A DNA stretch of 64,000 bases from Sphingopyxis sp. OPL5. Lineage in GTDB: Bacteria; Pseudomonadota; Alphaproteobacteria; Sphingomonadales; Sphingomonadaceae. A model generated the notes under the pieces. The model was not told where the DNA came from and made no database searches. It saw only the letters and a list, made by a program, of their open reading frames with translations. A program made the position numbers and the translations under genes. This document shows, one piece after another, positions 1-64,000 of this stretch (position 1 is its first letter; every line of letters starts with the position of its first letter). The stretch covers positions 2,722,001-2,786,000 of the forward strand of contig NZ_CP060725.1 of the NCBI RefSeq assembly GCF_003797775.2. Direction: 5' to 3'.

Positions 1-1127
1 ACGGTCAGGTCCTCGAAGCCGGGGACCGCACGTTCATAGCTGAGCTTGGCACCCAGCTTGCGGCTGCGGTTCTGCGACTGGTCGAACAGCGTGCCGACGG
101 GAGCGAGCGCGGGATCCTGAAAGGTCGCCTGTGTATTCACCTCGCCGCCAAAGGTGTCGCGGCTGCGGTTGAAGAAGATCTGGCTGACGAAATTGCCGCC
201 GCCCACGTCGGTGTCGGTTAGCGACAGCGCGACGCTTTCGGTACGGTTCTGCGCCGCTTCGCCCGGCGGGGTGCCGCGCACCGCGCTGGTCGGCACGCCG
301 GTCAGGCGGTTGCCGGCGAGCGCGACATAGTCGCCGTCGCCCTTGAGCTCGAAACGGCTGGCGGTCAGGTCGAGACGCGCCGTGGACGAAAGTTCGTAGC
401 CGAGGCGCGCGAACAGCGAGAGCGTTTGCGAATCCTGCGTCTCGCCTTGCGTCAGGTTGATACCGATACGGCGGCCGTCGCCGTCGTAAAACGCGCCGCG
501 CCTTTCGAATGCGGCGCCGACGGTCGCATCGAAGCGGCCGGCCTTATACTGGACGAGGCCCGCGACCTTGCCGCCCAGCCCGTCCTTGCTGAAGCCATCG
601 TCGGCTGTGCCCTGCAGCAGGAAGCGACCACCGAGACCCTCGGTTCTCGGCGCGCCGACGGTGACCTGGTTGACGATGCCGCCGGTGCCGCCGACCCCTT
701 GCAGCGCGTTCGACCCATAGATCAGCTCGACGCGGTCGATGAAGAAGCCGTCGATGGTGAAGCCATCGCGACTGCCGTCGCGCATCGGGGTCGACTGCGG
801 GATGCCGTTGATCGCATAGAGCGGCGAGCGGCCGCGCAGCGTCTCGCCCGCGCCCGAGAGCTTCTGGCGCGTCGGTGAGAAACTGGGGGTCAGGCTCGAT
901 ACCGCGTCGGTGATCGATCCCGATATCGCGATCTGCTGGTCGAGCGTGTCCTTGCCGATGATGTCGATGGTCAGCGGCAGGGCGTTCGGCGGCAAGATGG
1001 TGCGCGCCGCTGTGACGACGATCGTGTCTTCACCTGTCCCCTTGTCGGTCGCGGTGTCGTCCTGCGCGACGGCGGGGAAGGACAGCATGGTGCAAGCCAG
1101 CATGGCGGCGGCAAATTTGCGATTCAT
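1..1127 (-). CDS. TonB-dependent outer-membrane receptor, N-terminal part
   Basis: Partial gene: 375 codons from the start codon to the window edge, so most of the beta barrel is missing. The start at 1127 gives a signal peptide (MNRKFAAAMLACTMLSFPAVAQ-like, about residues 1-22). A TonB-box-like IVVTAAR follows near residue 36. The plug domain shows the classic RVELIYGSNALQGVGG. Such receptors import ferric siderophores, haem, vitamin B12 or sugars across the outer membrane using TonB energy. A Fur-like palindrome just upstream suggests iron control, so a siderophore receptor is the best guess. The substrate cannot be read from this part. Confidence 0.9.
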   Translation of the reverse strand, partial: MNRKFAAAMLACTMLSFPAVAQDDTATDKGTGEDTIVVTAARTILPPNALPLTIDIIGKDTLDQQIAISGSITDAVSSLTPSFSPTRQKLSGAGETLRGRSPLYAINGIPQSTPMRDGSRDGFTIDGFFIDRVELIYGSNALQGVGGTGGIVNQVTVGAPRTEGLGGRFLLQGTADDGFSKDGLGGKVAGLVQYKAGRFDATVGAAFERRGAFYDGDGRRIGINLTQGETQDSQTLSLFARLGYELSSTARLDLTASRFELKGDGDYVALAGNRLTGVPTSAVRGTPPGEAAQNRTESVALSLTDTDVGGGNFVSQIFFNRSRDTFGGEVNTQATFQDPALAPVGTLFDQSQNRSRKLGAKLSYERAVPGFEDLT

Positions 1128-1155
1128 TCTCAGCTCCTGTTTGCAAGAGCCGCTA

Positions 1156-1172
1156 ATGCGAATGATTTGCAT
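1156..1172. promoter_or_regulatory. Fur-box-like palindrome
   Basis: ATGCGAATGATTTGCAT is an 8-1-8 dyad with 7 of 8 pairs matching. It lies about 29 bases upstream of the TonB receptor start and between it and the divergent patatin gene. AT-rich dyads of the type GCGAAT-n-ATTCGC are the usual form of Fur/Irr iron-regulator sites in alphaproteobacteria (recalled, not searched). It would repress the receptor when iron is plentiful. Confidence 0.55.
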
Positions 1173-1270
1173 AGGCAAGAGAAAAGCCCGAAGAATCGCT
1201 TGGCAGGCGGCTTTGTCGCCGGGCCGTGGAAAATTGGCCACACCAGGGAAAGCGCGCTATCAGCCTGACC

Positions 1271-3583
1271 ATGCGCGAGAAGGAACTGCGTTTCGCCTTG
1301 ATTTGCTACGGCGGCATCAGCCTCGCCGTCTATATGCACGGCATCACCAAGGAGGTGTGGCGGCTCGCCGCGGCGTCGCGCGCCTTCCACGACGGCGGTC
1401 CGCTCAGCGGCGTCGGGACTGTCTATCGCGACCTGCTCGCGTCCATCGCCGAACGCAGCACCATCCGCCTGCGCGTGCTCGCCGACATCGTCGCGGGCGC
1501 CAGCGCGGGCGGGATCAACGGTATCTTCCTCGCACGCGCACTCGCCACCGGCCAGTCGCTCGACCCGCTCACCGACCTGTGGCTCGACGATGCCGACGTC
1601 GATCATCTGATCGACCCCGACGCGCGGCCTTTGTCGGCGGCGACCAAATTCTGGGCGGTGCCGATCGCCGGCTGGATGATGAAGAAGCGCGGCAATGTCA
1701 TCGACCGCACGGTGGGCGAAGGCGCGCAGGACGAGGTGCGCGCGAAGCTGTCGCGCTTCGTGCGGGCGCGCTGGTTCGAACCGCCCTTCGGTGGCGAGAC
1801 CTTTTCGAACCTGCTCCTCGATGCCTTCGACGCGATGGACCAAGGGCCGCGCGGACCCGCGCTGGTGCCGGCGGGGCAGCCCGTCGACCTGTTCGTTTCG
1901 GTCACCGATTTTGCCGGCCACCGCGTCTCGCTGTCGCTCAACAGCCCGCCGCGCGTGACCGAGGACGAGCATCGCCTGATTCTCCATTTCCGTCAGGACA
2001 GCCGTGCCGGCAAGGCGCTCGACGACGTCCCCGGCCTCGCTGCCGCGGCGCGCGCAACCGCGAGCTTTCCGGGCGCATTCCCGCCCTTCACCCTGCGCGA
2101 ACTCGACCGCGTACTCGACAAGCGCGGGATCGCCTGGCCCGGCCGCGACGGCTTCATCCGCGCGCAGCTGCCCGCAGGCGGCGAGGCCGATCCCGCCGAC
2201 CGCGTGCTGATCGACGGCTCAGTGCTCGCCAACGCGCCTTTCCGCCCCGCGATCGCCGCGCTTAAACAGCGCCCGGCGCGGCGCGAGATCGATCGCCGCT
2301 TCATCTATATCGACCCGAAACCCGATTATCGCTCGATCAGCTTCGGCAAGCCCGGCGAAACCGCGGAGGGCGATGCCCCGCGCCTGCCCGGTTTCCTGCC
2401 GACGATCCTCGGCGCGATGTCTGAAATCCCCCGCGAACAGCCGATCCGCGACAATGTCGAGGCGATCGAGGGCATGTCGCGCCGCATCCGCCGGATGCAA
2501 CATATCCTCGACGCGATGAAGGTAGAGGTCGAAGAGCAAGTGGCCGCGCTTTTCGGCACCACCTTCTTCCTCGACACCCCGACCACCGCCCGGCTCGCCA
2601 AATGGCGCGCCAAGGCGCAGGAACAGGCGGCCGAACGCGCGGGCTTCGCCTTCTCGCCCTATGGCCACCTCAAGCTGTCGGCGATGGTCGAGGACCTGGT
2701 CGGCATCGTCGATCGCCTCGCCCCGCCCGAAGGCGACATCCATCGCCGCAATCGCCGCCAGCAGCTCTGGGACGAGGTGCGCGCACGCGGGCTCGACCGT
2801 ATTTCGGGCAGGCGCGGCGCGGGGGCGAGCAATGACGCCGTCACCTTCTTCCGCACCCACGATCTCGGTTTCCGCGTGCGCCGCCTGCGCTTCCTCGCGC
2901 GCGAGCTCGACCGGGTGGTCGAGGCGCAGCGCGATTCGCGCGACCCCGCGTGCGACGCGATGCGCGACACCATCTACGACGCACTCGGCGTCTATCTGGA
3001 GCGCGAGGGCGACAGCTGGTTCGCCGATCTCGATATCTCGGCCGACGCCGATGCCGGCCAGTGGATCGACGCCATCGCCGCGCGCCGCGACCTGATCGGC
3101 GCCGACGCCGCCGCCGACGCGCTGATCGCCGAGGGCCTCGGCGCCCTGCCCAAGGACGACCGGCGCGCACTGCTGCTCGCCTATCTCGGTTACCCCTTCT
3201 ACGACATCGCGACGCTGCCGCTGCTCCAGGGCGAGGGGTTCGACGAGTTCGATCCGATCAAGATCGACCGCATCTCGCCGTCGGACGCCACCGCGATCCG
3301 TAGCGGCGGCGCGGCGGCGATGCTCAAAGGGATCGAGTTCAACAGCTTCGGCGCCTTCTTCAGCCGCGCCTATCGCGAGAACGACTATCTCTGGGGCCGC
3401 CTCCACGGCGCCGACCGGCTGATCGACATCGTCGCGTCGAGCGTAACAGGCGATGCAGCGCTGCCCGCCGACGAACTGAAAGCGATCAAACACCGCGCGT
3501 TCCACGCGATTCTCGACGAGGAGGAGGAGCGGCTGCCCAAGGTCGCGGCGCTGATCGCGGAATTGCGGAAAGAAATCGGCTGA
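1271..3583 (+). CDS. Patatin-like phospholipase-related protein
   Basis: About 770 aa. The N-terminal third carries the patatin Ser-Asp dyad: the nucleophile elbow GASAG (Ser about residue 78) in VAGASAGGINGIFLARAL, and the Asp in LIDGSVLANAP near residue 315. Patatins are lipid acyl hydrolases. The long C-terminal part matches the large 'patatin-related' (DUF3376-type) bacterial proteins rather than short patatins; its role is unknown. No signal peptide is seen, so it is probably cytoplasmic or membrane-associated. An in-frame GTG at 1226 would add 15 residues, but the ATG at 1271 begins the conserved-looking MREKELRFALICYGG, so I prefer it. The gene stands alone and is followed by a REP-like palindrome pair. 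Confidence 0.82.
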   Translation: MREKELRFALICYGGISLAVYMHGITKEVWRLAAASRAFHDGGPLSGVGTVYRDLLASIAERSTIRLRVLADIVAGASAGGINGIFLARALATGQSLDPLTDLWLDDADVDHLIDPDARPLSAATKFWAVPIAGWMMKKRGNVIDRTVGEGAQDEVRAKLSRFVRARWFEPPFGGETFSNLLLDAFDAMDQGPRGPALVPAGQPVDLFVSVTDFAGHRVSLSLNSPPRVTEDEHRLILHFRQDSRAGKALDDVPGLAAAARATASFPGAFPPFTLRELDRVLDKRGIAWPGRDGFIRAQLPAGGEADPADRVLIDGSVLANAPFRPAIAALKQRPARREIDRRFIYIDPKPDYRSISFGKPGETAEGDAPRLPGFLPTILGAMSEIPREQPIRDNVEAIEGMSRRIRRMQHILDAMKVEVEEQVAALFGTTFFLDTPTTARLAKWRAKAQEQAAERAGFAFSPYGHLKLSAMVEDLVGIVDRLAPPEGDIHRRNRRQQLWDEVRARGLDRISGRRGAGASNDAVTFFRTHDLGFRVRRLRFLARELDRVVEAQRDSRDPACDAMRDTIYDALGVYLEREGDSWFADLDISADADAGQWIDAIAARRDLIGADAAADALIAEGLGALPKDDRRALLLAYLGYPFYDIATLPLLQGEGFDEFDPIKIDRISPSDATAIRSGGAAAMLKGIEFNSFGAFFSRAYRENDYLWGRLHGADRLIDIVASSVTGDAALPADELKAIKHRAFHAILDEEEERLPKVAALIAELRKEIG

Positions 3584-3591
3584 CCACAAAT

Positions 3592-3670
3592 GTCATCCCC
3601 GCGAAAGCGGGGATCCAGTGCGTGATTCGGCTTTCTTCACCCCTAGGTTCCCGCTTTCGCGGGAATGACG
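3592..3670. repeat. REP-like palindrome pair (family B)
   Basis: Two palindromes face each other: GTCATCCCCGCGAAAGCGGG... at 3592-3616 and its inverted copy TTCCCGCTTTCGCGGGAATGAC at 3648-3669. Each arm also folds alone (CCCCGC-GAAA-GCGGGG at 3597-3612). This inverted pair fits the REPIN pattern. It lies between the convergent ends of the patatin gene and dnaJ, where it may also stop transcription. Related pairs are at 30967-31070 and 31562-31650. Confidence 0.75.
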
Positions 3671-3702
3671 ATGTTATGACATTCGCGGCGACCGCGGCGC
3701 GA

Positions 3703-4815
3703 TCAATCCGTCAGATCGTCCCACATTTCCTTGATCCGTCCGAAAAAGCCCTGACTCGCGGGGCATTCGTCGCCGGTCTCGGTTTCGCGGAATTCGGCGA
3801 GCAATTCCTTCTGCCGCGCGGTCAGCTTGGTCGGCGTCTCGACGTCGATCTGGACGACCAGGTCGCCATGGCCGCGGCCGTTCAGCACCGGCATGCCGGC
3901 GCCGCGCTGGCGCAATTGCTTGCCCGACTGGATGCCCGCCGGGATGCGGATGTCGTGCTTGGCGCCGTCGAGCCCCGGGATGCTGATCTCGCCGCCGAGC
4001 GCCGCAGTGGTGAAGCTGATTGGCGCGCGCGTGAACAGCGTCGTGCCCTCGCGTTCGAAGACCTTGTGCCGCGCCATGTGGAGGAAGATGTAGAGGTCGC
4101 CCGGCGCCGCGCCGCGCGCGCCGCTCTCACCTTCGCCCGACAGGCGGATGCGCGTGCCTTCGTCGACCCCGGCGGGGACGTTGACGGTCAGCGTCTTGCG
4201 CCGATCGACACGGCCTTCGCCATGGCAGGTGTTGCAGGGATCGGCGATGACTTCGCCCGCGCCCTGGCAATTGGGGCAGGTGCGCTCGACCATGAAAAAG
4301 CCTTGCTGCGCGCGGACCTTGCCGTGGCCGGCGCAGGTGGTGCAGCGGTTGGTCTGGGTGCCGGGCTTGGCGCCCGATCCGTCGCAGCTGTCGCAGCGCG
4401 CCGCGACATCGACCTGGATCTCGCGGGTGACGCCGGTGAAGGCGTCCTCGAGCCGGATTTCCATGTCGTAACGCAGGTCGGCGCCGCGCGCGGGGCCGCG
4501 TTGCTGGCGCCCGCCGCCGAAGGCCGAGCCAAAGATCGATTCGAAGATATCGCCGATATCGCCGAAATCGGCATTGCCGCCCGCGCCATGCGGCATGCTC
4601 TTGCCGAACCGGTCATAGGCGGCGCGCTTCTGCGGATCGCGCAGGCAGTCATAGGCCTCGCTGATCGCTTTGAAGCGGGCCTCGCTGTCGCCGCACCCCG
4701 GATTCTTGTCGGGGTGATATTTCATCGCGAGCTTGCGATAACTCGCCTTCAGCGTCGCGTCGTCGGCGGTGCGCTCGCATTCGAGCAGTTCGTAATAATC
4801 GATGTCGAGCGACAT
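3703..4815 (-). CDS. dnaJ: Chaperone DnaJ (Hsp40)
   Basis: 370 aa, normal length. J-domain at residues 1-70 with the HPD tripeptide at 34-36, which stimulates the ATPase of DnaK. A Gly/Phe-rich linker follows (DIFESIFGSAFGGG). The zinc-finger region has four CxxCxGxG repeats (CDSCDGSG, CTTCAGHG, CPNCQGAG, CNTCHGEG) binding two zinc ions. The C-terminal substrate-binding domains are complete. It lies 59 bases downstream of dnaK on the same strand, with a strong hairpin between the two. Cytoplasmic protein folding and heat-shock co-chaperone. Confidence 0.98.
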   Translation of the reverse strand: MSLDIDYYELLECERTADDATLKASYRKLAMKYHPDKNPGCGDSEARFKAISEAYDCLRDPQKRAAYDRFGKSMPHGAGGNADFGDIGDIFESIFGSAFGGGRQQRGPARGADLRYDMEIRLEDAFTGVTREIQVDVAARCDSCDGSGAKPGTQTNRCTTCAGHGKVRAQQGFFMVERTCPNCQGAGEVIADPCNTCHGEGRVDRRKTLTVNVPAGVDEGTRIRLSGEGESGARGAAPGDLYIFLHMARHKVFEREGTTLFTRAPISFTTAALGGEISIPGLDGAKHDIRIPAGIQSGKQLRQRGAGMPVLNGRGHGDLVVQIDVETPTKLTARQKELLAEFRETETGDECPASQGFFGRIKEMWDDLTD

Positions 4816-4834
4816 AACCCAAATGCCCCCTCAG

Positions 4835-4863
4835 CCCCGCCGCGCGTCTGGCGCGCGGCGGGG
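4835..4863 (-). terminator. dnaK-dnaJ intergenic hairpin
   Basis: A perfect 12-bp GC-only stem (4835-4846 with 4852-4863) closes a 5-base loop, just after the dnaK stop and about 20 bases before the dnaJ start. There is no T-run, so it is unlikely to be a full terminator. It may be an attenuator, an RNA-processing site or a stabiliser that makes dnaK mRNA more abundant than dnaJ mRNA. The structure is directly visible; the role is inferred. Confidence 0.7.
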
Positions 4864-4874
4864 AGAGTTTCTTC

Positions 4875-6779
<1,905 letters not shown>

Positions 6780-6848
6780 AGTTTTACACGTCCTTCATTG
6801 TCTCATTGGCGCCCTGAACAGGCACGCCTGGATAGGTTTCTGGCCGCG

Positions 6849-6876
6849 ATATAGGTGCGCTAATCCTTGGCACAAG
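6849..6876 (-). promoter_or_regulatory. RpoH (sigma-32)-type promoter for dnaK
   Basis: Read on the minus strand: CTTG at 6876-6873, then 17 bases, then CCTATAT at 6855-6849. This is close to the alphaproteobacterial heat-shock pattern CTTG-n(17-18)-CYTATnT. Spacing and order are right and the predicted 5' leader to dnaK is about 60 bases. No CIRCE-type HrcA site was seen in the leader. Confidence 0.65.
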
Positions 6877-6930
6877 GACTCATTGGCCTTATCGGGGACA
6901 GGAAATTGCCCCTGTTTACGGAGACCCCCG

Positions 6931-7476
6931 ATGAAGTTCTTTGCCCGCCGTCTCTTCCTCGGCGCCACGCTCGCCGCCACCGCGCTCACGCTGGCCGCGT
7001 GCGAGGAGAATATGGGCAAGGGGCCGGTGCTCCACATTTCGGGCGGTTCTATCGAAATGGGGGCGACGCCCGACCGGCCGGCGGTCGGTTATTTCACGGT
7101 GAAGGGCGGCGATGCGCCGGTCGAACTGGTCGCGGTGTCGGCCGACCTCGCGCAGCGCATCGAGATGCACGAGAGCGTCCGCGAAAACGGCATGATGACG
7201 ATGAAGTCGATCGACCGCGCCCCGGTCCCGGCGCGCGGCACGCTGGAATTCAAGCAGGGCGGCAAGCATCTGATGATCTGGAACGTCAACCCGGCGGCGG
7301 TACGCGCGGGCAAATTGTCGCTCGTCTTCATGTTCACCAACAACGACCGGATCATCGTCGACCTGCCGATCAAGAACGCCTCGACCGCGGCCAGCGGCGG
7401 GGCGCCGATGGACCATGGCGCGATGGGTCATGGCGGCGAGGCTGCCGGCAAGGCGGCGGACGCGGCAAAGAAATAA
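6931..7476 (+). CDS. Periplasmic copper chaperone, PCu(A)C family
   Basis: 181 aa. The start at 6931 gives a lipoprotein-type signal ending LTLAAC (Cys about residue 21). The copper-site pattern of PCuAC proteins is present: His in IEMHES, Met in GMMTMKS, and the HLM of GGKHLMIWN. A His/Met-rich tail (MDHGAMGHGG) adds possible copper ligands. Members bind Cu(I) in the periplasm and deliver it to the CuA centre of cytochrome oxidase. No sco or oxidase gene is nearby. It is transcribed divergently from dnaK and is followed 6 bases later by the metalloprotease-like gene. Confidence 0.88.
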   Translation: MKFFARRLFLGATLAATALTLAACEENMGKGPVLHISGGSIEMGATPDRPAVGYFTVKGGDAPVELVAVSADLAQRIEMHESVRENGMMTMKSIDRAPVPARGTLEFKQGGKHLMIWNVNPAAVRAGKLSLVFMFTNNDRIIVDLPIKNASTAASGGAPMDHGAMGHGGEAAGKAADAAKK

Positions 7477-7482
7477 GCGGGA

Positions 7483-7971
7483 ATGGAGCGCGCCGGGCGC
7501 CGCCTGACCGACGGAGAGGTCGCGCTCGCGCGCAGCGTGTTCGGCGACGCGATCGATTATGACGCGGTGCGCATCCGGCACCGCAAATGGATCTTCTTCC
7601 AGCCGCGCCAGATCGTGATGGCGCCGATGGGGCATCTGCATTTCCACCCGCGCGGCGACGTCTATTGCGACGATTTTTCCTGTCCGGTCAGCGATGCGAC
7701 GCGTGCCAAGGGGCTGTTCATCCACGAAATGACGCATGTCTGGCAGGCGCAGCAGCGCGGCCGCTGGTACCTCGTCTTCATGCGCCACCCCTTCGCGACC
7801 TATGACTACAGCCTCAAACCCGGCTGGCCGCTGCATCGCTACGGGCTCGAACAACAGGCGGAGATCGTGCGCCATTACTGGATGCTGAGCGAGGGCATGA
7901 CGATCGGCGGCGCGCCGGGGGTCGAGGCCTATCGCGCGATATTGCCCGCCGAATGGAAGGCGATCGTGTGA
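7483..7971 (+). CDS. HEXXH metalloprotease-like protein of unknown function
   Basis: 162 aa. The visible motif is HEMTH at residues 81-85 in LFIHEMTHVWQ, a zincin-type zinc site; Glu residues further on (LEQQAEIV) could be the third ligand. Similar short proteins are often labelled 'vgr-related', but that name has no functional support here. No signal peptide or membrane segment. Its stop codon overlaps the next gene's GTG start (GTGA), so the two are translationally coupled. Confidence 0.7.
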   Translation: MERAGRRLTDGEVALARSVFGDAIDYDAVRIRHRKWIFFQPRQIVMAPMGHLHFHPRGDVYCDDFSCPVSDATRAKGLFIHEMTHVWQAQQRGRWYLVFMRHPFATYDYSLKPGWPLHRYGLEQQAEIVRHYWMLSEGMTIGGAPGVEAYRAILPAEWKAIV

Positions 7972-8540
7972 GCGATTTCGAATTCGTCTTTGCGCTCTAC
8001 AGCCTGCTCCTCGGCCTTTCGATGGTCGAACTGCTGAGCGGCCTCGGACGCGCGCTGGAAACGCGTTTTGCGGCCGAGGAAAGCCGCGAAAAATTCGCGA
8101 TCGGCTGGCTGACCCCGTTGCTCGCGATCTTCGTCATGCTCGACCTGCTCTCTTTCTGGCAGGCCGCATGGACGGTGCGCGAGAGTATCGCGGTGTCGGG
8201 CCGCACGCTGATGGCGGTCGCCGCCTTTGCCAGCCTCTATTTCCTCGCCGCGCGGCTCGTCTTTCCCTCGCAGCCCGAGGGGTTCGCCAATCTCGACACC
8301 CATTATTTCCGCGTCCGCCGCATCGTCCTCGTGCTGCTGCTCGTGCTGCTCGGCGCGCAGCTTGCCTTCTATCTGTCGCATCCGGTGCTCGTCGCCGCGT
8401 TCAAACACCCGCTGGTGTGGGGGCTGACCTTCATCCTCGCCGGGCTGATGGTCGCGGCGATGTGGGTGAAGGGCGTCCGCGCCAGTATCGCGATTCTGTC
8501 GCTGCTCGTCGCGCGCTATGTCATCGTCTATCTGTTGTAA
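7968..8540 (+). CDS. Conserved multi-pass membrane protein, unknown function
   Basis: 190 aa. I chose the GTG at 7968 because it overlaps the upstream stop codon by 4 bases; the in-frame codons upstream lie inside the previous gene. Five or so hydrophobic helices are visible (FVFALYSLLLGLSMVELL, WLTPLLAIFVMLDLLSF, LMAVAAFASLYFLAARLVF, IVLVLLLVLLGAQLAFYL, LTFILAGLMVAAMWV). I recognise no enzymatic motif. It sits in an apparent operon between a metalloprotease-like protein and a PH-domain protein. Confidence 0.7.
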   Translation: MSDFEFVFALYSLLLGLSMVELLSGLGRALETRFAAEESREKFAIGWLTPLLAIFVMLDLLSFWQAAWTVRESIAVSGRTLMAVAAFASLYFLAARLVFPSQPEGFANLDTHYFRVRRIVLVLLLVLLGAQLAFYLSHPVLVAAFKHPLVWGLTFILAGLMVAAMWVKGVRASIAILSLLVARYVIVYLL

Positions 8541-8552
8541 GGAGAGCCGCCG

Positions 8553-8996
8553 ATGCCCGAAGTCCTCGACCGCTTCCGTTCCTCGACCTGGGGCTGGCTG
8601 CGCGGCACCCTGCTCGGCTGGCTGACCCTGTTGCTCTGCCTCGTCGGGGTCGGCTTCATCATCATCGCCGCGATCTGGGTTCACAACCTCGCGGTCACCT
8701 ACGAACTGACCGAGGACCGGCTGATCCTGCGCAAGGGCATTTTCGTGAAGAGCATCGACGAGATCGAACTCTACCGCGTCAAGAATGTCCGCATGGACTT
8801 CACCCTCGTCAACCAATGGGCCGGGATCGGCACCATCGGCCTCGATTCGAGCGACGAGACGACGCGCGACGGCCCGCTGGTGATCCCGCACATCGAACGC
8901 GCCGCCGAGCGGCGCGAGGAACTGCGCCGTCTGGTCGACGCCGCGCGCCAGAAGCGCCGCGTCCGCGAACTCGACGTCGCGAGCGACCTGCTCTGA
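8553..8996 (+). CDS. Bacterial PH-domain (bPH2/YdbT-like) membrane protein
   Basis: 147 aa. An AAGGAG ribosome site precedes the ATG. Two close hydrophobic segments lie at residues 18-45, followed by a PH-like beta domain: LAVTYELTEDRLILRKGIF, then IDEIELYRVKNVRM. This layout is typical of DUF304/bPH2 proteins, which are membrane-anchored and of unclear function. Part of the 7.5-9.4 kb cluster of small envelope proteins. Confidence 0.75.
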   Translation: MPEVLDRFRSSTWGWLRGTLLGWLTLLLCLVGVGFIIIAAIWVHNLAVTYELTEDRLILRKGIFVKSIDEIELYRVKNVRMDFTLVNQWAGIGTIGLDSSDETTRDGPLVIPHIERAAERREELRRLVDAARQKRRVRELDVASDLL

Positions 8997-8998
8997 CC

Positions 8999-9454
8999 TT
9001 GCCTTCTCTCCCGACGATCCTGCGCGCCGTCCCGCTGCTGCTCGTCGCCGCTTTGGCGGCCTGCGCCCCGGACGGATACAGCGAGGAGAAGCGCTATCCG
9101 CTGCCGATCGGCGAGCTGCGCGACCATCTGCTCAACCGCAACTATGTCCCCGGCAGTATCGAAGGCATGCCGGGCTGGCAGGTCGAAACGAGCCTCCTCG
9201 ATGCCCGGATGATCGTCTGGCGCATCCACTTCGATGGAAAATGGGAATATAACTGCTTTACCCAGATGACGCCGGGCGATGCGGGCCGCGACGAGACGCT
9301 GGTCCGGACCCATTGCGTGACCCCCGCCAATGATCTGCCCGATACGCCAACGAGGGAGCGGACGATCGCCCTGTCGAAAATGATCGACCGGATCCTGACG
9401 TCGGTGACCAATCCTTTCGAAAAGAAACCGGGGCCCGAAGGTAGAAGCCTCTAG
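8999..9454 (+). CDS. Small lipoprotein of unknown function
   Basis: 151 aa if it starts at the TTG at 8999, only 2 bases after the previous stop. No ATG or GTG gives an intact signal, and the TTG start yields a lipoprotein signal ending LVAALAAC (Cys about residue 21). The mature part is polar with three Cys (the lipidated one plus YNCFTQ and THCVTP). No known family recognised. Confidence 0.65.
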   Translation: MPSLPTILRAVPLLLVAALAACAPDGYSEEKRYPLPIGELRDHLLNRNYVPGSIEGMPGWQVETSLLDARMIVWRIHFDGKWEYNCFTQMTPGDAGRDETLVRTHCVTPANDLPDTPTRERTIALSKMIDRILTSVTNPFEKKPGPEGRSL

Positions 9455-9487
9455 CCAAGCGCGCGCTGTTCGTCCTATGTTCCGCAT

Positions 9488-10843
9488 ATGGATATCGTTT
9501 CGTTGCTCGTTGCCCTTGTCGCCCTCATCCTCGGGGGGCTGATCGGCTGGCTGTTCGCCGGGCGGCAGGCGGGAGCGCTGAAGGCCGAGCGCGACGGACT
9601 TTCGGAGCGCTTCAGGATTGCGGTGACCGATCTCGCGGCCGAGGCCGAGGCGCGCAAGGCCGCCGACCTGCAACTCGCCGGGCTGGTCAGCGAACAGCGC
9701 GCGCGCGATGTGGCGCATGATGCGCAGATCGCGCAATTGAAGGACGCGCAGGTCGCGCTCACCGCGCAGTTCCGCGAGGTCGGGCAGGCGATGCTCGATG
9801 GCGCGCAAAAGACATTCCTCGAACGCGCCGACGCGCGCTTCAAGGAGAGCGAGGCGACCACGGGGCAGCGGCTGCAAGGGCTGCTCCACCCGGTCCACGA
9901 ACGGCTCGAAAAATATGAGCAGGCGGTCGCCAAGGTCGAGGCGGAGCGCCAGAACGCCTTCGGCCTGCTCCACGGCCAGATCGAATCGATGCGCGCGGGC
10001 ACCGAACGCGTGTCGAGCGAGGCCGCAAAACTGGTCAACGCGCTGCGCAACGCCCCCAAGGCGCGCGGCCGCTGGGGCGAACAGCAACTGCGCAACGTAC
10101 TGGAGAGCTGCGGCCTCAGCGAACACGCCGATTTTCAGACCGAGGTCAGCGTCACCGATGGCGACGGCGGAAGGTTGCGCCCCGACGTCGTCGTGCGCGT
10201 GCCCGGCGGCCAGAATCTCGTCATCGATGCAAAGGTCTCGCTCAACGCCTATCAGGACGCCTTCGGCGCGGTCGACGAGGGTGAGAAGGCGCTGCATCTT
10301 GCCGCGCACGCCGCCGCGATGAAGGCGCATGTCAACACCCTCGGCGCCAAATCCTATTGGAACCAGTTCGACGACACCCCCGATTTCGTCGTGATGTTCG
10401 TCCCCGGCGAACATTTCCTTGCGGCGGCGCTCGATCAGGATCCGGCGCTGTGGGACTATGCGTTCGAGCGCAAGGTGCTGCTCGCGACCCCGACGAACCT
10501 GATCGCGATCGCGCGCACCGTCGCGGCGGTGTGGCGGCAGGAAAAGCTCGCCAACCAGGCGCGCGAGATCGCTGCGCTCGGCAAGGAGCTTTACGCGCGC
10601 ATGTCGGTGATGGGGTCGCACATCGCCAAGGTCGGGCGGAATCTTGATCAGGCAACGGGCGCCTACAACAGCTTCGTCGGCAGCTTCGAAAGCCAGGTGC
10701 TGACGCAGGCGCGGCGTTTCGAGGCGCTCGATATCGAGACCGGCGACAAGGAAATTCCGGCTTTGCCGGTCGCCGAACAATCGGCGCGCCCGCTCGCGAA
10801 ACTGGCCAGCGCGCCGGCGGCGGTCAACGACGCGGGTGAATAG
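9488..10843 (+). CDS. rmuC: DNA recombination protein RmuC
   Basis: 451 aa. An N-terminal membrane helix (residues about 3-25) is followed by a long coiled coil (30-160) and the RmuC nuclease-like core (about 165-400), including RGRWGEQQLRNVLE, VIDAKVSLNAY and FVVMFVPGEHFLAAAL. RmuC proteins limit inversion at short inverted repeats and are thought to be membrane-anchored nucleases. Convergent with the next gene, 25 bases apart. Confidence 0.92.
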   Translation: MDIVSLLVALVALILGGLIGWLFAGRQAGALKAERDGLSERFRIAVTDLAAEAEARKAADLQLAGLVSEQRARDVAHDAQIAQLKDAQVALTAQFREVGQAMLDGAQKTFLERADARFKESEATTGQRLQGLLHPVHERLEKYEQAVAKVEAERQNAFGLLHGQIESMRAGTERVSSEAAKLVNALRNAPKARGRWGEQQLRNVLESCGLSEHADFQTEVSVTDGDGGRLRPDVVVRVPGGQNLVIDAKVSLNAYQDAFGAVDEGEKALHLAAHAAAMKAHVNTLGAKSYWNQFDDTPDFVVMFVPGEHFLAAALDQDPALWDYAFERKVLLATPTNLIAIARTVAAVWRQEKLANQAREIAALGKELYARMSVMGSHIAKVGRNLDQATGAYNSFVGSFESQVLTQARRFEALDIETGDKEIPALPVAEQSARPLAKLASAPAAVNDAGE

Positions 10844-10868
10844 CGCTGATCCCTGACACTTGGAGGGG

Positions 10869-11222
10869 TCACGCCGTCCAGCGAAGCCGTGCGAGGAAAG
10901 CGGTCAGTCGCTCGCACGCCGCACCTGGTGCGACGAGCCTTTGCCACTGACGCTCTGCGATCGGCGTATCGATGTAGCGGAAATCCACCAGCCCGGACCG
11001 CAGCGGCGAAATGCGAAGATAGGGCGCTGTTTGAGGGTGGGCGTCGGATTGCTGGATGCACAAATCATGCATCGAGGTCCAACCGAACAACATGGTGCCA
11101 AGCGGTCCGTCCGATATCAGTGCCGCCACCTGCGCCACGCCGGCGAAAGCGCTCTGGAAGGCCTCGTCGTCAAACCTATGTTGGCGGTAAAACGCTGCGA
11201 TATCGGCCCACGATTGTTGCAT
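10869..11222 (-). CDS. Conserved hypothetical protein
   Basis: 117 aa from the ATG at 11222; the frame stays open upstream, but that part has low-complexity Arg-rich composition and overlaps the next gene. The protein reads as a small soluble domain (MQQSWADIAAFYRQHRF..., HDLCIQQSDAHPQTAPYLRI). No family recognised. It lies downstream of a META-domain lipoprotein on the same strand with a 53-base gap. Confidence 0.5.
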   Translation of the reverse strand: MQQSWADIAAFYRQHRFDDEAFQSAFAGVAQVAALISDGPLGTMLFGWTSMHDLCIQQSDAHPQTAPYLRISPLRSGLVDFRYIDTPIAERQWQRLVAPGAACERLTAFLARLRWTA

Positions 11223-11275
11223 GCCTTGCGTCTGCAATGCTCTCCGCTTGCTGTCAAATGACCCCGGCTGGTGCG

Positions 11276-11989
11276 TCAGATCACCCGCTTTAGCACCGCC
11301 GTCCGCCCCTCGGCGCCCGTTAAAATCAGCGTGCCGTCGCTCGGGAAGCTCAGGCTTACCGGCCCGCGCATGAGCGCGAAGAAGGCGTTCTCCTGCGTCA
11401 TGCCCGCACCCGGACACGCCATTTCGGTCGCCATCAGCGGACCGGCGGTCAGTGTCTGTCCGTCGCGTTTATAACCGCCCGAAAAGCGGTTGCAGCCCGC
11501 GCTGCCGCTCAGCCTTGCGCCTTCGAAGGCGAGCGACGTCGGCCGGTCGCCCGCGACCGCGACGCCGCCGATCGAGACGAAGGTCCAGCTTGTCCCCGCC
11601 AGCACGGCCGGCGGCAGCACCCCGCCGCCGCAGCCCTTCACCGTCTTGCCCTCGGCGGTCAGCGTCACCGTGTCGCGATAGCGCCGGTCGCTCATCCCGT
11701 CGCTGCATTCGCCATGGGTGATATCGACGGTCAGCCGCGGCGTCACATAGCGCTCGCCGTTGAAGCTCGGCCGCGCGCCGGGGTTGGCGACGACGATCTT
11801 GGTGTCGCCGTAATCGCCGTCGTAGTTGAGCATCCCCGGCGTAATCTCGAGCGTCCAGCCGGGCTCGGTACCAAGCGCGAAATAGGCGGCGGCCGGCGGA
11901 GCGCCGGGTCCCTGCGGTGCATCGGCGGGGGGAACGCAGGCGGTGAGAAGTAAAAGCGGGGCGAGGGCGGGCAGGGTGATCTTGGTCAT
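11276..11989 (-). CDS. META-domain lipoprotein (HslJ-like)
   Basis: 237 aa. Signal peptide with lipobox LLLLTAC. The C-terminal half (from about residue 130) is a META domain: LAGTSWTFVSIGG, LSGSAGCNRFSGGY, MACPGAGMTQENAFFALM. The N-terminal half resembles the COG3650-type domain (YFALGTEPGWTLEI, then a Cys in HGECSDGMSDRRY). HslJ-type proteins are outer-membrane lipoproteins linked to heat or novobiocin resistance in E. coli. The function here is not known. Confidence 0.82.
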   Translation of the reverse strand: MTKITLPALAPLLLLTACVPPADAPQGPGAPPAAAYFALGTEPGWTLEITPGMLNYDGDYGDTKIVVANPGARPSFNGERYVTPRLTVDITHGECSDGMSDRRYRDTVTLTAEGKTVKGCGGGVLPPAVLAGTSWTFVSIGGVAVAGDRPTSLAFEGARLSGSAGCNRFSGGYKRDGQTLTAGPLMATEMACPGAGMTQENAFFALMRGPVSLSFPSDGTLILTGAEGRTAVLKRVI

Positions 11990-12041
11990 GCGGACCTCCT
12001 GGACCGATCGGGCTGATCGACCGATGAACGAGAACCGCCCG

Positions 12042-12860
12042 CTATCGGTTCCGCCGCTGGTTCAATACCTCATAGGCCATGACCGCCGCCGCGACCGCGG
12101 CGTTCAAACTGTCGGCCTTGCCGAGCATCGGCATTTTCACCCGCACGTCGGCCGCCGCGGCATAGTCCGCCGGCATCCCCTGCGATTCATTGCCGATCAG
12201 GATGAAGGTCGGCGCCGCATAGCGCACCGCCTGATAATCCTCCGCTCCGTCGAGCCAGGTCGCGACCAGCTGCCCGGGGCCGCCACGCAGCCAGGGCAGG
12301 AAGTCTTCCCATCGTGCCTGCACCAGTTGCTGGGTAAAGATCGCCCCCATGCTCGCGCGCACCGCCTCGACCGCATAGGGATCGGTGCTCTCGTCGAGCA
12401 GGATCAACCCGCCCGCGCCGACCGCGTCGCCGGTGCGCAGCATGGTGCCGAGGTTGCCCGGATCGCGCAGCCGTTCGGCGACGAGCCAGATCGGCGACGC
12501 GCCGCGGTCGATATCGGCCAGCGACGTCTTCGGCTCAGCGTAAATCGCGACGATCGCCTGCGGATTGTCCTTGCCCGATAGTTTCGACAGGATCGCCGGC
12601 GTGGTGTCGACCACTTCGCCGCCGCCCGCCAGCGTCGCGTCGATCAGCGCCTGCGCCAGCGGATGCGCCGCACCCTCGGGGCCTAAGAACAGCCATAAAG
12701 GCAGCACGCCTGCCTCGCGCGCCTCGGTCGCGATACGCAGCCCTTCGGCAAGGAACAGCCCCTCGGCGCGGCGATGGCGCTTCTCGCGCAGCAGCCGCAT
12801 CCGCTTGACCAGCGGATTCGACAGGCTTTCGATGGTGGAACGGCGGCCCGCTTGGGTCAT
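12042..12860 (-). CDS. SpoU/TrmH-family RNA 2'-O-methyltransferase
   Basis: 272 aa. The N-terminal substrate-binding domain starts with SLSNPLVKRMRLLREK. The C-terminal SPOUT fold shows the three motifs: AERLRDPGNLGTMLRTGDA (motif 1), FILIGNESQGMP (motif 2) and KMPMLGKADSLNAAVAAAV (motif 3). It transfers a methyl group from SAM to a ribose in rRNA or tRNA; the target base cannot be read. It lies 4 bases downstream of ptsH on the same strand. Confidence 0.92.
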   Translation of the reverse strand: MTQAGRRSTIESLSNPLVKRMRLLREKRHRRAEGLFLAEGLRIATEAREAGVLPLWLFLGPEGAAHPLAQALIDATLAGGGEVVDTTPAILSKLSGKDNPQAIVAIYAEPKTSLADIDRGASPIWLVAERLRDPGNLGTMLRTGDAVGAGGLILLDESTDPYAVEAVRASMGAIFTQQLVQARWEDFLPWLRGGPGQLVATWLDGAEDYQAVRYAAPTFILIGNESQGMPADYAAAADVRVKMPMLGKADSLNAAVAAAVMAYEVLNQRRNR

Positions 12861-12864
12861 GCCG

Positions 12865-13143
12865 TCAATCCTCGCCGAAGCTGTCCTTGACCAGCCCGAC
12901 GAGCTTGAGCAGCGCCGCGTCGGCGCCGTCGCCGCTGGTGTGGATGGTGATCGAATCGCCCTTGGCGGCGCCCAGCATCATCAGCCCCATGATCGAGGTG
13001 CCGTTGACGCGGCTGCCGCCTTTTTCGACCTCGACCGACACGGTCTCGGGCAGGCGGCTGACGAAGGTGACGAACTTGGCGCTGGCGCGCGCGTGCAGAC
13101 CGCGCTGGTTGGTGATTTCGACCGTCTCGCTGTTTTCGTTCAT
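12865..13143 (-). CDS. ptsH: Phosphocarrier protein HPr
   Basis: 92 aa. The active-site His is residue 17 in RGLHARASAKFV and the regulatory Ser (Ser46 equivalent) is residue 50 in GTSIMGLMML. In alphaproteobacteria HPr belongs to a regulatory phosphorelay without sugar transporter: phosphate passes from EI-Ntr to HPr to EIIA, and HprK phosphorylates the Ser. The start codon overlaps the stop of the EIIA gene (ATGA), so the genes are coupled. Confidence 0.96.
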   Translation of the reverse strand: MNENSETVEITNQRGLHARASAKFVTFVSRLPETVSVEVEKGGSRVNGTSIMGLMMLGAAKGDSITIHTSGDGADAALLKLVGLVKDSFGED

Positions 13144-13568
13144 GAACCAACCCCCAGCATTTCGGATGCGACGGAGATATATTTCTGGCCCGCCTCTTTT
13201 GCGGCGATCACCGCCGGGCGGATGTCCATGGTCTTGCGCGCGCTTTCCAGCCGGATCAGCATCGGCAGGTTGACCCCGGCGATCACTTCGGTGCGCCCGG
13301 GCTCGAGCAGGCTGATCGCGAGGTTCGACGGGGTGCCGCCGAACAGGTCGGTCAGCATGATGACGCCGCGGCCTTCGTCGACCTTGCGGATCGCGTCGGC
13401 GATTTCCTTGCGCCGCATCTCCATATTGTCGTTGGGACCGATGCACACGGTGGCGATCGCGCGTTGCGGGCCGACGACATGCTCCATCGCGGTCACCATT
13501 TCCTCGGCGAGCCGGCCATGGGTCACGAGGACCATCCCGAGCAGCGGCAATGCTTTGTCAGTGGGCAT
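13140..13568 (-). CDS. PTS EIIA component, mannose family
   Basis: 142 aa. EIIA-Man fold with the phosphorylated His at residue 17 (LVTHGRLAEEM) and the conserved MLTDLFGGTPSN. No EIIB/EIIC/EIID permease gene is present here, so it acts as a regulatory phosphate acceptor. In alphaproteobacteria this protein (often named manX or ptsM) sits between hprK/rapZ and ptsH, exactly as here. It overlaps ptsH by 4 bases. Confidence 0.94.
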   Translation of the reverse strand: MPTDKALPLLGMVLVTHGRLAEEMVTAMEHVVGPQRAIATVCIGPNDNMEMRRKEIADAIRKVDEGRGVIMLTDLFGGTPSNLAISLLEPGRTEVIAGVNLPMLIRLESARKTMDIRPAVIAAKEAGQKYISVASEMLGVGS

Positions 13569-13582
13569 GAAGTGCGAGACCC

Positions 13583-14524
13583 TTATGCTTGTTTGCCGCC
13601 GGACGCGGGAGATGCGGACGGGGGCTTGCCCTCAAGCCCATCTTGCGGGGCGGAGTCAAGGTTGCGGTGGGTGACCGTCGGCGCATGACCCGCCGACCGT
13701 AGCGTCTGGGCAACACGTTCGGCGACATGGACCGATCGGTGGCGCCCTCCGGTGCAACCGAACGCGATGGTGACATAGCTTTTGCCCTCGGCGCGGTAGC
13801 GCGGCAGCAGCGCCAGCAACAGTGCCTCGATCTGGCCGACGGTCGCCTCATAGGCGGGATCGGCCATGACATAAGCGGCGACATCGCCGTCGAGTCCGGT
13901 ACCGGGTTTCAGTTTCGGGTCCCAATGCGGGTTGCGCAGATAGCGCATGTCGAACACCAGGTCGGCGTTGCGCGGCAATCCGCGCGCGAAGCCGAAGCTC
14001 AGCACGCTCAGCACCGGCTCATCCTCGCCGCTGTCGCCGAAACGCTGGCGGATTTCCTGTTGCAGGTCGTTGCTGCTGTAATTGGTGGTGTCGACGACAT
14101 GCTCCGCCCAGCGGCGCAGCGGCTCCATCATCTCGCGTTCGCGCGCGATGCCGTCGGCGGCGGGGCGGTCCTCGGCCATCGGGTGGCGGCGGCGCGTCTC
14201 CGAAAAACGGCGTTCGAGTTCGGCCCCGGCGCAATCGAGGAACAAAGTGTCGATGTCGCGCCCGCCCGCTTCGCGGAGTTGCTTCATCCGTTTGACCAGC
14301 GGCGCGGGTTTGAACCCGCGGCTGCGGCTGTCGATGCCGACCGCGAGCGGACGGCCTTCACGGCCTTGCCCGGCAGGGGCGTCGAGCAGCGCGTCGAGCA
14401 GCGCGACTGGCAGGTTGTCGACGACCTCCCAGCCGAGGTCCTCGAGCACTTTCAGCACCGTCGACTTGCCCGCCCCCGACAGGCCGGTGACGAGCAACAG
14501 GCGCGGGTCGCGCGTCTCCTTCAT
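13583..14524 (-). CDS. rapZ: RapZ/YvcJ-family nucleotide-binding protein
   Basis: 313 aa. Walker A GLSGAGKS at residues 14-21; the C-terminal domain has FGCTGGRHRSVHVAERV. In E. coli RapZ is the RNase adapter that controls glmS small RNAs and glucosamine-6-phosphate. The alphaproteobacterial role is less clear, but the fixed position beside ptsH/hprK suggests a tie to the phosphorelay. The start overlaps the hprK stop by 4 bases. The last 20 residues are a low-complexity tail (SASPASGGKQA). Confidence 0.92.
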   Translation of the reverse strand: MKETRDPRLLLVTGLSGAGKSTVLKVLEDLGWEVVDNLPVALLDALLDAPAGQGREGRPLAVGIDSRSRGFKPAPLVKRMKQLREAGGRDIDTLFLDCAGAELERRFSETRRRHPMAEDRPAADGIAREREMMEPLRRWAEHVVDTTNYSSNDLQQEIRQRFGDSGEDEPVLSVLSFGFARGLPRNADLVFDMRYLRNPHWDPKLKPGTGLDGDVAAYVMADPAYEATVGQIEALLLALLPRYRAEGKSYVTIAFGCTGGRHRSVHVAERVAQTLRSAGHAPTVTHRNLDSAPQDGLEGKPPSASPASGGKQA

Positions 14525-14967
14525 GCCCCGACCCCCAACCGGTCGAGCGCCATCAGGATCTTGATCGGTGCCGATGCCTCGAATCCCGAAATCAGCACTG
14601 CGGGCAATTCGACCCCCGCGACGACCTCGACCTGGTTCGCGGGCGGCATCCGCTCGGGCCGTTCGGACAGGCGCACCGCGATCGCGAGCGGAACCGGGCC
14701 GGTGAAGGGCTGCTCGACGATGCCGATGCCGCGCACCTCCAGCTTGCCGGCGAGGATCGCGGGCGGGCGGCACCACAGGCGGCCGCGGTCGAACCAGATG
14801 TCGCAGCGGTCGTCGGCGACCAGCCGCGCGCCGCGATCGATCAGCCGCAGCGCGAGGTCGGACTTGCCCTGTCCCGAATGGCCGAGGATCAAAATGCCGC
14901 GACTCCCCGCCGCGACGCAACTCGCGTGGATATTGACGATCTGGGGAGCGGTCCGGCGCGGCAACAT
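14521..14967 (-). CDS. hprK: HPr kinase/phosphorylase, short alphaproteobacterial form
   Basis: 148 aa, only the catalytic domain; Gram-positive HprK is about 310 aa. Walker A GHSGQGKSD at residues 29-37 and the HprK-type VADDRCDIWFDRG. It phosphorylates HPr on Ser using ATP and can reverse this. The missing N-terminal domain is normal for alphaproteobacteria and not a truncation. It is 54 bases downstream of the ChvG kinase gene. Confidence 0.93.
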   Translation of the reverse strand: MLPRRTAPQIVNIHASCVAAGSRGILILGHSGQGKSDLALRLIDRGARLVADDRCDIWFDRGRLWCRPPAILAGKLEVRGIGIVEQPFTGPVPLAIAVRLSERPERMPPANQVEVVAGVELPAVLISGFEASAPIKILMALDRLGVGA

Positions 14968-15021
14968 GGGGCGCAGGCTTACCGGCGTGTCAGCGGCGGG
15001 GCAAGGCGATTGGGTCGGGGC

Positions 15022-16620
15022 TTACGCCGCGTCGTCATTGCCCTCGGCGGCGGGAAGGGTGATCAGCAGGCTCGCGCCCGGCTGGCCGTCGTCGCGGTCG
15101 CGCGCGGCGATATGCCCGCTATGCCCCTCGACGATCGTTCGTGCGATCGCGAGCCCCAGCCCGCTGTGCCGCCCGAACGCCTCGCCGTCGGGGCGCTCGC
15201 TGTGGAACCGGCGGAAAATGGCCTCGCGCTGCGACGGTTCGATGCCCGGGCCGTCGTCGTCGACCCCGATATGGACGTCGTTGCCCAGCCGCGTCGCGCG
15301 CACGCAGACGAGGCCGCCGGGGGGCGAAAAGCTGATCGCATTGTCGATGACATTGTCGATCACGCGCTCGAGCCGATGGCCGTCGCCCATCACCAGCGTC
15401 GCACCCTTGCGCGGGCGGGCGAAGGCGATGCGCGGATGCGGCAGGTCGGTTCCCTCCGCCCTGGCCGCCCGCGACACGAGCATCGATTCGATCATCAGCC
15501 CCAGGTCGATCGGCTCGAAATTGGTGCGCGACAATTGCGCGTCGATGCGGCTCGCGTCGCTGATGTCGGTGACCAGCCGGTCGAGCCGCCGGACATCCTC
15601 GTCGGCGATTGCCAGAAGCTGGGCGCGTTGCTCGTCGGTCTGGACGCGCCGCAGCCCCTCGACTGCCGAGCGTACCGAGGCGATCGGGTTCTTCAGCTCG
15701 TGCGTCACATCGGCGGCGAAATGCTCGCCGGCGTCGATGCGTTCGCGCAGCGCCTGCGTCATGTCGCTCAGCGCGCGCGCCAGCGTCCCGATCTCGTCGC
15801 GGCGGCTCGGCAGGCGCGGCACCACGACCTCGCGCGCGCGGCCCAGGCGAACGCGCACGGCGGCGCGCGCGAGCTTGCGCAGCGGACGGACGATCGTGCG
15901 CGCGAGGAAGAGCGAGAGCAGGATCGAGGTCATCAGCACCAGCGCGACCACGACCGCGAGCCGGAAACGTTCGGCGCGCACGGTGCGCGTGATGTCGCGC
16001 GCGTTCAATGTCATCAGCATGACCTGCGGGGTGTCGAGGTCGACGATCCGCGTCGCGCTGAGCAAGGGCGTGCGTTCGGGGGCGTAGCGGAAGCGGGTGG
16101 TGGCCTGGCCGCTCCGCATCGTCTCCGTGACCTCGGGCCAGGATGGGCCACGGTCGGTCGCGGGTTCTTCGAAATCGGGATAATTGGGTGCACCGACGAT
16201 CCAGTCGATGCCGCGGTCCATCGCGCGCGCGGCGTCGCGTTTCCACGGCTGCAGGTCGGGATCGCGCAGCGTATAGGTCGGCGGACCATGATCAAAACTG
16301 TCGTCGAGCCGGTCGCCGCCGCGCGCATAGAAGCGCAGCCGCGATTCGGTCGCACGCGTGAATTCGTCGATCAGGTGCCGGCGCTGGTCGGGGCGTGCCG
16401 CCTCCAGCGCCTCGTCGAGCATCGCGAGCTGCTCCTTCATCACCTCGATTCGCGTATCGACCAGCCGGCTGCGATAGGTGTCGAGATAGAAGAAGCCGCC
16501 CGCGAGTAGCGCGATCGCGACGATATTGACCGCCAGGATGCGCGTCGTCAGCGACCAGCGCGCCGACCAGACGAGCGGCTGGTCCTCGGCGTCGCGCGCG
16601 GGATCAGCTTTCGTCGGCAA
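15022..16620 (-). CDS. chvG: Sensor histidine kinase, ChvG-type
   Basis: About 532 aa. Domains: membrane helix 1 ([20 protein letters not shown]), a periplasmic sensor of about 200 residues, membrane helix 2 ([20 protein letters not shown]), HAMP, H-box [12 protein letters not shown] with the phospho-acceptor His, N-box [14 protein letters not shown], and G-boxes VDDDGPGI and SGLGLAI. ChvG/ExoS senses acid or envelope stress and phosphorylates ChvI. The start is uncertain: a TTG at 16620 overlaps the chvI stop by 17 bases and gives a normal N-terminus, while the first ATG upstream would overlap chvI by over 130 bases. Confidence 0.9.
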
Positions 16621-17314
16621 ACCGGTATCCCGCGCCGTAAAGCGTCGCGATCGCGTCGAACTCGGGGTCGACCTCGCGGAACTTGCGCCGCAGCCTTTTG
16701 ATGTGGCTGTCGATCGTGCGGTCATCGATATAGACATCGTCCTGATAGGCGGCGTCCATCAACTGGTTGCGGCTGCGCACGATGCCGGGGCGGGCCGCCA
16801 GCGTTTCGAGGATCAAAAATTCGGTGACGGTCAGCGTCACGTCCTTGCCGTCCCATTCGACCTTGTGGCGCGCCGGGTCCATGCGCAGGCGGCCGCGGGT
16901 GATCGGGTCGGCGACGGGCTCGTCCTCGTCGCCCGGCGCGTTCTTGTTGAGCTCGACGCGGCGCAGGATGGCGCGGATGCGCGCAATCACCAGCCGCTGC
17001 GAGAAGGGCTTGGCGATATAGTCGTCGGCGCCCATCGCGAGGCCGAGCGCCTCGTCGATCTCGTCGTCCTTGCTGGTCAGGAAGATGACGGGCAGCTGGC
17101 TCTTTTCGCGCAGCCGGCGCAGCAGTTCGAGTCCGTCCATGCGCGGCATCTTGACGTCGAAGACGGCGAGGTCGGGTGGATTGTCGATCAGCGGCTTCAG
17201 CGCCGCCTCGCCGTCCGAATAGACGCGCGTGACAAAACCCTCGGCCTGCAGCGCGATCGACAGGGATTGCAGGATGTTGCGGTCGTCGTCGACCAGCGCG
17301 ATGGTTGCCGTCAT
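16604..17314 (-). CDS. chvI: Response regulator, ChvI-type (OmpR family)
   Basis: 236 aa. Receiver domain with phospho-acceptor Asp53 ([13 protein letters not shown]), conserved Lys in YIAKPFS, and an OmpR-type winged helix at the C-terminus ([37 protein letters not shown], with the DNA-contacting helix inside). It would be phosphorylated by the adjacent ChvG. It is divergent from pckA, the classic alphaproteobacterial arrangement. Confidence 0.95.
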
Positions 17315-17594
17315 GCTCTTTCCATATGGGCGGGCGTCCCGGCAACTAGCCGATCCGTGGCCTCGCCACAACCGCGGCGGCGGCGCTCGGGTTCCGTAAC
17401 GGCACCGGCATGGCGCCGCCGCCGATACCCAGCTTTAATCTTTTGACCTCATCCTTCATCCTCGCTAACGCGGCCGGGAATTTACGGAATCGGCGTCACG
17501 TCGGCACCCATGAAAATGCGGGCCTCCCCTTATGCTCGGCAGGCCTTGCATACCTATGCAGTGGGGCTGCGGCGCGGTTGGGAAAGGCAAGAAC
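17315..17594. other. chvI-pckA divergent intergenic region
   Basis: 280 bases without a gene, presumably holding the promoters of both chvI and pckA. A clear perfect palindrome is listed separately at 17547-17560. I see no convincing RNA gene or further open frame. Confidence 0.6.
17547..17560. promoter_or_regulatory. Palindrome upstream of pckA
   Basis: TGCATACCTATGCA is a perfect 6-2-6 dyad, 34 bases before the pckA start. The position fits an operator overlapping or just downstream of the promoter. The binding protein is unknown; ChvI is one candidate by context only. Confidence 0.35.
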
Positions 17595-19196
<1,602 letters not shown>

Positions 19197-19244
19197 TTGA
19201 CCCGGAAACTTCCGGGTGCTCATTCACCCGGAAGGACCGGACCG

Positions 19245-19697
19245 ATGACCACCGACTATAAGCCGCGCCTTTTCGTGCGCGACGAAGACATACACGCGCT
19301 CGGCGAGGGGCTGCTCGCCTGCGCGCTGCCGCGCACCGCCTGGACGCACGAGGCGCATCTGGGCGCCTGCCTGTGGCTGCTGACCGAACGCCCCGACATC
19401 GACATCGACGCCGAGATCGCCGGCATCATCCGCCGCTTCAACACCAGCGTCGGCGGCGTCAACGACGACACGCAGGGCTATCACGACAGCATCACCCGCG
19501 CCTATGTCGCGGGGGCACGGCTGTTCCTGTCGGAGACGGCGGAGACGGGACTGACGGCGCGCGTCAACGCGCTGCTGCTTTCGCCGATGGGCGCGCGCGA
19601 CTGGCCGCTGCGCTTCTACAGCCGCGACCTGCTCTTTTCGGTGGCCGCGCGGCGGGGATTTGTGCCACCGGACCTCGCGCCGCTGCCTGCGGCGTGA
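19245..19697 (+). CDS. Conserved hypothetical protein
   Basis: 150 aa, starting at an ATG with GGAAGGACC upstream. Mostly helical and soluble. Visible features: a WTHEAHLGACLWLL segment near residues 25-40 and a TQGYHDSITRAYV segment, both of which look like conserved core. No family function recognised. It follows pckA by 48 bases, across a set of short CCCGGAA/TTCCGGG arms. Confidence 0.6.
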   Translation: MTTDYKPRLFVRDEDIHALGEGLLACALPRTAWTHEAHLGACLWLLTERPDIDIDAEIAGIIRRFNTSVGGVNDDTQGYHDSITRAYVAGARLFLSETAETGLTARVNALLLSPMGARDWPLRFYSRDLLFSVAARRGFVPPDLAPLPAA

Positions 19698-19735
19698 TAG
19701 CATCGCGCCGGTTTCTCGCCAAAGGAGCGTAAGAC

Positions 19736-20092
19736 ATGAGCATCTTGGACAATATTCTCGGCCAGATTTCGGGCAACGACACGGTGATCAACCTTGCGGC
19801 AAAGGTCGGCCTGTCCCCTGAGCATGTCGAATCGGCGATCGCGGCGCTCGCCAAGCAGCACCCGATGCAGGGCGACACCGCCGAAGGTGCCGCTGCAGCA
19901 ACCGGCTTGCCGCTCGAAAAACTGCAGGAAATCGTCGGCCATATCGGCGGTGAAGGTTCGCTCGGCCGTTTCGCGACGATGCTCCAGCAGGACGGCGCTT
20001 CGGGCATCCTCGGCGCGCTCGACCGCGATGGCGACGGTAACCCGCTCAACGACCTCGGCGGCATCGCGGGATCGCTGTTCGGGAAGAAATAA
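19736..20092 (+). CDS. Small DUF937/YidB-like protein with a DxDGDG loop
   Basis: 118 aa after a good AAAGGAG site. Predicted helical (NILGQISGNDTVINLAAKVGLSPEHVESAIAAL, here in pieces). Near the C-terminus ALDRDGDGNPLNDLGGIAG has the spacing of an EF-hand or dockerin calcium loop (Asp-x-Asp-x-Asp-Gly type). The same tail recurs in the 200-aa protein at 23580. The family assignment is tentative and the function unknown. Confidence 0.65.
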   Translation: MSILDNILGQISGNDTVINLAAKVGLSPEHVESAIAALAKQHPMQGDTAEGAAAATGLPLEKLQEIVGHIGGEGSLGRFATMLQQDGASGILGALDRDGDGNPLNDLGGIAGSLFGKK

Positions 20093-20107
20093 GGGTGCGC
20101 GCCGGGG

Positions 20108-21025
20108 TTAGAGGGCTATCCCCGGCGTCCAGCCGCTCGCCGCGAGAAAGGCGGCCGGGTCCTTCATCTCGATGATCTCGCGCAGCGCCGCCGCTTTGTC
20201 GGGCGCGCGGTTGTAATAGCTTTTGACGATTCGATAACCGACCCAATAGCCAAGGTCGCCGGGCCAGCCATCGCTGCCTTGCTTGTTATAGAGCCAGCGC
20301 GACCCGATGGCTTTCTCGTCCTTCTCGGCAAGGAAGGCGGTCTCCAATGCCTTCTCGCGCCCCTTGGCCCATTGGTGAAGCAGCGGATAGCCGACCGAAC
20401 CGGACATCAGCTCGCCGACGAATTCGGCGACCCCTTCGCCCAGCGCTGCCCGCAACACCTTTTCTTCGGGGTCCTCGACTTGCGCAAGAGGTTGCTGCGC
20501 ATGGACATATTCATGCGCAATGACGTGGACAAAGCGGTCTTCGTCGTCGGCTTCGATGAATGTTGCGGCACACAGGGCTTCCAGCCCGATGTAGAGGCCG
20601 TTGGCGTTCGCGGTCCCGGCGGTCGATGCGCGGCCGATCGCGATGGTGATCGGCGGAAACTTCGCTTGCGGATAAAGCGCGGCGAGCCTGTCGGTTGCGG
20701 CGATGAGGCGCGGGCGGACGCCGCCGAGCTTCGCCGCGCAGCCGCGCGCGTCGTCAAAGACCTGTCGCTTGTCGCGCAACGCCGTCGCCAGCCGCTCGGG
20801 GGTGATCCGGCGCAGCGTCATAAACTCGGCGAACCCCGGCGTCGGCTCGGCAAGGTAGCGGGCCGCAAGCAGATCGGGCTGCCCGGCGATCGCGGGATCG
20901 TCGTAAAGCGCGAAAAAGCGCTCGACGTCCGATGTGATAATCGCGACCCGCGGCGGCGGGGCATCGGCGGCCTGTGCCGCGCCCGCCAGCAGTAGCGCCG
21001 CCAGGGCGGCGGCCGTCCGGCGCAT
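20108..21025 (-). CDS. Secreted HEXXH (DUF2268-like) putative zinc protease
   Basis: 305 aa. Signal peptide (MRRTAAALAALLLAGAAQAA). Zincin motif HEYVH in FVHVIAHEYVHAQQPL about residue 170, with a downstream Glu in GEGVAEFVGEL that could be the third ligand, as in DUF2268 proteases. Probably periplasmic. Its start codon overlaps the stop of the DUF885 gene by one base (TGATG), so expression is coupled. Confidence 0.78.
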   Translation of the reverse strand: MRRTAAALAALLLAGAAQAADAPPPRVAIITSDVERFFALYDDPAIAGQPDLLAARYLAEPTPGFAEFMTLRRITPERLATALRDKRQVFDDARGCAAKLGGVRPRLIAATDRLAALYPQAKFPPITIAIGRASTAGTANANGLYIGLEALCAATFIEADDEDRFVHVIAHEYVHAQQPLAQVEDPEEKVLRAALGEGVAEFVGELMSGSVGYPLLHQWAKGREKALETAFLAEKDEKAIGSRWLYNKQGSDGWPGDLGYWVGYRIVKSYYNRAPDKAAALREIIEMKDPAAFLAASGWTPGIAL

Positions 21026-22878
21026 CAGCCTTTCGCCCCCGCCACATATTCCGCGACATTCTGCGCCAGCACGTCGAGCGGCACATTGCCGCCTTTGACC
21101 ACGACATCGTCGAAATCGCGCAGATCGTATTTCGCACCGAGCGCCTTTTGCGCCAGCCCGCGCTGGCGCACGATCTCGCTATGCCCGACCTTGTAGCCGC
21201 AAGCCTGCCCGGCCCAGCTGCAATAGCGATCGACCTCGCTCGATACTTCGAGCGGGTTCGAGCCATTCTCCTTGACGAAAAACTCGACCCCCTGCTCGCG
21301 TGTCCAGCGCTTGGCGTGCAGCCCGGTATCGACGACGAGGCGGCAGGCGCGGAAGGCGAGCGACTGGAGATAGCCGAGCCGCCCGACCTCGAAATCGTAG
21401 TAGAGGCCGAGTTCGTCGGCGAGCTGTTCGGCGTAGAGCGCCCAGCCTTCGCTATAGGCGTTGAACGCCAGCATCGTGCGGATCAGCGGCATCTGGTTGG
21501 CATATTCGCCCTGCCAGGCGTGGCCGGGGATCGCTTCGTGCATCGCGAGGTCGGGCAGCGAATATTTGCTGTGCAACTCGGTGGTGCGCAGGTTGATCCA
21601 GAATTTCCCCGGGATCGTGCCGTCGATCGATCCCGCGCCGCCATAGGCTGCCGGTGCCCCCGGCTCCTCGGCGAGCGGCAGGCGCTTGACCTCGACATTG
21701 CCCTTCACCAGCGTGCGGAAGGCGCGCGGCAGCTCGGCGCGGATCTTGCCGAGCCAGGTCTGGATATAGGCGACGATCTCGGCGCGGCCCGCGTCATTGT
21801 CGGGGAATTTATATTTGGGGTCCTTGGCGAGCGCGTTCATGCGGTCGCCGACCGAGCCTTGCGTATAGCCGATCTTGCGCAGGATCGGGTCCATCTGACC
21901 GTGCAGCGTGGCGAGCTCGTCGCGGCCCATCGCGTGAACCTCGTCGGGGGTCATCCGCGTCGTGGTGCTGGCGCGCAGGCCCCAGGCATACCATTCGTCG
22001 CCGCCCGGCCGCGCCCACATACCGGCATCCATCGTCGCTTTCGGGCGCTGCGCCTTCATCTCGGCCAGCTGGCGTTCGAGCGCCGCGGCGACTGGCCCCG
22101 TGACGATCGCCCCCGCGCGCTGGCCCCAGTCGCCGGCGATCCCCGCCGCCTTCGTCCGCGTGGCGAGGCTGTCGACCATGCCGCCGCCCGCCTTGGCATC
22201 GGCAAGGCTCGCTTCCATCTGCTTGACCGCCTTGTCGATCAGGAAGGCGGGGGCAATCATGCCCTGGCCGCCAGCCGATTTCAGCCGCTCGGTCTCGCCA
22301 TCGAGCACGCCGGGAAAAGCATTGAGCCGTGACAGATAGGCTTCGGCGTCGCCAGCGCTCTTCACCGGATGATCGCTGTCGAGGAATTTGGGAACGTCGA
22401 GATAGGCACCGACATTCTGGATCACGACATAGGGGGTGTTGCGCCAGCCGCCGACCGCGACGTCGCCATAGGGCAGGGCAAAGCCGTCGAGCGCGACGCT
22501 GTACGCGCTGTCGACAACCGCCAGGCTGGTGCGTGTCTTATGGTCGAGGCCCGCCTTGTCGAAAGCGCGGACACGCGCGAGGTCGGCCTTCAGTGTCTCG
22601 GTGAGCGCCTTCACCCCCGTCGGCGAGCGATCGCCGAGCTTGCCGCGTTCGGCGGCGCGCGCGCCGGTGTCGATGCCGAGCGAGGTCGCGCTCTCGGGCG
22701 ACTGCGCGAGCAGATTGTCCGCGATCGAGGTCAGCAGCGCGTCCGCCGCGCTCGGGCGCGGGCCGGTGATGATCGTTTCAGCGACGGCGGAACCGGCAAC
22801 GGCGAAGCTCGCGGTGCCGGCACCGAGCGCGGCGAGCGTGTGGCGGCGGCTGACGGGGGTGGAAAGACTGTCGTGCAC
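21025..22878 (-). CDS. DUF885 family protein, Tat-type signal, putative metallopeptidase
   Basis: 617 aa. The N-terminus has a twin-arginine-like signal (VSRRHTLAALGAGTASFAVAG). The DUF885 zinc motif HEAIPGHAWQ is present near residue 445, with YSEGWALYAEQLADE following, which supplies the downstream Glu. DUF885 proteins resemble M32 carboxypeptidases and are taken to be peptidases, mostly untested. Translationally coupled to the DUF2268-like gene. Confidence 0.88.
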   Translation of the reverse strand: MHDSLSTPVSRRHTLAALGAGTASFAVAGSAVAETIITGPRPSAADALLTSIADNLLAQSPESATSLGIDTGARAAERGKLGDRSPTGVKALTETLKADLARVRAFDKAGLDHKTRTSLAVVDSAYSVALDGFALPYGDVAVGGWRNTPYVVIQNVGAYLDVPKFLDSDHPVKSAGDAEAYLSRLNAFPGVLDGETERLKSAGGQGMIAPAFLIDKAVKQMEASLADAKAGGGMVDSLATRTKAAGIAGDWGQRAGAIVTGPVAAALERQLAEMKAQRPKATMDAGMWARPGGDEWYAWGLRASTTTRMTPDEVHAMGRDELATLHGQMDPILRKIGYTQGSVGDRMNALAKDPKYKFPDNDAGRAEIVAYIQTWLGKIRAELPRAFRTLVKGNVEVKRLPLAEEPGAPAAYGGAGSIDGTIPGKFWINLRTTELHSKYSLPDLAMHEAIPGHAWQGEYANQMPLIRTMLAFNAYSEGWALYAEQLADELGLYYDFEVGRLGYLQSLAFRACRLVVDTGLHAKRWTREQGVEFFVKENGSNPLEVSSEVDRYCSWAGQACGYKVGHSEIVRQRGLAQKALGAKYDLRDFDDVVVKGGNVPLDVLAQNVAEYVAGAKG

Positions 22879-23004
22879 TTGGCGGCTCCCTGCGACTTTG
22901 TTTCTTCTGAAACCTGTCTAGGCGGCGCCGCGCGGGGGTCAACGAAAAGGGGTCGGGAAAGCCGTTGGCTCGCCCGACCCCCGTCGAAAACTATGGTGCG
23001 TTTG

Positions 23005-23400
23005 TCAGTCGGTGAGGTCGGCGGGCACGGTGCCGCCGTTCGCGGCGAGTTCGCGCATGACCGCCTTGATCAGCCAGATGTTCATTTCGGCGCTGCCGTC
23101 GAGCGCGCCGGTATAGCCAAGCTCGGTCGCCAGTTCCTTGCGGTTGGCCAGGCTCGGGTCGAGGTCGAGCAGCTTCATCAAATCGACGATCGAGGTGCGC
23201 CAGTTGAGATCCTGTCCGGCGTTGGCGGCCTGTGCGGTCAGGATCGCGACGACATCGACGTCGCTGATCGCCACGGGGGCGGCTGGGACGGGCTGCGGCG
23301 CGGCGGGGGCGCTGGTGGTTGCGGCGACGGGGGGAGCAGGCACGGCGGCCTCCGCCTTCTTGCCGAAAATCGCGTCTTTGATCGAACTGAAAATACCCAT
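23005..23400 (-). CDS. DUF3597 domain protein
   Basis: 131 aa from the ATG at 23400. It starts MGIFSSIKDAIFGKK, as DUF3597 proteins do, then an Ala/Pro-rich linker (residues about 18-48), then a conserved helical domain (NWRTSIVDLMKLLDLDPSLA, ELATELGYTG, MNIWLIKAVM). The function is unknown. A structured C-terminal domain on a flexible linker suggests a small scaffold or adaptor. Confidence 0.85.
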   Translation of the reverse strand: MGIFSSIKDAIFGKKAEAAVPAPPVAATTSAPAAPQPVPAAPVAISDVDVVAILTAQAANAGQDLNWRTSIVDLMKLLDLDPSLANRKELATELGYTGALDGSAEMNIWLIKAVMRELAANGGTVPADLTD

Positions 23401-23579
23401 GATGATGCTCCCACTTGTGGCGGCGATGCGGACCCCGGGGGCGGAGTCGCACGGCCGCAGGTTAAGCTTGGCCACAGCGAAATGACAGCCGAATGAACGG
23501 CTCGTCCTCCGCCCGCGCGCTGCTATGATAATGCGCGGGCGGGCAGTTCGATCCCGCGCCGCTATGGGAGCATAAAACC

Positions 23580-24182
23580 ATGAATCTGACCGATATCCTC
23601 GCCCAGGCCGGCGGCATCGAATCGATGGCGAAGGAATTGGGCGTCCCGCCCGGACTCGCGAAACAGGGCGCGGAGGCGCTGCTCCCGGCGATCCTCGGCG
23701 GTTTCAAGAAACAGGCGCAGGGCGGCGGCGGGATCGAAGGCCTCGGCGGGCTGCTCGCCGGTCTCGGCGGCGGAGGCCTGCTCGACGCGGTACTCGCGCC
23801 GCAGGCGACCCCGGTCGAACAGGGCAATGACGTGCTCGGCCAGATCTTCGGGTCGAAGGATGTCAGCCGCTCGGTCGCGGGCGACGCGGCGGCGAAGACC
23901 GGAATCGACGCCGGCACGCTCAAAAAGATGCTGCCGATCCTCGCGATGCTCGTTGCGGGTTATATGGCGAAGCAGGGCGGCAACGAAGGCGGCGGCGGGC
24001 TGACGGGCGGTTTGGGCGGCATGCTCGGCAATGTGCTGGGTGGCGCATTGGGTGGTGGCGCGGCGCCTGCCTCGGGTAGCAGCGGCGGCGCGTTGGGCGG
24101 GCTTGGCAGCCTGCTCGACCTCGATGGCGACGGCAACCCGCTCGACGACATCATCGGCATGGCCGGCAAGCTCAGGGGCTAA
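23580..24182 (+). CDS. DUF937-type protein with a C-terminal DxDGDG loop
   Basis: 200 aa. DUF937-like start (NLTDILAQAGGIESMAKELG, then LLPAILGGFKKQ). The middle is rich in Gly (GGLTGGLGGMLGNVLGGALGG). The tail LLDLDGDGNPLDDIIGMAG matches the tail of the 118-aa protein at 19736, with the same calcium-loop spacing. No signal peptide. Function unknown. Confidence 0.72.
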   Translation: MNLTDILAQAGGIESMAKELGVPPGLAKQGAEALLPAILGGFKKQAQGGGGIEGLGGLLAGLGGGGLLDAVLAPQATPVEQGNDVLGQIFGSKDVSRSVAGDAAAKTGIDAGTLKKMLPILAMLVAGYMAKQGGNEGGGGLTGGLGGMLGNVLGGALGGGAAPASGSSGGALGGLGSLLDLDGDGNPLDDIIGMAGKLRG

Positions 24183-24191
24183 AGCTCAAGC

Positions 24192-24213
24192 CCTCTCCCC
24201 TTCAGGGGAGGGG
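24192..24213. terminator. Hairpin between convergent genes
   Basis: CCTCTCCCC-TTCA-GGGGAGGGG, a 9-bp stem with one G-T pair and a 4-base loop, between the converging DUF937 and GNAT genes. It may end transcription from both sides, though no T-run follows. It belongs to the CCCCTCCC/GGGAGGGG hairpin type also seen at 43220, 47164 and 47301. Confidence 0.5.
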
Positions 24214-24221
24214 CTCAAGGC

Positions 24222-24833
24222 TCACGCCGCCATCAGGCGCAGTTCCTGACGAAAGTCCTCGTCCACCCCGATGCGGCTTCGCATCGGGGTGACGGCGCCA
24301 TCGCTGTCGCCGTCCCCTTCCTCGAACAGCGCACACGCGGCTTCGCCGCCGCGCGCGAGGCTATAGCGCTGGGCGATCTGGCCGGTCGGCCGGAAGCCGA
24401 GCTTGCGCAGCACCGCGCCCGACGCCGGATTGTCGGTGAAGTGGCCGGCGGTCAGCCGGGGCAGGTTCATCGCGCGCGCGATGCGGATCAACTGGCGCCC
24501 CGCCTCGGTTGCGAAACCCAGCCCCCAATAGGGGCGGGCGATCCAGTAACCCATTTCCAGCGTGCCGTCTGGCGCGGGCGAAATGCCGCAGCCGCCGACG
24601 AGGCGCGGCGACCCGCCCGTGCGGTTGAAGATCAGGAAACGCGGCTCGGCAGGGTTGATCGGCTTGGCGAGGAATTCCATCGCCTGTTCCTCGCGGTACG
24701 GCCAGGGCGCGGTGGCGAGGTTGCGGACCACGCCTTCCTCGCCGATCGCCTTGGCGAGCGCCGGGGCATCTTCCTGCCAGCCGGGCCGCAGCAATAATCT
24801 TTCGGTTCTTGCGAACATCGTCTTCACTCCCAT
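24222..24833 (-). CDS. GNAT-family N-acetyltransferase (RimJ/RimL type)
   Basis: 203 aa. RimJ/RimL-like start (MFARTERLLLRPGWQEDAPAL), the core EMGYWIARPYWGLGFATEAG with the acetyl-CoA loop, and the helix NPASGAVLRKLGFRPTG. The substrate is unknown. Two in-frame ATGs (24833, 24818) are possible starts. The last 25 or so residues are encoded across a perfect palindrome (24264-24291) and look unlike a GNAT tail. Confidence 0.88.
   Translation of the reverse strand: MGVKTMFARTERLLLRPGWQEDAPALAKAIGEEGVVRNLATAPWPYREEQAMEFLAKPINPAEPRFLIFNRTGGSPRLVGGCGISPAPDGTLEMGYWIARPYWGLGFATEAGRQLIRIARAMNLPRLTAGHFTDNPASGAVLRKLGFRPTGQIAQRYSLARGGEAACALFEEGDGDSDGAVTPMRSRIGVDEDFRQELRLMAA
24264..24291. repeat. REP-like palindrome inside a coding end
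   Basis: CACCCCGATGCG-GCTT-CGCATCGGGGTG: perfect 12-bp stem with a 4-base loop, lying within the last codons of the GNAT gene. Its shape (C/G-rich arm, small purine/pyrimidine loop, GTGAC after it) matches the intergenic REP-like arms of this genome. Confidence 0.7.
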
Positions 24834-24954
24834 TTGCCTGTCGCCCTGGCGCCAGATGGTGACGCTTTGACGACAGGCGATGAAGAGGGAGATGATCGGC
24901 CCGATTTTCGCGCCCGTTCGCCGATGGTGGCGCCATGCGCCGGAAAACGGGCAA

Positions 24955-24992
24955 GAAAAAAGGGAGACCGGGGGCGACCCGTCTCCCTCTTT
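24955..24992 (-). terminator. Rho-independent terminator for rplU-rpmA
   Basis: On the minus strand: AGGGAGACGGG, a short loop, CCCGGTCTCCCT with one bulged base, then TTTTTTCTTG. A strong stem followed by six T is a textbook terminator. It lies about 75 bases after the rpmA stop. Confidence 0.85.
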
Positions 24993-25067
24993 TCGAACTT
25001 TGTTTCCGCTGGCGCGGAAAGGACCGTTCCGGGTCATCCCTTGGTGGACGACCCTGGAAGATCGTCC

Positions 25068-25337
25068 TTATTCGGCAGCTTCCGCCATGGCGTCGACCGA
25101 CACATATTTGCGGCCAAGCTTGCCATCATGGAATCGGACATGGCCTTCGGCGGTCGCGAACAGGGTGTGATCCTTGCCCATGCCGACGTTGACGCCCGGA
25201 TAGACGCGGGTACCGCGCTGACGCACGATGATGTTGCCGCCGATCACTTCCTGACCGCCGAACTTCTTCACGCCAAGGCGGCGGCCGGCTGAGTCGCGAC
25301 CGTTGCGCGATGAACCGCCTGCTTTTTTATGTGCCAT
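25068..25337 (-). CDS. rpmA: 50S ribosomal protein L27
   Basis: 89 aa, standard length, starting [20 protein letters not shown] with the flexible N-terminus that reaches the peptidyl-transferase centre, and [18 protein letters not shown] in the core. No Firmicutes-type cleaved leader. Second gene of the rplU-rpmA operon, 48 bases after rplU. Confidence 0.98.
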
Positions 25338-25385
25338 GACTGATGCTCCTTAGTTCGTTCGAGAGGCCGAGCCGCGTTGCCGCGC

Positions 25386-25847
25386 TCAGGCGTCCTTCTT
25401 GGGGGCTGCCTTCTTGGCAGCGGGCTTCTTGGCGGGCGCTTCGGCAGCGGCTTCGGCCTTCGGGGCAGCAGCCTTCTTGGGCGCGGCGTCCTTCGCGGGA
25501 GCAGCCTCTTCCTTCGGAGCGGCTTCCTTCTTCGGCGCGGCCTTCTTGGCTTCGCCGACGGCGAGGATGCGCAGCAGCGTCAGCGACTGACGGTGGCCGT
25601 TGCGGCGACGGTAGTTGTGCCGGCGGCGCTTCTTGAAGACGATGACCTTTTCGCCGCGCGTCTGGGCGATGATCTCGGCCGAAACGACGAGGCCGTCGGC
25701 GCTCTTCACTTCGCCGCCGTCACCGGCCAGCAGGATGTCGCCGAGCGACACGGTGTCGCCAGCTTCACCGGCGATCTTCTCGACGGCGATTTTGTCTCCG
25801 GCGGCGACGCGATACTGCTTGCCGCCCGTGCGCACGATTGCGAACAT
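25386..25847 (-). CDS. rplU: 50S ribosomal protein L21 with a basic tail
   Basis: 153 aa. Residues 1-100 are a complete L21 ([34 protein letters not shown]). Residues about 101-153 are an added Lys/Ala/Pro/Glu low-complexity tail ([20 protein letters not shown] and so on). E. coli L21 is about 103 aa, so the tail is an extension. Such tails are common in alphaproteobacterial L21; the function is unclear. The ATG at 25847 is chosen because MFAIV is the family start. Confidence 0.97.
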
Positions 25848-26076
25848 GGTCTTCCATCCAATCAAAAAACTAAATCACCCGCGCACCAGTCCCCTGCCAA
25901 GGCAGGCGATTTTTCCGGCATGCGGGAAAGTCAGGCCCACTAACGAGCCAAGCCCGAGCTGTCAACCGCATATTACCGTCGTTTTTGCGGTTTTTGGCAA
26001 GGCGGGGCAGGGTTGCGGCGCTCAGCCCCGATTCGCCCCTTGCCGCCCGGCGCCCGCCCCCATATCAGGGGCGGCG

Positions 26077-26595
26077 ATGAAGCGCTTCCTTCTTTTGCTC
26101 TCGATCGCCGCGGCGCCGCTGGCCTTGTCGGCCTGCGCGGCGGCGCAGGCGCCCGCCGCCCCGTCGCTCGCCAAGCGCGCGGTCGAGGGACGGCTCAACG
26201 TCGCGCCGACCCCTGTCGTGGTGCCGCCGCCGGGTCCCTTGCCCGCCGATCTCGCCGGCCGCCTCGCGCGCTGGGAATCGGATGGCGCCGCCGGACAGCA
26301 GGCCTTCGCCGCCGAACGCGATGCCACGGCTCGGCTGGTCAATGCCGCCGCGGGGGCCGAGGTGGCGAGCGAGCGCTGGGTCGTTGCCGAACAGGCGATC
26401 TCGCGCCTCACCGCTGCGCGCGCGCCGATCACCGGCGCGCTCGCCGACATCGAACGCCTTTATATCGAGCGCAGCGTCGACGAGGCGATCGACGGCCTGC
26501 CCGACATCTATGCCCTGCGCGACCGGTTGTCGGAGCAGGTGTCGGCGCAGGATGCGGTGATCGAGGCGCTGAACGCACAGCTGCCGGGGGAATAG
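26077..26595 (+). CDS. Putative lipoprotein, helical
   Basis: 172 aa. Signal peptide with lipobox LALSAC (Cys about residue 20). An Ala/Pro-rich linker (PTPVVVPPPGPLPADL) leads into a helical domain with many Ala, Glu and Arg residues, likely coiled coil (residues about 70-170). No family recognised. It converges with pspF, 44 bases away. Confidence 0.65.
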   Translation: MKRFLLLLSIAAAPLALSACAAAQAPAAPSLAKRAVEGRLNVAPTPVVVPPPGPLPADLAGRLARWESDGAAGQQAFAAERDATARLVNAAAGAEVASERWVVAEQAISRLTAARAPITGALADIERLYIERSVDEAIDGLPDIYALRDRLSEQVSAQDAVIEALNAQLPGE

Positions 26596-26604
26596 GCGAA
26601 CAAT

Positions 26605-26633
26605 CCTCCCCATCGCTGCGCGACAAGGAGGAT
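26605..26633. repeat. 29-base dispersed repeat (family A), copy 1
   Basis: CCTCCCCATCGCTGCGCGAC... 29 bases ending GGAGGAT; ATCCTCC/GGAGGAT ends can pair. It is nearly identical to the inverted copy at 48000-48028 and related to 48108-48136 and 53645-53673. It lies between the convergent lipoprotein and pspF genes. Confidence 0.65.
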
Positions 26634-26639
26634 CGGTCC

Positions 26640-27662
26640 TCAATTCAACCCATGCTTCTTCAGCGCATGGCGGATCTGGTCGTAACTCAGCCCCAGCGCC
26701 TCGGCGGCGATCTTCTGGTTGAAGCGGCAGCGCGCCATCGTGTCGGACAATATCTGCTTTTCATAGGCGTCGACCGCCGCGCGCAAATCGCTGACCGTGC
26801 CCGACGGCGGCGCGACGGGCGCGGGCGCCGTGTCCGATAGCGCCGTCGATGATTCGGCTTTCGCCGCGACCTTGCGCACCGCCGGCTGCCAGGGGCTCGC
26901 GAAGGGATCGAAGCTCAAGGCGTCGACCGGCTTTTCGGGGTCCGCCCAGCGATAGATGGCGCGCTCGATCACGTTGCGCAGCTCGCGGACATTGCCCGGC
27001 CAGTCGTGCCCCTCCATCGCCGCGAGCGCGCGCGGACCGAAGCCCGGCCATTCGTCCCAGCCGAGTACCGCCGCCATGCGCTGGCCGAAATAGGTCGCGA
27101 GCACCTCGATATCGCCTTCGCGCGCGCGTAGCGGGGGCAGGGTGATCACCTCGAACGACAGCCGGTCGAGCAAATCGGCGCGGAACCGATTGTCGTCGAC
27201 CAGTGCCGGCAGATGTTCGTTGGTCGCCGCGACGATGCGCACATCGACACGCAGCGGGCGCGACGATCCGACACGCGTCACCTCGCCATATTCGACCGCG
27301 CGCAGCAACCGTTCCTGCGCCCCCATCGACAGGGTGGCGAGTTCGTCGAGAAACAGCGTGCCGCCGTCGGCTTCCTCGAAGCGTCCGGCGCGGGTGCGCG
27401 TCGCACCGGTGAAGGCGCCCGCCTCGTGCCCGAACAACTCCGATTCGATCAGCGTCTCGGGCATCGCGGCGCAGTTCATGATGACATAGGGCTTGTCCCA
27501 CCGCGTCGACAGGCGGTGGAGGCGTTCGGCGATCAGTTCCTTGCCGGTACCGCGCTCGCCGATCACCAGCACCGGGCGGTCGAGCGACGCGGCGAGGCTG
27601 GCGCGCTCGACCGAGTCCTGAAAGGCCGCCGACTGGCCGATGAATTGGCTTTCGCGTTCCAT
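26640..27662 (-). CDS. pspF: Psp operon transcriptional activator PspF
   Basis: 340 aa. A sigma-54 activator without receiver domain: AAA+ domain with Walker A GERGTGKE, the sigma-54-contacting loop EAGAFTGATR, and Walker B GGTLFLDELATL. The C-terminal Fis-type helix-turn-helix is NQKIAAEALGLSYDQIRHALKKHGLN (read in pieces). In enterobacteria PspA holds PspF inactive until the membrane is damaged. The ATG at 27662 (MERESQFIGQS) matches the family start; an upstream frame adds 12 residues. It is divergent from the psp genes. Confidence 0.94.
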   Translation of the reverse strand: MERESQFIGQSAAFQDSVERASLAASLDRPVLVIGERGTGKELIAERLHRLSTRWDKPYVIMNCAAMPETLIESELFGHEAGAFTGATRTRAGRFEEADGGTLFLDELATLSMGAQERLLRAVEYGEVTRVGSSRPLRVDVRIVAATNEHLPALVDDNRFRADLLDRLSFEVITLPPLRAREGDIEVLATYFGQRMAAVLGWDEWPGFGPRALAAMEGHDWPGNVRELRNVIERAIYRWADPEKPVDALSFDPFASPWQPAVRKVAAKAESSTALSDTAPAPVAPPSGTVSDLRAAVDAYEKQILSDTMARCRFNQKIAAEALGLSYDQIRHALKKHGLN

Positions 27663-27669
27663 TCCCAAT

Positions 27670-27698
27670 GATTGGCAAAATTTCCCGCTGATTGGCAA
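27670..27698. promoter_or_regulatory. Direct repeats, candidate PspF enhancer (UAS)
   Basis: GATTGGCAA occurs at 27670-27678 and again at 27690-27698, 20 bases (about two helical turns) apart, and 65-90 bases upstream of the sigma-54 promoter. This is where activator sites of sigma-54 promoters lie. PspF binding is inferred from position. Confidence 0.4.
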
Positions 27699-27762
27699 GT
27701 CAAATCGGCGCGAAAGGGCATTTCAGTGTGAAGTTGGGCTGTTTTGCGCCCTTCGCCGCAAT

Positions 27763-27778
27763 TGGCACGCTCTCTGCA
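27763..27778 (+). promoter_or_regulatory. Sigma-54 (RpoN) promoter of the psp operon
   Basis: TGGCACGCTCTCTGCA has the GG of the -24 element and the GC of the -12 element at exactly the required 10-base spacing (consensus TGGCACn5TTGCA). It lies between divergent pspF and the 57-aa gene. With PspF adjacent this is a high-value match. Transcription should begin near 27790. Confidence 0.85.
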
Positions 27779-27836
27779 TTACATCATACGAACCGGCGCA
27801 ACTCGCACCGGTGCAGCGAAAAAGGGACTGACGATC

Positions 27837-28010
27837 ATGAAGCCGATTTTTGCCCAAACCGCCACCTTCGCGCTCAGCGCGCTCGGCGCTCTGGCGATCC
27901 TCGTCGGCGTGATCGACCAGCCCCAAGTCGCCTTCGGCATCGCCGCTTCCCCGGGCGGGATGGCGATCGCGGCCGCTGCAGCAACCCCGGCGGTCAGCCA
28001 GATGGCTTGA
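27837..28010 (+). CDS. 57-aa membrane or exported microprotein, first gene after the sigma-54 promoter
   Basis: 57 aa: MKPIFAQTATFALSALGALAILVGVIDQ begins the protein (split here for reading: one hydrophobic helix at residues about 8-25), followed by an Ala-rich tail. It is the first gene transcribed from the sigma-54 promoter and is separated from pspA by a terminator-like hairpin. No family recognised. It could be an exported small protein or a membrane-stress peptide. It may be missed in automatic annotation because of its size. Confidence 0.6.
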   Translation: MKPIFAQTATFALSALGALAILVGVIDQPQVAFGIAASPGGMAIAAAAATPAVSQMA

Positions 28011-28016
28011 CCGGCA

Positions 28017-28067
28017 CTGGTGCCGGGGCACTCTCCCCCCTTGCCCCGCCCCGGCACCAGCATTTTT
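28017..28067 (+). terminator. Terminator or attenuator between the 57-aa gene and pspA
   Basis: CTGGTGCCGGGG (28017-28028) pairs perfectly with CCCCGGCACCAG (28049-28060); the loop is 20 bases and CATTTTT follows directly. It has the form of an intrinsic terminator, yet it stands between the only visible psp promoter and pspA. Partial read-through is the simplest reading. Confidence 0.7.
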
Positions 28068-28103
28068 AAACACGCAAGACGTTTCGATCAGGAGTTTAGT
28101 CAC

Positions 28104-28769
28104 ATGGGTATTTTTTCACGCACCCGCGACATCATCGCCGCCAACGTCACCGACCTGCTCGACCGCGCGGAGGATCCCGAAAAGATGATCCGCCAGATCA
28201 TCTTCGAGATGAACGAGACGCTCGTCGAAGTCCGCGCCTCCGCCGCCCGCACCATCGCGGACCAAAAGGAAATGCGCCGCCACATCACCAAGCTCGAAAG
28301 CCTGCAGGACAGCTGGAAGGAAAAGGCCGAACTCGCGCTGTCGAAGGACCGCGAAGACCTCGCCACCGCCGCGCTCGTCGAAAAGCAGAAGGCCGGCGAC
28401 ATGGCCGAGCGGCTGAAGAGCGAAATTTCGGTGCTCGACGACGCGCTCAAGGGTTATGAGAACGACATCGCCAAGCTGCAGAAGAAGCTCAGCGAAGCGC
28501 GTGCGCGCCAGTCGAACGTCTCGACCCGCCTCGAAAGCGCCGAGAATCGCTACAAGCTGCGCGAGATGACCAACGGCGACCGGGTCGAAGACGCCTTCTC
28601 GCGCTTCGAAATCCTCGAACGCCGCGTCGACGAGGCCGAAGGCCGTGCCGATGCGCTGGGTCTGGGTTACAAGAAGTCGCTCGACGAAGAGATCGCCGAA
28701 CTCCAGGCCGCCGACAAGGTCGCCGACGAGCTCGCCGCGCTCAAGGCGGCCCAGGCCAGCAAGAACTAA
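28104..28769 (+). CDS. pspA: Phage shock protein A
   Basis: 221 aa. PspA/IM30 family: an N-terminal amphipathic start MGIFSRTRDIIAANVTDLLD that binds membrane, conserved AEDPEKMIRQIIFEMNE, and then a long coiled coil. PspA oligomerises on damaged inner membrane (an ESCRT-III relative), limits proton leak, and inhibits PspF when free. A CAGGAG site precedes the ATG at 28104. Confidence 0.97.
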   Translation: MGIFSRTRDIIAANVTDLLDRAEDPEKMIRQIIFEMNETLVEVRASAARTIADQKEMRRHITKLESLQDSWKEKAELALSKDREDLATAALVEKQKAGDMAERLKSEISVLDDALKGYENDIAKLQKKLSEARARQSNVSTRLESAENRYKLREMTNGDRVEDAFSRFEILERRVDEAEGRADALGLGYKKSLDEEIAELQAADKVADELAALKAAQASKN

Positions 28770-28781
28770 GGAGCCGGACCG

Positions 28782-29057
28782 ATGGAAGAAGTGATTATCG
28801 TCCCGATCGTCATCGGCACTCTCTTCCTCGGTCTGCCCTGGCTCATCCTCCACTATGTGACCAAGTGGAAACAGGCCAAGACGCTGACCGGAGAAGATGA
28901 GCAGCTGCTCGACGAACTCTACGACACCGCCCGCCGGCTCGAAAACCGGCTCCACACCGTCGAACGCATCATCAGCGCCGACCATCCCGATTTCCGCCCC
29001 GCGGTTCGCAGCGATGAAGATCTGGCGCAACTCGAAAACCCGACCAGGAGGAACTGA
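28782..29057 (+). CDS. pspB: Phage shock protein B
   Basis: 91 aa. One membrane helix at residues 4-26 (EVIIVPIVIGTLFLGLPWLILHY, read in part) followed by WKQAKTLTGEDEQLLDELYD and the coiled-coil motif RLENRLHTVERIISAD. PspB with PspC senses stress in the inner membrane and recruits PspA. The same helix-plus-motif layout repeats in the five genes after pspC. Confidence 0.93.
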   Translation: MEEVIIVPIVIGTLFLGLPWLILHYVTKWKQAKTLTGEDEQLLDELYDTARRLENRLHTVERIISADHPDFRPAVRSDEDLAQLENPTRRN

Positions 29058-29058
29058 G

Positions 29059-29439
29059 ATGTCTGCCAGCCGCACCAAATTCTACCTCGACAAGCAGAAC
29101 GCCAAATGGAGCGGTGTGTGTTCGGGGATCGCCGACTACAGCGGGGTCGATGTGCTCTGGGTCCGCGTCGGTGCCGTCCTCCTCACCCTGATGGGCGGCT
29201 TCCCCTGGACGCTGATCGCCTACTGGATGGTCGCCTGGATGGGCACGCCGAAACCCTTCGCGCTCTATGGCTCGAACGAGGAAGCGAAGTTCTGGCAGGG
29301 CGTGCGCTCGAACCCGACCGCGTCGACCCGCGACATCCGCTCGCGCTTCCGCGACATCGATCGCCGGCTCGCCGACATCGAACTCTACTACACCAGCCAC
29401 AACCGTCGGCTCGCCGACGAGATCGACAGCCTGCGCTGA
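29059..29439 (+). CDS. pspC: Phage shock protein C
   Basis: 126 aa. PspC domain: KWSGVCSGIADYSGVDVLWVR followed by a membrane helix (VGAVLLTLMGGFPWTLIAYWMVAW). The C-terminal cytoplasmic part RRLADIELYYTSHNRRLADE ends in EIDSLR, the same ending found in the paralogue array downstream. It starts one base after the pspB stop (TGAGATG), so the two are coupled. Confidence 0.93.
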   Translation: MSASRTKFYLDKQNAKWSGVCSGIADYSGVDVLWVRVGAVLLTLMGGFPWTLIAYWMVAWMGTPKPFALYGSNEEAKFWQGVRSNPTASTRDIRSRFRDIDRRLADIELYYTSHNRRLADEIDSLR

Positions 29440-29469
29440 GCGCGATTGTCGGCAACAGGGAGAAGACAG

Positions 29470-29769
29470 ATGAATTTCGGTGGTACCGGTTTCGTCCTCG
29501 CCATCATCGCCTTGTCGATCGGCGGCTGGATGTTCACCACCTGGACCCGCGCCAAGCACGGCTATCCGGTTGAAAATGAATGGGGTGGCACGGTTCATCG
29601 AACCGACCCCGACGCTGATCGAAAAATCGCGCTGCTCGAAGGCGACAATGCCAAGCTCGCCGAGAAGATCGTCCGGCTCGAAGACCGGATCTCGGTCCTC
29701 GAACGGATCGCAACCGAAACCAATGGTCAGTCGGCGCAACTCGCCGATCAGATCGACCGGCTGCGCTGA
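29470..29769 (+). CDS. PspB-like small membrane/coiled-coil protein, array member 1
   Basis: 99 aa. One membrane helix (GFVLAIIALSIGGWMFTTW, about residues 7-25), then RAKHGYPVENEWGG, then a coiled coil with LEDRISVLERIATET and ending LADQIDRLR. Sister of the next gene: both read GGWxFTTWxRxKxGYPxENxWG after the helix, so a tandem duplication is likely. Probably an inner-membrane protein with a cytoplasmic coiled coil that could pair with PspA, PspB or PspC. Confidence 0.85.
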   Translation: MNFGGTGFVLAIIALSIGGWMFTTWTRAKHGYPVENEWGGTVHRTDPDADRKIALLEGDNAKLAEKIVRLEDRISVLERIATETNGQSAQLADQIDRLR

Positions 29770-29780
29770 GGGGAAAAATC

Positions 29781-30098
29781 ATGAATCTCGATGTACTCAA
29801 CGCCATCGCCCCCGTCGCCGCCATCATCGGCATCACGACGGTCGGCGGCTGGGTCTTCACCACCTGGCTCCGCGTCAAGAACGGGTATCCGCTCGAGAAT
29901 AGCTGGGGCAAGGCGGTCTATCCCAAGACCGGCGACGAGGCGATGGAACGCATCAAACTGGTCAGCCAGGAAAATGCCCAACTCCGCGCCGAACTGGGTT
30001 CGGTCAAGGACCGGCTCGCGGTGATCGAGCGCATCGTCACCGACGAGAGCGGCCGGCTGGCGAGCGAGATCGAGGCGCTGCGGCGCCCCGCGAATTGA
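29781..30098 (+). CDS. PspB-like small membrane/coiled-coil protein, array member 2
   Basis: 105 aa. Membrane helix (VAAIIGITTVGGWVFTTW), then RVKNGYPLENSWGKAVYP, then a coiled coil with VKDRLAVIERIVTDE and ending LASEIEALRRPAN. 11 bases after member 1. The close match to member 1 on both sides of the helix points to a fairly recent duplication. Confidence 0.85.
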   Translation: MNLDVLNAIAPVAAIIGITTVGGWVFTTWLRVKNGYPLENSWGKAVYPKTGDEAMERIKLVSQENAQLRAELGSVKDRLAVIERIVTDESGRLASEIEALRRPAN

Positions 30099-30109
30099 GG
30101 AGTTGAACG

Positions 30110-30382
30110 ATGAGCGGCGGATTTGTCCTGGGTTTCTTCTTCATCGTCGTCGGGCTGCCGGTGATCTTCGGGATCGGTTTTGCCGCCTATGAGCGCCACC
30201 TGAAGTTCAAGGAACGCCAGCTCCAGGCGATCACCAGCGAGACGGCTGAAAAGGCGGCGCAATATGCCGCGCACACCGAACGGCTGGAACAGCGGGTTCG
30301 CGTCCTCGAGCGCATCGTCACCGACAAGGGCGTCGATGTCTCGGACGAAATCGAAAAGCTGCGCGACGCGCCGCTCAACTAA
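30110..30382 (+). CDS. PspB-like small membrane/coiled-coil protein, array member 3
   Basis: 90 aa. Membrane helix (GFVLGFFFIVVGLPVIFGIGFA in part), then YERHLKFKERQLQAITSETA, then LEQRVRVLERIVTDK and ending VSDEIEKLRD. 11 bases after member 2. The linker differs from members 1 and 2, but the coiled-coil motif is the same. Confidence 0.85.
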   Translation: MSGGFVLGFFFIVVGLPVIFGIGFAAYERHLKFKERQLQAITSETAEKAAQYAAHTERLEQRVRVLERIVTDKGVDVSDEIEKLRDAPLN

Positions 30383-30405
30383 AAAATATTCGAAAGGATC
30401 CCCCC

Positions 30406-30678
30406 ATGAACCCCTTTGAAATGGTTATCGGCATCGTCCTCATCGTGACGATCGGCAGCATCATTCGCGCCAAGCACGGCATCCGCCGCGACAACCGGGG
30501 CAATGAATATTTCGTCGGCGCGCCCGCCAAGGACGATGCCGAGACCAAGGCGCTGCAGGCCGAGATTCGCACCCTCAAGGACCGCATCCAGGTGCTCGAA
30601 CGCATCGCCACCGACAACAATCGCGCCGCCACCCTCGACGAGGAAATCGAACGGCTGCGCGACCGCTCGCAAATCTGA
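30406..30678 (+). CDS. PspB-like small membrane/coiled-coil protein, array member 4
   Basis: 90 aa. Membrane helix (MVIGIVLIVTIGSIIRA), then KHGIRRDNRGNEYFVGAP, then LKDRIQVLERIATDN and ending LDEEIERLRD. The AKHG after the helix resembles member 1. 23 bases after member 3. Confidence 0.85.
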   Translation: MNPFEMVIGIVLIVTIGSIIRAKHGIRRDNRGNEYFVGAPAKDDAETKALQAEIRTLKDRIQVLERIATDNNRAATLDEEIERLRDRSQI

Positions 30679-30716
30679 TCGCCAGAACACCGATCGCCGA
30701 TAAAGGAGCCAAGCTC

Positions 30717-30962
30717 ATGGCCTTCATCACCCCCGACCTCACCGCTGCGGCGGTTGCGCTCACCGCCCTGACCATCGTCAGCATCGTGGCGCTGCGCGGC
30801 TGGCGCGACTGGATCCAGCTCAAGCGCGAGGAACTCGCCGCCGGCCACGCTCCGATGGCGCAGGACGCGCATGTCCCGCACGCCGGATCGCGGATCGAGA
30901 TCGCCGACCTCAAGGAACGGCTGCGCAAATTGGAAGCGATCGCCGCGGGCGTGGATCTCTAA
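30717..30962 (+). CDS. PspB-like small membrane/coiled-coil protein, array member 5
   Basis: 81 aa. Membrane helix (AAAVALTALTIVSIVALRGW in part), then DWIQLKREELAAGHAPMAQD, then the shortened motif LKERLRKLEAIAAGVDL. The most diverged member: the ERI core is EAI and the EIxxLR end is lost. An AAAGGAG site lies upstream. Last gene of the apparent psp operon. Confidence 0.8.
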   Translation: MAFITPDLTAAAVALTALTIVSIVALRGWRDWIQLKREELAAGHAPMAQDAHVPHAGSRIEIADLKERLRKLEAIAAGVDL

Positions 30963-30966
30963 CGAT

Positions 30967-31070
30967 CCGTCGCCCCCGCGAAGGGTGCCGGGAGTCACGT
31001 GCCTCCCGACACGGCCGGTGGAGAGGTAGCGCAAGCCCGATTGCGGCCCCCGCCTTCGCGGGGGCGACGG
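30967..31070. repeat. Inverted pair of REP-like arms (family B)
   Basis: CCGTCGCCCCCGCGAAGG at 30967-30984 is a perfect inverted copy of CCTTCGCGGGGGCGACGG at 31053-31070. A smaller hairpin (GGGAG/CTCCC) lies between. It separates the psp array from sufE and may end the psp transcript. Confidence 0.75.
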
Positions 31071-31115
31071 GAAGCACCCTTCCCAGACCTCCCCAAATCT
31101 GTCAGGGCCGCCGCC

Positions 31116-31526
31116 ATGCGCAGCCTCGACGATATTTTCGAAGAATATGACTTTCTCGACGGCGACGATCGCTATCGCCTGCTGATCGACCTCGGCCGCA
31201 CCCTCGAGGCGATGCCCGATGCGCTCAAGACCGACGCCACGCTGGTGCGCGGCTGCTCGGCAAGCGTCTGGGTCTACCCCGTGCCCTCTGACGACGGCCG
31301 CCTCCACTTCCTTGCCGACAGCAATGCCGCGATCACCAAGGGTATCGTCGCGCTTGTCCTTGCCGCGGTGCAGGACCGGCCGGCGAGCGAGGTCGCCGCG
31401 ATGGACGTCACCGCCGCGCTCGCCCCCTTCGACCTGACGCGCCAGCTGTCGTCGAACCGCACCCAGGGCGTCCCCAACATGATCGCGCTCGTCCAGGACA
31501 CCGCCCGCCGCCTCGCCGGCGCCTGA
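31116..31526 (+). CDS. sufE: SufE-family sulfur acceptor
   Basis: 136 aa. The catalytic Cys is residue 47 in LVRGCSASVWV, followed by FLADSNAAITKGIVALVL and the C-terminal SSNRTQGVPNMIAL. SufE takes persulfide sulfur from the desulfurase SufS for Fe-S cluster assembly. No suf operon is adjacent, which is common for this gene in sphingomonads. The ATG at 31116 matches the family start (MRSLDDIFEEY). Confidence 0.93.
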   Translation: MRSLDDIFEEYDFLDGDDRYRLLIDLGRTLEAMPDALKTDATLVRGCSASVWVYPVPSDDGRLHFLADSNAAITKGIVALVLAAVQDRPASEVAAMDVTAALAPFDLTRQLSSNRTQGVPNMIALVQDTARRLAGA

Positions 31527-31561
31527 GCGAGCCGTAGCGGGCGAGGGCGGACCTATCCGAC

Positions 31562-31650
31562 CCGTTCCCCGGCGAAGGCCGGGGTCCAGGGCGTGATAAT
31601 GCAACGCCGCCTTTCCACCGCTCTGGGCCCCGGCCTTCGCCGGGGAACGG
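31562..31650. repeat. REP-like palindrome pair (family B)
   Basis: CCGTTCCCCGGCGAAGGCCG... at 31563-31590 is the inverted copy of the arm at 31623-31650. Each arm folds alone (CCCCGGC-GAAG-GCCGGGG). It lies between the convergent ends of sufE and the Oar-like receptor gene. Confidence 0.78.
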
Positions 31651-31690
31651 AAATGGCCGATCGGCCTCTCCCCACCGCAAAGCACCCAAA

Positions 31691-31722
31691 GAAAAGGGCG
31701 CGGGAGTTTCCTCCCGCGCCCC
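31691..31722 (-). terminator. Rho-independent terminator of the Oar-like receptor gene
   Basis: Minus strand: GGGCGCGGGAG-GAAA-CTCCCGCGCCC then TTTTCTTT. Perfect 11-bp stem, 4-base loop and T-tract, 26 bases after the stop. The other strand is followed by ATCTTTTCCCCTTTT, so it may work both ways and also end sufE. Confidence 0.88.
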
Positions 31723-31747
31723 GATCTTTTCCCCTTTTGTCGTACGA

Positions 31748-34700
31748 TTAGAATTCGTACGACACGCCAACCTTCAGGCGCCACACCGACGACGACACGT
31801 TGATGCCGTTGTCGGCCGCGAAATCCGCCGCCCCGTTGGCGCCGGTGATAACGTAACGGCCCTGCGAGTCGATGCTGCTGACCGTGGCGATGTCCTGCAG
31901 ACCCGAGAAGTTCCGGCGATGCTGGACGTTCCAGCCGTTGTCGAGGAAGTTCAGGAAGTTGTCCATCGTGGCGTAGAGCTTCAGCTTGTCGTTCTTGCCG
32001 AACAGGCGACCCGGACCGGGGATTTCCTGCGAGAAGGACAGGTCCATGTCGAAATACCAGTCGTTCGAACAAGTGTTCCGCGAGATCGTCTTGCCGAGAT
32101 ACTTCTTCGCGCAGCCGAGCCCGCTCGCAAGGTCGACCAGTTCCTGAACCGCCGAGTTGCGCGATCCGCTGACATAGGCTCCGGTCGGGCTGCTGACCTG
32201 CGGCGCGATGTTCGGATCGTTGATCCCCGTCGGCAGATAGATCAGCGAGTTGTTAGAACCCGAGTCCGCGTCGTTGAACAGACCGCTGCCGCCGAAGGTC
32301 AGGCTGTACGGACGGCCCGAACGCGCAACGAAGCTGATCGCGAAGCGCGTCGACAGATCGTCGAAGAATTCTTCGCGGAACGCGAGGCGCGTCGAGATAT
32401 TGTGCTTGCTGTTGAAAAAGCCACGCGATGCGGCGGGGTTCTGGCGGTCGAACGCGGCGGTCAGGTCATAGTTCGACCCGGCCGTCGAGTTGTACATGTT
32501 CCGCCGATCCTGCGAGTCGGTGTAGCTGTAGCCGAAGTTGAAATCGACACTGCCGTTCTCGGTGAACAGCCCGCCGTCGAAGGTCTTCTGCAGGATGAAC
32601 GACGCGATATGGCTGCGGAAACTGCCCGCGTTGGTCAGCATCAGTTCGTCGTCGCGGCTGGTGTTGAAGCAGACTGCGTTGACGTTCTGATATACGGGGC
32701 CCGGGTTCAGGCCAACGAGCTTCGCGGTACAGCCCGCGACGTTCGGGTCAATCGCGCGATAGAGCGGGCGACCGTCGATCGTGTAGCCGTTGATACCGAG
32801 CGCCGGGTTAACCGTCTGCGACAGGTCGACGATGGTGAACGGATTGCGATACTTGCTGTAGATATAGTCGAGCGTCAGGTTCCAGCCGCTGAAGAAGCCC
32901 GAGGGGGCAAGGTTCAGTTCCGACGTGAAGCCGATGTTGGCGCGCAGCACCGTCGGCATCTTGATGTTCGGGTTGATCGACTGGGTGTCGCCCAGACCGC
33001 GCGCGGCGCTTGCCGAGGCCGACGACTGGAAGCAGGTCGGGACGCCGGTGAACTGGCCGTTGACGACCACGTCGAGCTGCTGGCCCGGCGCGAGGCCGCA
33101 CGCCGTATCGGCCGTCGTGCCGGTCGCGAAGCCGCGGCCATCGTTCTGGAAGGCGTTGCCGAACCAAACGACCGGGTCGCCGCCCGAGAAGATGCCGACG
33201 CCGCCGGTCAGCTTCGGCCGGCCGAACACCGCGAAATCGTCGAAGTCATAGGTCAGCGCGAGGCGCGGCATGATTACCGGCGGCAGGTTGCTGAAGCTGG
33301 TGTTGTTGGGGATGCCGTACCGCTGCTGGAACACGGGGTTCAGCGCCGGGCGGCCGCCGTCGTACCAGTCCATGCGCACGCCGAGCACGGCGTTGAGCTG
33401 GCTGCTGATCTCCCATTCGTCCTGCGCGAAGATCGAATAGTTGCTGCGCGTGAACTGGGCGGCGGCGTCGTTGACGTCGCCGGTGGCCGAGAAGTTGCCG
33501 AACGCCCCGAAGGTACAGCCGTTGACCACGTTGACCGGGGTGGTCGAGGTCGTTGCGGTCGTGCAGAGCGGGTTTGCGCCGGCAGGGCGGACGCCCGGCG
33601 AGAGCAGGCCTGCACGCAGGTCGTCGATGTTGCGGAACACCAGCGTGCCCGTCGCATTCTGGACGAACAGGTTGAACAGGTCGGCGCGGTTGAGTTCGGC
33701 CCCGACCTTCAGCGTGTGCGCGCCGGTCACCAGCTTCGCAACGGCGCGATACTGGTCGATGTTGGTGCGCAGGTCGTTCGCCGAACGCGAGTTGCCGGGT
33801 CCGGCAAGAATGGTGCCATCGGTGCCGGTGGCATTGTCGATGCCGACGATGATGCGCGGGATCGGGCTGCCCGATTGGGCTTCGCCGCCGCCGACCGGAT
33901 CCTGGCGATCACGGACTTCCGAGCGCGAATAGCGCAGTTCGGTCGAGAATTCGTCGGTCCACTGCGAATAGAGGCGTCCCGAATAATAGTTCGACTTGGT
34001 ACCGCTGGTATAGAAGGTGTTCAGGCCGATCGCCTGCGGCGACGAGCCGGTGAACAGGTCGTCGGGGCGGGTCGAGCCTTCCTCGAGGCGCTGATAGGTC
34101 AGCTCGAGACGATGGTTGTCGTTGATCTGCCAGTCGAGGCGACCGAAATAGCGATCGTTCTTGTACGGGCGGTTGGTGACCAGCGGGCCGGTCTCGATGC
34201 CATAGACGTCGCTGAGGACATCCGAGATGGCGTTGAACTGATCGAGCGAGATGCCGGTCTGCGGATTGGCGTAGCCCGCGCCGGTCGGACCATCGTCCTG
34301 CGACTGGCCGGCTTCCTGATGCTCATAGGCGCCGAAGAAGAACAGGCGATCCTTGATGATCGGGCCGCCGAGCCAGGCGCCCCAGCGCTTCTCGGGCTTG
34401 ACCGGTGCAACCTTGGGGATGCCGGGCAGTGAATCGCCACGCATGCCGTTGTCGGAATATTCGAAGAAGCCGCCGAATTTATAGTCGTTGGTACCCGACT
34501 TGGTGACGACGTTGATCGCGCAGCCGGTGAACTGGCCGTAATCGACGTCGAACGGGGCGAACTGGACCTGCGTTTCGCGAACCGCGTCATAGGGGATCGG
34601 GGTCGACGAACGCGACGAGAAGCCGGTGTCGTTCAGGCCGTAGATGTCGCCCTGGCTGATGCCGTCGACGGTGAAGGCGTTGCCGCGGTCGTTGCCACCG

Positions 34701-35245
34701 AGGCACGAGACGCGATCCTGGCCCGAGCCGCCGTCATCGCGGTCGAGGCTGACGCGCGGATCGAGGCGGATGATGTCGCGGATGTCGCGGTTGAACGACG
34801 GCGCGCTTTGCAGGACTTCGGTGGTGAAGCTGGTGCCCGGGCCGACCGCGAGTTGGGTCACGCGGACGCGGGTGCCGGTGACGACGATCTCGCCGCCGCC
34901 CGATGCCAGCTGGAACCGAAGGTCGGTGTTGCCCTGCAGGGTGGTATAGATTTCGCTCAGCGACTGGCCTTCAAAGCCATCGGCATTGGCCGAAACCGAG
35001 TAAGGTCCGCCGGTGACGAGGCCGCTTGCGGTGAAGCGGCCGTCCGAACCGGCGACGATGGTGCGCGCGGCGCCGGTGCGGGTGTCGGTGATGACGACCG
35101 TCGCGCCGCTGACCGGCGCGCCGTTGTCGTCGCTGACCTGGCCCTGGATGCCGGTCGTGATCTGCTGCGCCTGCGCAGGCGCGGCGACGACGGTCGCCAC
35201 GCTCATAGCCATCAGGCTAGCGGCGATCGAATAACGAAGTTTCAT
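31748..35245 (-). CDS. Oar-like TonB-dependent receptor with N-terminal carboxypeptidase-regulatory domain
   Basis: 1165 aa. Signal peptide ends APAQAQ (residue about 27). Residues 28-115 form a CarboxypepD_reg-like beta domain (GIQGQVSDDNGAPVSGATVV). A plug domain follows (EIVVTGTRVRVTQLAVG; FDVDYGQFTGCAINVVTKSG) and a very large barrel ending SSVWRLKVGVSYEF with the terminal aromatic typical of outer-membrane proteins. This type (Oar, OmpA-related) is frequent in sphingomonads and Caulobacterales; the substrate is unknown, perhaps peptides or sugars. Monocistronic. Confidence 0.93.
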   Translation of the reverse strand: MKLRYSIAASLMAMSVATVVAAPAQAQQITTGIQGQVSDDNGAPVSGATVVITDTRTGAARTIVAGSDGRFTASGLVTGGPYSVSANADGFEGQSLSEIYTTLQGNTDLRFQLASGGGEIVVTGTRVRVTQLAVGPGTSFTTEVLQSAPSFNRDIRDIIRLDPRVSLDRDDGGSGQDRVSCLGGNDRGNAFTVDGISQGDIYGLNDTGFSSRSSTPIPYDAVRETQVQFAPFDVDYGQFTGCAINVVTKSGTNDYKFGGFFEYSDNGMRGDSLPGIPKVAPVKPEKRWGAWLGGPIIKDRLFFFGAYEHQEAGQSQDDGPTGAGYANPQTGISLDQFNAISDVLSDVYGIETGPLVTNRPYKNDRYFGRLDWQINDNHRLELTYQRLEEGSTRPDDLFTGSSPQAIGLNTFYTSGTKSNYYSGRLYSQWTDEFSTELRYSRSEVRDRQDPVGGGEAQSGSPIPRIIVGIDNATGTDGTILAGPGNSRSANDLRTNIDQYRAVAKLVTGAHTLKVGAELNRADLFNLFVQNATGTLVFRNIDDLRAGLLSPGVRPAGANPLCTTATTSTTPVNVVNGCTFGAFGNFSATGDVNDAAAQFTRSNYSIFAQDEWEISSQLNAVLGVRMDWYDGGRPALNPVFQQRYGIPNNTSFSNLPPVIMPRLALTYDFDDFAVFGRPKLTGGVGIFSGGDPVVWFGNAFQNDGRGFATGTTADTACGLAPGQQLDVVVNGQFTGVPTCFQSSASASAARGLGDTQSINPNIKMPTVLRANIGFTSELNLAPSGFFSGWNLTLDYIYSKYRNPFTIVDLSQTVNPALGINGYTIDGRPLYRAIDPNVAGCTAKLVGLNPGPVYQNVNAVCFNTSRDDELMLTNAGSFRSHIASFILQKTFDGGLFTENGSVDFNFGYSYTDSQDRRNMYNSTAGSNYDLTAAFDRQNPAASRGFFNSKHNISTRLAFREEFFDDLSTRFAISFVARSGRPYSLTFGGSGLFNDADSGSNNSLIYLPTGINDPNIAPQVSSPTGAYVSGSRNSAVQELVDLASGLGCAKKYLGKTISRNTCSNDWYFDMDLSFSQEIPGPGRLFGKNDKLKLYATMDNFLNFLDNGWNVQHRRNFSGLQDIATVSSIDSQGRYVITGANGAADFAADNGINVSSSVWRLKVGVSYEF

Positions 35246-35336
35246 GAAAGTCCCCTTTGGTGTGCATTCGGCAGGCGCACGATCTTGGGGCGCGCCTCAA
35301 CCTGCGAGCGCCCCTGAAGCCCGCATGTGGCACGAT

Positions 35337-35356
35337 TGTGACAGCAAATGTGACAG
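35337..35356. promoter_or_regulatory. Direct repeat upstream of the Oar-like receptor
   Basis: TGTGACAG-CAAA-TGTGACAG: two identical 8-mers with a 12-base period, about 92-112 bases before the receptor start (on its strand CTGTCACA-TTTG-CTGTCACA). The spacing suits a dimeric or tandem-binding regulator. The surrounding 269-base gap between this gene and clpX shows nothing else convincing. Confidence 0.45.
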
Positions 35357-35484
35357 TGCAAGCCGCGCGCGGCGGGCCGCGGGGCGTGGCAACGAAAAAG
35401 CGCGAATTTGCGTTGCGCCCGCCGACTTATCCACAAGCCGCGGTGCGTTTTTCCGGATGACTGTTGCTGCAATGCAACATCGTC

Positions 35485-35509
35485 GGCGCGCGCCGATCCG
35501 GCGCGCGCC
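35485..35509 (-). terminator. GC-only stem-loop after clpX
   Basis: GGCGCGCGCCG and CGGCGCGCGCC pair over 11 bp with a 3-base loop, starting 6 bases after the clpX stop. There is no T-run, so it may act with Rho or as a 3' stabiliser. Confidence 0.55.
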
Positions 35510-35514
35510 GCGAC

Positions 35515-36783
35515 TCAGGCGGCGTCGCCGGCCTCTTTCGCCTTGTCGGCATAGACGCGCACGGGGTCTTTGCGGCCCTCGACGACATCCTTGTCGACGA
35601 CGATCTCGACCACGTCGGTCAGGTCGGGCAGGTCGAACATCGTGTCGAGCAGGATCGCCTCGACGATCGAGCGCAGCCCGCGCGCGCCGGTCTTGCGTTC
35701 GATCGCCTTTTTGGCGACCGCGACCAGCGCGTCGTCGGTGAAGGTCAGCACGACCTCTTCGAGGTCGAACAGCTTGCGATACTGCTTCACCAGCGCATTC
35801 TTGGGCTCGCCCAAAATCTTGACCAGCGCGTCGATGTCGAGATCCTCGAGCGTCGCGATGACGGGCAGGCGGCCAACAAATTCAGGGATCAGGCCGAATT
35901 TCAGCAGATCCTCGGGTTCGATATTCTTCAGCACTTCGCCCATGCGGCGCTCGTCGGGGCCGGCGACATGCGCGCCGAAACCGATCGACTTGCCCTGCAG
36001 GCGGTCGCCGATGATCTTTTCAAGCCCGCTGAACGCGCCGCCCGCGATGAACAATATGTTCGTCGTGTCGACCTGCAAGAATTCCTGCTGCGGATGCTTG
36101 CGTCCGCCCTGCGGCGGCACCGACGCGGTCGTGCCTTCCATCAGCTTGAGCAGCGCCTGCTGCACGCCTTCGCCCGACACGTCGCGGGTGATCGAGGGAT
36201 TCTCGGCCTTGCGGCTGATCTTGTCGATCTCGTCGATATAGACGATGCCGCGCTGCGCCTTTTCGACATTATAGTCGGACGACTGGAGCAGCTTGAGAAT
36301 GATATTCTCGACATCCTCGCCGACGTAGCCGGCCTCGGTCAGCGTCGTCGCGTCGGCCATGGTGAAGGGCACGTCGAGGAAGCGCGCGAGCGTCTGTGCG
36401 AGCAGGGTCTTGCCGCTGCCGGTCGGACCGACGAGCAGGATATTCGACTTCGCCAGTTCGACCTCGTCGCCGCGGCCCGAGTTGGCGAGGCGCTTGTAGT
36501 GATTGTGCACCGCGACCGACAGCACGCGCTTGGCGGTGTTCTGGCCGATGACATAATTGTCGAGATGCTGACAGATTTCGAGCGGGGTCGGCACCGCGCC
36601 GTCCTTGCGCGCGGCGACACCGCCCTTGATCTCCTCGCGGATGATGTCGTTGCACAGCTCGACGCATTCGTCGCAGATGAAGACGGTCGGCCCGGCGATC
36701 AGCTTGCGCACTTCATGCTGCGATTTGCCGCAGAAGGAGCAATAGAGGGTGCTCTTGCTGTCGGAGCCAGAGAGCTTGGTCAT
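35515..36783 (-). CDS. clpX: ATP-dependent Clp protease ATP-binding subunit ClpX
   Basis: 422 aa, standard. N-terminal zinc-binding domain ([28 protein letters not shown]), AAA+ Walker [18 protein letters not shown], Walker [11 protein letters not shown], and the IGF loop (KSIGFGAH) that docks on ClpP. It unfolds tagged substrates for ClpP. It lies 212 bases downstream of clpP, with its own candidate promoter/operator region. Confidence 0.99.
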
Positions 36784-36874
36784 AAAATTCCTTTTGGGGT
36801 CGTGCGAAACGCCGCAAAACCCATGCTGGCGCCGCCCCCGCTGGAGGCGCCGCCGATCATCCTAGCCCCCGCCA

Positions 36875-36917
36875 ACCCAATTACAATATGGCAATTGGGT
36901 GACATTGGCACAATGTC
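36875..36917. promoter_or_regulatory. Two adjacent palindromes upstream of clpX
   Basis: ACCCAATT-n10-AATTGGGT (36875-36900) abuts GACATT-GGCAC-AATGTC (36901-36917). Both are perfect dyads. On the minus strand TTGTGC (36914-36909), 17 bases, CATATT (36891-36886) could be a sigma-70 promoter overlapping them, about 100 bases before clpX. Likely an operator region; no regulator is proposed. Confidence 0.5.
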
Positions 36918-36995
36918 CCGGCTAGCGACTGGCGGCGAACGGGGCGTCAAGAAACGCGGTTACCACGTCCTTGCCGCCCGTTCGCCTGTGTCATT

Positions 36996-37646
36996 TCAGG
37001 GCGTCGGCCCTTCGCTCACTTCCTTGGGCGCGTCGTCGCCCGGGGCGCCGGGACGGCGGTCGAACACCTGGTCGACGAGGCCGAATTCCTTGGCCTCTTC
37101 GGCCTCGAGGAACGTGTCGCGGTCCATCGCCTTTTCAATGTCTTTCAAAGACTTGCCGGTGTACTTCACATACAGGTCGTTCATCCGCTTGCGGATGCGC
37201 AGGATCTCGCGGGCCTGGATCTCGATGTCCGACGCCATGCCGCGGGCCCCGCCCGAAGGCTGGTGGATCATGACGCGGGCGTTGGTCAGCGCGACGCGCA
37301 TGCCGGGTTCGCCCGCAGCGAGCAGAAAGCTCCCCATCGATGCGGCCTGACCGACGCACACGGTGCCGACGCGCGGCCGGATATATTGCATCGTGTCGTG
37401 AATCGCCATGCCCGCCGTGACCACACCGCCCGGCGAGTTGATGTACATATAGATGTCCTTCTTCGGATTTTCCGATTCGAGGAACAACAGCTGGGCGGTG
37501 ATCAGCGAGGCCATCTGATCCTCGACCTCGCCGGTGACGAAGATGATCCGTTCGCGCAGCAGGCGCGAGAAAATGTCGAAGCTGCGTTCGCCGCGGCTCG
37601 TCTGCTCGACGACGACGGGAACCAGGGCGGCGAGCGGGTCGATCAT
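36996..37646 (-). CDS. clpP: ATP-dependent Clp protease proteolytic subunit ClpP
   Basis: 216 aa. Catalytic Ser103 ([12 protein letters not shown]), His128 (VMIHQPSGG) and an Asp near residue 177; oxyanion-loop YINSPGGVV. It forms the barrel protease that works with ClpX. The acidic tail ([13 protein letters not shown]) is longer than in E. coli but normal for alphaproteobacteria. Confidence 0.99.
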
Positions 37647-37783
37647 GGAAAATTCGTCCTTCGTTATTCGGGATGCCGCGTCAGGAATCGACGGGCTGGC
37701 CCCTCCGCTGCCTTACATCGGCGCCAAGCAGGACGGTTTCAAGGGGGCAAAAGGGGCGGACATCGTGCCGCCCCGGATCGCAA

Positions 37784-38122
37784 TCAGTCGCCTTCGCCGG
37801 GTTCGGCGGAGAAGAGCTTCTCGAACTTGCCTTCGACGCCCTTATACTCGTCGGCGTCGGCGGGGCTGTCCTTCTTGACCGTGATGTTCGGCCATTCGGC
37901 GCTGAACTTGGTGTTGATTTCCAGCCATTTTTCCAGCCCGCTCTCGGTGTCGGGCAGGATCGCTTCGGCGGGACATTCGGGTTCGCACACGCCGCAGTCG
38001 ATGCACTCGTTCGGGTTGATGACGAGCATATTCTCGCCTTCGTAGAAGCAGTCGACGGGGCACACCTCGACGCAGTCCATATATTTGCACCGGATGCAGG
38101 CGTCGGTGACGACATAGGTCAT
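37784..38122 (-). CDS. fdxA: Ferredoxin FdxA (3Fe-4S/4Fe-4S, seven-iron type)
   Basis: 112 aa. N-terminal [18 protein letters not shown] and [16 protein letters not shown] supply the Cys ligands of one 3Fe-4S and one 4Fe-4S cluster; the C-terminal half is the alphaproteobacterial FdxA extension ([17 protein letters not shown]). Low-potential electron carrier. Monocistronic between clpP and the S4 gene on the same strand. A Fur-like site lies about 100 bases upstream. Confidence 0.96.
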
Positions 38123-38221
38123 GGGTTGGCTCCCTCGGTCGGCGGCATCGCGCCGCCTGTTTGTTGCGATTCCCCGCCTCCTATGCCGCGCGGCGGCGAC
38201 GCGTCAACGCTTTCGGGTAGT

Positions 38222-38236
38222 TGCGAATCACTCTCA
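38222..38236. promoter_or_regulatory. Fur-like site upstream of fdxA
   Basis: TGCGAATCACTCTCA matches 13 of 15 positions of the dyad TGCGAATCATTCGCA and resembles the site at 1157-1171 by the TGCGAAT half. It is 100-114 bases before the fdxA start. Only one half is strong. Confidence 0.3.
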
Positions 38237-38293
38237 CTCGATAGGCGCGCCGCCGCCGTTTGACGGCACAGCTTTTCTGGTCGCGTCGATAGA

Positions 38294-38593
38294 TTAGTTG
38301 CCGATGGCCGACGTGTCGCTGCCCAGCCGCACATAGCAGGCTTGCGCCTCGGATGCGGGGCCGCGGCGGTCGGGGAGGGCGAGCAGGCGGACCACCTCGA
38401 TCCGCTCGCCGACCGGCAGCACCAGGACCTGCCCCGCGTGGACCGGGCACGAGGCGCGCGTCACGCGCCGCCCGTCGAGCCGTATATGCCCCGCCGCGAC
38501 GATCGCTTGCGCCAGACTGCGTGAACGCGCCAGGCGCAGATACCAGAGCAGCTTGTCGAGCCGGATGCTCCCCGTGGCGCTCGGGTGGGTCAT
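38294..38593 (-). CDS. S4-domain RNA-binding protein (Hsp15-like)
   Basis: 99 aa. S4 domain at residues 9-55: IRLDKLLWYLRLARSRSLAQ then IVAAGHIRLDGRRVTRAS. Hsp15 in E. coli binds stalled 50S subunits carrying peptidyl-tRNA. Its ATG follows the helicase stop codon with no base between, so it is translated together with the helicase. Confidence 0.87.
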   Translation of the reverse strand: MTHPSATGSIRLDKLLWYLRLARSRSLAQAIVAAGHIRLDGRRVTRASCPVHAGQVLVLPVGERIEVVRLLALPDRRGPASEAQACYVRLGSDTSAIGN

Positions 38594-41371
38594 TCAATCC
38601 TTCCGCGCATCCGCCAGCATCGCGGCGAGGCCCGCGAAGGGGCTGTGCGGTGACGGTCCGCGTCGTGCCGGGCGGTCGGGGCGATCCGGCCGTGGCGGCG
38701 GGGGCGGCGGCGCGCCGCCCGGTTTGCCCGTCTTGTGCCGCTTGTCCTTGCGCGGCTTGGCGGGCGCCACGACGGGCTGGCCGGTCTTCGCCGCCGCGTC
38801 GGGCCGCGCCGGGTGCGGGCGCCGGCCTTGCTTGCGGCGCGGCTTCTTGTCGCGGCCGCGATGTCCCGACCAGCGCCAGCGGTCGAGTTCGGGCTCGCCG
38901 ACACTGCGAAAGCCGAAGGCCTGGAGCAGCCCGCGCCGCGCGCCGGTGTCGAGTCCCAGCGAGGTCGCCAGCGCCGGGTCGATCGCGAAGCCGGCGGGCG
39001 GCGGGGCCGACGCGACCTCGTGTCCGCCATGATTCTCGTCATGCTCGTCGCCACCGGCGATCGGTGCCGGCGGCTTGGCCTCGGCCTGCAATCGCGCCGC
39101 GTGCGCCTGGCGCGCCAGCCGCTCGGCCATGTCGATGCGCAGCCAGCCTTCGCCGCAGCGGCGGAACCCCGCGATGCCGAGCCCGACGACGGGGCCGTCC
39201 TTCTGCCACACCGCGCCATGCGGCGGCAGCACGGGCAGGCGCCCACCCTGCTGCGCGGCGAGCAAGGCGGCGCGCCAGCGCACCGCCTCGGGTTTCAGCA
39301 GCAAGGGGTGGAACAGATCGAGCGAGCCGATCGTCAGCCCGATCTTGCGCAGCAACGGGCGTTCCTCGGTGCTCATCGCGGCGAGTTGCTCGTCGACGCC
39401 CGTGCGCGCAACAAAGCCGCCACCATCCACAAGCGCCGCCAACAGCGCGCGCGTGCGCGGCGGGGTGAACAGGTCGCCGGCGGCTTCGCCCATCGCCGCA
39501 AGCGGGCCGGCGTGGCGTGCGAGCTGCGCCGCGACGAAGCGCTGCAATCGCTCGACGATCGCCTGCACCTGCGGCACTTCGAGCCGGCGCAACGCCGGTT
39601 CGATCAGGATCGCCGGCTGGACCAAAGTCGGCCCCTTGGCGAGCGTCGCGACGACATCGCCGTGCCAGGCGATTTGCGGCGTCTCGCCCGCCACGCTGAC
39701 CAGCGCCAGCGCCGCATCCTCGCCCTCGGCGAGCGCGGTCGCCCGCCGCGCCATCTCGGCGCGCAGATGCTTTTCCGCCGCCGCGAGCAGCAGCCGATGG
39801 TCGCTCGCACGCGCCTGCGCATCGACCTTGAACTGAAACCCTTTCAGTGTCCCGATCGCCTCGCCGTCGACCGCAACGGTGCCGTCGGCGCCGACCGCGA
39901 CCGGCAGCGCGGCGTGGCGCTGCCCTGCATCGCGGATCAGCAGCGCGAGCCGCCGGTCGACGAAGCGCTGCGCTAGGGCGGCGTGCAGCGCGTCGGACAG
40001 CCGCGTCTCGAGCACTTGCGTCTGCGCGGTCCAGCCCGCCGCATCGGCGATCCAGTCGCCGCGCTGGGCGATGAAACAGAGCGTGCGCACCGCCGCGATC
40101 CGGCTCGCGAGCTGGTCGATGTCGCCCTCGACGATGTCGAGCCGTGCCAGCTTCTTCGCGAACCAGTCGGGGTCGATCATCCCGTCGCCGTTGGTCCGCC
40201 ACTGCCACAGCTTGAACACGGTGCGGCTATGATGCTCGGCGCCGAGCTGCTCGAAATCGGGCAGTCCGCACGCATCCCACAATCGCGCCACCACATCGAA
40301 GTCGCCGCCGCGCGCGCGGACCTCCATGTCTCCCGCCAGATGTTTGAGCACCGCCAGGTCGACCGCCTCGGGCGCCGCGCGCAGGCGGGGGTGCGACGGC
40401 GGCTGCGCGAGGTCGGCGAGCAACTGGTCGAGCGTCGCATAGCCCGGGTTGGGCTCGCGCCAGTAGACGCTCTGCAGCGGCGGGAAATGATGCCCCTCGA
40501 TCGCGTGGATCTCCTCGGGGGTGAAGCCGCCCTGCGGCAGGCCGACGGTCCCGAATGTCCCGTCCTGCTGGTGCCGCCCGGCGCGTCCGGCGATCTGCGC
40601 CATTTCCGACACCGTCAGCCGCCGCAGCCGCCGCCCGTCGAATTTCTGCAGGCTCGCAAAGGCGACATGCTGGACGTCGAGGTTCAGCCCCATGCCGATC
40701 GCGTCGGTCGCGACGAGGTAATCGACCTCGCCGGCCTGGAACATCTCGACCTGCGCGTTGCGGGTGCGCGGGGACAGCGCCCCCATCACCACTGCGGCGC
40801 CGCCCGAAAAACGGCGCAGCATTTCGGCGATCGCATAAACCTCCTCGGCCGAGAAGGCGACGACCGCCGAGCGTTTGGGCAGCCGCGACAGCTTGCACGT
40901 CCCGGCATAGCTCAAGGTCGAAAAACGCGGCCGGGTGATGATCTCGGCCTCGGGCACCAGGTCGCGGACGAGGCCATGGATGCTCGCCGACCCCAGGATC
41001 ATCGTCTCCTCGCGGCCGCGGGCGCGGAGCATCCGGTCGGTGAAGACGTGGCCGCGTTCGGGGTCGGCGCCAAGTTGCGCCTCGTCGATCCCGACGAAGG
41101 CGACGTCGCGCTCGATGGGCAGCGCTTCCATCGTGCCGAGCAGGTAGCGCGCGTCGGGCGGCATGATCCGCTCTTCGCCGGTGACCAGCGCGACCTGCTT
41201 CGGCCCCTTGATGTGGACGACGCGATCGTAAACCTCGCGCGCCAGCAGGCGAAGCGGAAAGCCGATCATGCCGCTCGAATGGGCGGTCAGGCGCTCGACC
41301 GCCAAATGGGTTTTGCCGGTGTTGGTGGGGCCAAGGACGGCCTTGACCGGGCTGGATGCGGGAGACGACAT
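38594..41371 (-). CDS. Suv3-like DEAD-box-type RNA helicase with disordered basic tail
   Basis: About 925 aa from the ATG at 41371. Helicase motifs: GPTNTGKTHLAVERL (Walker A), FVGIDEAQ (motif II, DEAQ), ILGSASIHG (motif III), then motif VI QIAGRAGRHQ. The layout matches the mitochondrial-SUV3/MgpS helicases of alphaproteobacteria, which unwind RNA for degradation. The last about 110 residues are Lys/Arg/Pro-rich (RGRDKKPRRKQGRRPHPARP), likely an RNA-binding tail. An upstream ATG at 41413 adds 14 residues. The 235-base gap to the divergent M23 gene shows no further gene. Confidence 0.88.
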   Translation of the reverse strand: MSSPASSPVKAVLGPTNTGKTHLAVERLTAHSSGMIGFPLRLLAREVYDRVVHIKGPKQVALVTGEERIMPPDARYLLGTMEALPIERDVAFVGIDEAQLGADPERGHVFTDRMLRARGREETMILGSASIHGLVRDLVPEAEIITRPRFSTLSYAGTCKLSRLPKRSAVVAFSAEEVYAIAEMLRRFSGGAAVVMGALSPRTRNAQVEMFQAGEVDYLVATDAIGMGLNLDVQHVAFASLQKFDGRRLRRLTVSEMAQIAGRAGRHQQDGTFGTVGLPQGGFTPEEIHAIEGHHFPPLQSVYWREPNPGYATLDQLLADLAQPPSHPRLRAAPEAVDLAVLKHLAGDMEVRARGGDFDVVARLWDACGLPDFEQLGAEHHSRTVFKLWQWRTNGDGMIDPDWFAKKLARLDIVEGDIDQLASRIAAVRTLCFIAQRGDWIADAAGWTAQTQVLETRLSDALHAALAQRFVDRRLALLIRDAGQRHAALPVAVGADGTVAVDGEAIGTLKGFQFKVDAQARASDHRLLLAAAEKHLRAEMARRATALAEGEDAALALVSVAGETPQIAWHGDVVATLAKGPTLVQPAILIEPALRRLEVPQVQAIVERLQRFVAAQLARHAGPLAAMGEAAGDLFTPPRTRALLAALVDGGGFVARTGVDEQLAAMSTEERPLLRKIGLTIGSLDLFHPLLLKPEAVRWRAALLAAQQGGRLPVLPPHGAVWQKDGPVVGLGIAGFRRCGEGWLRIDMAERLARQAHAARLQAEAKPPAPIAGGDEHDENHGGHEVASAPPPAGFAIDPALATSLGLDTGARRGLLQAFGFRSVGEPELDRWRWSGHRGRDKKPRRKQGRRPHPARPDAAAKTGQPVVAPAKPRKDKRHKTGKPGGAPPPPPPRPDRPDRPARRGPSPHSPFAGLAAMLADARKD

Positions 41372-41606
41372 TTTCTTAATGGCCAAGCTGGCATGGCCCG
41401 CGTTGCGGTGCAACAGCGGATCGACGGATGGCGCCGTGAAAGGTCATTTTCTTTTGTTTCACGTCATATCCCACCTCGGCCACGGCTCGCCGCAAGCGCT
41501 TTCGTGCCCCGGCCCATTAAATTGACTTTAACGACCTTTCTTTACAGACGAGCAGTCGGAAACAACATCGGCGGCGTTCGCGCGGGAGGCGGGAGCGGCG
41601 ATCCGA

Positions 41607-43211
41607 GTGGGGGTTGCAGTCTTGTTCCAGCGTCACGAACCCATCGCGGGCATGACCGGCAATGCCGCCGCGCTGTCGATGACGCAGGCGATATCCTTCG
41701 GACGCAACGGCGTCGTCGACCCCGCCCCCGACCTCAAATGGCATGAAGGCTGGCGCGACCGGCTCGCCAATCTCGACCTCGCGCCCGACCTCGGCGACGA
41801 TATCGGGTCGCGGACATGGTGGCGCGGGCTCGCGACGCTGACCGCGCTGTGCGCCGCCGCCATTTCGACCTTTCCCGGCATCCAGCCGCTGCAGGCCGGC
41901 GGCGCCCCGGCGCTCGCCGCCGCCGATTTCAACGAAGCCCGGGCGCAGATGATCGTACCGCTCGCGCTCGGCGGCGACACCGGGCGGCACATGGCGGCGA
42001 CCGACGCCGTCCGCCCGCTCACCCAGACCCCCGAACGGCCGCAAATCGAACTCACCGCCACGCTGGGCAGCGGCGACAGCTTCGCGCGCCTGCTCGAACG
42101 CTCGGGCGTTGGCAGCGCCGATGCGCAGGCGCTCGCGAGCCAGGTGTCGGGCGCGGTGCCGCTCGCCGACATCGCACCGGGCACGCGCATCGACCTGATC
42201 CTCGGCCGCCGCGCCGCGCGCACCATGCCGCGCCCGGTCGACGCGCTCGCGATGCGTGCACGCTTCGACCTGCGTATCGAGATGGAGCGCGTCGATGGCC
42301 GCCTCGTCATGCGCCGCATTCCGATCGCGGTCGACGCGACGCCGCTGCGCATCCGCGGCCGCGTCGGTGACAGCCTCTATCGCTCGGCGCGCGCCGCCGG
42401 CGCCCCGCCCGAGGCGATCCAGGCCTATCTCCGCGTCATCGGCAAACAGATTTCGGTCGCCAGCGATGTCCGTGCCGGCGACGAATATGACATCATCGTC
42501 GACTATCGCCGCGCCGAAACCGGCGAGAGCGAAGTCGGCAAATTGCTCTATGCCGGACTCGTGCGCGGCGGAAAGCAGAAGCTGTCGATGATCGAATGGA
42601 ATGTCGACGGCCGGGTGCAATGGTTCGAGGCATCGGGCGCCGGCGAGACGCGCGGCGGTATGGTCCGCCCGACCAACGGCCGCCAGACCTCGGGCTTCGG
42701 CATGCGCCGCCACCCGATCCTCGGTTACAAGCGTATGCACAGCGGTGTCGATTTCGGCGGCGGCTATGGCGCCCCCATCTATGCGGTCAGCGACGGCGTG
42801 GTCTCGATCGCCGGACGCCATGGCGGCTTCGGCAATTTCGTCAAGCTCAGCCATGGCGGCGGCGTCGGGACCGGTTACGGCCATATGAGCCGCATCGCGG
42901 TCCGCCCCGGCCAGCGCGTCAATCGCGGCCAGGTGATCGGCTATATCGGTTCGACCGGCCTCTCGACCGGCCCGCACCTCCATTTCGAAGTCTATCGCAA
43001 CGGCGTCGCGGTGAACCCCGCGACCGCCAGCTTCGTCACCCGCGCGCAGCTCGAGGGCAAGGCGCTCGCCGACTTCCGCGCCCGTATCCGCCAGCTCACC
43101 GCGGTGACTCCGGGCGCCGCGCTGACCCCGGTGGCAGCGAAGCAGGCCGAAGCGCCGAAGCTCGGGAGCCTGTCCGACGTTGCATCGAAACGCGTCGGCG
43201 GCGGCATCTGA
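41607..43211 (+). CDS. M23-family peptidoglycan peptidase
   Basis: 534 aa with a GTG start at 41607 (GGAGGCGGGAG just upstream); an in-frame ATG at 41652 is an alternative. One membrane segment near residues 75-95 (GLATLTALCAAAISTFPGI) anchors it in the inner membrane. The periplasmic part has a LysM/OapA-like region and the C-terminal M23 domain with zinc ligands: HSGVDFGG (His and Asp), YGHM and GPHLHFEVY. It would cut peptide cross-bridges of peptidoglycan or act as an activator if inactive, but the ligands look intact. Confidence 0.9.
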   Translation: MGVAVLFQRHEPIAGMTGNAAALSMTQAISFGRNGVVDPAPDLKWHEGWRDRLANLDLAPDLGDDIGSRTWWRGLATLTALCAAAISTFPGIQPLQAGGAPALAAADFNEARAQMIVPLALGGDTGRHMAATDAVRPLTQTPERPQIELTATLGSGDSFARLLERSGVGSADAQALASQVSGAVPLADIAPGTRIDLILGRRAARTMPRPVDALAMRARFDLRIEMERVDGRLVMRRIPIAVDATPLRIRGRVGDSLYRSARAAGAPPEAIQAYLRVIGKQISVASDVRAGDEYDIIVDYRRAETGESEVGKLLYAGLVRGGKQKLSMIEWNVDGRVQWFEASGAGETRGGMVRPTNGRQTSGFGMRRHPILGYKRMHSGVDFGGGYGAPIYAVSDGVVSIAGRHGGFGNFVKLSHGGGVGTGYGHMSRIAVRPGQRVNRGQVIGYIGSTGLSTGPHLHFEVYRNGVAVNPATASFVTRAQLEGKALADFRARIRQLTAVTPGAALTPVAAKQAEAPKLGSLSDVASKRVGGGI

Positions 43212-43219
43212 CCAGCTTA

Positions 43220-43242
43220 CCCCTCCCCCCGAAGGGGAGGGG
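43220..43242. terminator. Hairpin after the M23 peptidase gene
   Basis: CCCCTCCCC-CCGAA-GGGGAGGGG: 9-bp perfect stem, 8 bases after the stop. No T-run. Same hairpin type as at 24192, 47164 and 47301. Confidence 0.5.
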
Positions 43243-43296
43243 CCTAAATAGCCAATATCCATTGGCCCTGTGCCATCACCCCGCTATGCACGCGCC

Positions 43297-44295
43297 ATGA
43301 CTCGCGCCGCCTTTCCCGACCTCCGCCTGCGCCGGACCCGCCGCACCGCATGGAGCCGCGCCATGGTGCGCGAAAATCACCTCACCCCCGCCAACCTCAT
43401 CTGGCCGCTGTTCGTTTGCGCCGGCGAGGACGTCGAGGAACCGATCGCCAGCCTGCCCGGCGTGTCGCGCTGGTCGGTCGACCTGATCGTCGAACGCGCG
43501 GGCGAGGCGATCGCCGCCGGCATCCCGTGCCTCGCGCTCTTTCCCTATACCGAGGCCGATCGGCGCAGCGAGGATGGCGCCGAGGCGCTCAATCCCGACA
43601 ATCTCATGTGCCGCGCGGTGCGCGCGATCAAGGCGGCGCATGGCGACGCCATCGGCGTGCTGACCGACGTCGCGCTCGATCCTTACACCAGCCATGGGCA
43701 GGACGGGCTGGTCGACGATGACGGCCGCGTCCTCAACGACGAGACGGTTAACGTGCTCGTCGGCCAGGCGCTGAACCAGGCACGCGCCGGTGCCGACATC
43801 ATCGCGCCCAGCGACATGATGGACGGCCGCATCGGCGCGATCCGCGCCGCCCTCGAGGGCGAGGGTTTCGGCCATGTCCAGATCATGAGCTATGCCGCCA
43901 AATATGCCTCGGCCTTCTATGGCCCCTTCCGCGACGCGGTCGGCTCGCGCGGCCTCTTGAAGGGCGACAAAAAGGGCTATCAGATGGATCCCGCCAACGC
44001 CGAAGAGGCGCTGCGTGAGGTCGAAATGGACCTTGCCGAGGGCGCCGACAGCGTCATGGTCAAGCCCGGCCTGCCCTATCTCGATATCGTCCGCGCGGTG
44101 AAGCAGCGCTTCGAAGTGCCCGTCTTCGCCTATCAGGTGTCGGGCGAATATGCGATGATCGAGGCGGCGGCGGCGGCGGGCGCGGGCGACCGCGACGCGC
44201 TCGTCCTCGAAACCCTGCTCGCCTTTCGCCGCGCCGGCGCCTCGGGCATCCTGACCTATCATGCGCTCCACGCGGCGAGACTGCTTGGCGCATGA
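43297..44295 (+). CDS. hemB: Delta-aminolevulinic acid dehydratase (porphobilinogen synthase)
   Basis: 332 aa. It condenses two 5-aminolevulinate molecules to porphobilinogen in haem synthesis. Schiff-base lysines are in SYAAKYASAFYGPFRD and MVKPGLPYLDI. The metal site reads DVALDPYTSHGQDG, with Asp in place of the Cys triad, so it is the Mg-stimulated, zinc-independent type common in alphaproteobacteria. The ATG at 43297 starts MTRAAFPDLRLRR; a GTG at 43270 is less likely. Confidence 0.97.
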   Translation: MTRAAFPDLRLRRTRRTAWSRAMVRENHLTPANLIWPLFVCAGEDVEEPIASLPGVSRWSVDLIVERAGEAIAAGIPCLALFPYTEADRRSEDGAEALNPDNLMCRAVRAIKAAHGDAIGVLTDVALDPYTSHGQDGLVDDDGRVLNDETVNVLVGQALNQARAGADIIAPSDMMDGRIGAIRAALEGEGFGHVQIMSYAAKYASAFYGPFRDAVGSRGLLKGDKKGYQMDPANAEEALREVEMDLAEGADSVMVKPGLPYLDIVRAVKQRFEVPVFAYQVSGEYAMIEAAAAAGAGDRDALVLETLLAFRRAGASGILTYHALHAARLLGA

Positions 44296-44356
44296 TCCGC
44301 TCCGCCTGGGCCTTTCCGACTGAGCCTTTCCGTTTGAACAAGGGACCGACCCGATA

Positions 44357-46606
44357 ATGACGGCAACACCGCGGCGCTGGCTTTTTGTGCTGACCATCCT
44401 GGTCGGCAGCTTCCTTCTCTTCCAGGTTCAGCCGATGGTCGCGCGCATGGTGCTGCCCAAATTGGGCGGTGCCCCGGCGGTGTGGAACAGCGCGATGCTG
44501 GTCTATCAGGCGCTGCTGCTCGGCGGCTATGCCTATGCGCATTGGCTCGGTCGCTTCCAGGTGCGGCGCCAGGCGATGATCCATGTCGCGCTGCTGCTGC
44601 TCGCCGCGCTGTGGCTGCCGATCGGCATCGCCGCCATCGCGCCGCCGGCGCCGGGGCAAGAGGCGCTGTGGGTGCCGCTCTTGCTGCTCGCCTCGATCGG
44701 CCCGGTGTTTTTCGCGGTCTCGGCGCAGGCACCGCTGATCCAGCGGTGGTTCGCCGCGGACACCCGTGCGGGCGATCCCTATTATCTCTACGCCGCCTCG
44801 AACCTCGGCAGCTTTGCGGGGCTGATCTCCTATCCCGCGCTCGTCGAACCCAATCTGCCGCTCGCGGCGCAAAGCTGGGGCTGGACCGCCGGCTATGCAC
44901 TGCTTGTCGGGCTCGTCGCTGCCGCTGGGGCGGCGCGCTGGCGCAGCCATGCGGTCGCGGCCGCCGATACCGCGCCCGTCGCCGACGAACCGCGCCCGAC
45001 GCTGCGGCGCCAGCTCCACTGGCTGCTCATTGCCGCCGTACCGTCGGGGTTGATGCTGTCGACGACGACGCACCTCACCACCGACATCGTCGCCATGCCC
45101 TTGCTGTGGGTGCTGCCGCTCGGCCTCTATCTGCTCAGCTTCGTGGTCGCCTTTTCCAACGCCGATCCCCTCAAGCAGACCTTCCGCGTGCTCGCGCCCG
45201 CGGTGCTGCTGATCGCGGGCGGACAGGCGCTGCTCAGCACCGGCGGCGGGTCGATGCTCGTCGCGCTGATGAGCCTCGTCATGCTGTTCGTCGTCGCCAC
45301 CGCGCTCCATGACTATCTCCACCATCTGCGTCCCGCGCCGCAGCATCTGACGCTCTTCTATCTCGTCATGTCGGCGGGCGGCGTGGTCGGCGGCCTCTTT
45401 GCGGCGCTGTTTGCGCCGTTGCTGTTCGACTGGGTCTATGAACATCCCTTGCTGGTGCTCGCGGCGGCCGCCTTGCTGCCGCTGCCCGCCTTCCTGCCGT
45501 GGAACGAGTGGCTGAAGGTCCGGAGGCCTTTGCCCTTCGTCATCGCCATGCTGCTCGTCGCCGCCTTCGCCTGCTGGAATCTGGCGCAGGGCTGGGATGG
45601 CACCTTCCAGGGCAGCAATGGCCTTTGGGCGGGGCTGATCCTGCTCATCGGCCTGCTCGTCATCGGCTGGCGCTGGGCCTATGTCACCGCGCTCGCGCTG
45701 TTGATGTTGGGGGTCGGCGGGGTCGATACGCTCGAAAAGGGCGAGCATGGCATGCGGACGCGCAGTTATTTCGGCGTCTATACGGTCACCGACGACCCGC
45801 AAAATCATCAGCGGCGCCTTGCGCACGGCACCACGCTGCACGGGCTTCAGAACACACAGCCCGGACGCGAGATCGAACCCACCACTTACTATGGCCATCA
45901 GTCGGGGGTCGGGCTGACGCTCGACAAGGCCAGCGAACTTGCCGGCCCCGATGCCGCGGTCGGCATCGTCGGGCTGGGGGCGGGCACGCTGTCCTGCTAT
46001 CGCAAGCCCGGCCAGCAATGGACGATCTTCGAGATCGACCCGGTGATGGTCGACATCGCGCGCGACCCGTCGAAATTCACCTTCCTTTCGAAATGCGCGG
46101 GCGACACGCCGATCGTCATCGGCGACGCGCGACTGCAGATCGAAAAACGGCCCCCGGCGCAGTTCGATATCCTTGTGATCGACGCCTTCTCGTCGGATGC
46201 GATCCCCCTCCATCTGCTGACCGAGGAAGCGATCGGCATTTATGCCCGCGCGCTCAAGCCCGACGGGGTGCTGCTCATCCATATCTCGAACCGGTTCTTC
46301 GATCTGGAACCCGTGCTCGCGGCTGAAGCCAAGGCGCGCGGGTGGACCGCCGCGATTCGCATGGATACCGCCGGGCAGGACGATCCGACGAGCGCGCTCA
46401 CGGGGTCGAACTGGGTCGCCTTTACCGCGACGCCGCAGCGGATGGTGCAGTTGACCGGGGGCATCCGTCCGCGCGAAAAAGCGTTCGACAACGGCGTCTG
46501 GGTACCGCTCGAGGCACGCGAGGGATTTGCGCGATGGACCGATGATTATGCCTCGACTCTGCCGATCCTGATCTGGAAGAATATCATCGGAGGCCGCAGC
46601 GAATGA
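44357..46606 (+). CDS. Membrane-fused spermidine synthase-like protein
   Basis: 749 aa. The N-terminal about 440 residues hold some 12-14 membrane helices (first: WLFVLTILVGSFLLFQVQPM). The C-terminal cytoplasmic part is a Rossmann methyltransferase/spermidine-synthase domain: VGIVGLGAGTLSCY (SAM loop), WTIFEIDPVMVDIA and DILVIDAFSSDAIP. The fused form is widespread, but aminopropyl transfer has not been shown for most members. The stop overlaps the start of the carbonic-anhydrase-like gene (ATGA). Confidence 0.87.
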   Translation: MTATPRRWLFVLTILVGSFLLFQVQPMVARMVLPKLGGAPAVWNSAMLVYQALLLGGYAYAHWLGRFQVRRQAMIHVALLLLAALWLPIGIAAIAPPAPGQEALWVPLLLLASIGPVFFAVSAQAPLIQRWFAADTRAGDPYYLYAASNLGSFAGLISYPALVEPNLPLAAQSWGWTAGYALLVGLVAAAGAARWRSHAVAAADTAPVADEPRPTLRRQLHWLLIAAVPSGLMLSTTTHLTTDIVAMPLLWVLPLGLYLLSFVVAFSNADPLKQTFRVLAPAVLLIAGGQALLSTGGGSMLVALMSLVMLFVVATALHDYLHHLRPAPQHLTLFYLVMSAGGVVGGLFAALFAPLLFDWVYEHPLLVLAAAALLPLPAFLPWNEWLKVRRPLPFVIAMLLVAAFACWNLAQGWDGTFQGSNGLWAGLILLIGLLVIGWRWAYVTALALLMLGVGGVDTLEKGEHGMRTRSYFGVYTVTDDPQNHQRRLAHGTTLHGLQNTQPGREIEPTTYYGHQSGVGLTLDKASELAGPDAAVGIVGLGAGTLSCYRKPGQQWTIFEIDPVMVDIARDPSKFTFLSKCAGDTPIVIGDARLQIEKRPPAQFDILVIDAFSSDAIPLHLLTEEAIGIYARALKPDGVLLIHISNRFFDLEPVLAAEAKARGWTAAIRMDTAGQDDPTSALTGSNWVAFTATPQRMVQLTGGIRPREKAFDNGVWVPLEAREGFARWTDDYASTLPILIWKNIIGGRSE

Positions 46607-47160
46607 CTCGAACCGACATCAGCATCATCACGGTCAACGGCAAGACGCCGCGGATCGACCCCAGCGCCTTCATCGCGCCCGGTTGCCGGATCATCGGCGA
46701 CGTGACGATCGGCCCCGACGTCAGCATCTGGTATAATTGCGTGCTGCGCGCCGATGTCAGCCATATCGTCGTCGGCGCGCGCTCGAACATCCAGGACGGG
46801 ACCGTCGTCCATTGCGATGGCCCGATGCCGCACCGCCCGGAAGGCTATCCGACGATCATCGGCGAGGATGTTCTGATCGGCCATCTCGCGATGGTCCATG
46901 GCTGCGTGCTGGCAGACCGGGCTTTCGTCGGGCTGAAAGCGACGGTGATGAATGGTTGCCGGATCGGCAGCGATGCGATGCTTGCCGCGGGGGCGCTACT
47001 CACCGAGAATAAGGAAATCCCCGGCCGCGAACTGTGGGCGGGTTCGCCCGCGCGCCGCGTGCGCGAGATCGGCGACGAACAGGCCGCGGGCATGCAGGCC
47101 GGCGTCGCGCATTATGTGCTCAACGGCCGCATGCACAAGGCGGCGGTCGAGGGCGAATAA
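46603..47160 (+). CDS. Gamma-carbonic anhydrase family protein (left-handed beta helix)
   Basis: 185 aa. Hexapeptide repeats form the beta helix (PGCRIIGDVTIGPDVSIWYN, LIGHLAMVHGCVLADRAFVG). Metal-binding His candidates: VHCDG, GHLAM and VHGC. Members are trimers binding zinc or iron; whether this one hydrates CO2 or is a PaaY-like thioesterase is not clear. Coupled to the upstream gene by a 4-base overlap. Confidence 0.88.
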   Translation: MTRTDISIITVNGKTPRIDPSAFIAPGCRIIGDVTIGPDVSIWYNCVLRADVSHIVVGARSNIQDGTVVHCDGPMPHRPEGYPTIIGEDVLIGHLAMVHGCVLADRAFVGLKATVMNGCRIGSDAMLAAGALLTENKEIPGRELWAGSPARRVREIGDEQAAGMQAGVAHYVLNGRMHKAAVEGE

Positions 47161-47163
47161 TCT

Positions 47164-47322
47164 CCCCTCCCGCTTGCGGGAGGGGTCGGGGGAGGGCCTG
47201 TTTCGCACAAGCCCACGGCCCTCGACATGCCCTCCCAGTATCAGGTCGGATGTGCCCCCGGCACATCCTTGATCAGCCGGGGGCTGATCAACCTGAAACT
47301 CCCCTCCCGCAAACGGGAGGGG
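47164..47322. repeat. Cluster of four hairpins between convergent genes
   Basis: Hairpin 1: CCCCTCCCGC/GCGGGAGGGG (47164-47185). Hairpin 2: GGATGTGCC-CCC-GGCACATCC (47248-47268). Hairpin 3: TTGATCAGCC-GGG-GGCTGATCAA (47269-47291), touching hairpin 2. Hairpin 4: CCCCTCCCG-CAAA-CGGGAGGGG (47301-47322). All stems are perfect. The cluster fills the 170-base gap between the carbonic-anhydrase-like gene and the PuuD-like gene. Confidence 0.8.
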
Positions 47323-47330
47323 GATCAAGA

Positions 47331-47903
47331 TCAGCTGAAGTTCACCATCGCATAGAGCATCGGGATCGACAGCAGGGTGTTGGTCCGCGAAAAGATCATC
47401 GCGGTCTTCGCCGAGGCCGCCTTGGTCGCATCGTCGGCCGCGACGATGCCCAGCGCCTTCTTCTGGTTCGGCCAGATCAGGAACCAGACGTTGAACGCCA
47501 TGATCAGGCCGAGCCACATGCCGACGCCGATCAGCTTGTACGGATCCTGCAGCGTCAGCGCGGGAACGAGATATTTGGCGTGACCCGCGATCGCGAGGCC
47601 CAGCACCACCGTCGCGGCGGCTGCCCAGCGGAACCAGAACAGTGCGGCCGGCGCGATATGCTTCGACACGCCGGGCTTCAGTTCGGCCGGAATCTTGGGC
47701 ATCGTCGGGATCTGGACGAAGTTGAAATAATAGAGCAGCCCGATCCACAGCACGCCGAAGAAGGTATGCAGCCAGCGCATGATCGCATTGCCCGCGGCGA
47801 TGCCGTCCTCGAAATTCTGGCCGTTGAGGCCGAGCATCAGGATGATCGCGAGCACCAGGCCCGCGCCCAGCACGGCGTGCAGATTAGCGAAAAATTTGTC
47901 CAT
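47331..47903 (-). CDS. PuuD-like membrane protein (urate hydroxylase membrane domain)
   Basis: 190 aa, about five membrane helices. Conserved-looking segments: MRWLHTFFGVLWIGLLYYFN, with a His and aromatic cluster, HIAPAALFWFRW and GVGMWLGLIMAFNVWFLIWP. It matches the membrane domain of PuuD; true PuuD also carries a C-terminal cytochrome c, which is absent here (no CxxCH). So urate oxidation is not supported; the family label is structural only. Confidence 0.78.
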   Translation of the reverse strand: MDKFFANLHAVLGAGLVLAIILMLGLNGQNFEDGIAAGNAIMRWLHTFFGVLWIGLLYYFNFVQIPTMPKIPAELKPGVSKHIAPAALFWFRWAAAATVVLGLAIAGHAKYLVPALTLQDPYKLIGVGMWLGLIMAFNVWFLIWPNQKKALGIVAADDATKAASAKTAMIFSRTNTLLSIPMLYAMVNFS

Positions 47904-47999
47904 GAAAGTCCCCCTCGCTTGTTATGAGGCGCGGCGCGACCCGGTGCCCGGGCAAGGCTATGCCAGCGACGGGGGCAAGGCTCAAGCTTGCTGCATAGG

Positions 48000-48136
48000 A
48001 TCCTCCCTGTCGCGAAGCGATGGGGAGGGGGCCGCTCGCGAAGCGAGGGGTGGAGGGGCGGGCAACCTTGCGCCATAGCCCCTCCGTCAGCGGCTACGCC
48101 GCTGCCACCTCCCCATGGCTGCGCCACAGGGAGGAT
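48000..48136. repeat. Inverted pair of 29-base repeats (family A)
   Basis: Copy at 48000-48028 (ATCCTCCCTGTCGCGAAGCG...) faces an inverted copy at 48108-48136 (CCTCCCCATGGCTGCGCCAC...). Between them, smaller arms also pair (CTCGCGAAGCGAG at 48036-48048; AGCGGC-TAC-GCCGCT at 48089-48103). A REPIN-like element in the 240-base gap between the PuuD-like gene and yciB. Confidence 0.7.
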
Positions 48137-48143
48137 TGGCTGG

Positions 48144-48824
48144 TCAGTCCTTATCCGTCGCCGCTTCCTCGGGCAGCGCGAGGCCGTTCTTGATCATCAC
48201 TGGCAACTGGGTCAGCGTGAACAGGAAGGAGAGGGCGGTGATCCCCCACACCTTGATCGTCAGCCATGTGTCGAAGCTGAACTGGCCCCGCTGGATCAGC
48301 ACATACATGATGTGATTGGCGACGCCGAGGGCGAGGAAGAACAGCCCCCAGTTTCGCGACAGCAGCATCCAGCCGCGCTCGGTGATCCCGTCGAGCGCCG
48401 ACTGGAGCAGATATTTGAGCATCGGCTTGCCCGCGAAATAACCGCCGAGCAGCAGCGCGGCGAAGGCGCCATAGATGATCGTCGGCTTCATCACGATGAA
48501 GCTTTCGTCGTGGAAATAGACGGTCAGTGCGCCGAAACCGATGACGAGGATGCTCGACAGCCACAGCATCGGCGAAATCTTGCCCAGCTTCCACTTCGAT
48601 ATGATCATCGCGGCGACGATCGCGATCATGAAGGCGACGGTGCCCTTGATCGCCGCCGTGGTCGCGGCAAAGGCGCCGGTGCCGCCCGAACTCAGCTTGT
48701 AGACCGCGAAGAAGATCAGCAGCGGGGCAAAGTCGATCACGAAATTGAGCCAGCCATGCTTGGCGGGTGGCGGCGCGGGAATGGCCGCGGGGCCGGTCGG
48801 CAGTTGCTCGAGCGTGTCGCTCAT
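48144..48824 (-). CDS. yciB: Inner-membrane protein YciB (intracellular septation protein A)
   Basis: 226 aa. Six or so membrane helices with the family motif LNFVIDFAPLLIFFAVYK near the start and RNWGLFFLALGVANHIMYVL later. YciB is linked to cell-envelope synthesis and division in E. coli. Its start overlaps the ftsY stop (ATGA); last gene of the dapF-mtaB-ftsY-yciB operon. Confidence 0.93.
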   Translation of the reverse strand: MSDTLEQLPTGPAAIPAPPPAKHGWLNFVIDFAPLLIFFAVYKLSSGGTGAFAATTAAIKGTVAFMIAIVAAMIISKWKLGKISPMLWLSSILVIGFGALTVYFHDESFIVMKPTIIYGAFAALLLGGYFAGKPMLKYLLQSALDGITERGWMLLSRNWGLFFLALGVANHIMYVLIQRGQFSFDTWLTIKVWGITALSFLFTLTQLPVMIKNGLALPEEAATDKD

Positions 48825-49747
48825 CTGATATTTCCTGCAATGATGCCCGCGATCTCGTCGGCATCGAACGGACGAAGATCGTCGATGGTTTCGCCGATGC
48901 CGATCGCGTGAATGGGAAGCCCGTGGCGCTCGGCCGCGGCGACGAGCACGCCGCCGCGCGCGGTGCCGTCGAGCTTGGTCATGACGAGGCCGGTGACCCC
49001 CGCGACCTCGCGGAACACATCGATCTGCGCCAGCGCATTCTGCCCCGTCGTCGCATCGAGTACCAGCACGACATCGTGCGGCGCCGCGGGGTTCAGCCGG
49101 CCGAGCACGCGCTTGATCTTCTCGAGTTCGTCCATCAGCTCGCGCTTGTTCTGTAATCGCCCGGCGGTGTCGACGATCAAAACGTCGATACCCGTCGCGG
49201 TCGCCTGCTTCACCGCGTCGAACACGATCCCCGCGGCGTCGCCGCCCTCGGAACCCGCCATGATCGGCACGCCCAAGCGTTCGGCCCAGACCTTCAATTG
49301 GCCGATCGCGGCGGCGCGGAAGGTGTCGCCGGCGACCAGCATCACGCCATAATCCTGTTCCTGGAACAGATGCGCCAGCTTGGCGATGGTGGTGGTCTTG
49401 CCCGACCCGTTGACCCCGATCACCAATATGACCTGCGGGCGCGGAAAGGCGTCGATCTCCAGCGGTTCGGCGACCGGGCGCAGCACTGCGGCGATTTCCT
49501 CGGCGACGATACGGCGCAACTCCTCGGTCCCGCTCGCCACCGCATCGCGTCGCGCCGCCAGCCGCTCGCGGATCCGCCCCGCCATCGCGGGCCCCAGGTC
49601 GGCGGTGATCAGCGCCTCTTCTATGCGGTCGAGATCGTCCTCGTCGAGCCGCGCCTTGCCGGTCAGCCCCGCCAGATTTTCGCCCAGCTTCTCCGACGTG
49701 CGCTTGAGCCCGCCGAACAGCCGCTCGCTCCAGCTCGCGCCGCTCAT
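48821..49747 (-). CDS. ftsY: Signal recognition particle receptor FtsY
   Basis: 308 aa. NG domain only, without the long acidic N-terminal region of E. coli. G1 GVNGSGKTTTIAKLA, G3 VDTAGRLQNK, G4 TKLDGTARGG. It docks ribosome-SRP complexes (Ffh, encoded at 53846) to the Sec translocon. Overlaps mtaB and yciB by 4 bases each. Confidence 0.97.
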   Translation of the reverse strand: MSGASWSERLFGGLKRTSEKLGENLAGLTGKARLDEDDLDRIEEALITADLGPAMAGRIRERLAARRDAVASGTEELRRIVAEEIAAVLRPVAEPLEIDAFPRPQVILVIGVNGSGKTTTIAKLAHLFQEQDYGVMLVAGDTFRAAAIGQLKVWAERLGVPIMAGSEGGDAAGIVFDAVKQATATGIDVLIVDTAGRLQNKRELMDELEKIKRVLGRLNPAAPHDVVLVLDATTGQNALAQIDVFREVAGVTGLVMTKLDGTARGGVLVAAAERHGLPIHAIGIGETIDDLRPFDADEIAGIIAGNIR

Positions 49748-50967
49748 GCTGCCAGCTCCGCCGTCAGCCGGTCGCCGTCGCGCGCGCCGATCCGCACCGG
49801 CACGATGCTCCCCGGCATCGCGTCAGCGTCCAGCATCAGCCCCGCAAAATTCTCGCCATGGCCGCTCCGCCCGTCGCGTTCGACCAGCATATTCGTCCTC
49901 ATTCCTGTCAGTCCGTCCATCCAGTCATGCCGCCGCCGCGCATTGGCTTCGCGCAGTATCGCCGCCCGTTCGCGTGCCACGGTCCGTCCAACCTGCGGCA
50001 TCCGCGCGGCGGGGGTCCCGGCGCGCGCGCTATAGGGAAAGATATGGCCAAAGACGATGTCGCATTCGTCGATCAGCGCCAGGCTGTTCGCGAACATCGC
50101 GTCATCCTCGGTCGGGAAGCCCGCGATCAGGTCGGCGCCGATCGCAATCTCCGGTCGCGCCGCCTTGAGCCGCGCGACGAGGTCGACGACCTCGGCCCGC
50201 CGATGCCGCCGCTTCATCCGCGTCAGCACCATGTCGTCGCCTGCCTGCAGCGACAGATGGACGTGCGGCATCAGCCGCGTTTCGCCGGCCAGCAGCGCGA
50301 ACAGCGCATCGTCGATCCGGTTCGGGTCGAGCGACGACAGCCGCAGCCGTTCGATCGGCAGCGCCAGCAACGCCTTGATCAGCGCGGCGAGCGTGGTGCC
50401 GCTGTCGTCGCCATAGCTCGCCAGATCGACACCGGTCAGCACGATCTCGCGTTGCCCGCGCGCCAGCGCGAGGCTCGCGCTTTCGACCACGGCATCGACG
50501 TTCGCCGACCGCGCGGTTCCGCGCGCGATCACCGTCGCGCAAAAGGTGCAGCTGTGCGAACAGCCCGTCTGCACGCCCAGAAAGGCGCGGGCATGGTCGG
50601 CACCCGACAGGGCAGGGGAATAGCTCTTGCTGCGCGCGACCGGCGCCCCGGCGCCATAGCTCTCGGTCAACCCCTTGGCGTCGTTGCGCACCACCCGCGC
50701 ACCCAGTGCCGCAAAGCGTTCGCCTTCCAGCTCCGCCGCGCAACCGGTCACCACCACATTCGCCTCGGGCCGCTCGCGCAGCGCGCGCCGCACCGCCTGG
50801 CGCGCCTGCCGCACCGCTTCGTCGGTGACCGCGCAGCTGTTGAAGATGATCGTATCGCGCGCGCCGGCCGCCGTCGCCGCCGCGCGCACCGCCTCGCCTT
50901 CGGCGATGTTCAGCCGGCACCCGAAATTGACGACGTCAAGCCCGCCGCCCAACACCGCAACGCTCAT
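49744..50967 (-). CDS. mtaB: tRNA t6A37 methylthiotransferase MtaB
   Basis: 407 aa. N-terminal UPF0004 domain with three cluster Cys (NFGCRLN, NSCAVT, VTGCAAE), then the radical SAM motif CSHSCTFC, and a C-terminal TRAM domain. It adds a methylthio group to t6A37 of tRNAs reading ANN codons. The start overlaps the dapF stop (ATGA), a common dapF-mtaB-ftsY order in alphaproteobacteria. Confidence 0.95.
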   Translation of the reverse strand: MSVAVLGGGLDVVNFGCRLNIAEGEAVRAAATAAGARDTIIFNSCAVTDEAVRQARQAVRRALRERPEANVVVTGCAAELEGERFAALGARVVRNDAKGLTESYGAGAPVARSKSYSPALSGADHARAFLGVQTGCSHSCTFCATVIARGTARSANVDAVVESASLALARGQREIVLTGVDLASYGDDSGTTLAALIKALLALPIERLRLSSLDPNRIDDALFALLAGETRLMPHVHLSLQAGDDMVLTRMKRRHRRAEVVDLVARLKAARPEIAIGADLIAGFPTEDDAMFANSLALIDECDIVFGHIFPYSARAGTPAARMPQVGRTVARERAAILREANARRRHDWMDGLTGMRTNMLVERDGRSGHGENFAGLMLDADAMPGSIVPVRIGARDGDRLTAELAA

Positions 50968-51770
50968 CCGAACTGCGCCCAGTCGGTCTCGCCCTCGAAC
51001 ACCCGCGTCGCGGCGCCGCTCATCACGATCGGCTCGCCCGGCGCCCAGCGGATGATCAGGTCGCCGCCGGGCAGCGACACCGTCACCGGCGATTTCACCT
51101 TGCCCGCACGGATCGCCGCGACCGCGGTCGCGCACGCGCCGGTGCCGCACGCCTGCGTCAGCCCGACGCCGCGCTCCCACACGCGCAGTTGCAGCCGGTC
51201 GGGACCGTCGAGGCTCGCGACATTGACGTTGACGCGCTCGGGGAACAGCGGATCGGTCTCGATCCGCGGCCCCAGCTCGCCCAGGTCCACCGCATCGGCC
51301 TCGGGCACGAAAAAGACGATGTGCGGGTTGCCGACATTGACCGCCGCGCCATGCTCCAGCTCGTCCCACGCCACCGGCATGTCGCGCGTGTCCATCGGCA
51401 TCGCCAGCGGGATATGCTCCCAGTCGAATTCGGGTTCGCCCAGCACCACCTCGGCGCCGCCGTCAGCCGGCGTCACGCGCAGCATGCCACCCAGGGTCTC
51501 GATCACCGCGGGTTGGCCGATCAGCGTCGCGACACAGCGCGTCGCATTGCCGCATGCCTCGACCTCGCCGCCGTCGGCATTGAAGATGCGCATCCTCACG
51601 TCGGCATGGGTCGACGGTTCGAGCAGGATCAGCTGGTCGCACCCGATGCCGTGGCGCCGGTCGGCGATCGCATGCGCGCGCGCCGGGGTCATCGCGACGG
51701 GCGCCGCGCGCGCGTCGATCACGACAAAGTCGTTGCCCAGTCCGTGCATCTTGGTGAAGCGATCCGCCAT
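50964..51770 (-). CDS. dapF: Diaminopimelate epimerase
   Basis: 268 aa. It interconverts LL- and meso-diaminopimelate for lysine and peptidoglycan. The two catalytic Cys are in EACGNATRCV (Cys73) and TQACGTGACATA (about residue 215). N-terminus FTKMHGLGNDFVVIDAR is diagnostic. First gene of the operon. Confidence 0.98.
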   Translation of the reverse strand: MADRFTKMHGLGNDFVVIDARAAPVAMTPARAHAIADRRHGIGCDQLILLEPSTHADVRMRIFNADGGEVEACGNATRCVATLIGQPAVIETLGGMLRVTPADGGAEVVLGEPEFDWEHIPLAMPMDTRDMPVAWDELEHGAAVNVGNPHIVFFVPEADAVDLGELGPRIETDPLFPERVNVNVASLDGPDRLQLRVWERGVGLTQACGTGACATAVAAIRAGKVKSPVTVSLPGGDLIIRWAPGEPIVMSGAATRVFEGETDWAQFG

Positions 51771-51833
51771 ATCCCGCGCATGTAAGGCGGCAGGGGCGTG
51801 AAGTCTAGCGAGGCGGGACTATTCCAAAGCCTT

Positions 51834-51915
51834 GTCATTGCGAGCGGAGCGAAGCAATCCACGGCGCCCTTGCGCAACTCTGGATTGCCGCGTCGCCGTC
51901 GGCTCCTCGCAATGA
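51834..51915. repeat. Imperfect inverted repeat element (family C)
   Basis: GTCATTGCGAGCGGAGCGAA... at 51834-51860 pairs with GGATTGCCGCGTCGCCGTCG... ending CTCGCAATGAC at 51882-51915. This long imperfect palindrome with TCATTGCGAG ends is a common intergenic repeat type in alphaproteobacteria. It lies upstream of dapF, beyond the GGDEF/EAL stop. Confidence 0.7.
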
Positions 51916-51935
51916 CGATTGGAGTGATGGAGGCG

Positions 51936-53567
51936 TTACGCCGACTTCCGCCGCTCGTCTTCGCTCGCGCCATCCTGTTCGGGCACCAGCGGCGAACGCA
52001 GCAGGCCGCGGTCGGCGAGCAGCTTCGCCGTTTCCGCTGCCGACACCGGCTTGCCATAATGCCAGCCCTGCGCCTTGGCGCAGCCGAGCCGGGTCAGTTC
52101 GATCGCGGTCGCCTCGTCCTCGACCCCCTCGGCGGTGATCGGCATCGCCAGGCTTTCGCCCAGCCGGACGATCGCGACGACGATCGCCTGCGCATCGGGG
52201 CTGCCCTGCATCGCGGCGATGAAGCTGCGGTCGATCTTGATCCGGTCGAACGGCAGCGCGCGCAGGTGCGACAGCGAGCTGTAGCCGGTCCCGAAATCGT
52301 CGAGGCTCAGCGACACGCCCTGGTTCTTGAGGCTGGTGACGATCGAGCGCACCAGCGGCAGATTCTCGAACAACGAGCTTTCGGTGATCTCGACCTCGAG
52401 CTGGCTCGCGGGGAATCCCGTCTCGACCAGCAGCTTGGTCAGCTTCTGGCTGAACCAGGGGTCCTTCAATTGCTGCGGCGAGATATTGACCGCCAGCGTG
52501 ATCGACGGGTCCCACCCCTTGGCGATCTCCATCGCGTGGCGCACGACCCGCAACGACAGCTCGCCGATCAGCCCGCTGTCCTCGGCGACCGGGATGAAGC
52601 GGTCGGGCTCGATCATGCCATGTTCGGGTGAATCCCAGCGCATCAGCATCTCGAATCCGACCAGGCGGCCCGTCGCGATGTCGACCTGCGGCTCGAAAAA
52701 GGGCACGAATTCGTCGCGCGGCATGCCGCTGCGGATGCCGGTCTCGATCTGGTTGCGGACCTGTACCGCCATTTCCATGCCGGCCTCGAACCAGCAGAAG
52801 CGGTTCCGTCCCTCGTCCTTGCAATGATACATGGCGATGTCGGCCTGACGGACCAGCGTATCCATCGTCGCGCTCGCCTCGGTCGCGAGCGCGAGCCCGA
52901 TCGACGCGCCGATGCGGATCTGCTGCGCATCGTGGATCACCGGTTCTTCGAGCACGGTGACGAGCTGCGCCGCCAGCGCCTCGATATGCGCCTTGCCCGC
53001 CGGATCGAACATCAGCATCGCGACGAACTCGTCACCGCCCAGCCGCGCCATCAGCGCGCTCGGCGGCAGCACGCTGGCGATGCGTTCGGCGGCGACCTGC
53101 AACAGGCGGTCGCCCGCGGCGTGGCCATGGATGTCGTTGACCGTCTTGAAATGGTCGAGGTCGAGCAGGAACAGCGCGACATGGCGCTGCTCGCCCGCGG
53201 CCTCGACGACCAGCGCCTGCCCCTGTTCGAGCATCGCGCGGCGGTTGAGGAAATTGGTCAGCGGATCGGTGTCGGCCAGATAGCGGGCGCGCTGCTCGGC
53301 CTCGGTGCGTTCGCGGATCTCGCGGTGCAGGTCGTTGTAGCGGCGCCAGCCGAACAGGATCAGCGCGATGTTGAGGATCAAGGTCGCGGCGAGCACCTGG
53401 TCGGCGCCGCCGCCGATGCCCGACAGAGCGCGAACGACCGATTGCATGACGCTGCTGCCGGTGCCGACGAACAGGATGATCGCGGCGACGACGATGCCGC
53501 CCGCGACGACGTCGCGCTTCGCGCCGTCGGCGCGGTCGGGTTGTTTGGGCGCAGCGGCCGTCGCCAT
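51936..53567 (-). CDS. Membrane GGDEF/EAL cyclic-di-GMP protein
   Basis: 543 aa from the ATG at 53567. Two membrane helices (residues about 20-40 and 58-75), GGDEF domain with intact GGDEF at 177-181, then EAL domain with EML at 306-308 in place of EAL. Other EAL residues are present: NISPQQL, EITESS, LDDFGTGYSS, KIDRSFI and AEGVE. It could both make and break c-di-GMP. The Glu of EAL, which binds metal, is kept. No periplasmic sensor domain of size. Confidence 0.92.
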   Translation of the reverse strand: MATAAAPKQPDRADGAKRDVVAGGIVVAAIILFVGTGSSVMQSVVRALSGIGGGADQVLAATLILNIALILFGWRRYNDLHREIRERTEAEQRARYLADTDPLTNFLNRRAMLEQGQALVVEAAGEQRHVALFLLDLDHFKTVNDIHGHAAGDRLLQVAAERIASVLPPSALMARLGGDEFVAMLMFDPAGKAHIEALAAQLVTVLEEPVIHDAQQIRIGASIGLALATEASATMDTLVRQADIAMYHCKDEGRNRFCWFEAGMEMAVQVRNQIETGIRSGMPRDEFVPFFEPQVDIATGRLVGFEMLMRWDSPEHGMIEPDRFIPVAEDSGLIGELSLRVVRHAMEIAKGWDPSITLAVNISPQQLKDPWFSQKLTKLLVETGFPASQLEVEITESSLFENLPLVRSIVTSLKNQGVSLSLDDFGTGYSSLSHLRALPFDRIKIDRSFIAAMQGSPDAQAIVVAIVRLGESLAMPITAEGVEDEATAIELTRLGCAKAQGWHYGKPVSAAETAKLLADRGLLRSPLVPEQDGASEDERRKSA

Positions 53568-53845
53568 ATTCGCATTTCCCCACAGACAGCCGGTCTTTTG
53601 CGCCCCAAGCGGTGAAATTTGCGTTAAGTGTGGGTCATTCCAATCCTCGGCATGGCTTCGCCACAGGGAGGAGCTGACTTGCCTTTCCCCGCCCTTTCCC
53701 GTAAGGGCGCCCCGTTCCACCGCATTTTGCGGCGGGGCATACACGACATCCGCGACGGAAAACCTGTCCACGGATACCGCTGGTTGGCGAGGTTTCGCTC
53801 ACCGGCGTGTTTTGCGTTGCGGGCGTCGTAGCAAGGATTTTGGCT
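53568..53845. other. Intergenic region between the GGDEF/EAL gene and ffh
   Basis: 278 bases with no supported gene. It holds a family A repeat copy (53645-53673) and a bulged stem (53709-53738, GCCCCG..CCGC/GCGG..CGGGGC). I looked for SRP 4.5S RNA because ffh follows, but the conserved GGAA-tetraloop core is not there. Promoters for both divergent genes should lie here. Confidence 0.5.
53645..53673. repeat. 29-base dispersed repeat (family A), copy 4
   Basis: CCTCGGCATGGCTTCGCCAC... ending AGGGAGGAG; it matches 48108-48136 except for a few bases. Single copy without a facing partner. Confidence 0.6.
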
Positions 53846-55306
53846 GTGTTCGATAGTCTGAGCAACCGGCTTGGCGATGTTTTCGGAAAGCTCCGCGGTC
53901 GCGGTGCGCTGACCGAGGCCGACGTGCGCGCCGCGATGCGCGAAGTGCGAATCGCCCTGCTCGAGGCCGACGTCGCGCTGCCCGTCGTGCGCAGCTTCGT
54001 CGACCAGGTCACCGACCTCGCGATCGGTCACAATGTCCTGCGTTCGGTCACCCCGGGCCAGCAGGTGGTCAAGATCGTCAGCGACGCGCTGACCGAAATG
54101 CTCGGCTCCGAAACCGCCGAGCTCGACCTTGCGGTCACGCCGCCCGCGGTCATCATGATGGTCGGCCTCCAGGGTTCGGGTAAGACGACGACGACCGCGA
54201 AGATCGCGAAGCGCCTCAAGGAAAAAGAGCGCAAGAAGGTGTTGATGGCGTCGCTCGACGTCAATCGCCCTGCCGCGCAGGAACAGCTCGCCGTCCTCGG
54301 CGCCCAGATCGACGTCGCAACGCTGCCGATCGTCGCGGGGCAGCAGCCGGTCGAGATCGCGCAACGCGCGCTGCAGGCCGCGAAGCTTCAGGGTTTCGAC
54401 GTGCTGATGCTCGATACGGCGGGCCGCCTCCATGTCGATCAGCAGCTGATGGACGAGATGCAGGCGGTGTCGCGCACCGCCAATCCAGCTGAAACCCTGC
54501 TCGTCGTCGACAGCCTGACCGGGCAGGATGCGGTGCAGGTCGCGCAGCGCTTCACCGATCAGGTGCCGCTTACCGGCGTCGTCTTGACCCGTATGGACGG
54601 CGACGCGCGCGGCGGTGCCGCGCTCTCTATGCGCGCGGTCACCGGCAAGCCGATCAAATTCGCGGGTACGGGTGAGAAACTCGACGGGCTCGAACTCTTC
54701 CAGCCCTCGCGCATCGCCGGCCGCATCCTCGGCATGGGCGACGTCGTCAGCCTCGTCGAGCGCGCCGCCGAAACGATCCAGGCCGAAGAGGCCGAGGCGA
54801 TGGCGGCGAAGATGGCCAAGGGCGTCTTCGACCTCAACGACCTACGGACCCAGCTCAATCAGATGCGCCGCATGGGCGGCCTCGGCGCGCTCGCCGGGAT
54901 GATCCCGGGGATCAAGAAGGCGCAGGTCGCGATGGCGCAGGGCGGCGCCGACGACAAGATGCTCATCCACTTCGACGCGATCATGGGCTCGATGACCCCC
55001 AAGGAGCGCGCGAAGCCGGAAATCCTGACCGCGAAGCGCAAGATCCGCATCGCCAACGGCTCGGGCACCAATGTCCAGATGGTCAACAAGGTGCTCAAGA
55101 TGCACCAGGAAATGGCGACCGCGATGAAGAAGATCCGCAAGATGGGCGGGCTGAAAGGCCTCGGCGCGCTGTTCGGCAAGGGCGGCATCCCGGGCATGGG
55201 CGGTGGCGGCATGGGGGGTGGAGGCGGTGGCCTCGGCGGCCTGCCCGGCCTCGGCGGCGGGGCGATCCCGCCCGAACTCGCCAATCTCATGAACAAGAAG
55301 AAGTGA
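53846..55306 (+). CDS. ffh: Signal recognition particle protein Ffh
   Basis: 486 aa from the GTG at 53846 (AGGA 8-9 bases upstream; VFDSLSNRLGDVF is the family start). NG domain with G1 GLQGSGKTTTTAKIA and DTAGRLHVD; M domain with the Met-rich signal-peptide groove and RNA-binding IANGSGTNVQMVN. The C-terminus is Gly/Met-rich (GMGGGGMGGGGGGLGGLPG). It binds signal peptides and 4.5S RNA and docks with FtsY. Confidence 0.97.
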   Translation: MFDSLSNRLGDVFGKLRGRGALTEADVRAAMREVRIALLEADVALPVVRSFVDQVTDLAIGHNVLRSVTPGQQVVKIVSDALTEMLGSETAELDLAVTPPAVIMMVGLQGSGKTTTTAKIAKRLKEKERKKVLMASLDVNRPAAQEQLAVLGAQIDVATLPIVAGQQPVEIAQRALQAAKLQGFDVLMLDTAGRLHVDQQLMDEMQAVSRTANPAETLLVVDSLTGQDAVQVAQRFTDQVPLTGVVLTRMDGDARGGAALSMRAVTGKPIKFAGTGEKLDGLELFQPSRIAGRILGMGDVVSLVERAAETIQAEEAEAMAAKMAKGVFDLNDLRTQLNQMRRMGGLGALAGMIPGIKKAQVAMAQGGADDKMLIHFDAIMGSMTPKERAKPEILTAKRKIRIANGSGTNVQMVNKVLKMHQEMATAMKKIRKMGGLKGLGALFGKGGIPGMGGGGMGGGGGGLGGLPGLGGGAIPPELANLMNKKK

Positions 55307-55351
55307 TTTTAACCGACAACCGAATTTGAATCAGAAAGAAGGAATTACATC

Positions 55352-56029
55352 ATGGCTACCTCCATTCGCCTGTCGCGCGGCGGCTCCAAGAAGCGCCCCT
55401 ATTACAAGATCGTCGTCGCCGATTCGCGCGCGCCGCGCGACGGCCGCTTCATCGAGCGCATCGGCAGCTACAACCCGCTGCTCGCCAAGGACAATCCCGA
55501 GCGCGTCAAGCTTGACGCCGAGCGCGCCAAGCATTGGCTGAGCGTCGGCGCCCAGCCGAGCGACCGCGTCGCCCGCTTCCTCGACGCCGCGGGTGTCCAG
55601 GAACGCGCCGCGCGCAACAATCCGAACAAGGCGGTCCCGGGCGAAAAGGCCAAGGAACGCGCCGAGGAAAAGGCTCAGAAGATCGCTGACGCCGAGGAAG
55701 CAGCCGCCGCCGCTGCTGCTGCTCCGGCTCCCGAGCCCGAAGTCGTCGAAGAAGCCGCCCCGGTTGCTGAAGAAGCGCCCGCCGCTGAAGAAGCCGCCGC
55801 TCCCGAGGCTGCTGAATCGGACGCGACCGGTTCGGTGAAGAGCGAAGCGACCGCCGAAGCCGTCGCCGACGCGGTGGCCGAAGATGTCCCCGCCGACGCG
55901 ACCGCCGACGATGCCGCCGCGATGGCCGAACAGGCCGCCGAAGGCGGACCGGCCGAAGAAGCTCCGGCTGCTCCGGTCGCTGAGGAAGCGCCCGCAGAAG
56001 AAGCCGGCGAAGAAGAAGCCAAGGCCTGA
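55352..56029 (+). CDS. rpsP: 30S ribosomal protein S16 with long acidic tail
   Basis: 225 aa; E. coli S16 is 82. Residues 1-85 are a full S16 ([31 protein letters not shown]). After a charged helix ([12 protein letters not shown]) comes about 110 residues of Ala/Glu/Pro repeats ([20 protein letters not shown] and similar). The tail is probably disordered and strongly acidic. Second gene after ffh in the conserved translation operon. Confidence 0.97.
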
Positions 56030-56031
56030 TC

Positions 56032-56541
56032 TTGGCTGACGCGAACCGCCCCGTCACCCTCGCCGCCATTGCCGGCGCGCATGGGGTGCGGGGCGAGGTG
56101 CGGCTCAAACTGTTCGGCGAAGGCGCGGAGACCCTCCGCGCCTTTTCCGCCTTCAGCGCAGGCGAGCGCATCCTGACCCTGAAATCGATCCGTCCTGCCA
56201 ATCAGGGCGCGGTCGCGATGTTTGCCGAGGTCACCGACCGCAGCGGCGCCGAAGCGCTGCGTGGCACGTTGCTGACGGTCGCGCGTTCGGCGCTGCCGCC
56301 GCTGGGTGAGGGCGAATATTACCATCATGACCTCATCGGCCTGCCGTGCGTCTCGACCGACGGCGCCGCGATCGGCACCGTCGTCGCGGTCGATAATTTC
56401 GGTGCCGGCGACATTCTCGAGATCGAGAAGCCCGCTGAGGCAGGCAAGAAGCCGCAGCGCTTCATGGTCCCGATGAACGCGCGGGCGGTGCCCGCATGGG
56501 ATGCCGATAACGTGACCGTCGACGCCGCCTTCGTCGAATAG
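56032..56541 (+). CDS. rimM: Ribosome maturation factor RimM
   Basis: 169 aa, TTG start 2 bases after the rpsP stop. N-terminal RimM domain (LAAIAGAHGVRGEVRLKLF) and C-terminal PRC barrel (GEYYHHDLIGLPCVSTDG; RFMVPMNARAVPAWD). It helps fold the 30S head with S19. trmD, which normally follows directly, is 4.6 kb away. Confidence 0.95.
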   Translation: MADANRPVTLAAIAGAHGVRGEVRLKLFGEGAETLRAFSAFSAGERILTLKSIRPANQGAVAMFAEVTDRSGAEALRGTLLTVARSALPPLGEGEYYHHDLIGLPCVSTDGAAIGTVVAVDNFGAGDILEIEKPAEAGKKPQRFMVPMNARAVPAWDADNVTVDAAFVE

Positions 56542-56752
56542 GCCCGGCGGCGCATTTTGCGCTTTCCTACATTATCGCGCTGTGCGAGCGTCGTTTTCGG
56601 TGCTTTTGCCGTGTCGGAACGCGGTTCGCGGCAACCTTCGGCACCGCCCGCTTAAGGGCACAAAGGGCACAAAATCATGCGCTGCATGCGGGGCTTTTGT
56701 GACTTTAAGCGAGATTGAAGCAAGCTTGGCGCGACAAACGGGGGAGACTGCC

Positions 56753-58270
56753 ATGCGTTCGAGATCGCGAATCGCCCTTGCCGCCCTGTTCGCGGTGGCG
56801 TCGCCCGCCGCCGCACAGGACCCCGCCCCAAAGACCCTCGAGCAACTCGCTCCCGACATCGACGCGCGCTTTGCGACGTTTCAGACCGACGCCCACATTC
56901 CCGGGCTCGTCTATGGCGTCGTCCAGAACGGCAAGCTCGTCTATGTGAAGGGCCTCGGCGTGCAGGATCTCGACGCGCGGCGCCCGGTCACCCCCGACAG
57001 CCTGTTTCGCATCGCCTCGATGACCAAGGCGTTCACCGCGCTGTCGATCCTGAAATTGCGCGACGATGGCAAACTCCGCCTCGACGACCTCGCCGAAACC
57101 TATGTGCCCCAGATGAAGGGCTGGACCTATCCGACGAAGGACAGCCCGCGCATCCGGATCCGCGACCTGCTCCAGCATGTCGGTGGTTTCGTCACCGACG
57201 ATCCCTGGGGTGACCGCCAGCAGGTGCTGCCGCAAGCCGAATTCACCAAGATGATCGCCGCGGGCGTGCCGTTCAGCCGTGCGCCGCAGAGCCAACATGA
57301 ATATTCGAACTTCGGCTATGCGCTGCTCGGCCGCATCGTGGCCAAGGCCTCGGGCATGGCCTATACCGACTATGTCCGCAAAACGATCCTGACCCCGCTC
57401 GGCATGACCGCGAGCGGTTTCGACGCGCCCCATGCGCCGAAGGACAAATATGCGCTCGGCTATCGCTGGGAGAATGACGCATGGGCGCCCGAACCCGAAA
57501 TGGTCGATGGTGCCTTCAACGCCATGGGCGGCTTGCAGGTCAGCGCCAATGATTATGCCAAATGGGTCGCCTTCCTGCTCTCGGCCTGGCCCGCGCGCGA
57601 CGATCCCGACACCGGCCCAGTCAGGCGGTCGACGGTGCGCGAAATCGCGCAGGGATCGAACTTCACTTCGGTCGTCAATCGCATCGGCGCGAGCGGCGCC
57701 GACGCGTGCAAGCAAAGCCTCGCCTATGGCATGGGCTGGCGCGTCGCGCAGGACTGCGACCTTGGCCTCACGCTCGCGCACGGCGGTGGCTATCCCGGCT
57801 ATGGCAGCCATGTGATGCTGATGCCTGACACCGGCACGGGGGTTTTCGCGCTCGCCAACCGCACCTATGCTGGCCCGTCGGGTCCGGCGTGGGACACGGC
57901 CGTGGCGATGGACAAGGCGGGACTGCTCGTCCGCCGCGACACACCGGTGTCGCCCGCGGTCGCCGACATGTTCGCCGCGACGCGCGCTGCCTATGACGCG
58001 GGCAGTTTGAAACCGCTGGACGGCAAGCTCGCGATGAATTTCCTGCTCGACCGCTCGGCCGACAACTGGACCGCCGAACTGGCGAAGTTGAAGGATCAGG
58101 TCGGCGCTTGTCCGACCGCCGAACCGCTCGCGCCGCTGGGCGCGATGTCGACCGCTTTCCGCCTCAATTGCGAAAAGGGCAAACTCGACGGCACCCTGCT
58201 CCTCGCCCCGACCAGCCCGGTCATGATCCAGGCGTGGCGTCTGCGGGTCGTGCCCGGCGACCACCCATGA
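56753..58270 (+). CDS. Secreted serine hydrolase, beta-lactamase/PBP-like (class C fold)
   Basis: 505 aa. Signal peptide ends SPAAAQD. Catalytic SxxK is SMTK in RIASMTKAFTAL, YxN is YSN in HEYSNFGYALLG, and the third motif is HGGGYPGYGS. This fold includes esterases, D-aminopeptidases and AmpC-like enzymes; the substrate is not readable, and resistance should not be assumed. The 210 bases before it hold a tandem 9-base repeat and no gene. Overlaps the next gene by 4 bases (ATGA). Confidence 0.88.
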   Translation: MRSRSRIALAALFAVASPAAAQDPAPKTLEQLAPDIDARFATFQTDAHIPGLVYGVVQNGKLVYVKGLGVQDLDARRPVTPDSLFRIASMTKAFTALSILKLRDDGKLRLDDLAETYVPQMKGWTYPTKDSPRIRIRDLLQHVGGFVTDDPWGDRQQVLPQAEFTKMIAAGVPFSRAPQSQHEYSNFGYALLGRIVAKASGMAYTDYVRKTILTPLGMTASGFDAPHAPKDKYALGYRWENDAWAPEPEMVDGAFNAMGGLQVSANDYAKWVAFLLSAWPARDDPDTGPVRRSTVREIAQGSNFTSVVNRIGASGADACKQSLAYGMGWRVAQDCDLGLTLAHGGGYPGYGSHVMLMPDTGTGVFALANRTYAGPSGPAWDTAVAMDKAGLLVRRDTPVSPAVADMFAATRAAYDAGSLKPLDGKLAMNFLLDRSADNWTAELAKLKDQVGACPTAEPLAPLGAMSTAFRLNCEKGKLDGTLLLAPTSPVMIQAWRLRVVPGDHP

Positions 58271-58545
58271 TCTTCATCCTGACCTTTGTCGTGTTGGTCC
58301 CGATCGCCGGGGCGGTCGTGAGTTGGTGGCTGCTGCGCCGGTTGTCGCCGCCGCTGGTCTGGCTGGCCGGCATGCTGACGGGCGTTGCCCCTGCCATCTT
58401 CTTCACAAATGCTCTCCTTGGCAGCGCGGGCGCAAACGACGATCCCGATCCGTTGCTGTTCCAGAAGATCGCGATTGGCGCGGCGGCGCTGGTCGTCTTG
58501 CTGACTCTCGCGGCGCTCCAATTCGCGGCCCGGCGTTCGGAATGA
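58267..58545 (+). CDS. Small three-helix membrane protein
   Basis: 92 aa. Helices: MIFILTFVVLVPIAGAVVSW, LVWLAGMLTGVAPAIFF and IAIGAAALVVLLTLAALQFA. Translationally coupled to the serine hydrolase, so it may serve the same process. No family recognised. Confidence 0.65.
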   Translation: MIFILTFVVLVPIAGAVVSWWLLRRLSPPLVWLAGMLTGVAPAIFFTNALLGSAGANDDPDPLLFQKIAIGAAALVVLLTLAALQFAARRSE

Positions 58546-58552
58546 CGTCCGG

Positions 58553-59800
58553 TTAGGCCGCCTCGATGAACACGACCCGGTCGCGCCCGCTTTCCTTGGC
58601 GGCGTACAGGTTGATGTCGGCCGACTTCATCGCCGCGCCGAAACTCGTCTCGCGCGCGATATGGACAAGGCCCATCGATGCGGTCACCGGCCGTTTCAGC
58701 GTCGGCACCATCTGCGCGATATAGGCGCCGACGCGCTGGCGCAGCCGCTCGGCCTCGCCCGCGACCGCGCTCGCCTCGCAGCGGAATAGCAGCGCGAATT
58801 CCTCGCCGCCGATCCGCGCCGCCATCGCGCTACCCGATCCCAGTGCGACCCCGGCGGCAAAGATCACCCGGTCGCCGACGTCATGGCCGTGGCGGTCGTT
58901 GATCGCCTTGAAATGGTCGAGGTCGACGATCGCGATCGCGACCGGCGTCTCCTGTCCGTAACTTTCCTCGATCGCGCGGCGGTTGGGCAGACCGGTCAGC
59001 GGGTCGGTGTGCGCGATGACGCGCATCGCTTCGGCCTGGGCCTGCGCTTCCGTTCGTTCGCGGCGCAGACGGATCAGCCGGTCGAGAATGCCGAGCGCGG
59101 TGAGCATCACTTCCAACCCCAAAGCGGGAAACAGCAGGAACAGGAAGGATTCGAACGGTGTCTGCAGCACGATATCGTGGAACAGGCTGACGCCGTAAAC
59201 GCCGCCGATGCCGCTCCACGCCGCCGCTTGATACCGCGCCGTGCGGCTGCCGCGCAGCAGCGCGATCGCCACCGTCGTGACGCCGATCGTCAGCATCGTC
59301 ACCAGAAACAGGCTGCGCAGCGTGAAGTACAGCCCCGGCGGATCGGCCATCACCGTCACCGGGGTCGTCAGCAGGATCAGGAAGGGCGGCCATCCCAGCA
59401 GCCGATAGAGCCGCTTCGGGATCGTCCCCGGCTCCAGATAGGCGCGCAGGAACGGCCCCGATACCGCGACGCCCAGATCGAAGAACAAAGTGATCCACAC
59501 CTGCCGCGCAAAGCTGTCGGGGGTGAAAAAGCCTCCCATCGCCAGCGGTGACAGCCCGATCGCTAGCGCGAAATAGGCAAAGGCGCGAACGCTCTGCCAG
59601 ATCAGAAACCGCTCGCGCAGCAGCGCATAGAAAGCGGCATTATAGGCGAGTGAGAAGAGCAGCAGCCCGAGGAAGATGCCGGTCAACACCCCGTCCCAAG
59701 TCATCACCGTCGCGTCGGCGAACGAGGACTGCGCGTGCGCGGGCACCGCGGCGCCCAACAGCACCGCGCCCATCGTCAACGCCCGCGCCCATCGCGCCAT
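58553..59800 (-). CDS. Diguanylate cyclase with 7TM (DISM-type) sensor
   Basis: 415 aa. Signal peptide (ending PAHAQS), then seven membrane helices (7TMR-DISM-like), then a GGDEF domain with active GGEEF in ARIGGEEFALLF near residue 340 and HTDPLTGLPNRRAIE. The periplasmic extracellular domain of classic 7TMR-DISM proteins is missing or very short. Makes c-di-GMP. Converges with the small membrane gene 7 bases away. Confidence 0.9.
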   Translation of the reverse strand: MARWARALTMGAVLLGAAVPAHAQSSFADATVMTWDGVLTGIFLGLLLFSLAYNAAFYALLRERFLIWQSVRAFAYFALAIGLSPLAMGGFFTPDSFARQVWITLFFDLGVAVSGPFLRAYLEPGTIPKRLYRLLGWPPFLILLTTPVTVMADPPGLYFTLRSLFLVTMLTIGVTTVAIALLRGSRTARYQAAAWSGIGGVYGVSLFHDIVLQTPFESFLFLLFPALGLEVMLTALGILDRLIRLRRERTEAQAQAEAMRVIAHTDPLTGLPNRRAIEESYGQETPVAIAIVDLDHFKAINDRHGHDVGDRVIFAAGVALGSGSAMAARIGGEEFALLFRCEASAVAGEAERLRQRVGAYIAQMVPTLKRPVTASMGLVHIARETSFGAAMKSADINLYAAKESGRDRVVFIEAA

Positions 59801-59937
59801 CTTGTCCCCCTGGTCCGAGTGGGAGGAAATTAGGCGTCAAGCCGCTGATTTTTGGTTAACGGAGGGTTGGATTTTGGTGGTTTGCGGAGGGAGGGGACGG
59901 GGTTGCGAGCGCTACGACGGCAGCCGCCCGCTACCAT

Positions 59938-59991
59938 CCATGCCCATGAACGCGCCCGGCGAGGGACCACCGGGCGCGTTCATGGGCATGG
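59938..59991. repeat. Perfect 22-bp inverted repeat
   Basis: CCATGCCCATGAACGCGCCC-GG (59938-59959) pairs perfectly with its complement at 59970-59991 around a 10-base loop (CGAGGGACCA). It lies in a 208-base gap between two minus-strand genes, upstream of the GGDEF gene. No T-run on either side. Confidence 0.8.
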
Positions 59992-60008
59992 CCTGGTGAA
60001 CAGGATCG

Positions 60009-60170
60009 TCAGCCGATCCCGATCCGGGCGCGAAGGCTCGCGGTGCGGTCGTCGCGGCGCCGGCGCAGCCGCGCGATCGCGCCTGCCAGCGAAGCAAAGC
60101 CGCGATCGATATCGGCGCTGAAACGCGGCTGCGCGTCGTTCCAGTTCCGCATCCAGAGTTCGTCCTGCAT
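60009..60170 (-). CDS. 53-aa small protein, divergent from a LysR regulator
   Basis: 53 aa, starting MQDELWMRNWNDAQPRFSAD with an AGGAG ribosome site 8 bases before the ATG. Arg-rich C-terminal helix (AGAIARLRRRRDDRTASLRA). Soluble and small. The strong ribosome site and placement next to a regulator support a real gene. No family recognised. Confidence 0.6.
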   Translation of the reverse strand: MQDELWMRNWNDAQPRFSADIDRGFASLAGAIARLRRRRDDRTASLRARIGIG

Positions 60171-60247
60171 CGTTCGTCTCCTGTGTTTCGATGTTCTCCA
60201 GATGCGCCTTTGGCCGCTCCGTCGCCAACAAAAGCTTTGCATCATCT

Positions 60248-60264
60248 CATAAGGGCACCTTATG
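60248..60264. promoter_or_regulatory. LysR-type operator (T-n11-A dyad)
   Basis: CATAAGG-GCA-CCTTATG is a perfect 7-3-7 dyad and contains the LysR box T(60250)-n11-A(60262). It lies between the 53-aa gene and the LysR gene, 8 bases before the latter's ATG, where autoregulation would act. Confidence 0.6.
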
Positions 60265-60271
60265 TAGCGCG

Positions 60272-61189
60272 ATGCCCAAGCTGCCGCCCCTCGCCGCCGT
60301 CCGCACCTTCGAAGCCGCCGGTCGTCTGCAGAACTTCTCGCGCGCAGCAGAGGAACTGGGAATGACGCAGGCCGCGGTCAGCTATCAGGTCCGCCAATTG
60401 GAGGACCGTCTCGGCCGCGCGCTGTTCGTGCGTGAAAAGGGGCGGGTGCGGCTGTCCGAAACAGGGCAGCGGCTGCTCCCCGCTGTCTCGGGCGCCTTCG
60501 CCGCGATGGGCGACGCCTTCGCCGCTTTGGATGACGACGAGGCCGAGGTGCTGACGATCAGCGCCGCGACGACCTTCGGCGGCACCTGGCTCAGCGCGCG
60601 CATCGGCCGCTTCCAGCTTCGCCACCCCGATCTCGCGGTCCGTATGTCGATGACCAACGAAATGGTCGATTTCGACGCTTCGAACGTCGATGTCGCGATC
60701 CGCGTCGGCGGCGGCGCCTGGCCGGGGCTACGCGCCGACTTTCTGTTCCGAAGCCATGTGACGCCGATCTGCTCGCCGGCGTTTCGCGACGCCAACGCGA
60801 TCGCGGCGCCCGAAGACCTGCTCCGCGTCGATCGCCTCGCCCCCAACGATCCGTGGTGGGCGGGCTGGCTCGCCGCCGCCGGGGTCGGCACCCCGCCGCA
60901 GGAACGCCGCGGTATCGAACTCGACAGCCAGTTGCAGGAGGCGAGCGCGGTGCAGGGCGGCTATGGCATCGCGCTGATGACCCCGCTGCTGTGGCAACTC
61001 GAACTCGCCAGCGGCCGCATGGTCGCGCCGTTCGACACGCTCTACCAGCCCGGCGGCGCCAACTTTCTCGTCCACCGCGACAACCGCGTCGGGGTGCGCA
61101 AGATCGAACGCTTCCGCGAATGGCTGCACGAAGAGATGGAGATGGATCGCCACCTGCTGCCCGAGGCGCTATGGCAGCCGTTGCCATGA
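60272..61189 (+). CDS. LysR-family transcriptional regulator (GcvA-like)
   Basis: 305 aa. Winged helix at residues 5-65 ([38 protein letters not shown]) and a PBP-like effector domain ([21 protein letters not shown]). GcvA-like by the start [18 protein letters not shown]. The stop overlaps the trmD start by 4 bases (ATGA), which places a transcription factor in the trmD-rplS transcript. Confidence 0.9.
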
Positions 61190-61923
61190 CCTTCGCCGCC
61201 GTCCCCCTGACCCTCTATCCCGACATGTTCCCCGGCCCGCTCGGGCACAGCATGGCGGGTCGCGCGCTTGAGGCCGGGGTGTGGTCGTGTGCGCCCGTCC
61301 AGATCCGCGACTTCGCGACCGACAGGCACCGCACCGTCGACGATACGCCGTCGGGTGGCGGCGCCGGCATGGTGCTGAAGGCCGACATATTGGCCGCCGC
61401 GCTCGACCATGCGGTGGCGGCGAACCCGGGCCTGCCGATCCTTGCGATGACCCCGCGCGGCGCACCGGTCACCCAGGCGCGGGTGCGCAGCCTCGCGGCG
61501 GGTCCCGGCGCGATCATCCTGTGCGGGCGGTTCGAGGGATTCGACGAGCGCATCTTCGACGCGCGCCCGATCGAACAGGTGTCGATGGGGGACATCATAT
61601 TGTCGGGCGGCGAGATGGGGGCGCTGCTTTTGCTCGACGCTTGCATTCGCCTGATTCCCGGCGTAATGGGCGCGACTTCCAGTGGGGACGACGAATCGTT
61701 CGAGAACGGTTTGCTCGAATACCCCCACTATACCCGACCTGTCGAATGGGAAGGGCGCACGATCCCCGAAGTGCTGCGATCGGGGGATCATGCGAAGATC
61801 GCCGCCTGGCGGAAACAACAGGCGGAGGATCACACACGGTTACGCAGGCCGGACCTTTGGGAGCGTCATGTCGATGCTCGGGACCGACCTGCCTCTGGCG
61901 CGCGGCAGAAGAAGAAGGAATAG
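61186..61923 (+). CDS. trmD: tRNA (guanine-N1)-methyltransferase TrmD
   Basis: 245 aa. SPOUT trefoil knot: [23 protein letters not shown] and [14 protein letters not shown]. It methylates G37 of tRNAs reading CNN/GGG codons and prevents frameshifts; essential. The ATG at 61186 overlaps the LysR stop. rplS follows 4 bases after its stop. Confidence 0.97.
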
Positions 61924-61927
61924 AGGC

Positions 61928-62305
61928 ATGAACCTCATCCAGACGATCGAAGCCGAAGAAATTGCCAAGGCGGCAAAGACCATTCCGACCTTCCGTCCCG
62001 GCGACACGCTGAAAGTCGGCGTCAAGGTGGTCGAAGGCGAACGCACCCGCGTCCAGAATTTCGAAGGCGTGTGCATCGCACGCTCGAACAAGGGCATGGG
62101 CTCCAACTTCACCGTGCGCAAAATGTCGTTCGGCGAGGGTGTCGAGCGCGTGTTCCCGCTCTATTCGCCCAACATCGACAGCATTACCGTCATCCGCAAG
62201 GGTGCCGTGCGTCGTGCGAAGCTTTACTATCTTCGTGGCCGCACCGGCAAATCGGCGCGTATTGCGGAGCGCCGCGATTACCGGCCGGAAGCCAGCGAGG
62301 GCTAA
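61928..62305 (+). CDS. rplS: 50S ribosomal protein L19
   Basis: 125 aa. L19 core: [33 protein letters not shown], and [21 protein letters not shown] C-terminus (here [20 protein letters not shown]). It bridges the 30S and 50S subunits. Ends the split translation operon; a terminator follows. Confidence 0.98.
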
Positions 62306-62342
62306 GGGAGACTTTCCCAACCCCAAGCGAAAACAGCTTTCC

Positions 62343-62384
62343 AAAACGACCGGTTCCGCCAAAGCGCAGAGCCGGTCGTTTTTC
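62343..62384 (+). terminator. Rho-independent terminator after rplS
   Basis: AAAACGACCGG (62343-62353) pairs with CCGGTCGTTTT (62372-62382); the 3' arm runs into more T. Loop 18 bases. About 38 bases after the rplS stop. Confidence 0.85.
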
Positions 62385-62403
62385 ATTTGGGCAACGCAAA
62401 TTC

Positions 62404-63021
62404 ATGCAGCAGTCCGCGTCCTTTCAGCCTTCACGGCGCGCTCTTATCGGCGCGGGGCTGTGCTTTGGCGCTTTCGGACTGTCGGGCGGGGCGCTGGCGG
62501 CGACCACCGCCGAGCGGCTGGTTGCTGCCGCCCGCAAGCAGGTTGGCGTGACGCTCGCCTATGACCCCGCTTACACCGTGCTGCCCTTCCCGAACGGCGA
62601 CGTGGCGCGCGCCAAGGGCGTGTGCACCGACGTCCTGATCCGCGCCTATCGCGACGCGCTGGGGGTCGATCTGCAGGCCCTTGTAAACGCCGACATGAAG
62701 GCCGACTTCGGGGCCTATCCGAAAAACTGGGGGCTGCGCCGTCCCGACCGCAACATCGACCACCGCCGCGTGCCGAACCTCGCGACCTTTTGGACGCGCC
62801 AGCGCGCGCGGCTGCCCGTCTCGACCGATCCCGCCGGCTGGCGGCCGGGCGATATCTTTACCGCGATGACTGGCGGGCGCTTTCCGCACACCGGCGTCGT
62901 TTCCGACCGAACTAACGCAGCGGGCCGCCCGCTGATCATCCACAATATCGGACGCGGCGCCCGCGAAGAGGATGCCTTGTTCGACCACCCGCTGACCGGC
63001 CATTTCCGCTGGAAGGTCTGA
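62404..63021 (+). CDS. DUF1287 family exported protein
   Basis: 205 aa. Signal with a twin Arg (PSRRALIGAGLCFGAFG), likely Tat or Sec. DUF1287 core: VLPFPNGDVARAKGVCTDVL with a conserved Cys, WRPGDIFTAM, FPHTGVVSD and IIHNIGRG, giving Cys and His in the order of NlpC/P60-like enzymes. It may be a cell-wall amidase, untested. Confidence 0.85.
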   Translation: MQQSASFQPSRRALIGAGLCFGAFGLSGGALAATTAERLVAAARKQVGVTLAYDPAYTVLPFPNGDVARAKGVCTDVLIRAYRDALGVDLQALVNADMKADFGAYPKNWGLRRPDRNIDHRRVPNLATFWTRQRARLPVSTDPAGWRPGDIFTAMTGGRFPHTGVVSDRTNAAGRPLIIHNIGRGAREEDALFDHPLTGHFRWKV

Positions 63022-63055
63022 CCATATTTCGAGTTTTACGCTGAGGAGTGTTTTC

Positions 63056-64000
63056 ATGGGTTATCGTATCGTTGTCGCGGGCGCGACGGGCAATGTCGGG
63101 CGTGAGGTGCTCGCCATCCTGTTCGAACGCGAATTCCCGATCGACGAACTGGCGCTGGTTGCCTCGTCGCGCAGTCAGGGCCTCGACATCGAACTTGGCG
63201 ATACCGGCAAGACCGCCAAATGCCAGAATATCGACAATTTCGACTGGGCCGGCTGGGACATGGCGATCTTCGCGATCGGCAGCGACGCGACCAAGGTCCA
63301 CGCGCCGAAGGCGGCGGCGGCGGGCTGCGTCGTGATCGACAACTCGTCGCTCTATCGCATGGACCCCGACGTGCCGCTGATCGTGCCCGAGGTGAATCCG
63401 GACGCGATCGACGGCTATACCAAGCGCAACATCATCGCGAACCCGAACTGCTCGACTGCGCAGATGGTCGTCGCGCTCAAGCCGCTCCACGATGCCGCCA
63501 CCATCAAGCGCGTCGTCGTCTCGACCTATCAATCGGTATCGGGCGCAGGCAAGGCGGGCATGGACGAACTGTGGAACCAGACGCGCCAGATCTTCGTCGG
63601 CGACGAAAAGGACATCCAGAAGTTCACCAAGCAGATCGCCTTCAACGTCATCCCGCACATCGACAGCTTCCTCGACGACGGCCAGACCAAGGAAGAGTGG
63701 AAGATGGTCGTCGAGACCAAGAAGATTCTCGATCCCAAGATCAAGGTGACGGCGACCTGCGTCCGCGTGCCGGTGTTCGTCGGCCACAGCGAGGCGATCA
63801 ACATCGAGATGGAGAATGAGCTGTCGGCCGAGGATGCCCAGCGCATCCTGCGCGAAGCCCCCGGCGTCGTCCTTCACGACAAGCGCGAGGACGGCGGCTA
63901 TATCACCCCCGTCGAATGCGTCGGCGACTTCGCGACCTTCGTCAGCCGCGTCCGCGATGATCCGACGTTGGATAACGGCCTGAATCTCTGGTGCGTCAGC
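63056..64000 (+). CDS. asd: Aspartate-semialdehyde dehydrogenase, 3' end beyond window
   Basis: 315 codons visible, no stop before the edge. NADP-binding GATGNVGREVLAIL, catalytic Cys in ANPNCSTAQMV near residue 131, and VSTYQSVSGAGKAGMDEL. It makes aspartate semialdehyde for lysine, methionine and threonine, and through DapF-dependent DAP for peptidoglycan. A GAGGAG site precedes the ATG. Confidence 0.97.
   Translation, partial: MGYRIVVAGATGNVGREVLAILFEREFPIDELALVASSRSQGLDIELGDTGKTAKCQNIDNFDWAGWDMAIFAIGSDATKVHAPKAAAAGCVVIDNSSLYRMDPDVPLIVPEVNPDAIDGYTKRNIIANPNCSTAQMVVALKPLHDAATIKRVVVSTYQSVSGAGKAGMDELWNQTRQIFVGDEKDIQKFTKQIAFNVIPHIDSFLDDGQTKEEWKMVVETKKILDPKIKVTATCVRVPVFVGHSEAINIEMENELSAEDAQRILREAPGVVLHDKREDGGYITPVECVGDFATFVSRVRDDPTLDNGLNLWCVS

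Follow-up and report, generated by a model that had tools for sequence, protein, structure and literature searches.

A psp operon of Sphingomonadaceae extended by small PspB/PspC-like proteins, candidate membrane adaptors of PspA

The psp operon in the window, the whole 64,000-nucleotide stretch analysed here, is real and expanded, as the initial annotation had it. Five further small genes, M1 to M5, follow pspA, pspB and pspC and encode predicted membrane-anchored coiled-coil proteins that resemble PspB and PspC. This array is real, is under purifying selection, is near-universal in annotated psp loci of the family and has a polar order. Most work on Psp concerns systems with one PspB and one PspC, and PspA is a bacterial relative of ESCRT-III. 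With a probability of about one half, we read the locus as a sigma-54/PspF-type Psp operon of Sphingomonadaceae, in which the array would provide induced, membrane-tethered adaptors that dock PspA by the steps proposed below.

Layout and conservation of the operon

The Sphingopyxis-like window carries pspF, a sigma-54 site, pspABC and then five packed small genes.

26640..27662, - strand: pspF, divergent, sigma-54 enhancer-binding activator (NCBIfam TIGR02974, 470.7 bits, cut-off 443.55)
27763..27778, + strand: sigma-54 -24/-12 type site TGGCACGCTCTCTGCA, 11 of 12 scored positions
27837..28010, + strand: leader ORF of 57 aa, hydrophobic, between promoter and pspA (gene caller)
28104..28769, + strand: pspA (TIGR02977, 270.4 bits, cut-off 242.95)
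28782..29057, + strand: canonical pspB (TIGR02976, 91.4 bits, cut-off 51.7; PF06667, 98.4 bits)
29059..29439, + strand: pspC, with a DEIDSLR ending as in the array proteins (TIGR02978, 116.6 bits, cut-off 104)
29470..29769, + strand: M1, 99 aa, with membrane helix, GYPxENxWG linker, coil and QIDRLR end (AF2 model; orphan profile A7, E 8.9e-8)
29781..30098, + strand: M2, 105 aa, paralogue of M1 with 41% identity to it (A7, E 1.2e-7)
30110..30382, + strand: M3, 90 aa, top scorer among the members against the PspB model (A7, E 3.4e-17)
30406..30678, + strand: M4, 90 aa (TIGR02976, E 2e-4, under the cut-off; A7, E 6.7e-17; alignment A2)
30717..30962, + strand: M5, last in the array, 81 aa, with a distinct conserved tail RIExADLxERIRKLEAIAxGV (alignment, profiles)
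31116..31526, + strand: downstream neighbour that we take to be sufE-like (87 of the 104 family stretches retrieved have a homologue)
31696..31721, + strand: terminator-like hairpin, the sole + strand one in 27600-31800

The five genes thus lie directly after pspABC on the + strand with the lengths first given for them, and all five were chosen by a codon-usage gene caller. The sufE-like gene is probably outside the Psp system. The pspF scan used a longer ORF (26643-27698), and the ATG start at 27662 is the choice of the gene caller. Incidentally, terminator-like hairpins on both strands number 8 against 4.5 expected from shuffles, and an Rfam scan of the window gave no family at gathering score.

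Relatives were sampled from 101 of 145 PspA places and 5 further family places (106 in total, L037-L142), chosen for rank and spread over genera at a stage when no array had yet been inspected; 44 PspA places, including the window's own, were left out. L121 and L140 were dropped because no pspA was called there, leaving 104 loci from 101 genomes, three of which gave a second PspA locus (L116, L132, L139). Genes were counted as array members if phmmer matched them (E 1e-3) to M1-M5 of the window; some members are fragments, the shortest of 43 aa, and split genes may count twice (e.g. in L060).

One to eight array members occur in 102 of the 104 annotated Sphingomonadaceae psp loci, which excludes absence of the array from relatives. 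M5 comes last in all 91 loci that have it, and in two genomes a second pspA-pspC pair is followed by M5. Among 11 family genomes without PspA, a search for M1-M4-type genes found none in 9, and the other 2 are contig breaks. A single deletion of linked genes would suffice for such joint loss of array and PspA.

From pspC-M1 through M4-M5, the gaps in the window are 30, 11, 11, 23 and 38 nt. In family arrays the median gap is 23.5 nt, with 378 of 420 at 50 nt or less and 94 of 420 abutting or overlapping. Judged from this layout, the array is likely co-transcribed with pspABC. Position 27763, initially given as the start of the locus, is that of the sigma-54 site and not of a gene; the site was scored against what we take to be the -24/-12 consensus. 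Sites scoring 11 or 12 precede pspA in 75 of 104 family loci; none occurs in 104 shuffled upstream regions or in 102 operon interiors. A divergent pspF was called in 67 of 104 loci. An ORF of 39-69 aa occupies the leader position in 59 of 104, with weak conservation.

Measured against up to 31 Sphingopyxis-type loci, M1-M5 have median dN/dS values of 0.16-0.28, with a single maximum of 0.61 in M3, and pspABC of 0.08-0.11. M1-M5 are thus real, selected genes.

Resemblance to PspB and PspC

The motif LxxRxxVLERIxTD had been assigned to all five proteins. M3 and M4 alone carry it exactly; it is near-exact in M1, where it closes with TE, and in M2 (VKDRLAVIERIVTD), and degenerate in M5 (LKERLRKLEAIAAG). 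Likewise, of the four members said to end in EIxxLR or QIxxLR, M1 alone does so literally (QIDRLR), while in M2-M4 another 4-5 residues come after EIxxLR, and M5 lacks a tail of this type. The segment GGWxFTTWxRxKxGYPxENxWG is indeed common to M1 and M2, and the motif quoted for PspB and the ending quoted for PspC were both read correctly. A loosened core motif is present in 232 of the 329 family members outside the M5 class (shuffled mean 3.2, maximum 7) and an [EQ]IxxL[RK] tail in 298 (shuffled mean 2.4, maximum 7), when the part after residue 30 is shuffled 50 times; because the members are related, these counts are not independent cases.

The tail is also a mark of the family's own PspC. 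E[IL]xxL[RK] stands at the extreme PspC end in 97 of 104 family loci versus 0 of 13 from the order's other families, and EIxxL lies among the 12 final residues in 102 of 104 versus 3 of 13. Read from the alignments, the spacing R...LE...T[DS]....L..EI..LR is common to the array and family PspC. A regular expression written for this shared module matched 0 of 104 PspC sequences and was dropped.

An N-terminal membrane helix followed by a coil had been claimed for each gene, and prediction agrees. Hydropathy finds a hydrophobic helix in 414 of 420 array members, and K/R are commoner after the helix than before it in 411 of those 414. M1-M5 are therefore predicted to be single-pass, N-out/C-in coiled-coil proteins. 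AF2 places helices at 6-30 and 47-98 in M1 (mean pLDDT 80.8) and at 3-73 and 76-86 in M3, so that both modelled proteins appear as membrane-plus-coil helices rather than as unrelated folds, with low pTM of 0.35-0.39 in these single-chain models. When solved structures were searched with profiles A1 and A7, each profile returned a single marginal match that looks unrelated (E 0.0054 and 0.0094).

Like PspB (TIGR02976, PF06667), the array proteins are small, have an N-terminal membrane helix and a predicted cytosolic coil with R....[LV]ERI.., and belong to a psp operon. They differ in the EIxxL tail that M1-M4 carry in addition, and they stay below the curated cut-off. Whole-protein TIGR02976 scores are 23.6 bits for M3, 21.6 for M4 and 13.3 for M1, all less than 51.7, and M2 and M5 are unlisted at E up to 1. 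M3 matches both TIGR02976 (E 4.5e-5) and TIGR02978 (E 1.4e-4), far under either curated cut-off. The C-terminal segment of PspC (TIGR02978, PF04024) is matched in its family spacing up to L..EI..LR, but the array lacks PF04024 (none of M1-M5 matches it at E up to 1) and has one membrane helix against two in PspC. Models of PspD and PspG, which are presumably present in Pfam and NCBIfam, gave no listed match to any of the five proteins at E up to 1. Taken together, M1-M4 join a PspB-like anchor, predicted N-out/C-in, to a coil and T[DS]...L..EI..LR helix also found in the local PspC.

Could this be coil composition only, in unrelated single-pass coiled-coil proteins? Among 18,950 NCBIfam models at E up to 0.01, the most frequent matches are PspB (17 of 28) and PspC (15 of 28) for the M3 class, PspB (10 of 24) for the M4 class and PspC (13 of 37) for the M1/M2 class. 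Ten of the 37 M1/M2 members also match the unrelated, cyanobacterial-named Npun_F5560, four FtsL-model matches occur in the M4 class, and PspM is matched by two M5-class members (best E 5.4e-4), too few to use. In hhalign, with FtsB as a matched control having a membrane helix plus coil, M1/M2 reach 95% against family PspC and M3 90-92% against PspB. M4 reaches 75% against FtsB, about as good as against PspB (64-84%), which weakens the M4-PspB link. Similarity to PspC of the order's other families is weak (M1/M2 37%, M4 11%, M3 3%). M5 matches neither PspB nor PspC (0.2-3%, under FtsB at 8%) and by profile resembles M4 and M3. On the other hand, the spacing common to family PspC and the top matches of the M1/M2, M3 and M4 classes speak against mere coil likeness, and location in the psp operon is independent evidence. 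This explanation is scarcely credible overall and is largely refuted for M1-M3, less so for M4 alone and for M5.

The array might instead consist of plain dosage copies, that is, tandem duplicates of the neighbouring pspB doing PspB's own job. Members of the M3 and M4 classes do match PspB models, below the cut-off, and the text of Ravi 2024 (PMC11237479), as far as it was accessible, has one clause on 'PspB duplicates' in a pspFABC operon, with AOL22920.1 as the example. In the tree, however, all 16 PspB rows share one branch (SH-aLRT 99) with the array rows outside, and a clade of the array and local PspB is weakly rejected (p-AU 0.037). Single capture is not rejected (p-AU 0.26); the tree has 78 columns only, and 40 of its 77 inner branches are open. 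The PspB invariants H24, Y25, D39 and E40 (its HY and DE) are absent from the conserved columns of the array alignments, and M1-M5 are far under the TIGR02976 cut-off or unlisted. Tree and profile scores, from a short alignment, thus disfavour plain duplication of PspB, and dosage copies are highly improbable. The term 'duplicated' used at first for these proteins, taken to mean copies of PspB, is not supported: array members are probably not copies of the neighbouring pspB, and M1-M4 match a PspB/PspC-like family distinct from PspB itself.

The clause in Ravi 2024 possibly refers to what is seen here, a psp operon with additional PspB-type genes, and 'sphingomon' is absent from the main text of the paper (PMC11237479). 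Beyond it, our literature search, within the text accessible to it, found neither the array nor a separate family described. The locus was first named as a candidate for an undescribed extension; the type of locus has thus been touched upon, and the array itself appears without description in these sources.

Proposed docking of PspA and other possible roles

In enterobacteria, PspC uses its C-terminal region to bind PspA and release PspF, according to the accessible parts of PMC3068692 and PMC5596341. We propose that a gene of the orphan family described below would have entered the psp operon in a sphingomonad ancestor and then undergone tandem duplication. After PspF release, array proteins would be produced along with PspA and could form mixed coiled-coil oligomers with PspB and PspC in the inner membrane. 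Their PspC-type tail would dock PspA, which would give many PspA tethers at damaged membrane sites and hold PspA off PspF, sustaining the response. M5, which carries an invariant tail unlike the others and shows 13 invariant columns across 24 sequences, may be a separate partner of PspA or PspC. Because binding of PspB to PspA was not found in E. coli in what could be seen of PMC3068692, contact with PspA does not follow from a PspB-like anchor.

The same PspC-like tail and co-induction fit competitors as easily as helpers. As rivals of PspC for PspA or PspB, the array proteins could terminate the response after induction, a negative role that we consider improbable.

Alternatively, the array proteins could be effectors that do not bind PspA and act directly on damaged membrane or, much as PspBC do with secretins, on membrane proteins in the wrong place. 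Being downstream of an inducible-type promoter, they would accumulate after induction, and in Yersinia PspBC alone counteract secretin toxicity (PMC5596341, in its accessible part). Against this, the invariant and near-invariant columns of the class alignments fall mostly within the coil and tail and outside the membrane helix, and array size does not correlate with secretin number (rho -0.13, p 0.23, 91 loci, counts entered by hand). This lack of correlation is also the outcome of an indirect test of the stimulus-specific sensing suggested in the initial annotation. Direct effectors are an unlikely reading.

Returning to the candidate PspA-docking adaptors, up to eight per family locus make a natural experiment on PspA recruitment to membranes and PspF release. 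Since Sphingopyxis and relatives are culturable, deletion tests are practical.

Relatives of the array exist outside the family. Within the order, the M4 class also turns up in the psp locus of a second family, and orphan PspB/PspC-like genes are sparse elsewhere in Pseudomonadota (Kordiimonas, Emcibacter, Hyphomonas, Iodidimonas, Thalassotalea and others). The orphan proteins have the layout of the array, a membrane helix with LEERVRVLERIVTDK..L..EIDxL. Their profile A7 finds M1-M4 of the window (E 3.4e-17 to 1.2e-7) and gives no match to M5 at 1e-5, M5 being linked to this family through M3/M4 only, and in the tree the M1-M4 rows fall mostly with these unlinked genes, with an SH-aLRT of 82, below the 95 mark. 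In 18 loci, picked for this very arrangement, one or two orphan genes lie away from pspA.

Tentatively, and with slightly more doubt than belief, we suggest that array and orphans may form a single, as yet unnamed class of Psp membrane partners, a third beside PspB and PspC, with a PspB-type anchor and a PspC-type PspA-docking tail, present as one or two unlinked copies in some Pseudomonadota and up to eight in the Sphingomonadaceae psp operon. If so, the orphans would be overlooked Psp components of the genomes that carry them. These candidate components are mostly annotated as 'hypothetical protein' at the source, a few as 'Phage shock protein B'.

Psp locus and its small genes

The Psp locus of the window is complete and is ordered as follows.

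26640-27662, minus strand: pspF, above the NCBI curated cut-off
27763-27778, upstream of pspA: sigma-54 site
27837-28010, between the sigma-54 site and pspA: hydrophobic leader ORF of 57 aa
After the leader ORF: pspA, pspB and pspC, each above the NCBI curated cut-off
29470-30962, after pspC: M1-M5, five small genes (the array)
After M5: a sufE-like gene

That five genes follow pspABC, as the initial annotation had it, holds on two grounds. All five were chosen by a codon-usage gene caller whose training set was long ORFs from the window and the fetched loci, and against 29-31 Sphingopyxis-type loci their median dN/dS values are 0.23, 0.22, 0.22, 0.28 and 0.16 from M1 to M5, the top single value being 0.61 (M3). 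In the same comparison, the medians are 0.08-0.11 for PspABC and 0.15 for SufE. M1-M5 are thus under purifying selection, looser than that on pspABC. When the window's genome was searched with M3, the array turned up once; a single further hit, at another place, was marginal (E 0.68).

A sigma-54-type site with a score of 11/12 or better precedes pspA in 75 of 104 family loci, vs none of the 104 upstream regions after shuffling once each, and none at this score occurs in the operon interiors of 102 loci. Scans of 27600-31800, a type of scan that gives weak evidence, found no sigma-70-like promoter (0.5 expected) and no plus-strand terminator-like site before 31696. Judged from sequence, pspABC and the array are likely co-transcribed. 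At least 67 of the 104 loci have a pspF called in divergent orientation. An ORF of 39-69 aa with weak conservation occupies the leader position in 59 of the 104; the 57-aa ORF of the window could encode a short membrane peptide or serve as a leader.

Array in the family and its company with PspA

Of 149 genomes from the window's family (Sphingomonadaceae, broadly taken), 138 had a PspA match, and 106 loci were fetched from this family (104 annotatable) together with 14 from elsewhere in the order. The initial annotation had staked its proposal on the array occurring in relatives, and at least one member (phmmer match to M1-M5, E 1e-3) is present in 102 of the 104 annotated loci. Only L112 and L139 are memberless, L139 being a second PspA locus in a genome that carries the array at its main one. 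Array size ranges from 1 to 8, most commonly 4 and 5 (29 loci each), and the family loci total 420 members with a median of 90 aa, some of them fragments. Intergenic gaps are short, with 94 of the 420 abutting or overlapping. By profile labels, M5 is terminal in 91 of the 91 loci having it, and M4 penultimate in 83. Among the 80 best of 512 confirmed stretches, named M5 carriers include Sphingopyxis, Sphingomonas, Sphingobium, Sphingorhabdus, Blastomonas, Qipengyuania, Croceibacterium and Parasphingopyxis; the window's M5 is at most 90% identical to Sphingopyxis-named records and 93% to a record labeled just Sphingomonadaceae, which places the window in Sphingopyxis or close by.

A PspA match is absent from 11 family genomes. 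The M4 profile, which elsewhere picks up M1-M3 too but not M5, has no match in 9 of them, and in the other two the operon is cut by a contig break, located at pspC in the first and immediately ahead of the array in the second. Joint loss of array and PspA supports functional dependence without proving it, because linked genes can go in one deletion. Two loci (L116 in G053, L132 in G077) carry a second pspA-pspC pair followed by a lone M5-type gene, without pspB.

Likeness to PspB and PspC

A hydrophobic helix is found in 414 of the 420 members, starting by residue 15 in 410, and in 411 of the 414 the 15 residues that follow it contain more K/R than those that precede it, so members are predicted to be N-out and C-in. 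AlphaFold2 single-chain models, which cover M1 and M3, gave for M1 helix 6-30, a linker across the GYPxENxWG block and helix 47-98 (mean pLDDT 80.8), and for M3 helix 3-73, a break after TD and helix 76-86 (80.4), with low pTM (0.39 and 0.35).

The coil and L..EI..LR end of the family's PspC recur in M3, aligning with the local PspC end without gaps as R....xE..xT[DS]....L..EI..LR. PspC has EIxxL among its final 12 residues in 102 of 104 family loci vs 3 of 13 from other families, and ends exactly in E[IL]xxL[RK] in 97 of 104 vs 0 of 13. Nearly all PspC of the array-bearing family thus have this tail form, which is uncommon among the few PspC outside. M5 lacks it and has its own tail, RIExADLxERIRKLEAIAxGV.

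At E up to 0.01, the M1-M4 classes most often match PspB and PspC in NCBIfam, with scores under the curated cut-offs: PspB 17 and PspC 15 of 28 for M3; PspB 10 and PspC 5 of 24 for M4, with 4 to the FtsL model; and PspC 13, Npun_F5560 10 and PspB 1 of 37 for M1/M2. Neither was matched by any of 24 M5 sequences at this threshold.

In profile-profile comparison, M3 scores 90-92% vs PspB, M1/M2 88% and M4 64-84%; vs the family's PspC, M1/M2 score 95%, M4 88% and M3 67%, falling to 37%, 11% and 3% vs other families' PspC. PspB vs PspC gives 14-18%. The array proteins could alternatively be unrelated coils; FtsB, a control with a membrane helix plus coil, scores 24% with M3, 17% with M1/M2 and 75% with M4. 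The PspB link is thus good for M1-M3, uncertain for M4 taken alone in view of that control score, and only indirect for M5, which scores 0.2-3% vs PspB/PspC (FtsB 8%) yet 94% with M4 and 84% with M3. The PspC link is mainly to the family's own PspC, and its source could be a common partner, conversion or convergence.

Another alternative, and the sense of 'duplicated' in the initial annotation, is that array proteins are dosage copies of PspB. Their anchor is PspB-like, yet 16 PspB rows form one separate branch (SH-aLRT 99), and a single clade of array plus Sphingomonadaceae PspB is rejected (p-AU 0.037), so this claim was not borne out. The array alone as a single clade is unrejected (p 0.258). 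All M3, all M1/M2 and 11 of 12 M4 rows group with 7 of 17 orphans, PspB/PspC-like genes away from pspA (SH-aLRT 82); M5 rows and one long-branched M4 row group with other orphans. Copying of the array from the local pspB thus seems unlikely on moderate evidence, moderate because the alignment is short (80 rows, 78 columns, 40 of 77 inner branches open). One locus, L186, has a second, divergent PspB (74 aa) after pspC, a true duplicate by profile unlike the array, and in L133, L134 and L135 a PspC-like gene of 62-64 aa sits between pspB and pspC.

Possible role and a wider family

In the passages of PMC3068692 on E. coli, PspA binding and induction require PspC fragment 40-119, which includes a putative leucine zipper, the PspC C-terminus may change membrane side, and PspB contacts PspC via membrane regions, its contact with PspA being undetected. 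In the array proteins, which are encoded after an inducible-type promoter, a PspB-like anchor bears a segment resembling the one in the local PspC. As the best reading, we infer that they would be induced adaptors on which PspA docks, increasing the number of membrane tethers and keeping the response going. Effectors without PspA contact and negative modulators are rivals to this reading. The array extends the known Psp operon as a variant not described in the titles and abstracts searched, where no separate family was described either (subscription journals and supplements lay outside this scope); 'sphingomon' is absent from the main text of Ravi 2024 (PMC11237479) and from passages of Popp 2022 (PMC9239133).

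Possibly an unnamed partner family stands behind the array. Of 118 genomes in the order, 91 match the M4 profile, and 56 of these lie outside the family; among 249 phylum genomes, the profile matches 2 from a different family of the class and 8 from other classes. In 83 genomes of the order outside the family, the share with a match is 54 of 70 where PspA is present and 2 of 13 where it is absent (Fisher p 4e-5), or 47 of 70 vs 2 of 13 (p 0.001) when seven weak unplaced matches, which could be pspB itself, are scored absent; these counts take in psp-linked copies and ignore kinship, and several genomes are incomplete. Canonical PspB is present in 14 of 15 orphan-bearing genomes vs 3 of 39 others, a comparison confounded by class because 13 of the 15 lie outside the class and all 39 inside (19 of the 39 cleared with M3 and M5 profiles only).

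A7, a profile from the 17 orphans, recovers M1-M4 of the window and not M5. It matches 28 of 299 phylum genomes, 13 of these in the family, and this type is sparse outside it, as only 15 of 286 genomes have it. Among 120 listed of 6240 proteins, holders include Kordiimonas, Emcibacter, Hyphomonas, Iodidimonas, Thalassotalea and Colwellia, and named entries are mostly labeled 'hypothetical protein', a few 'Phage shock pr...'.

No PspA, PspB or PspC gene was seen in 18 loci picked for a match away from pspA or in L178, where neighbors include a sigma-70 factor, a GNAT acetyltransferase, an S-methyltransferase, an EAL protein and, presumably, dut and coaBC. L178 (G424) and L322 (G724), from another family of the class, carry at about 3700-4400 two tandem M4-like genes, outside any psp locus and beside putative dut and coaBC genes. 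In f8, another family of the order, an M4-like gene lies within the psp locus in five loci (L146, L149, L180, L189, L194), where pspC is followed by a second PspC-like protein (75-84 aa) and then the one M4-like gene, possibly an intermediate state.
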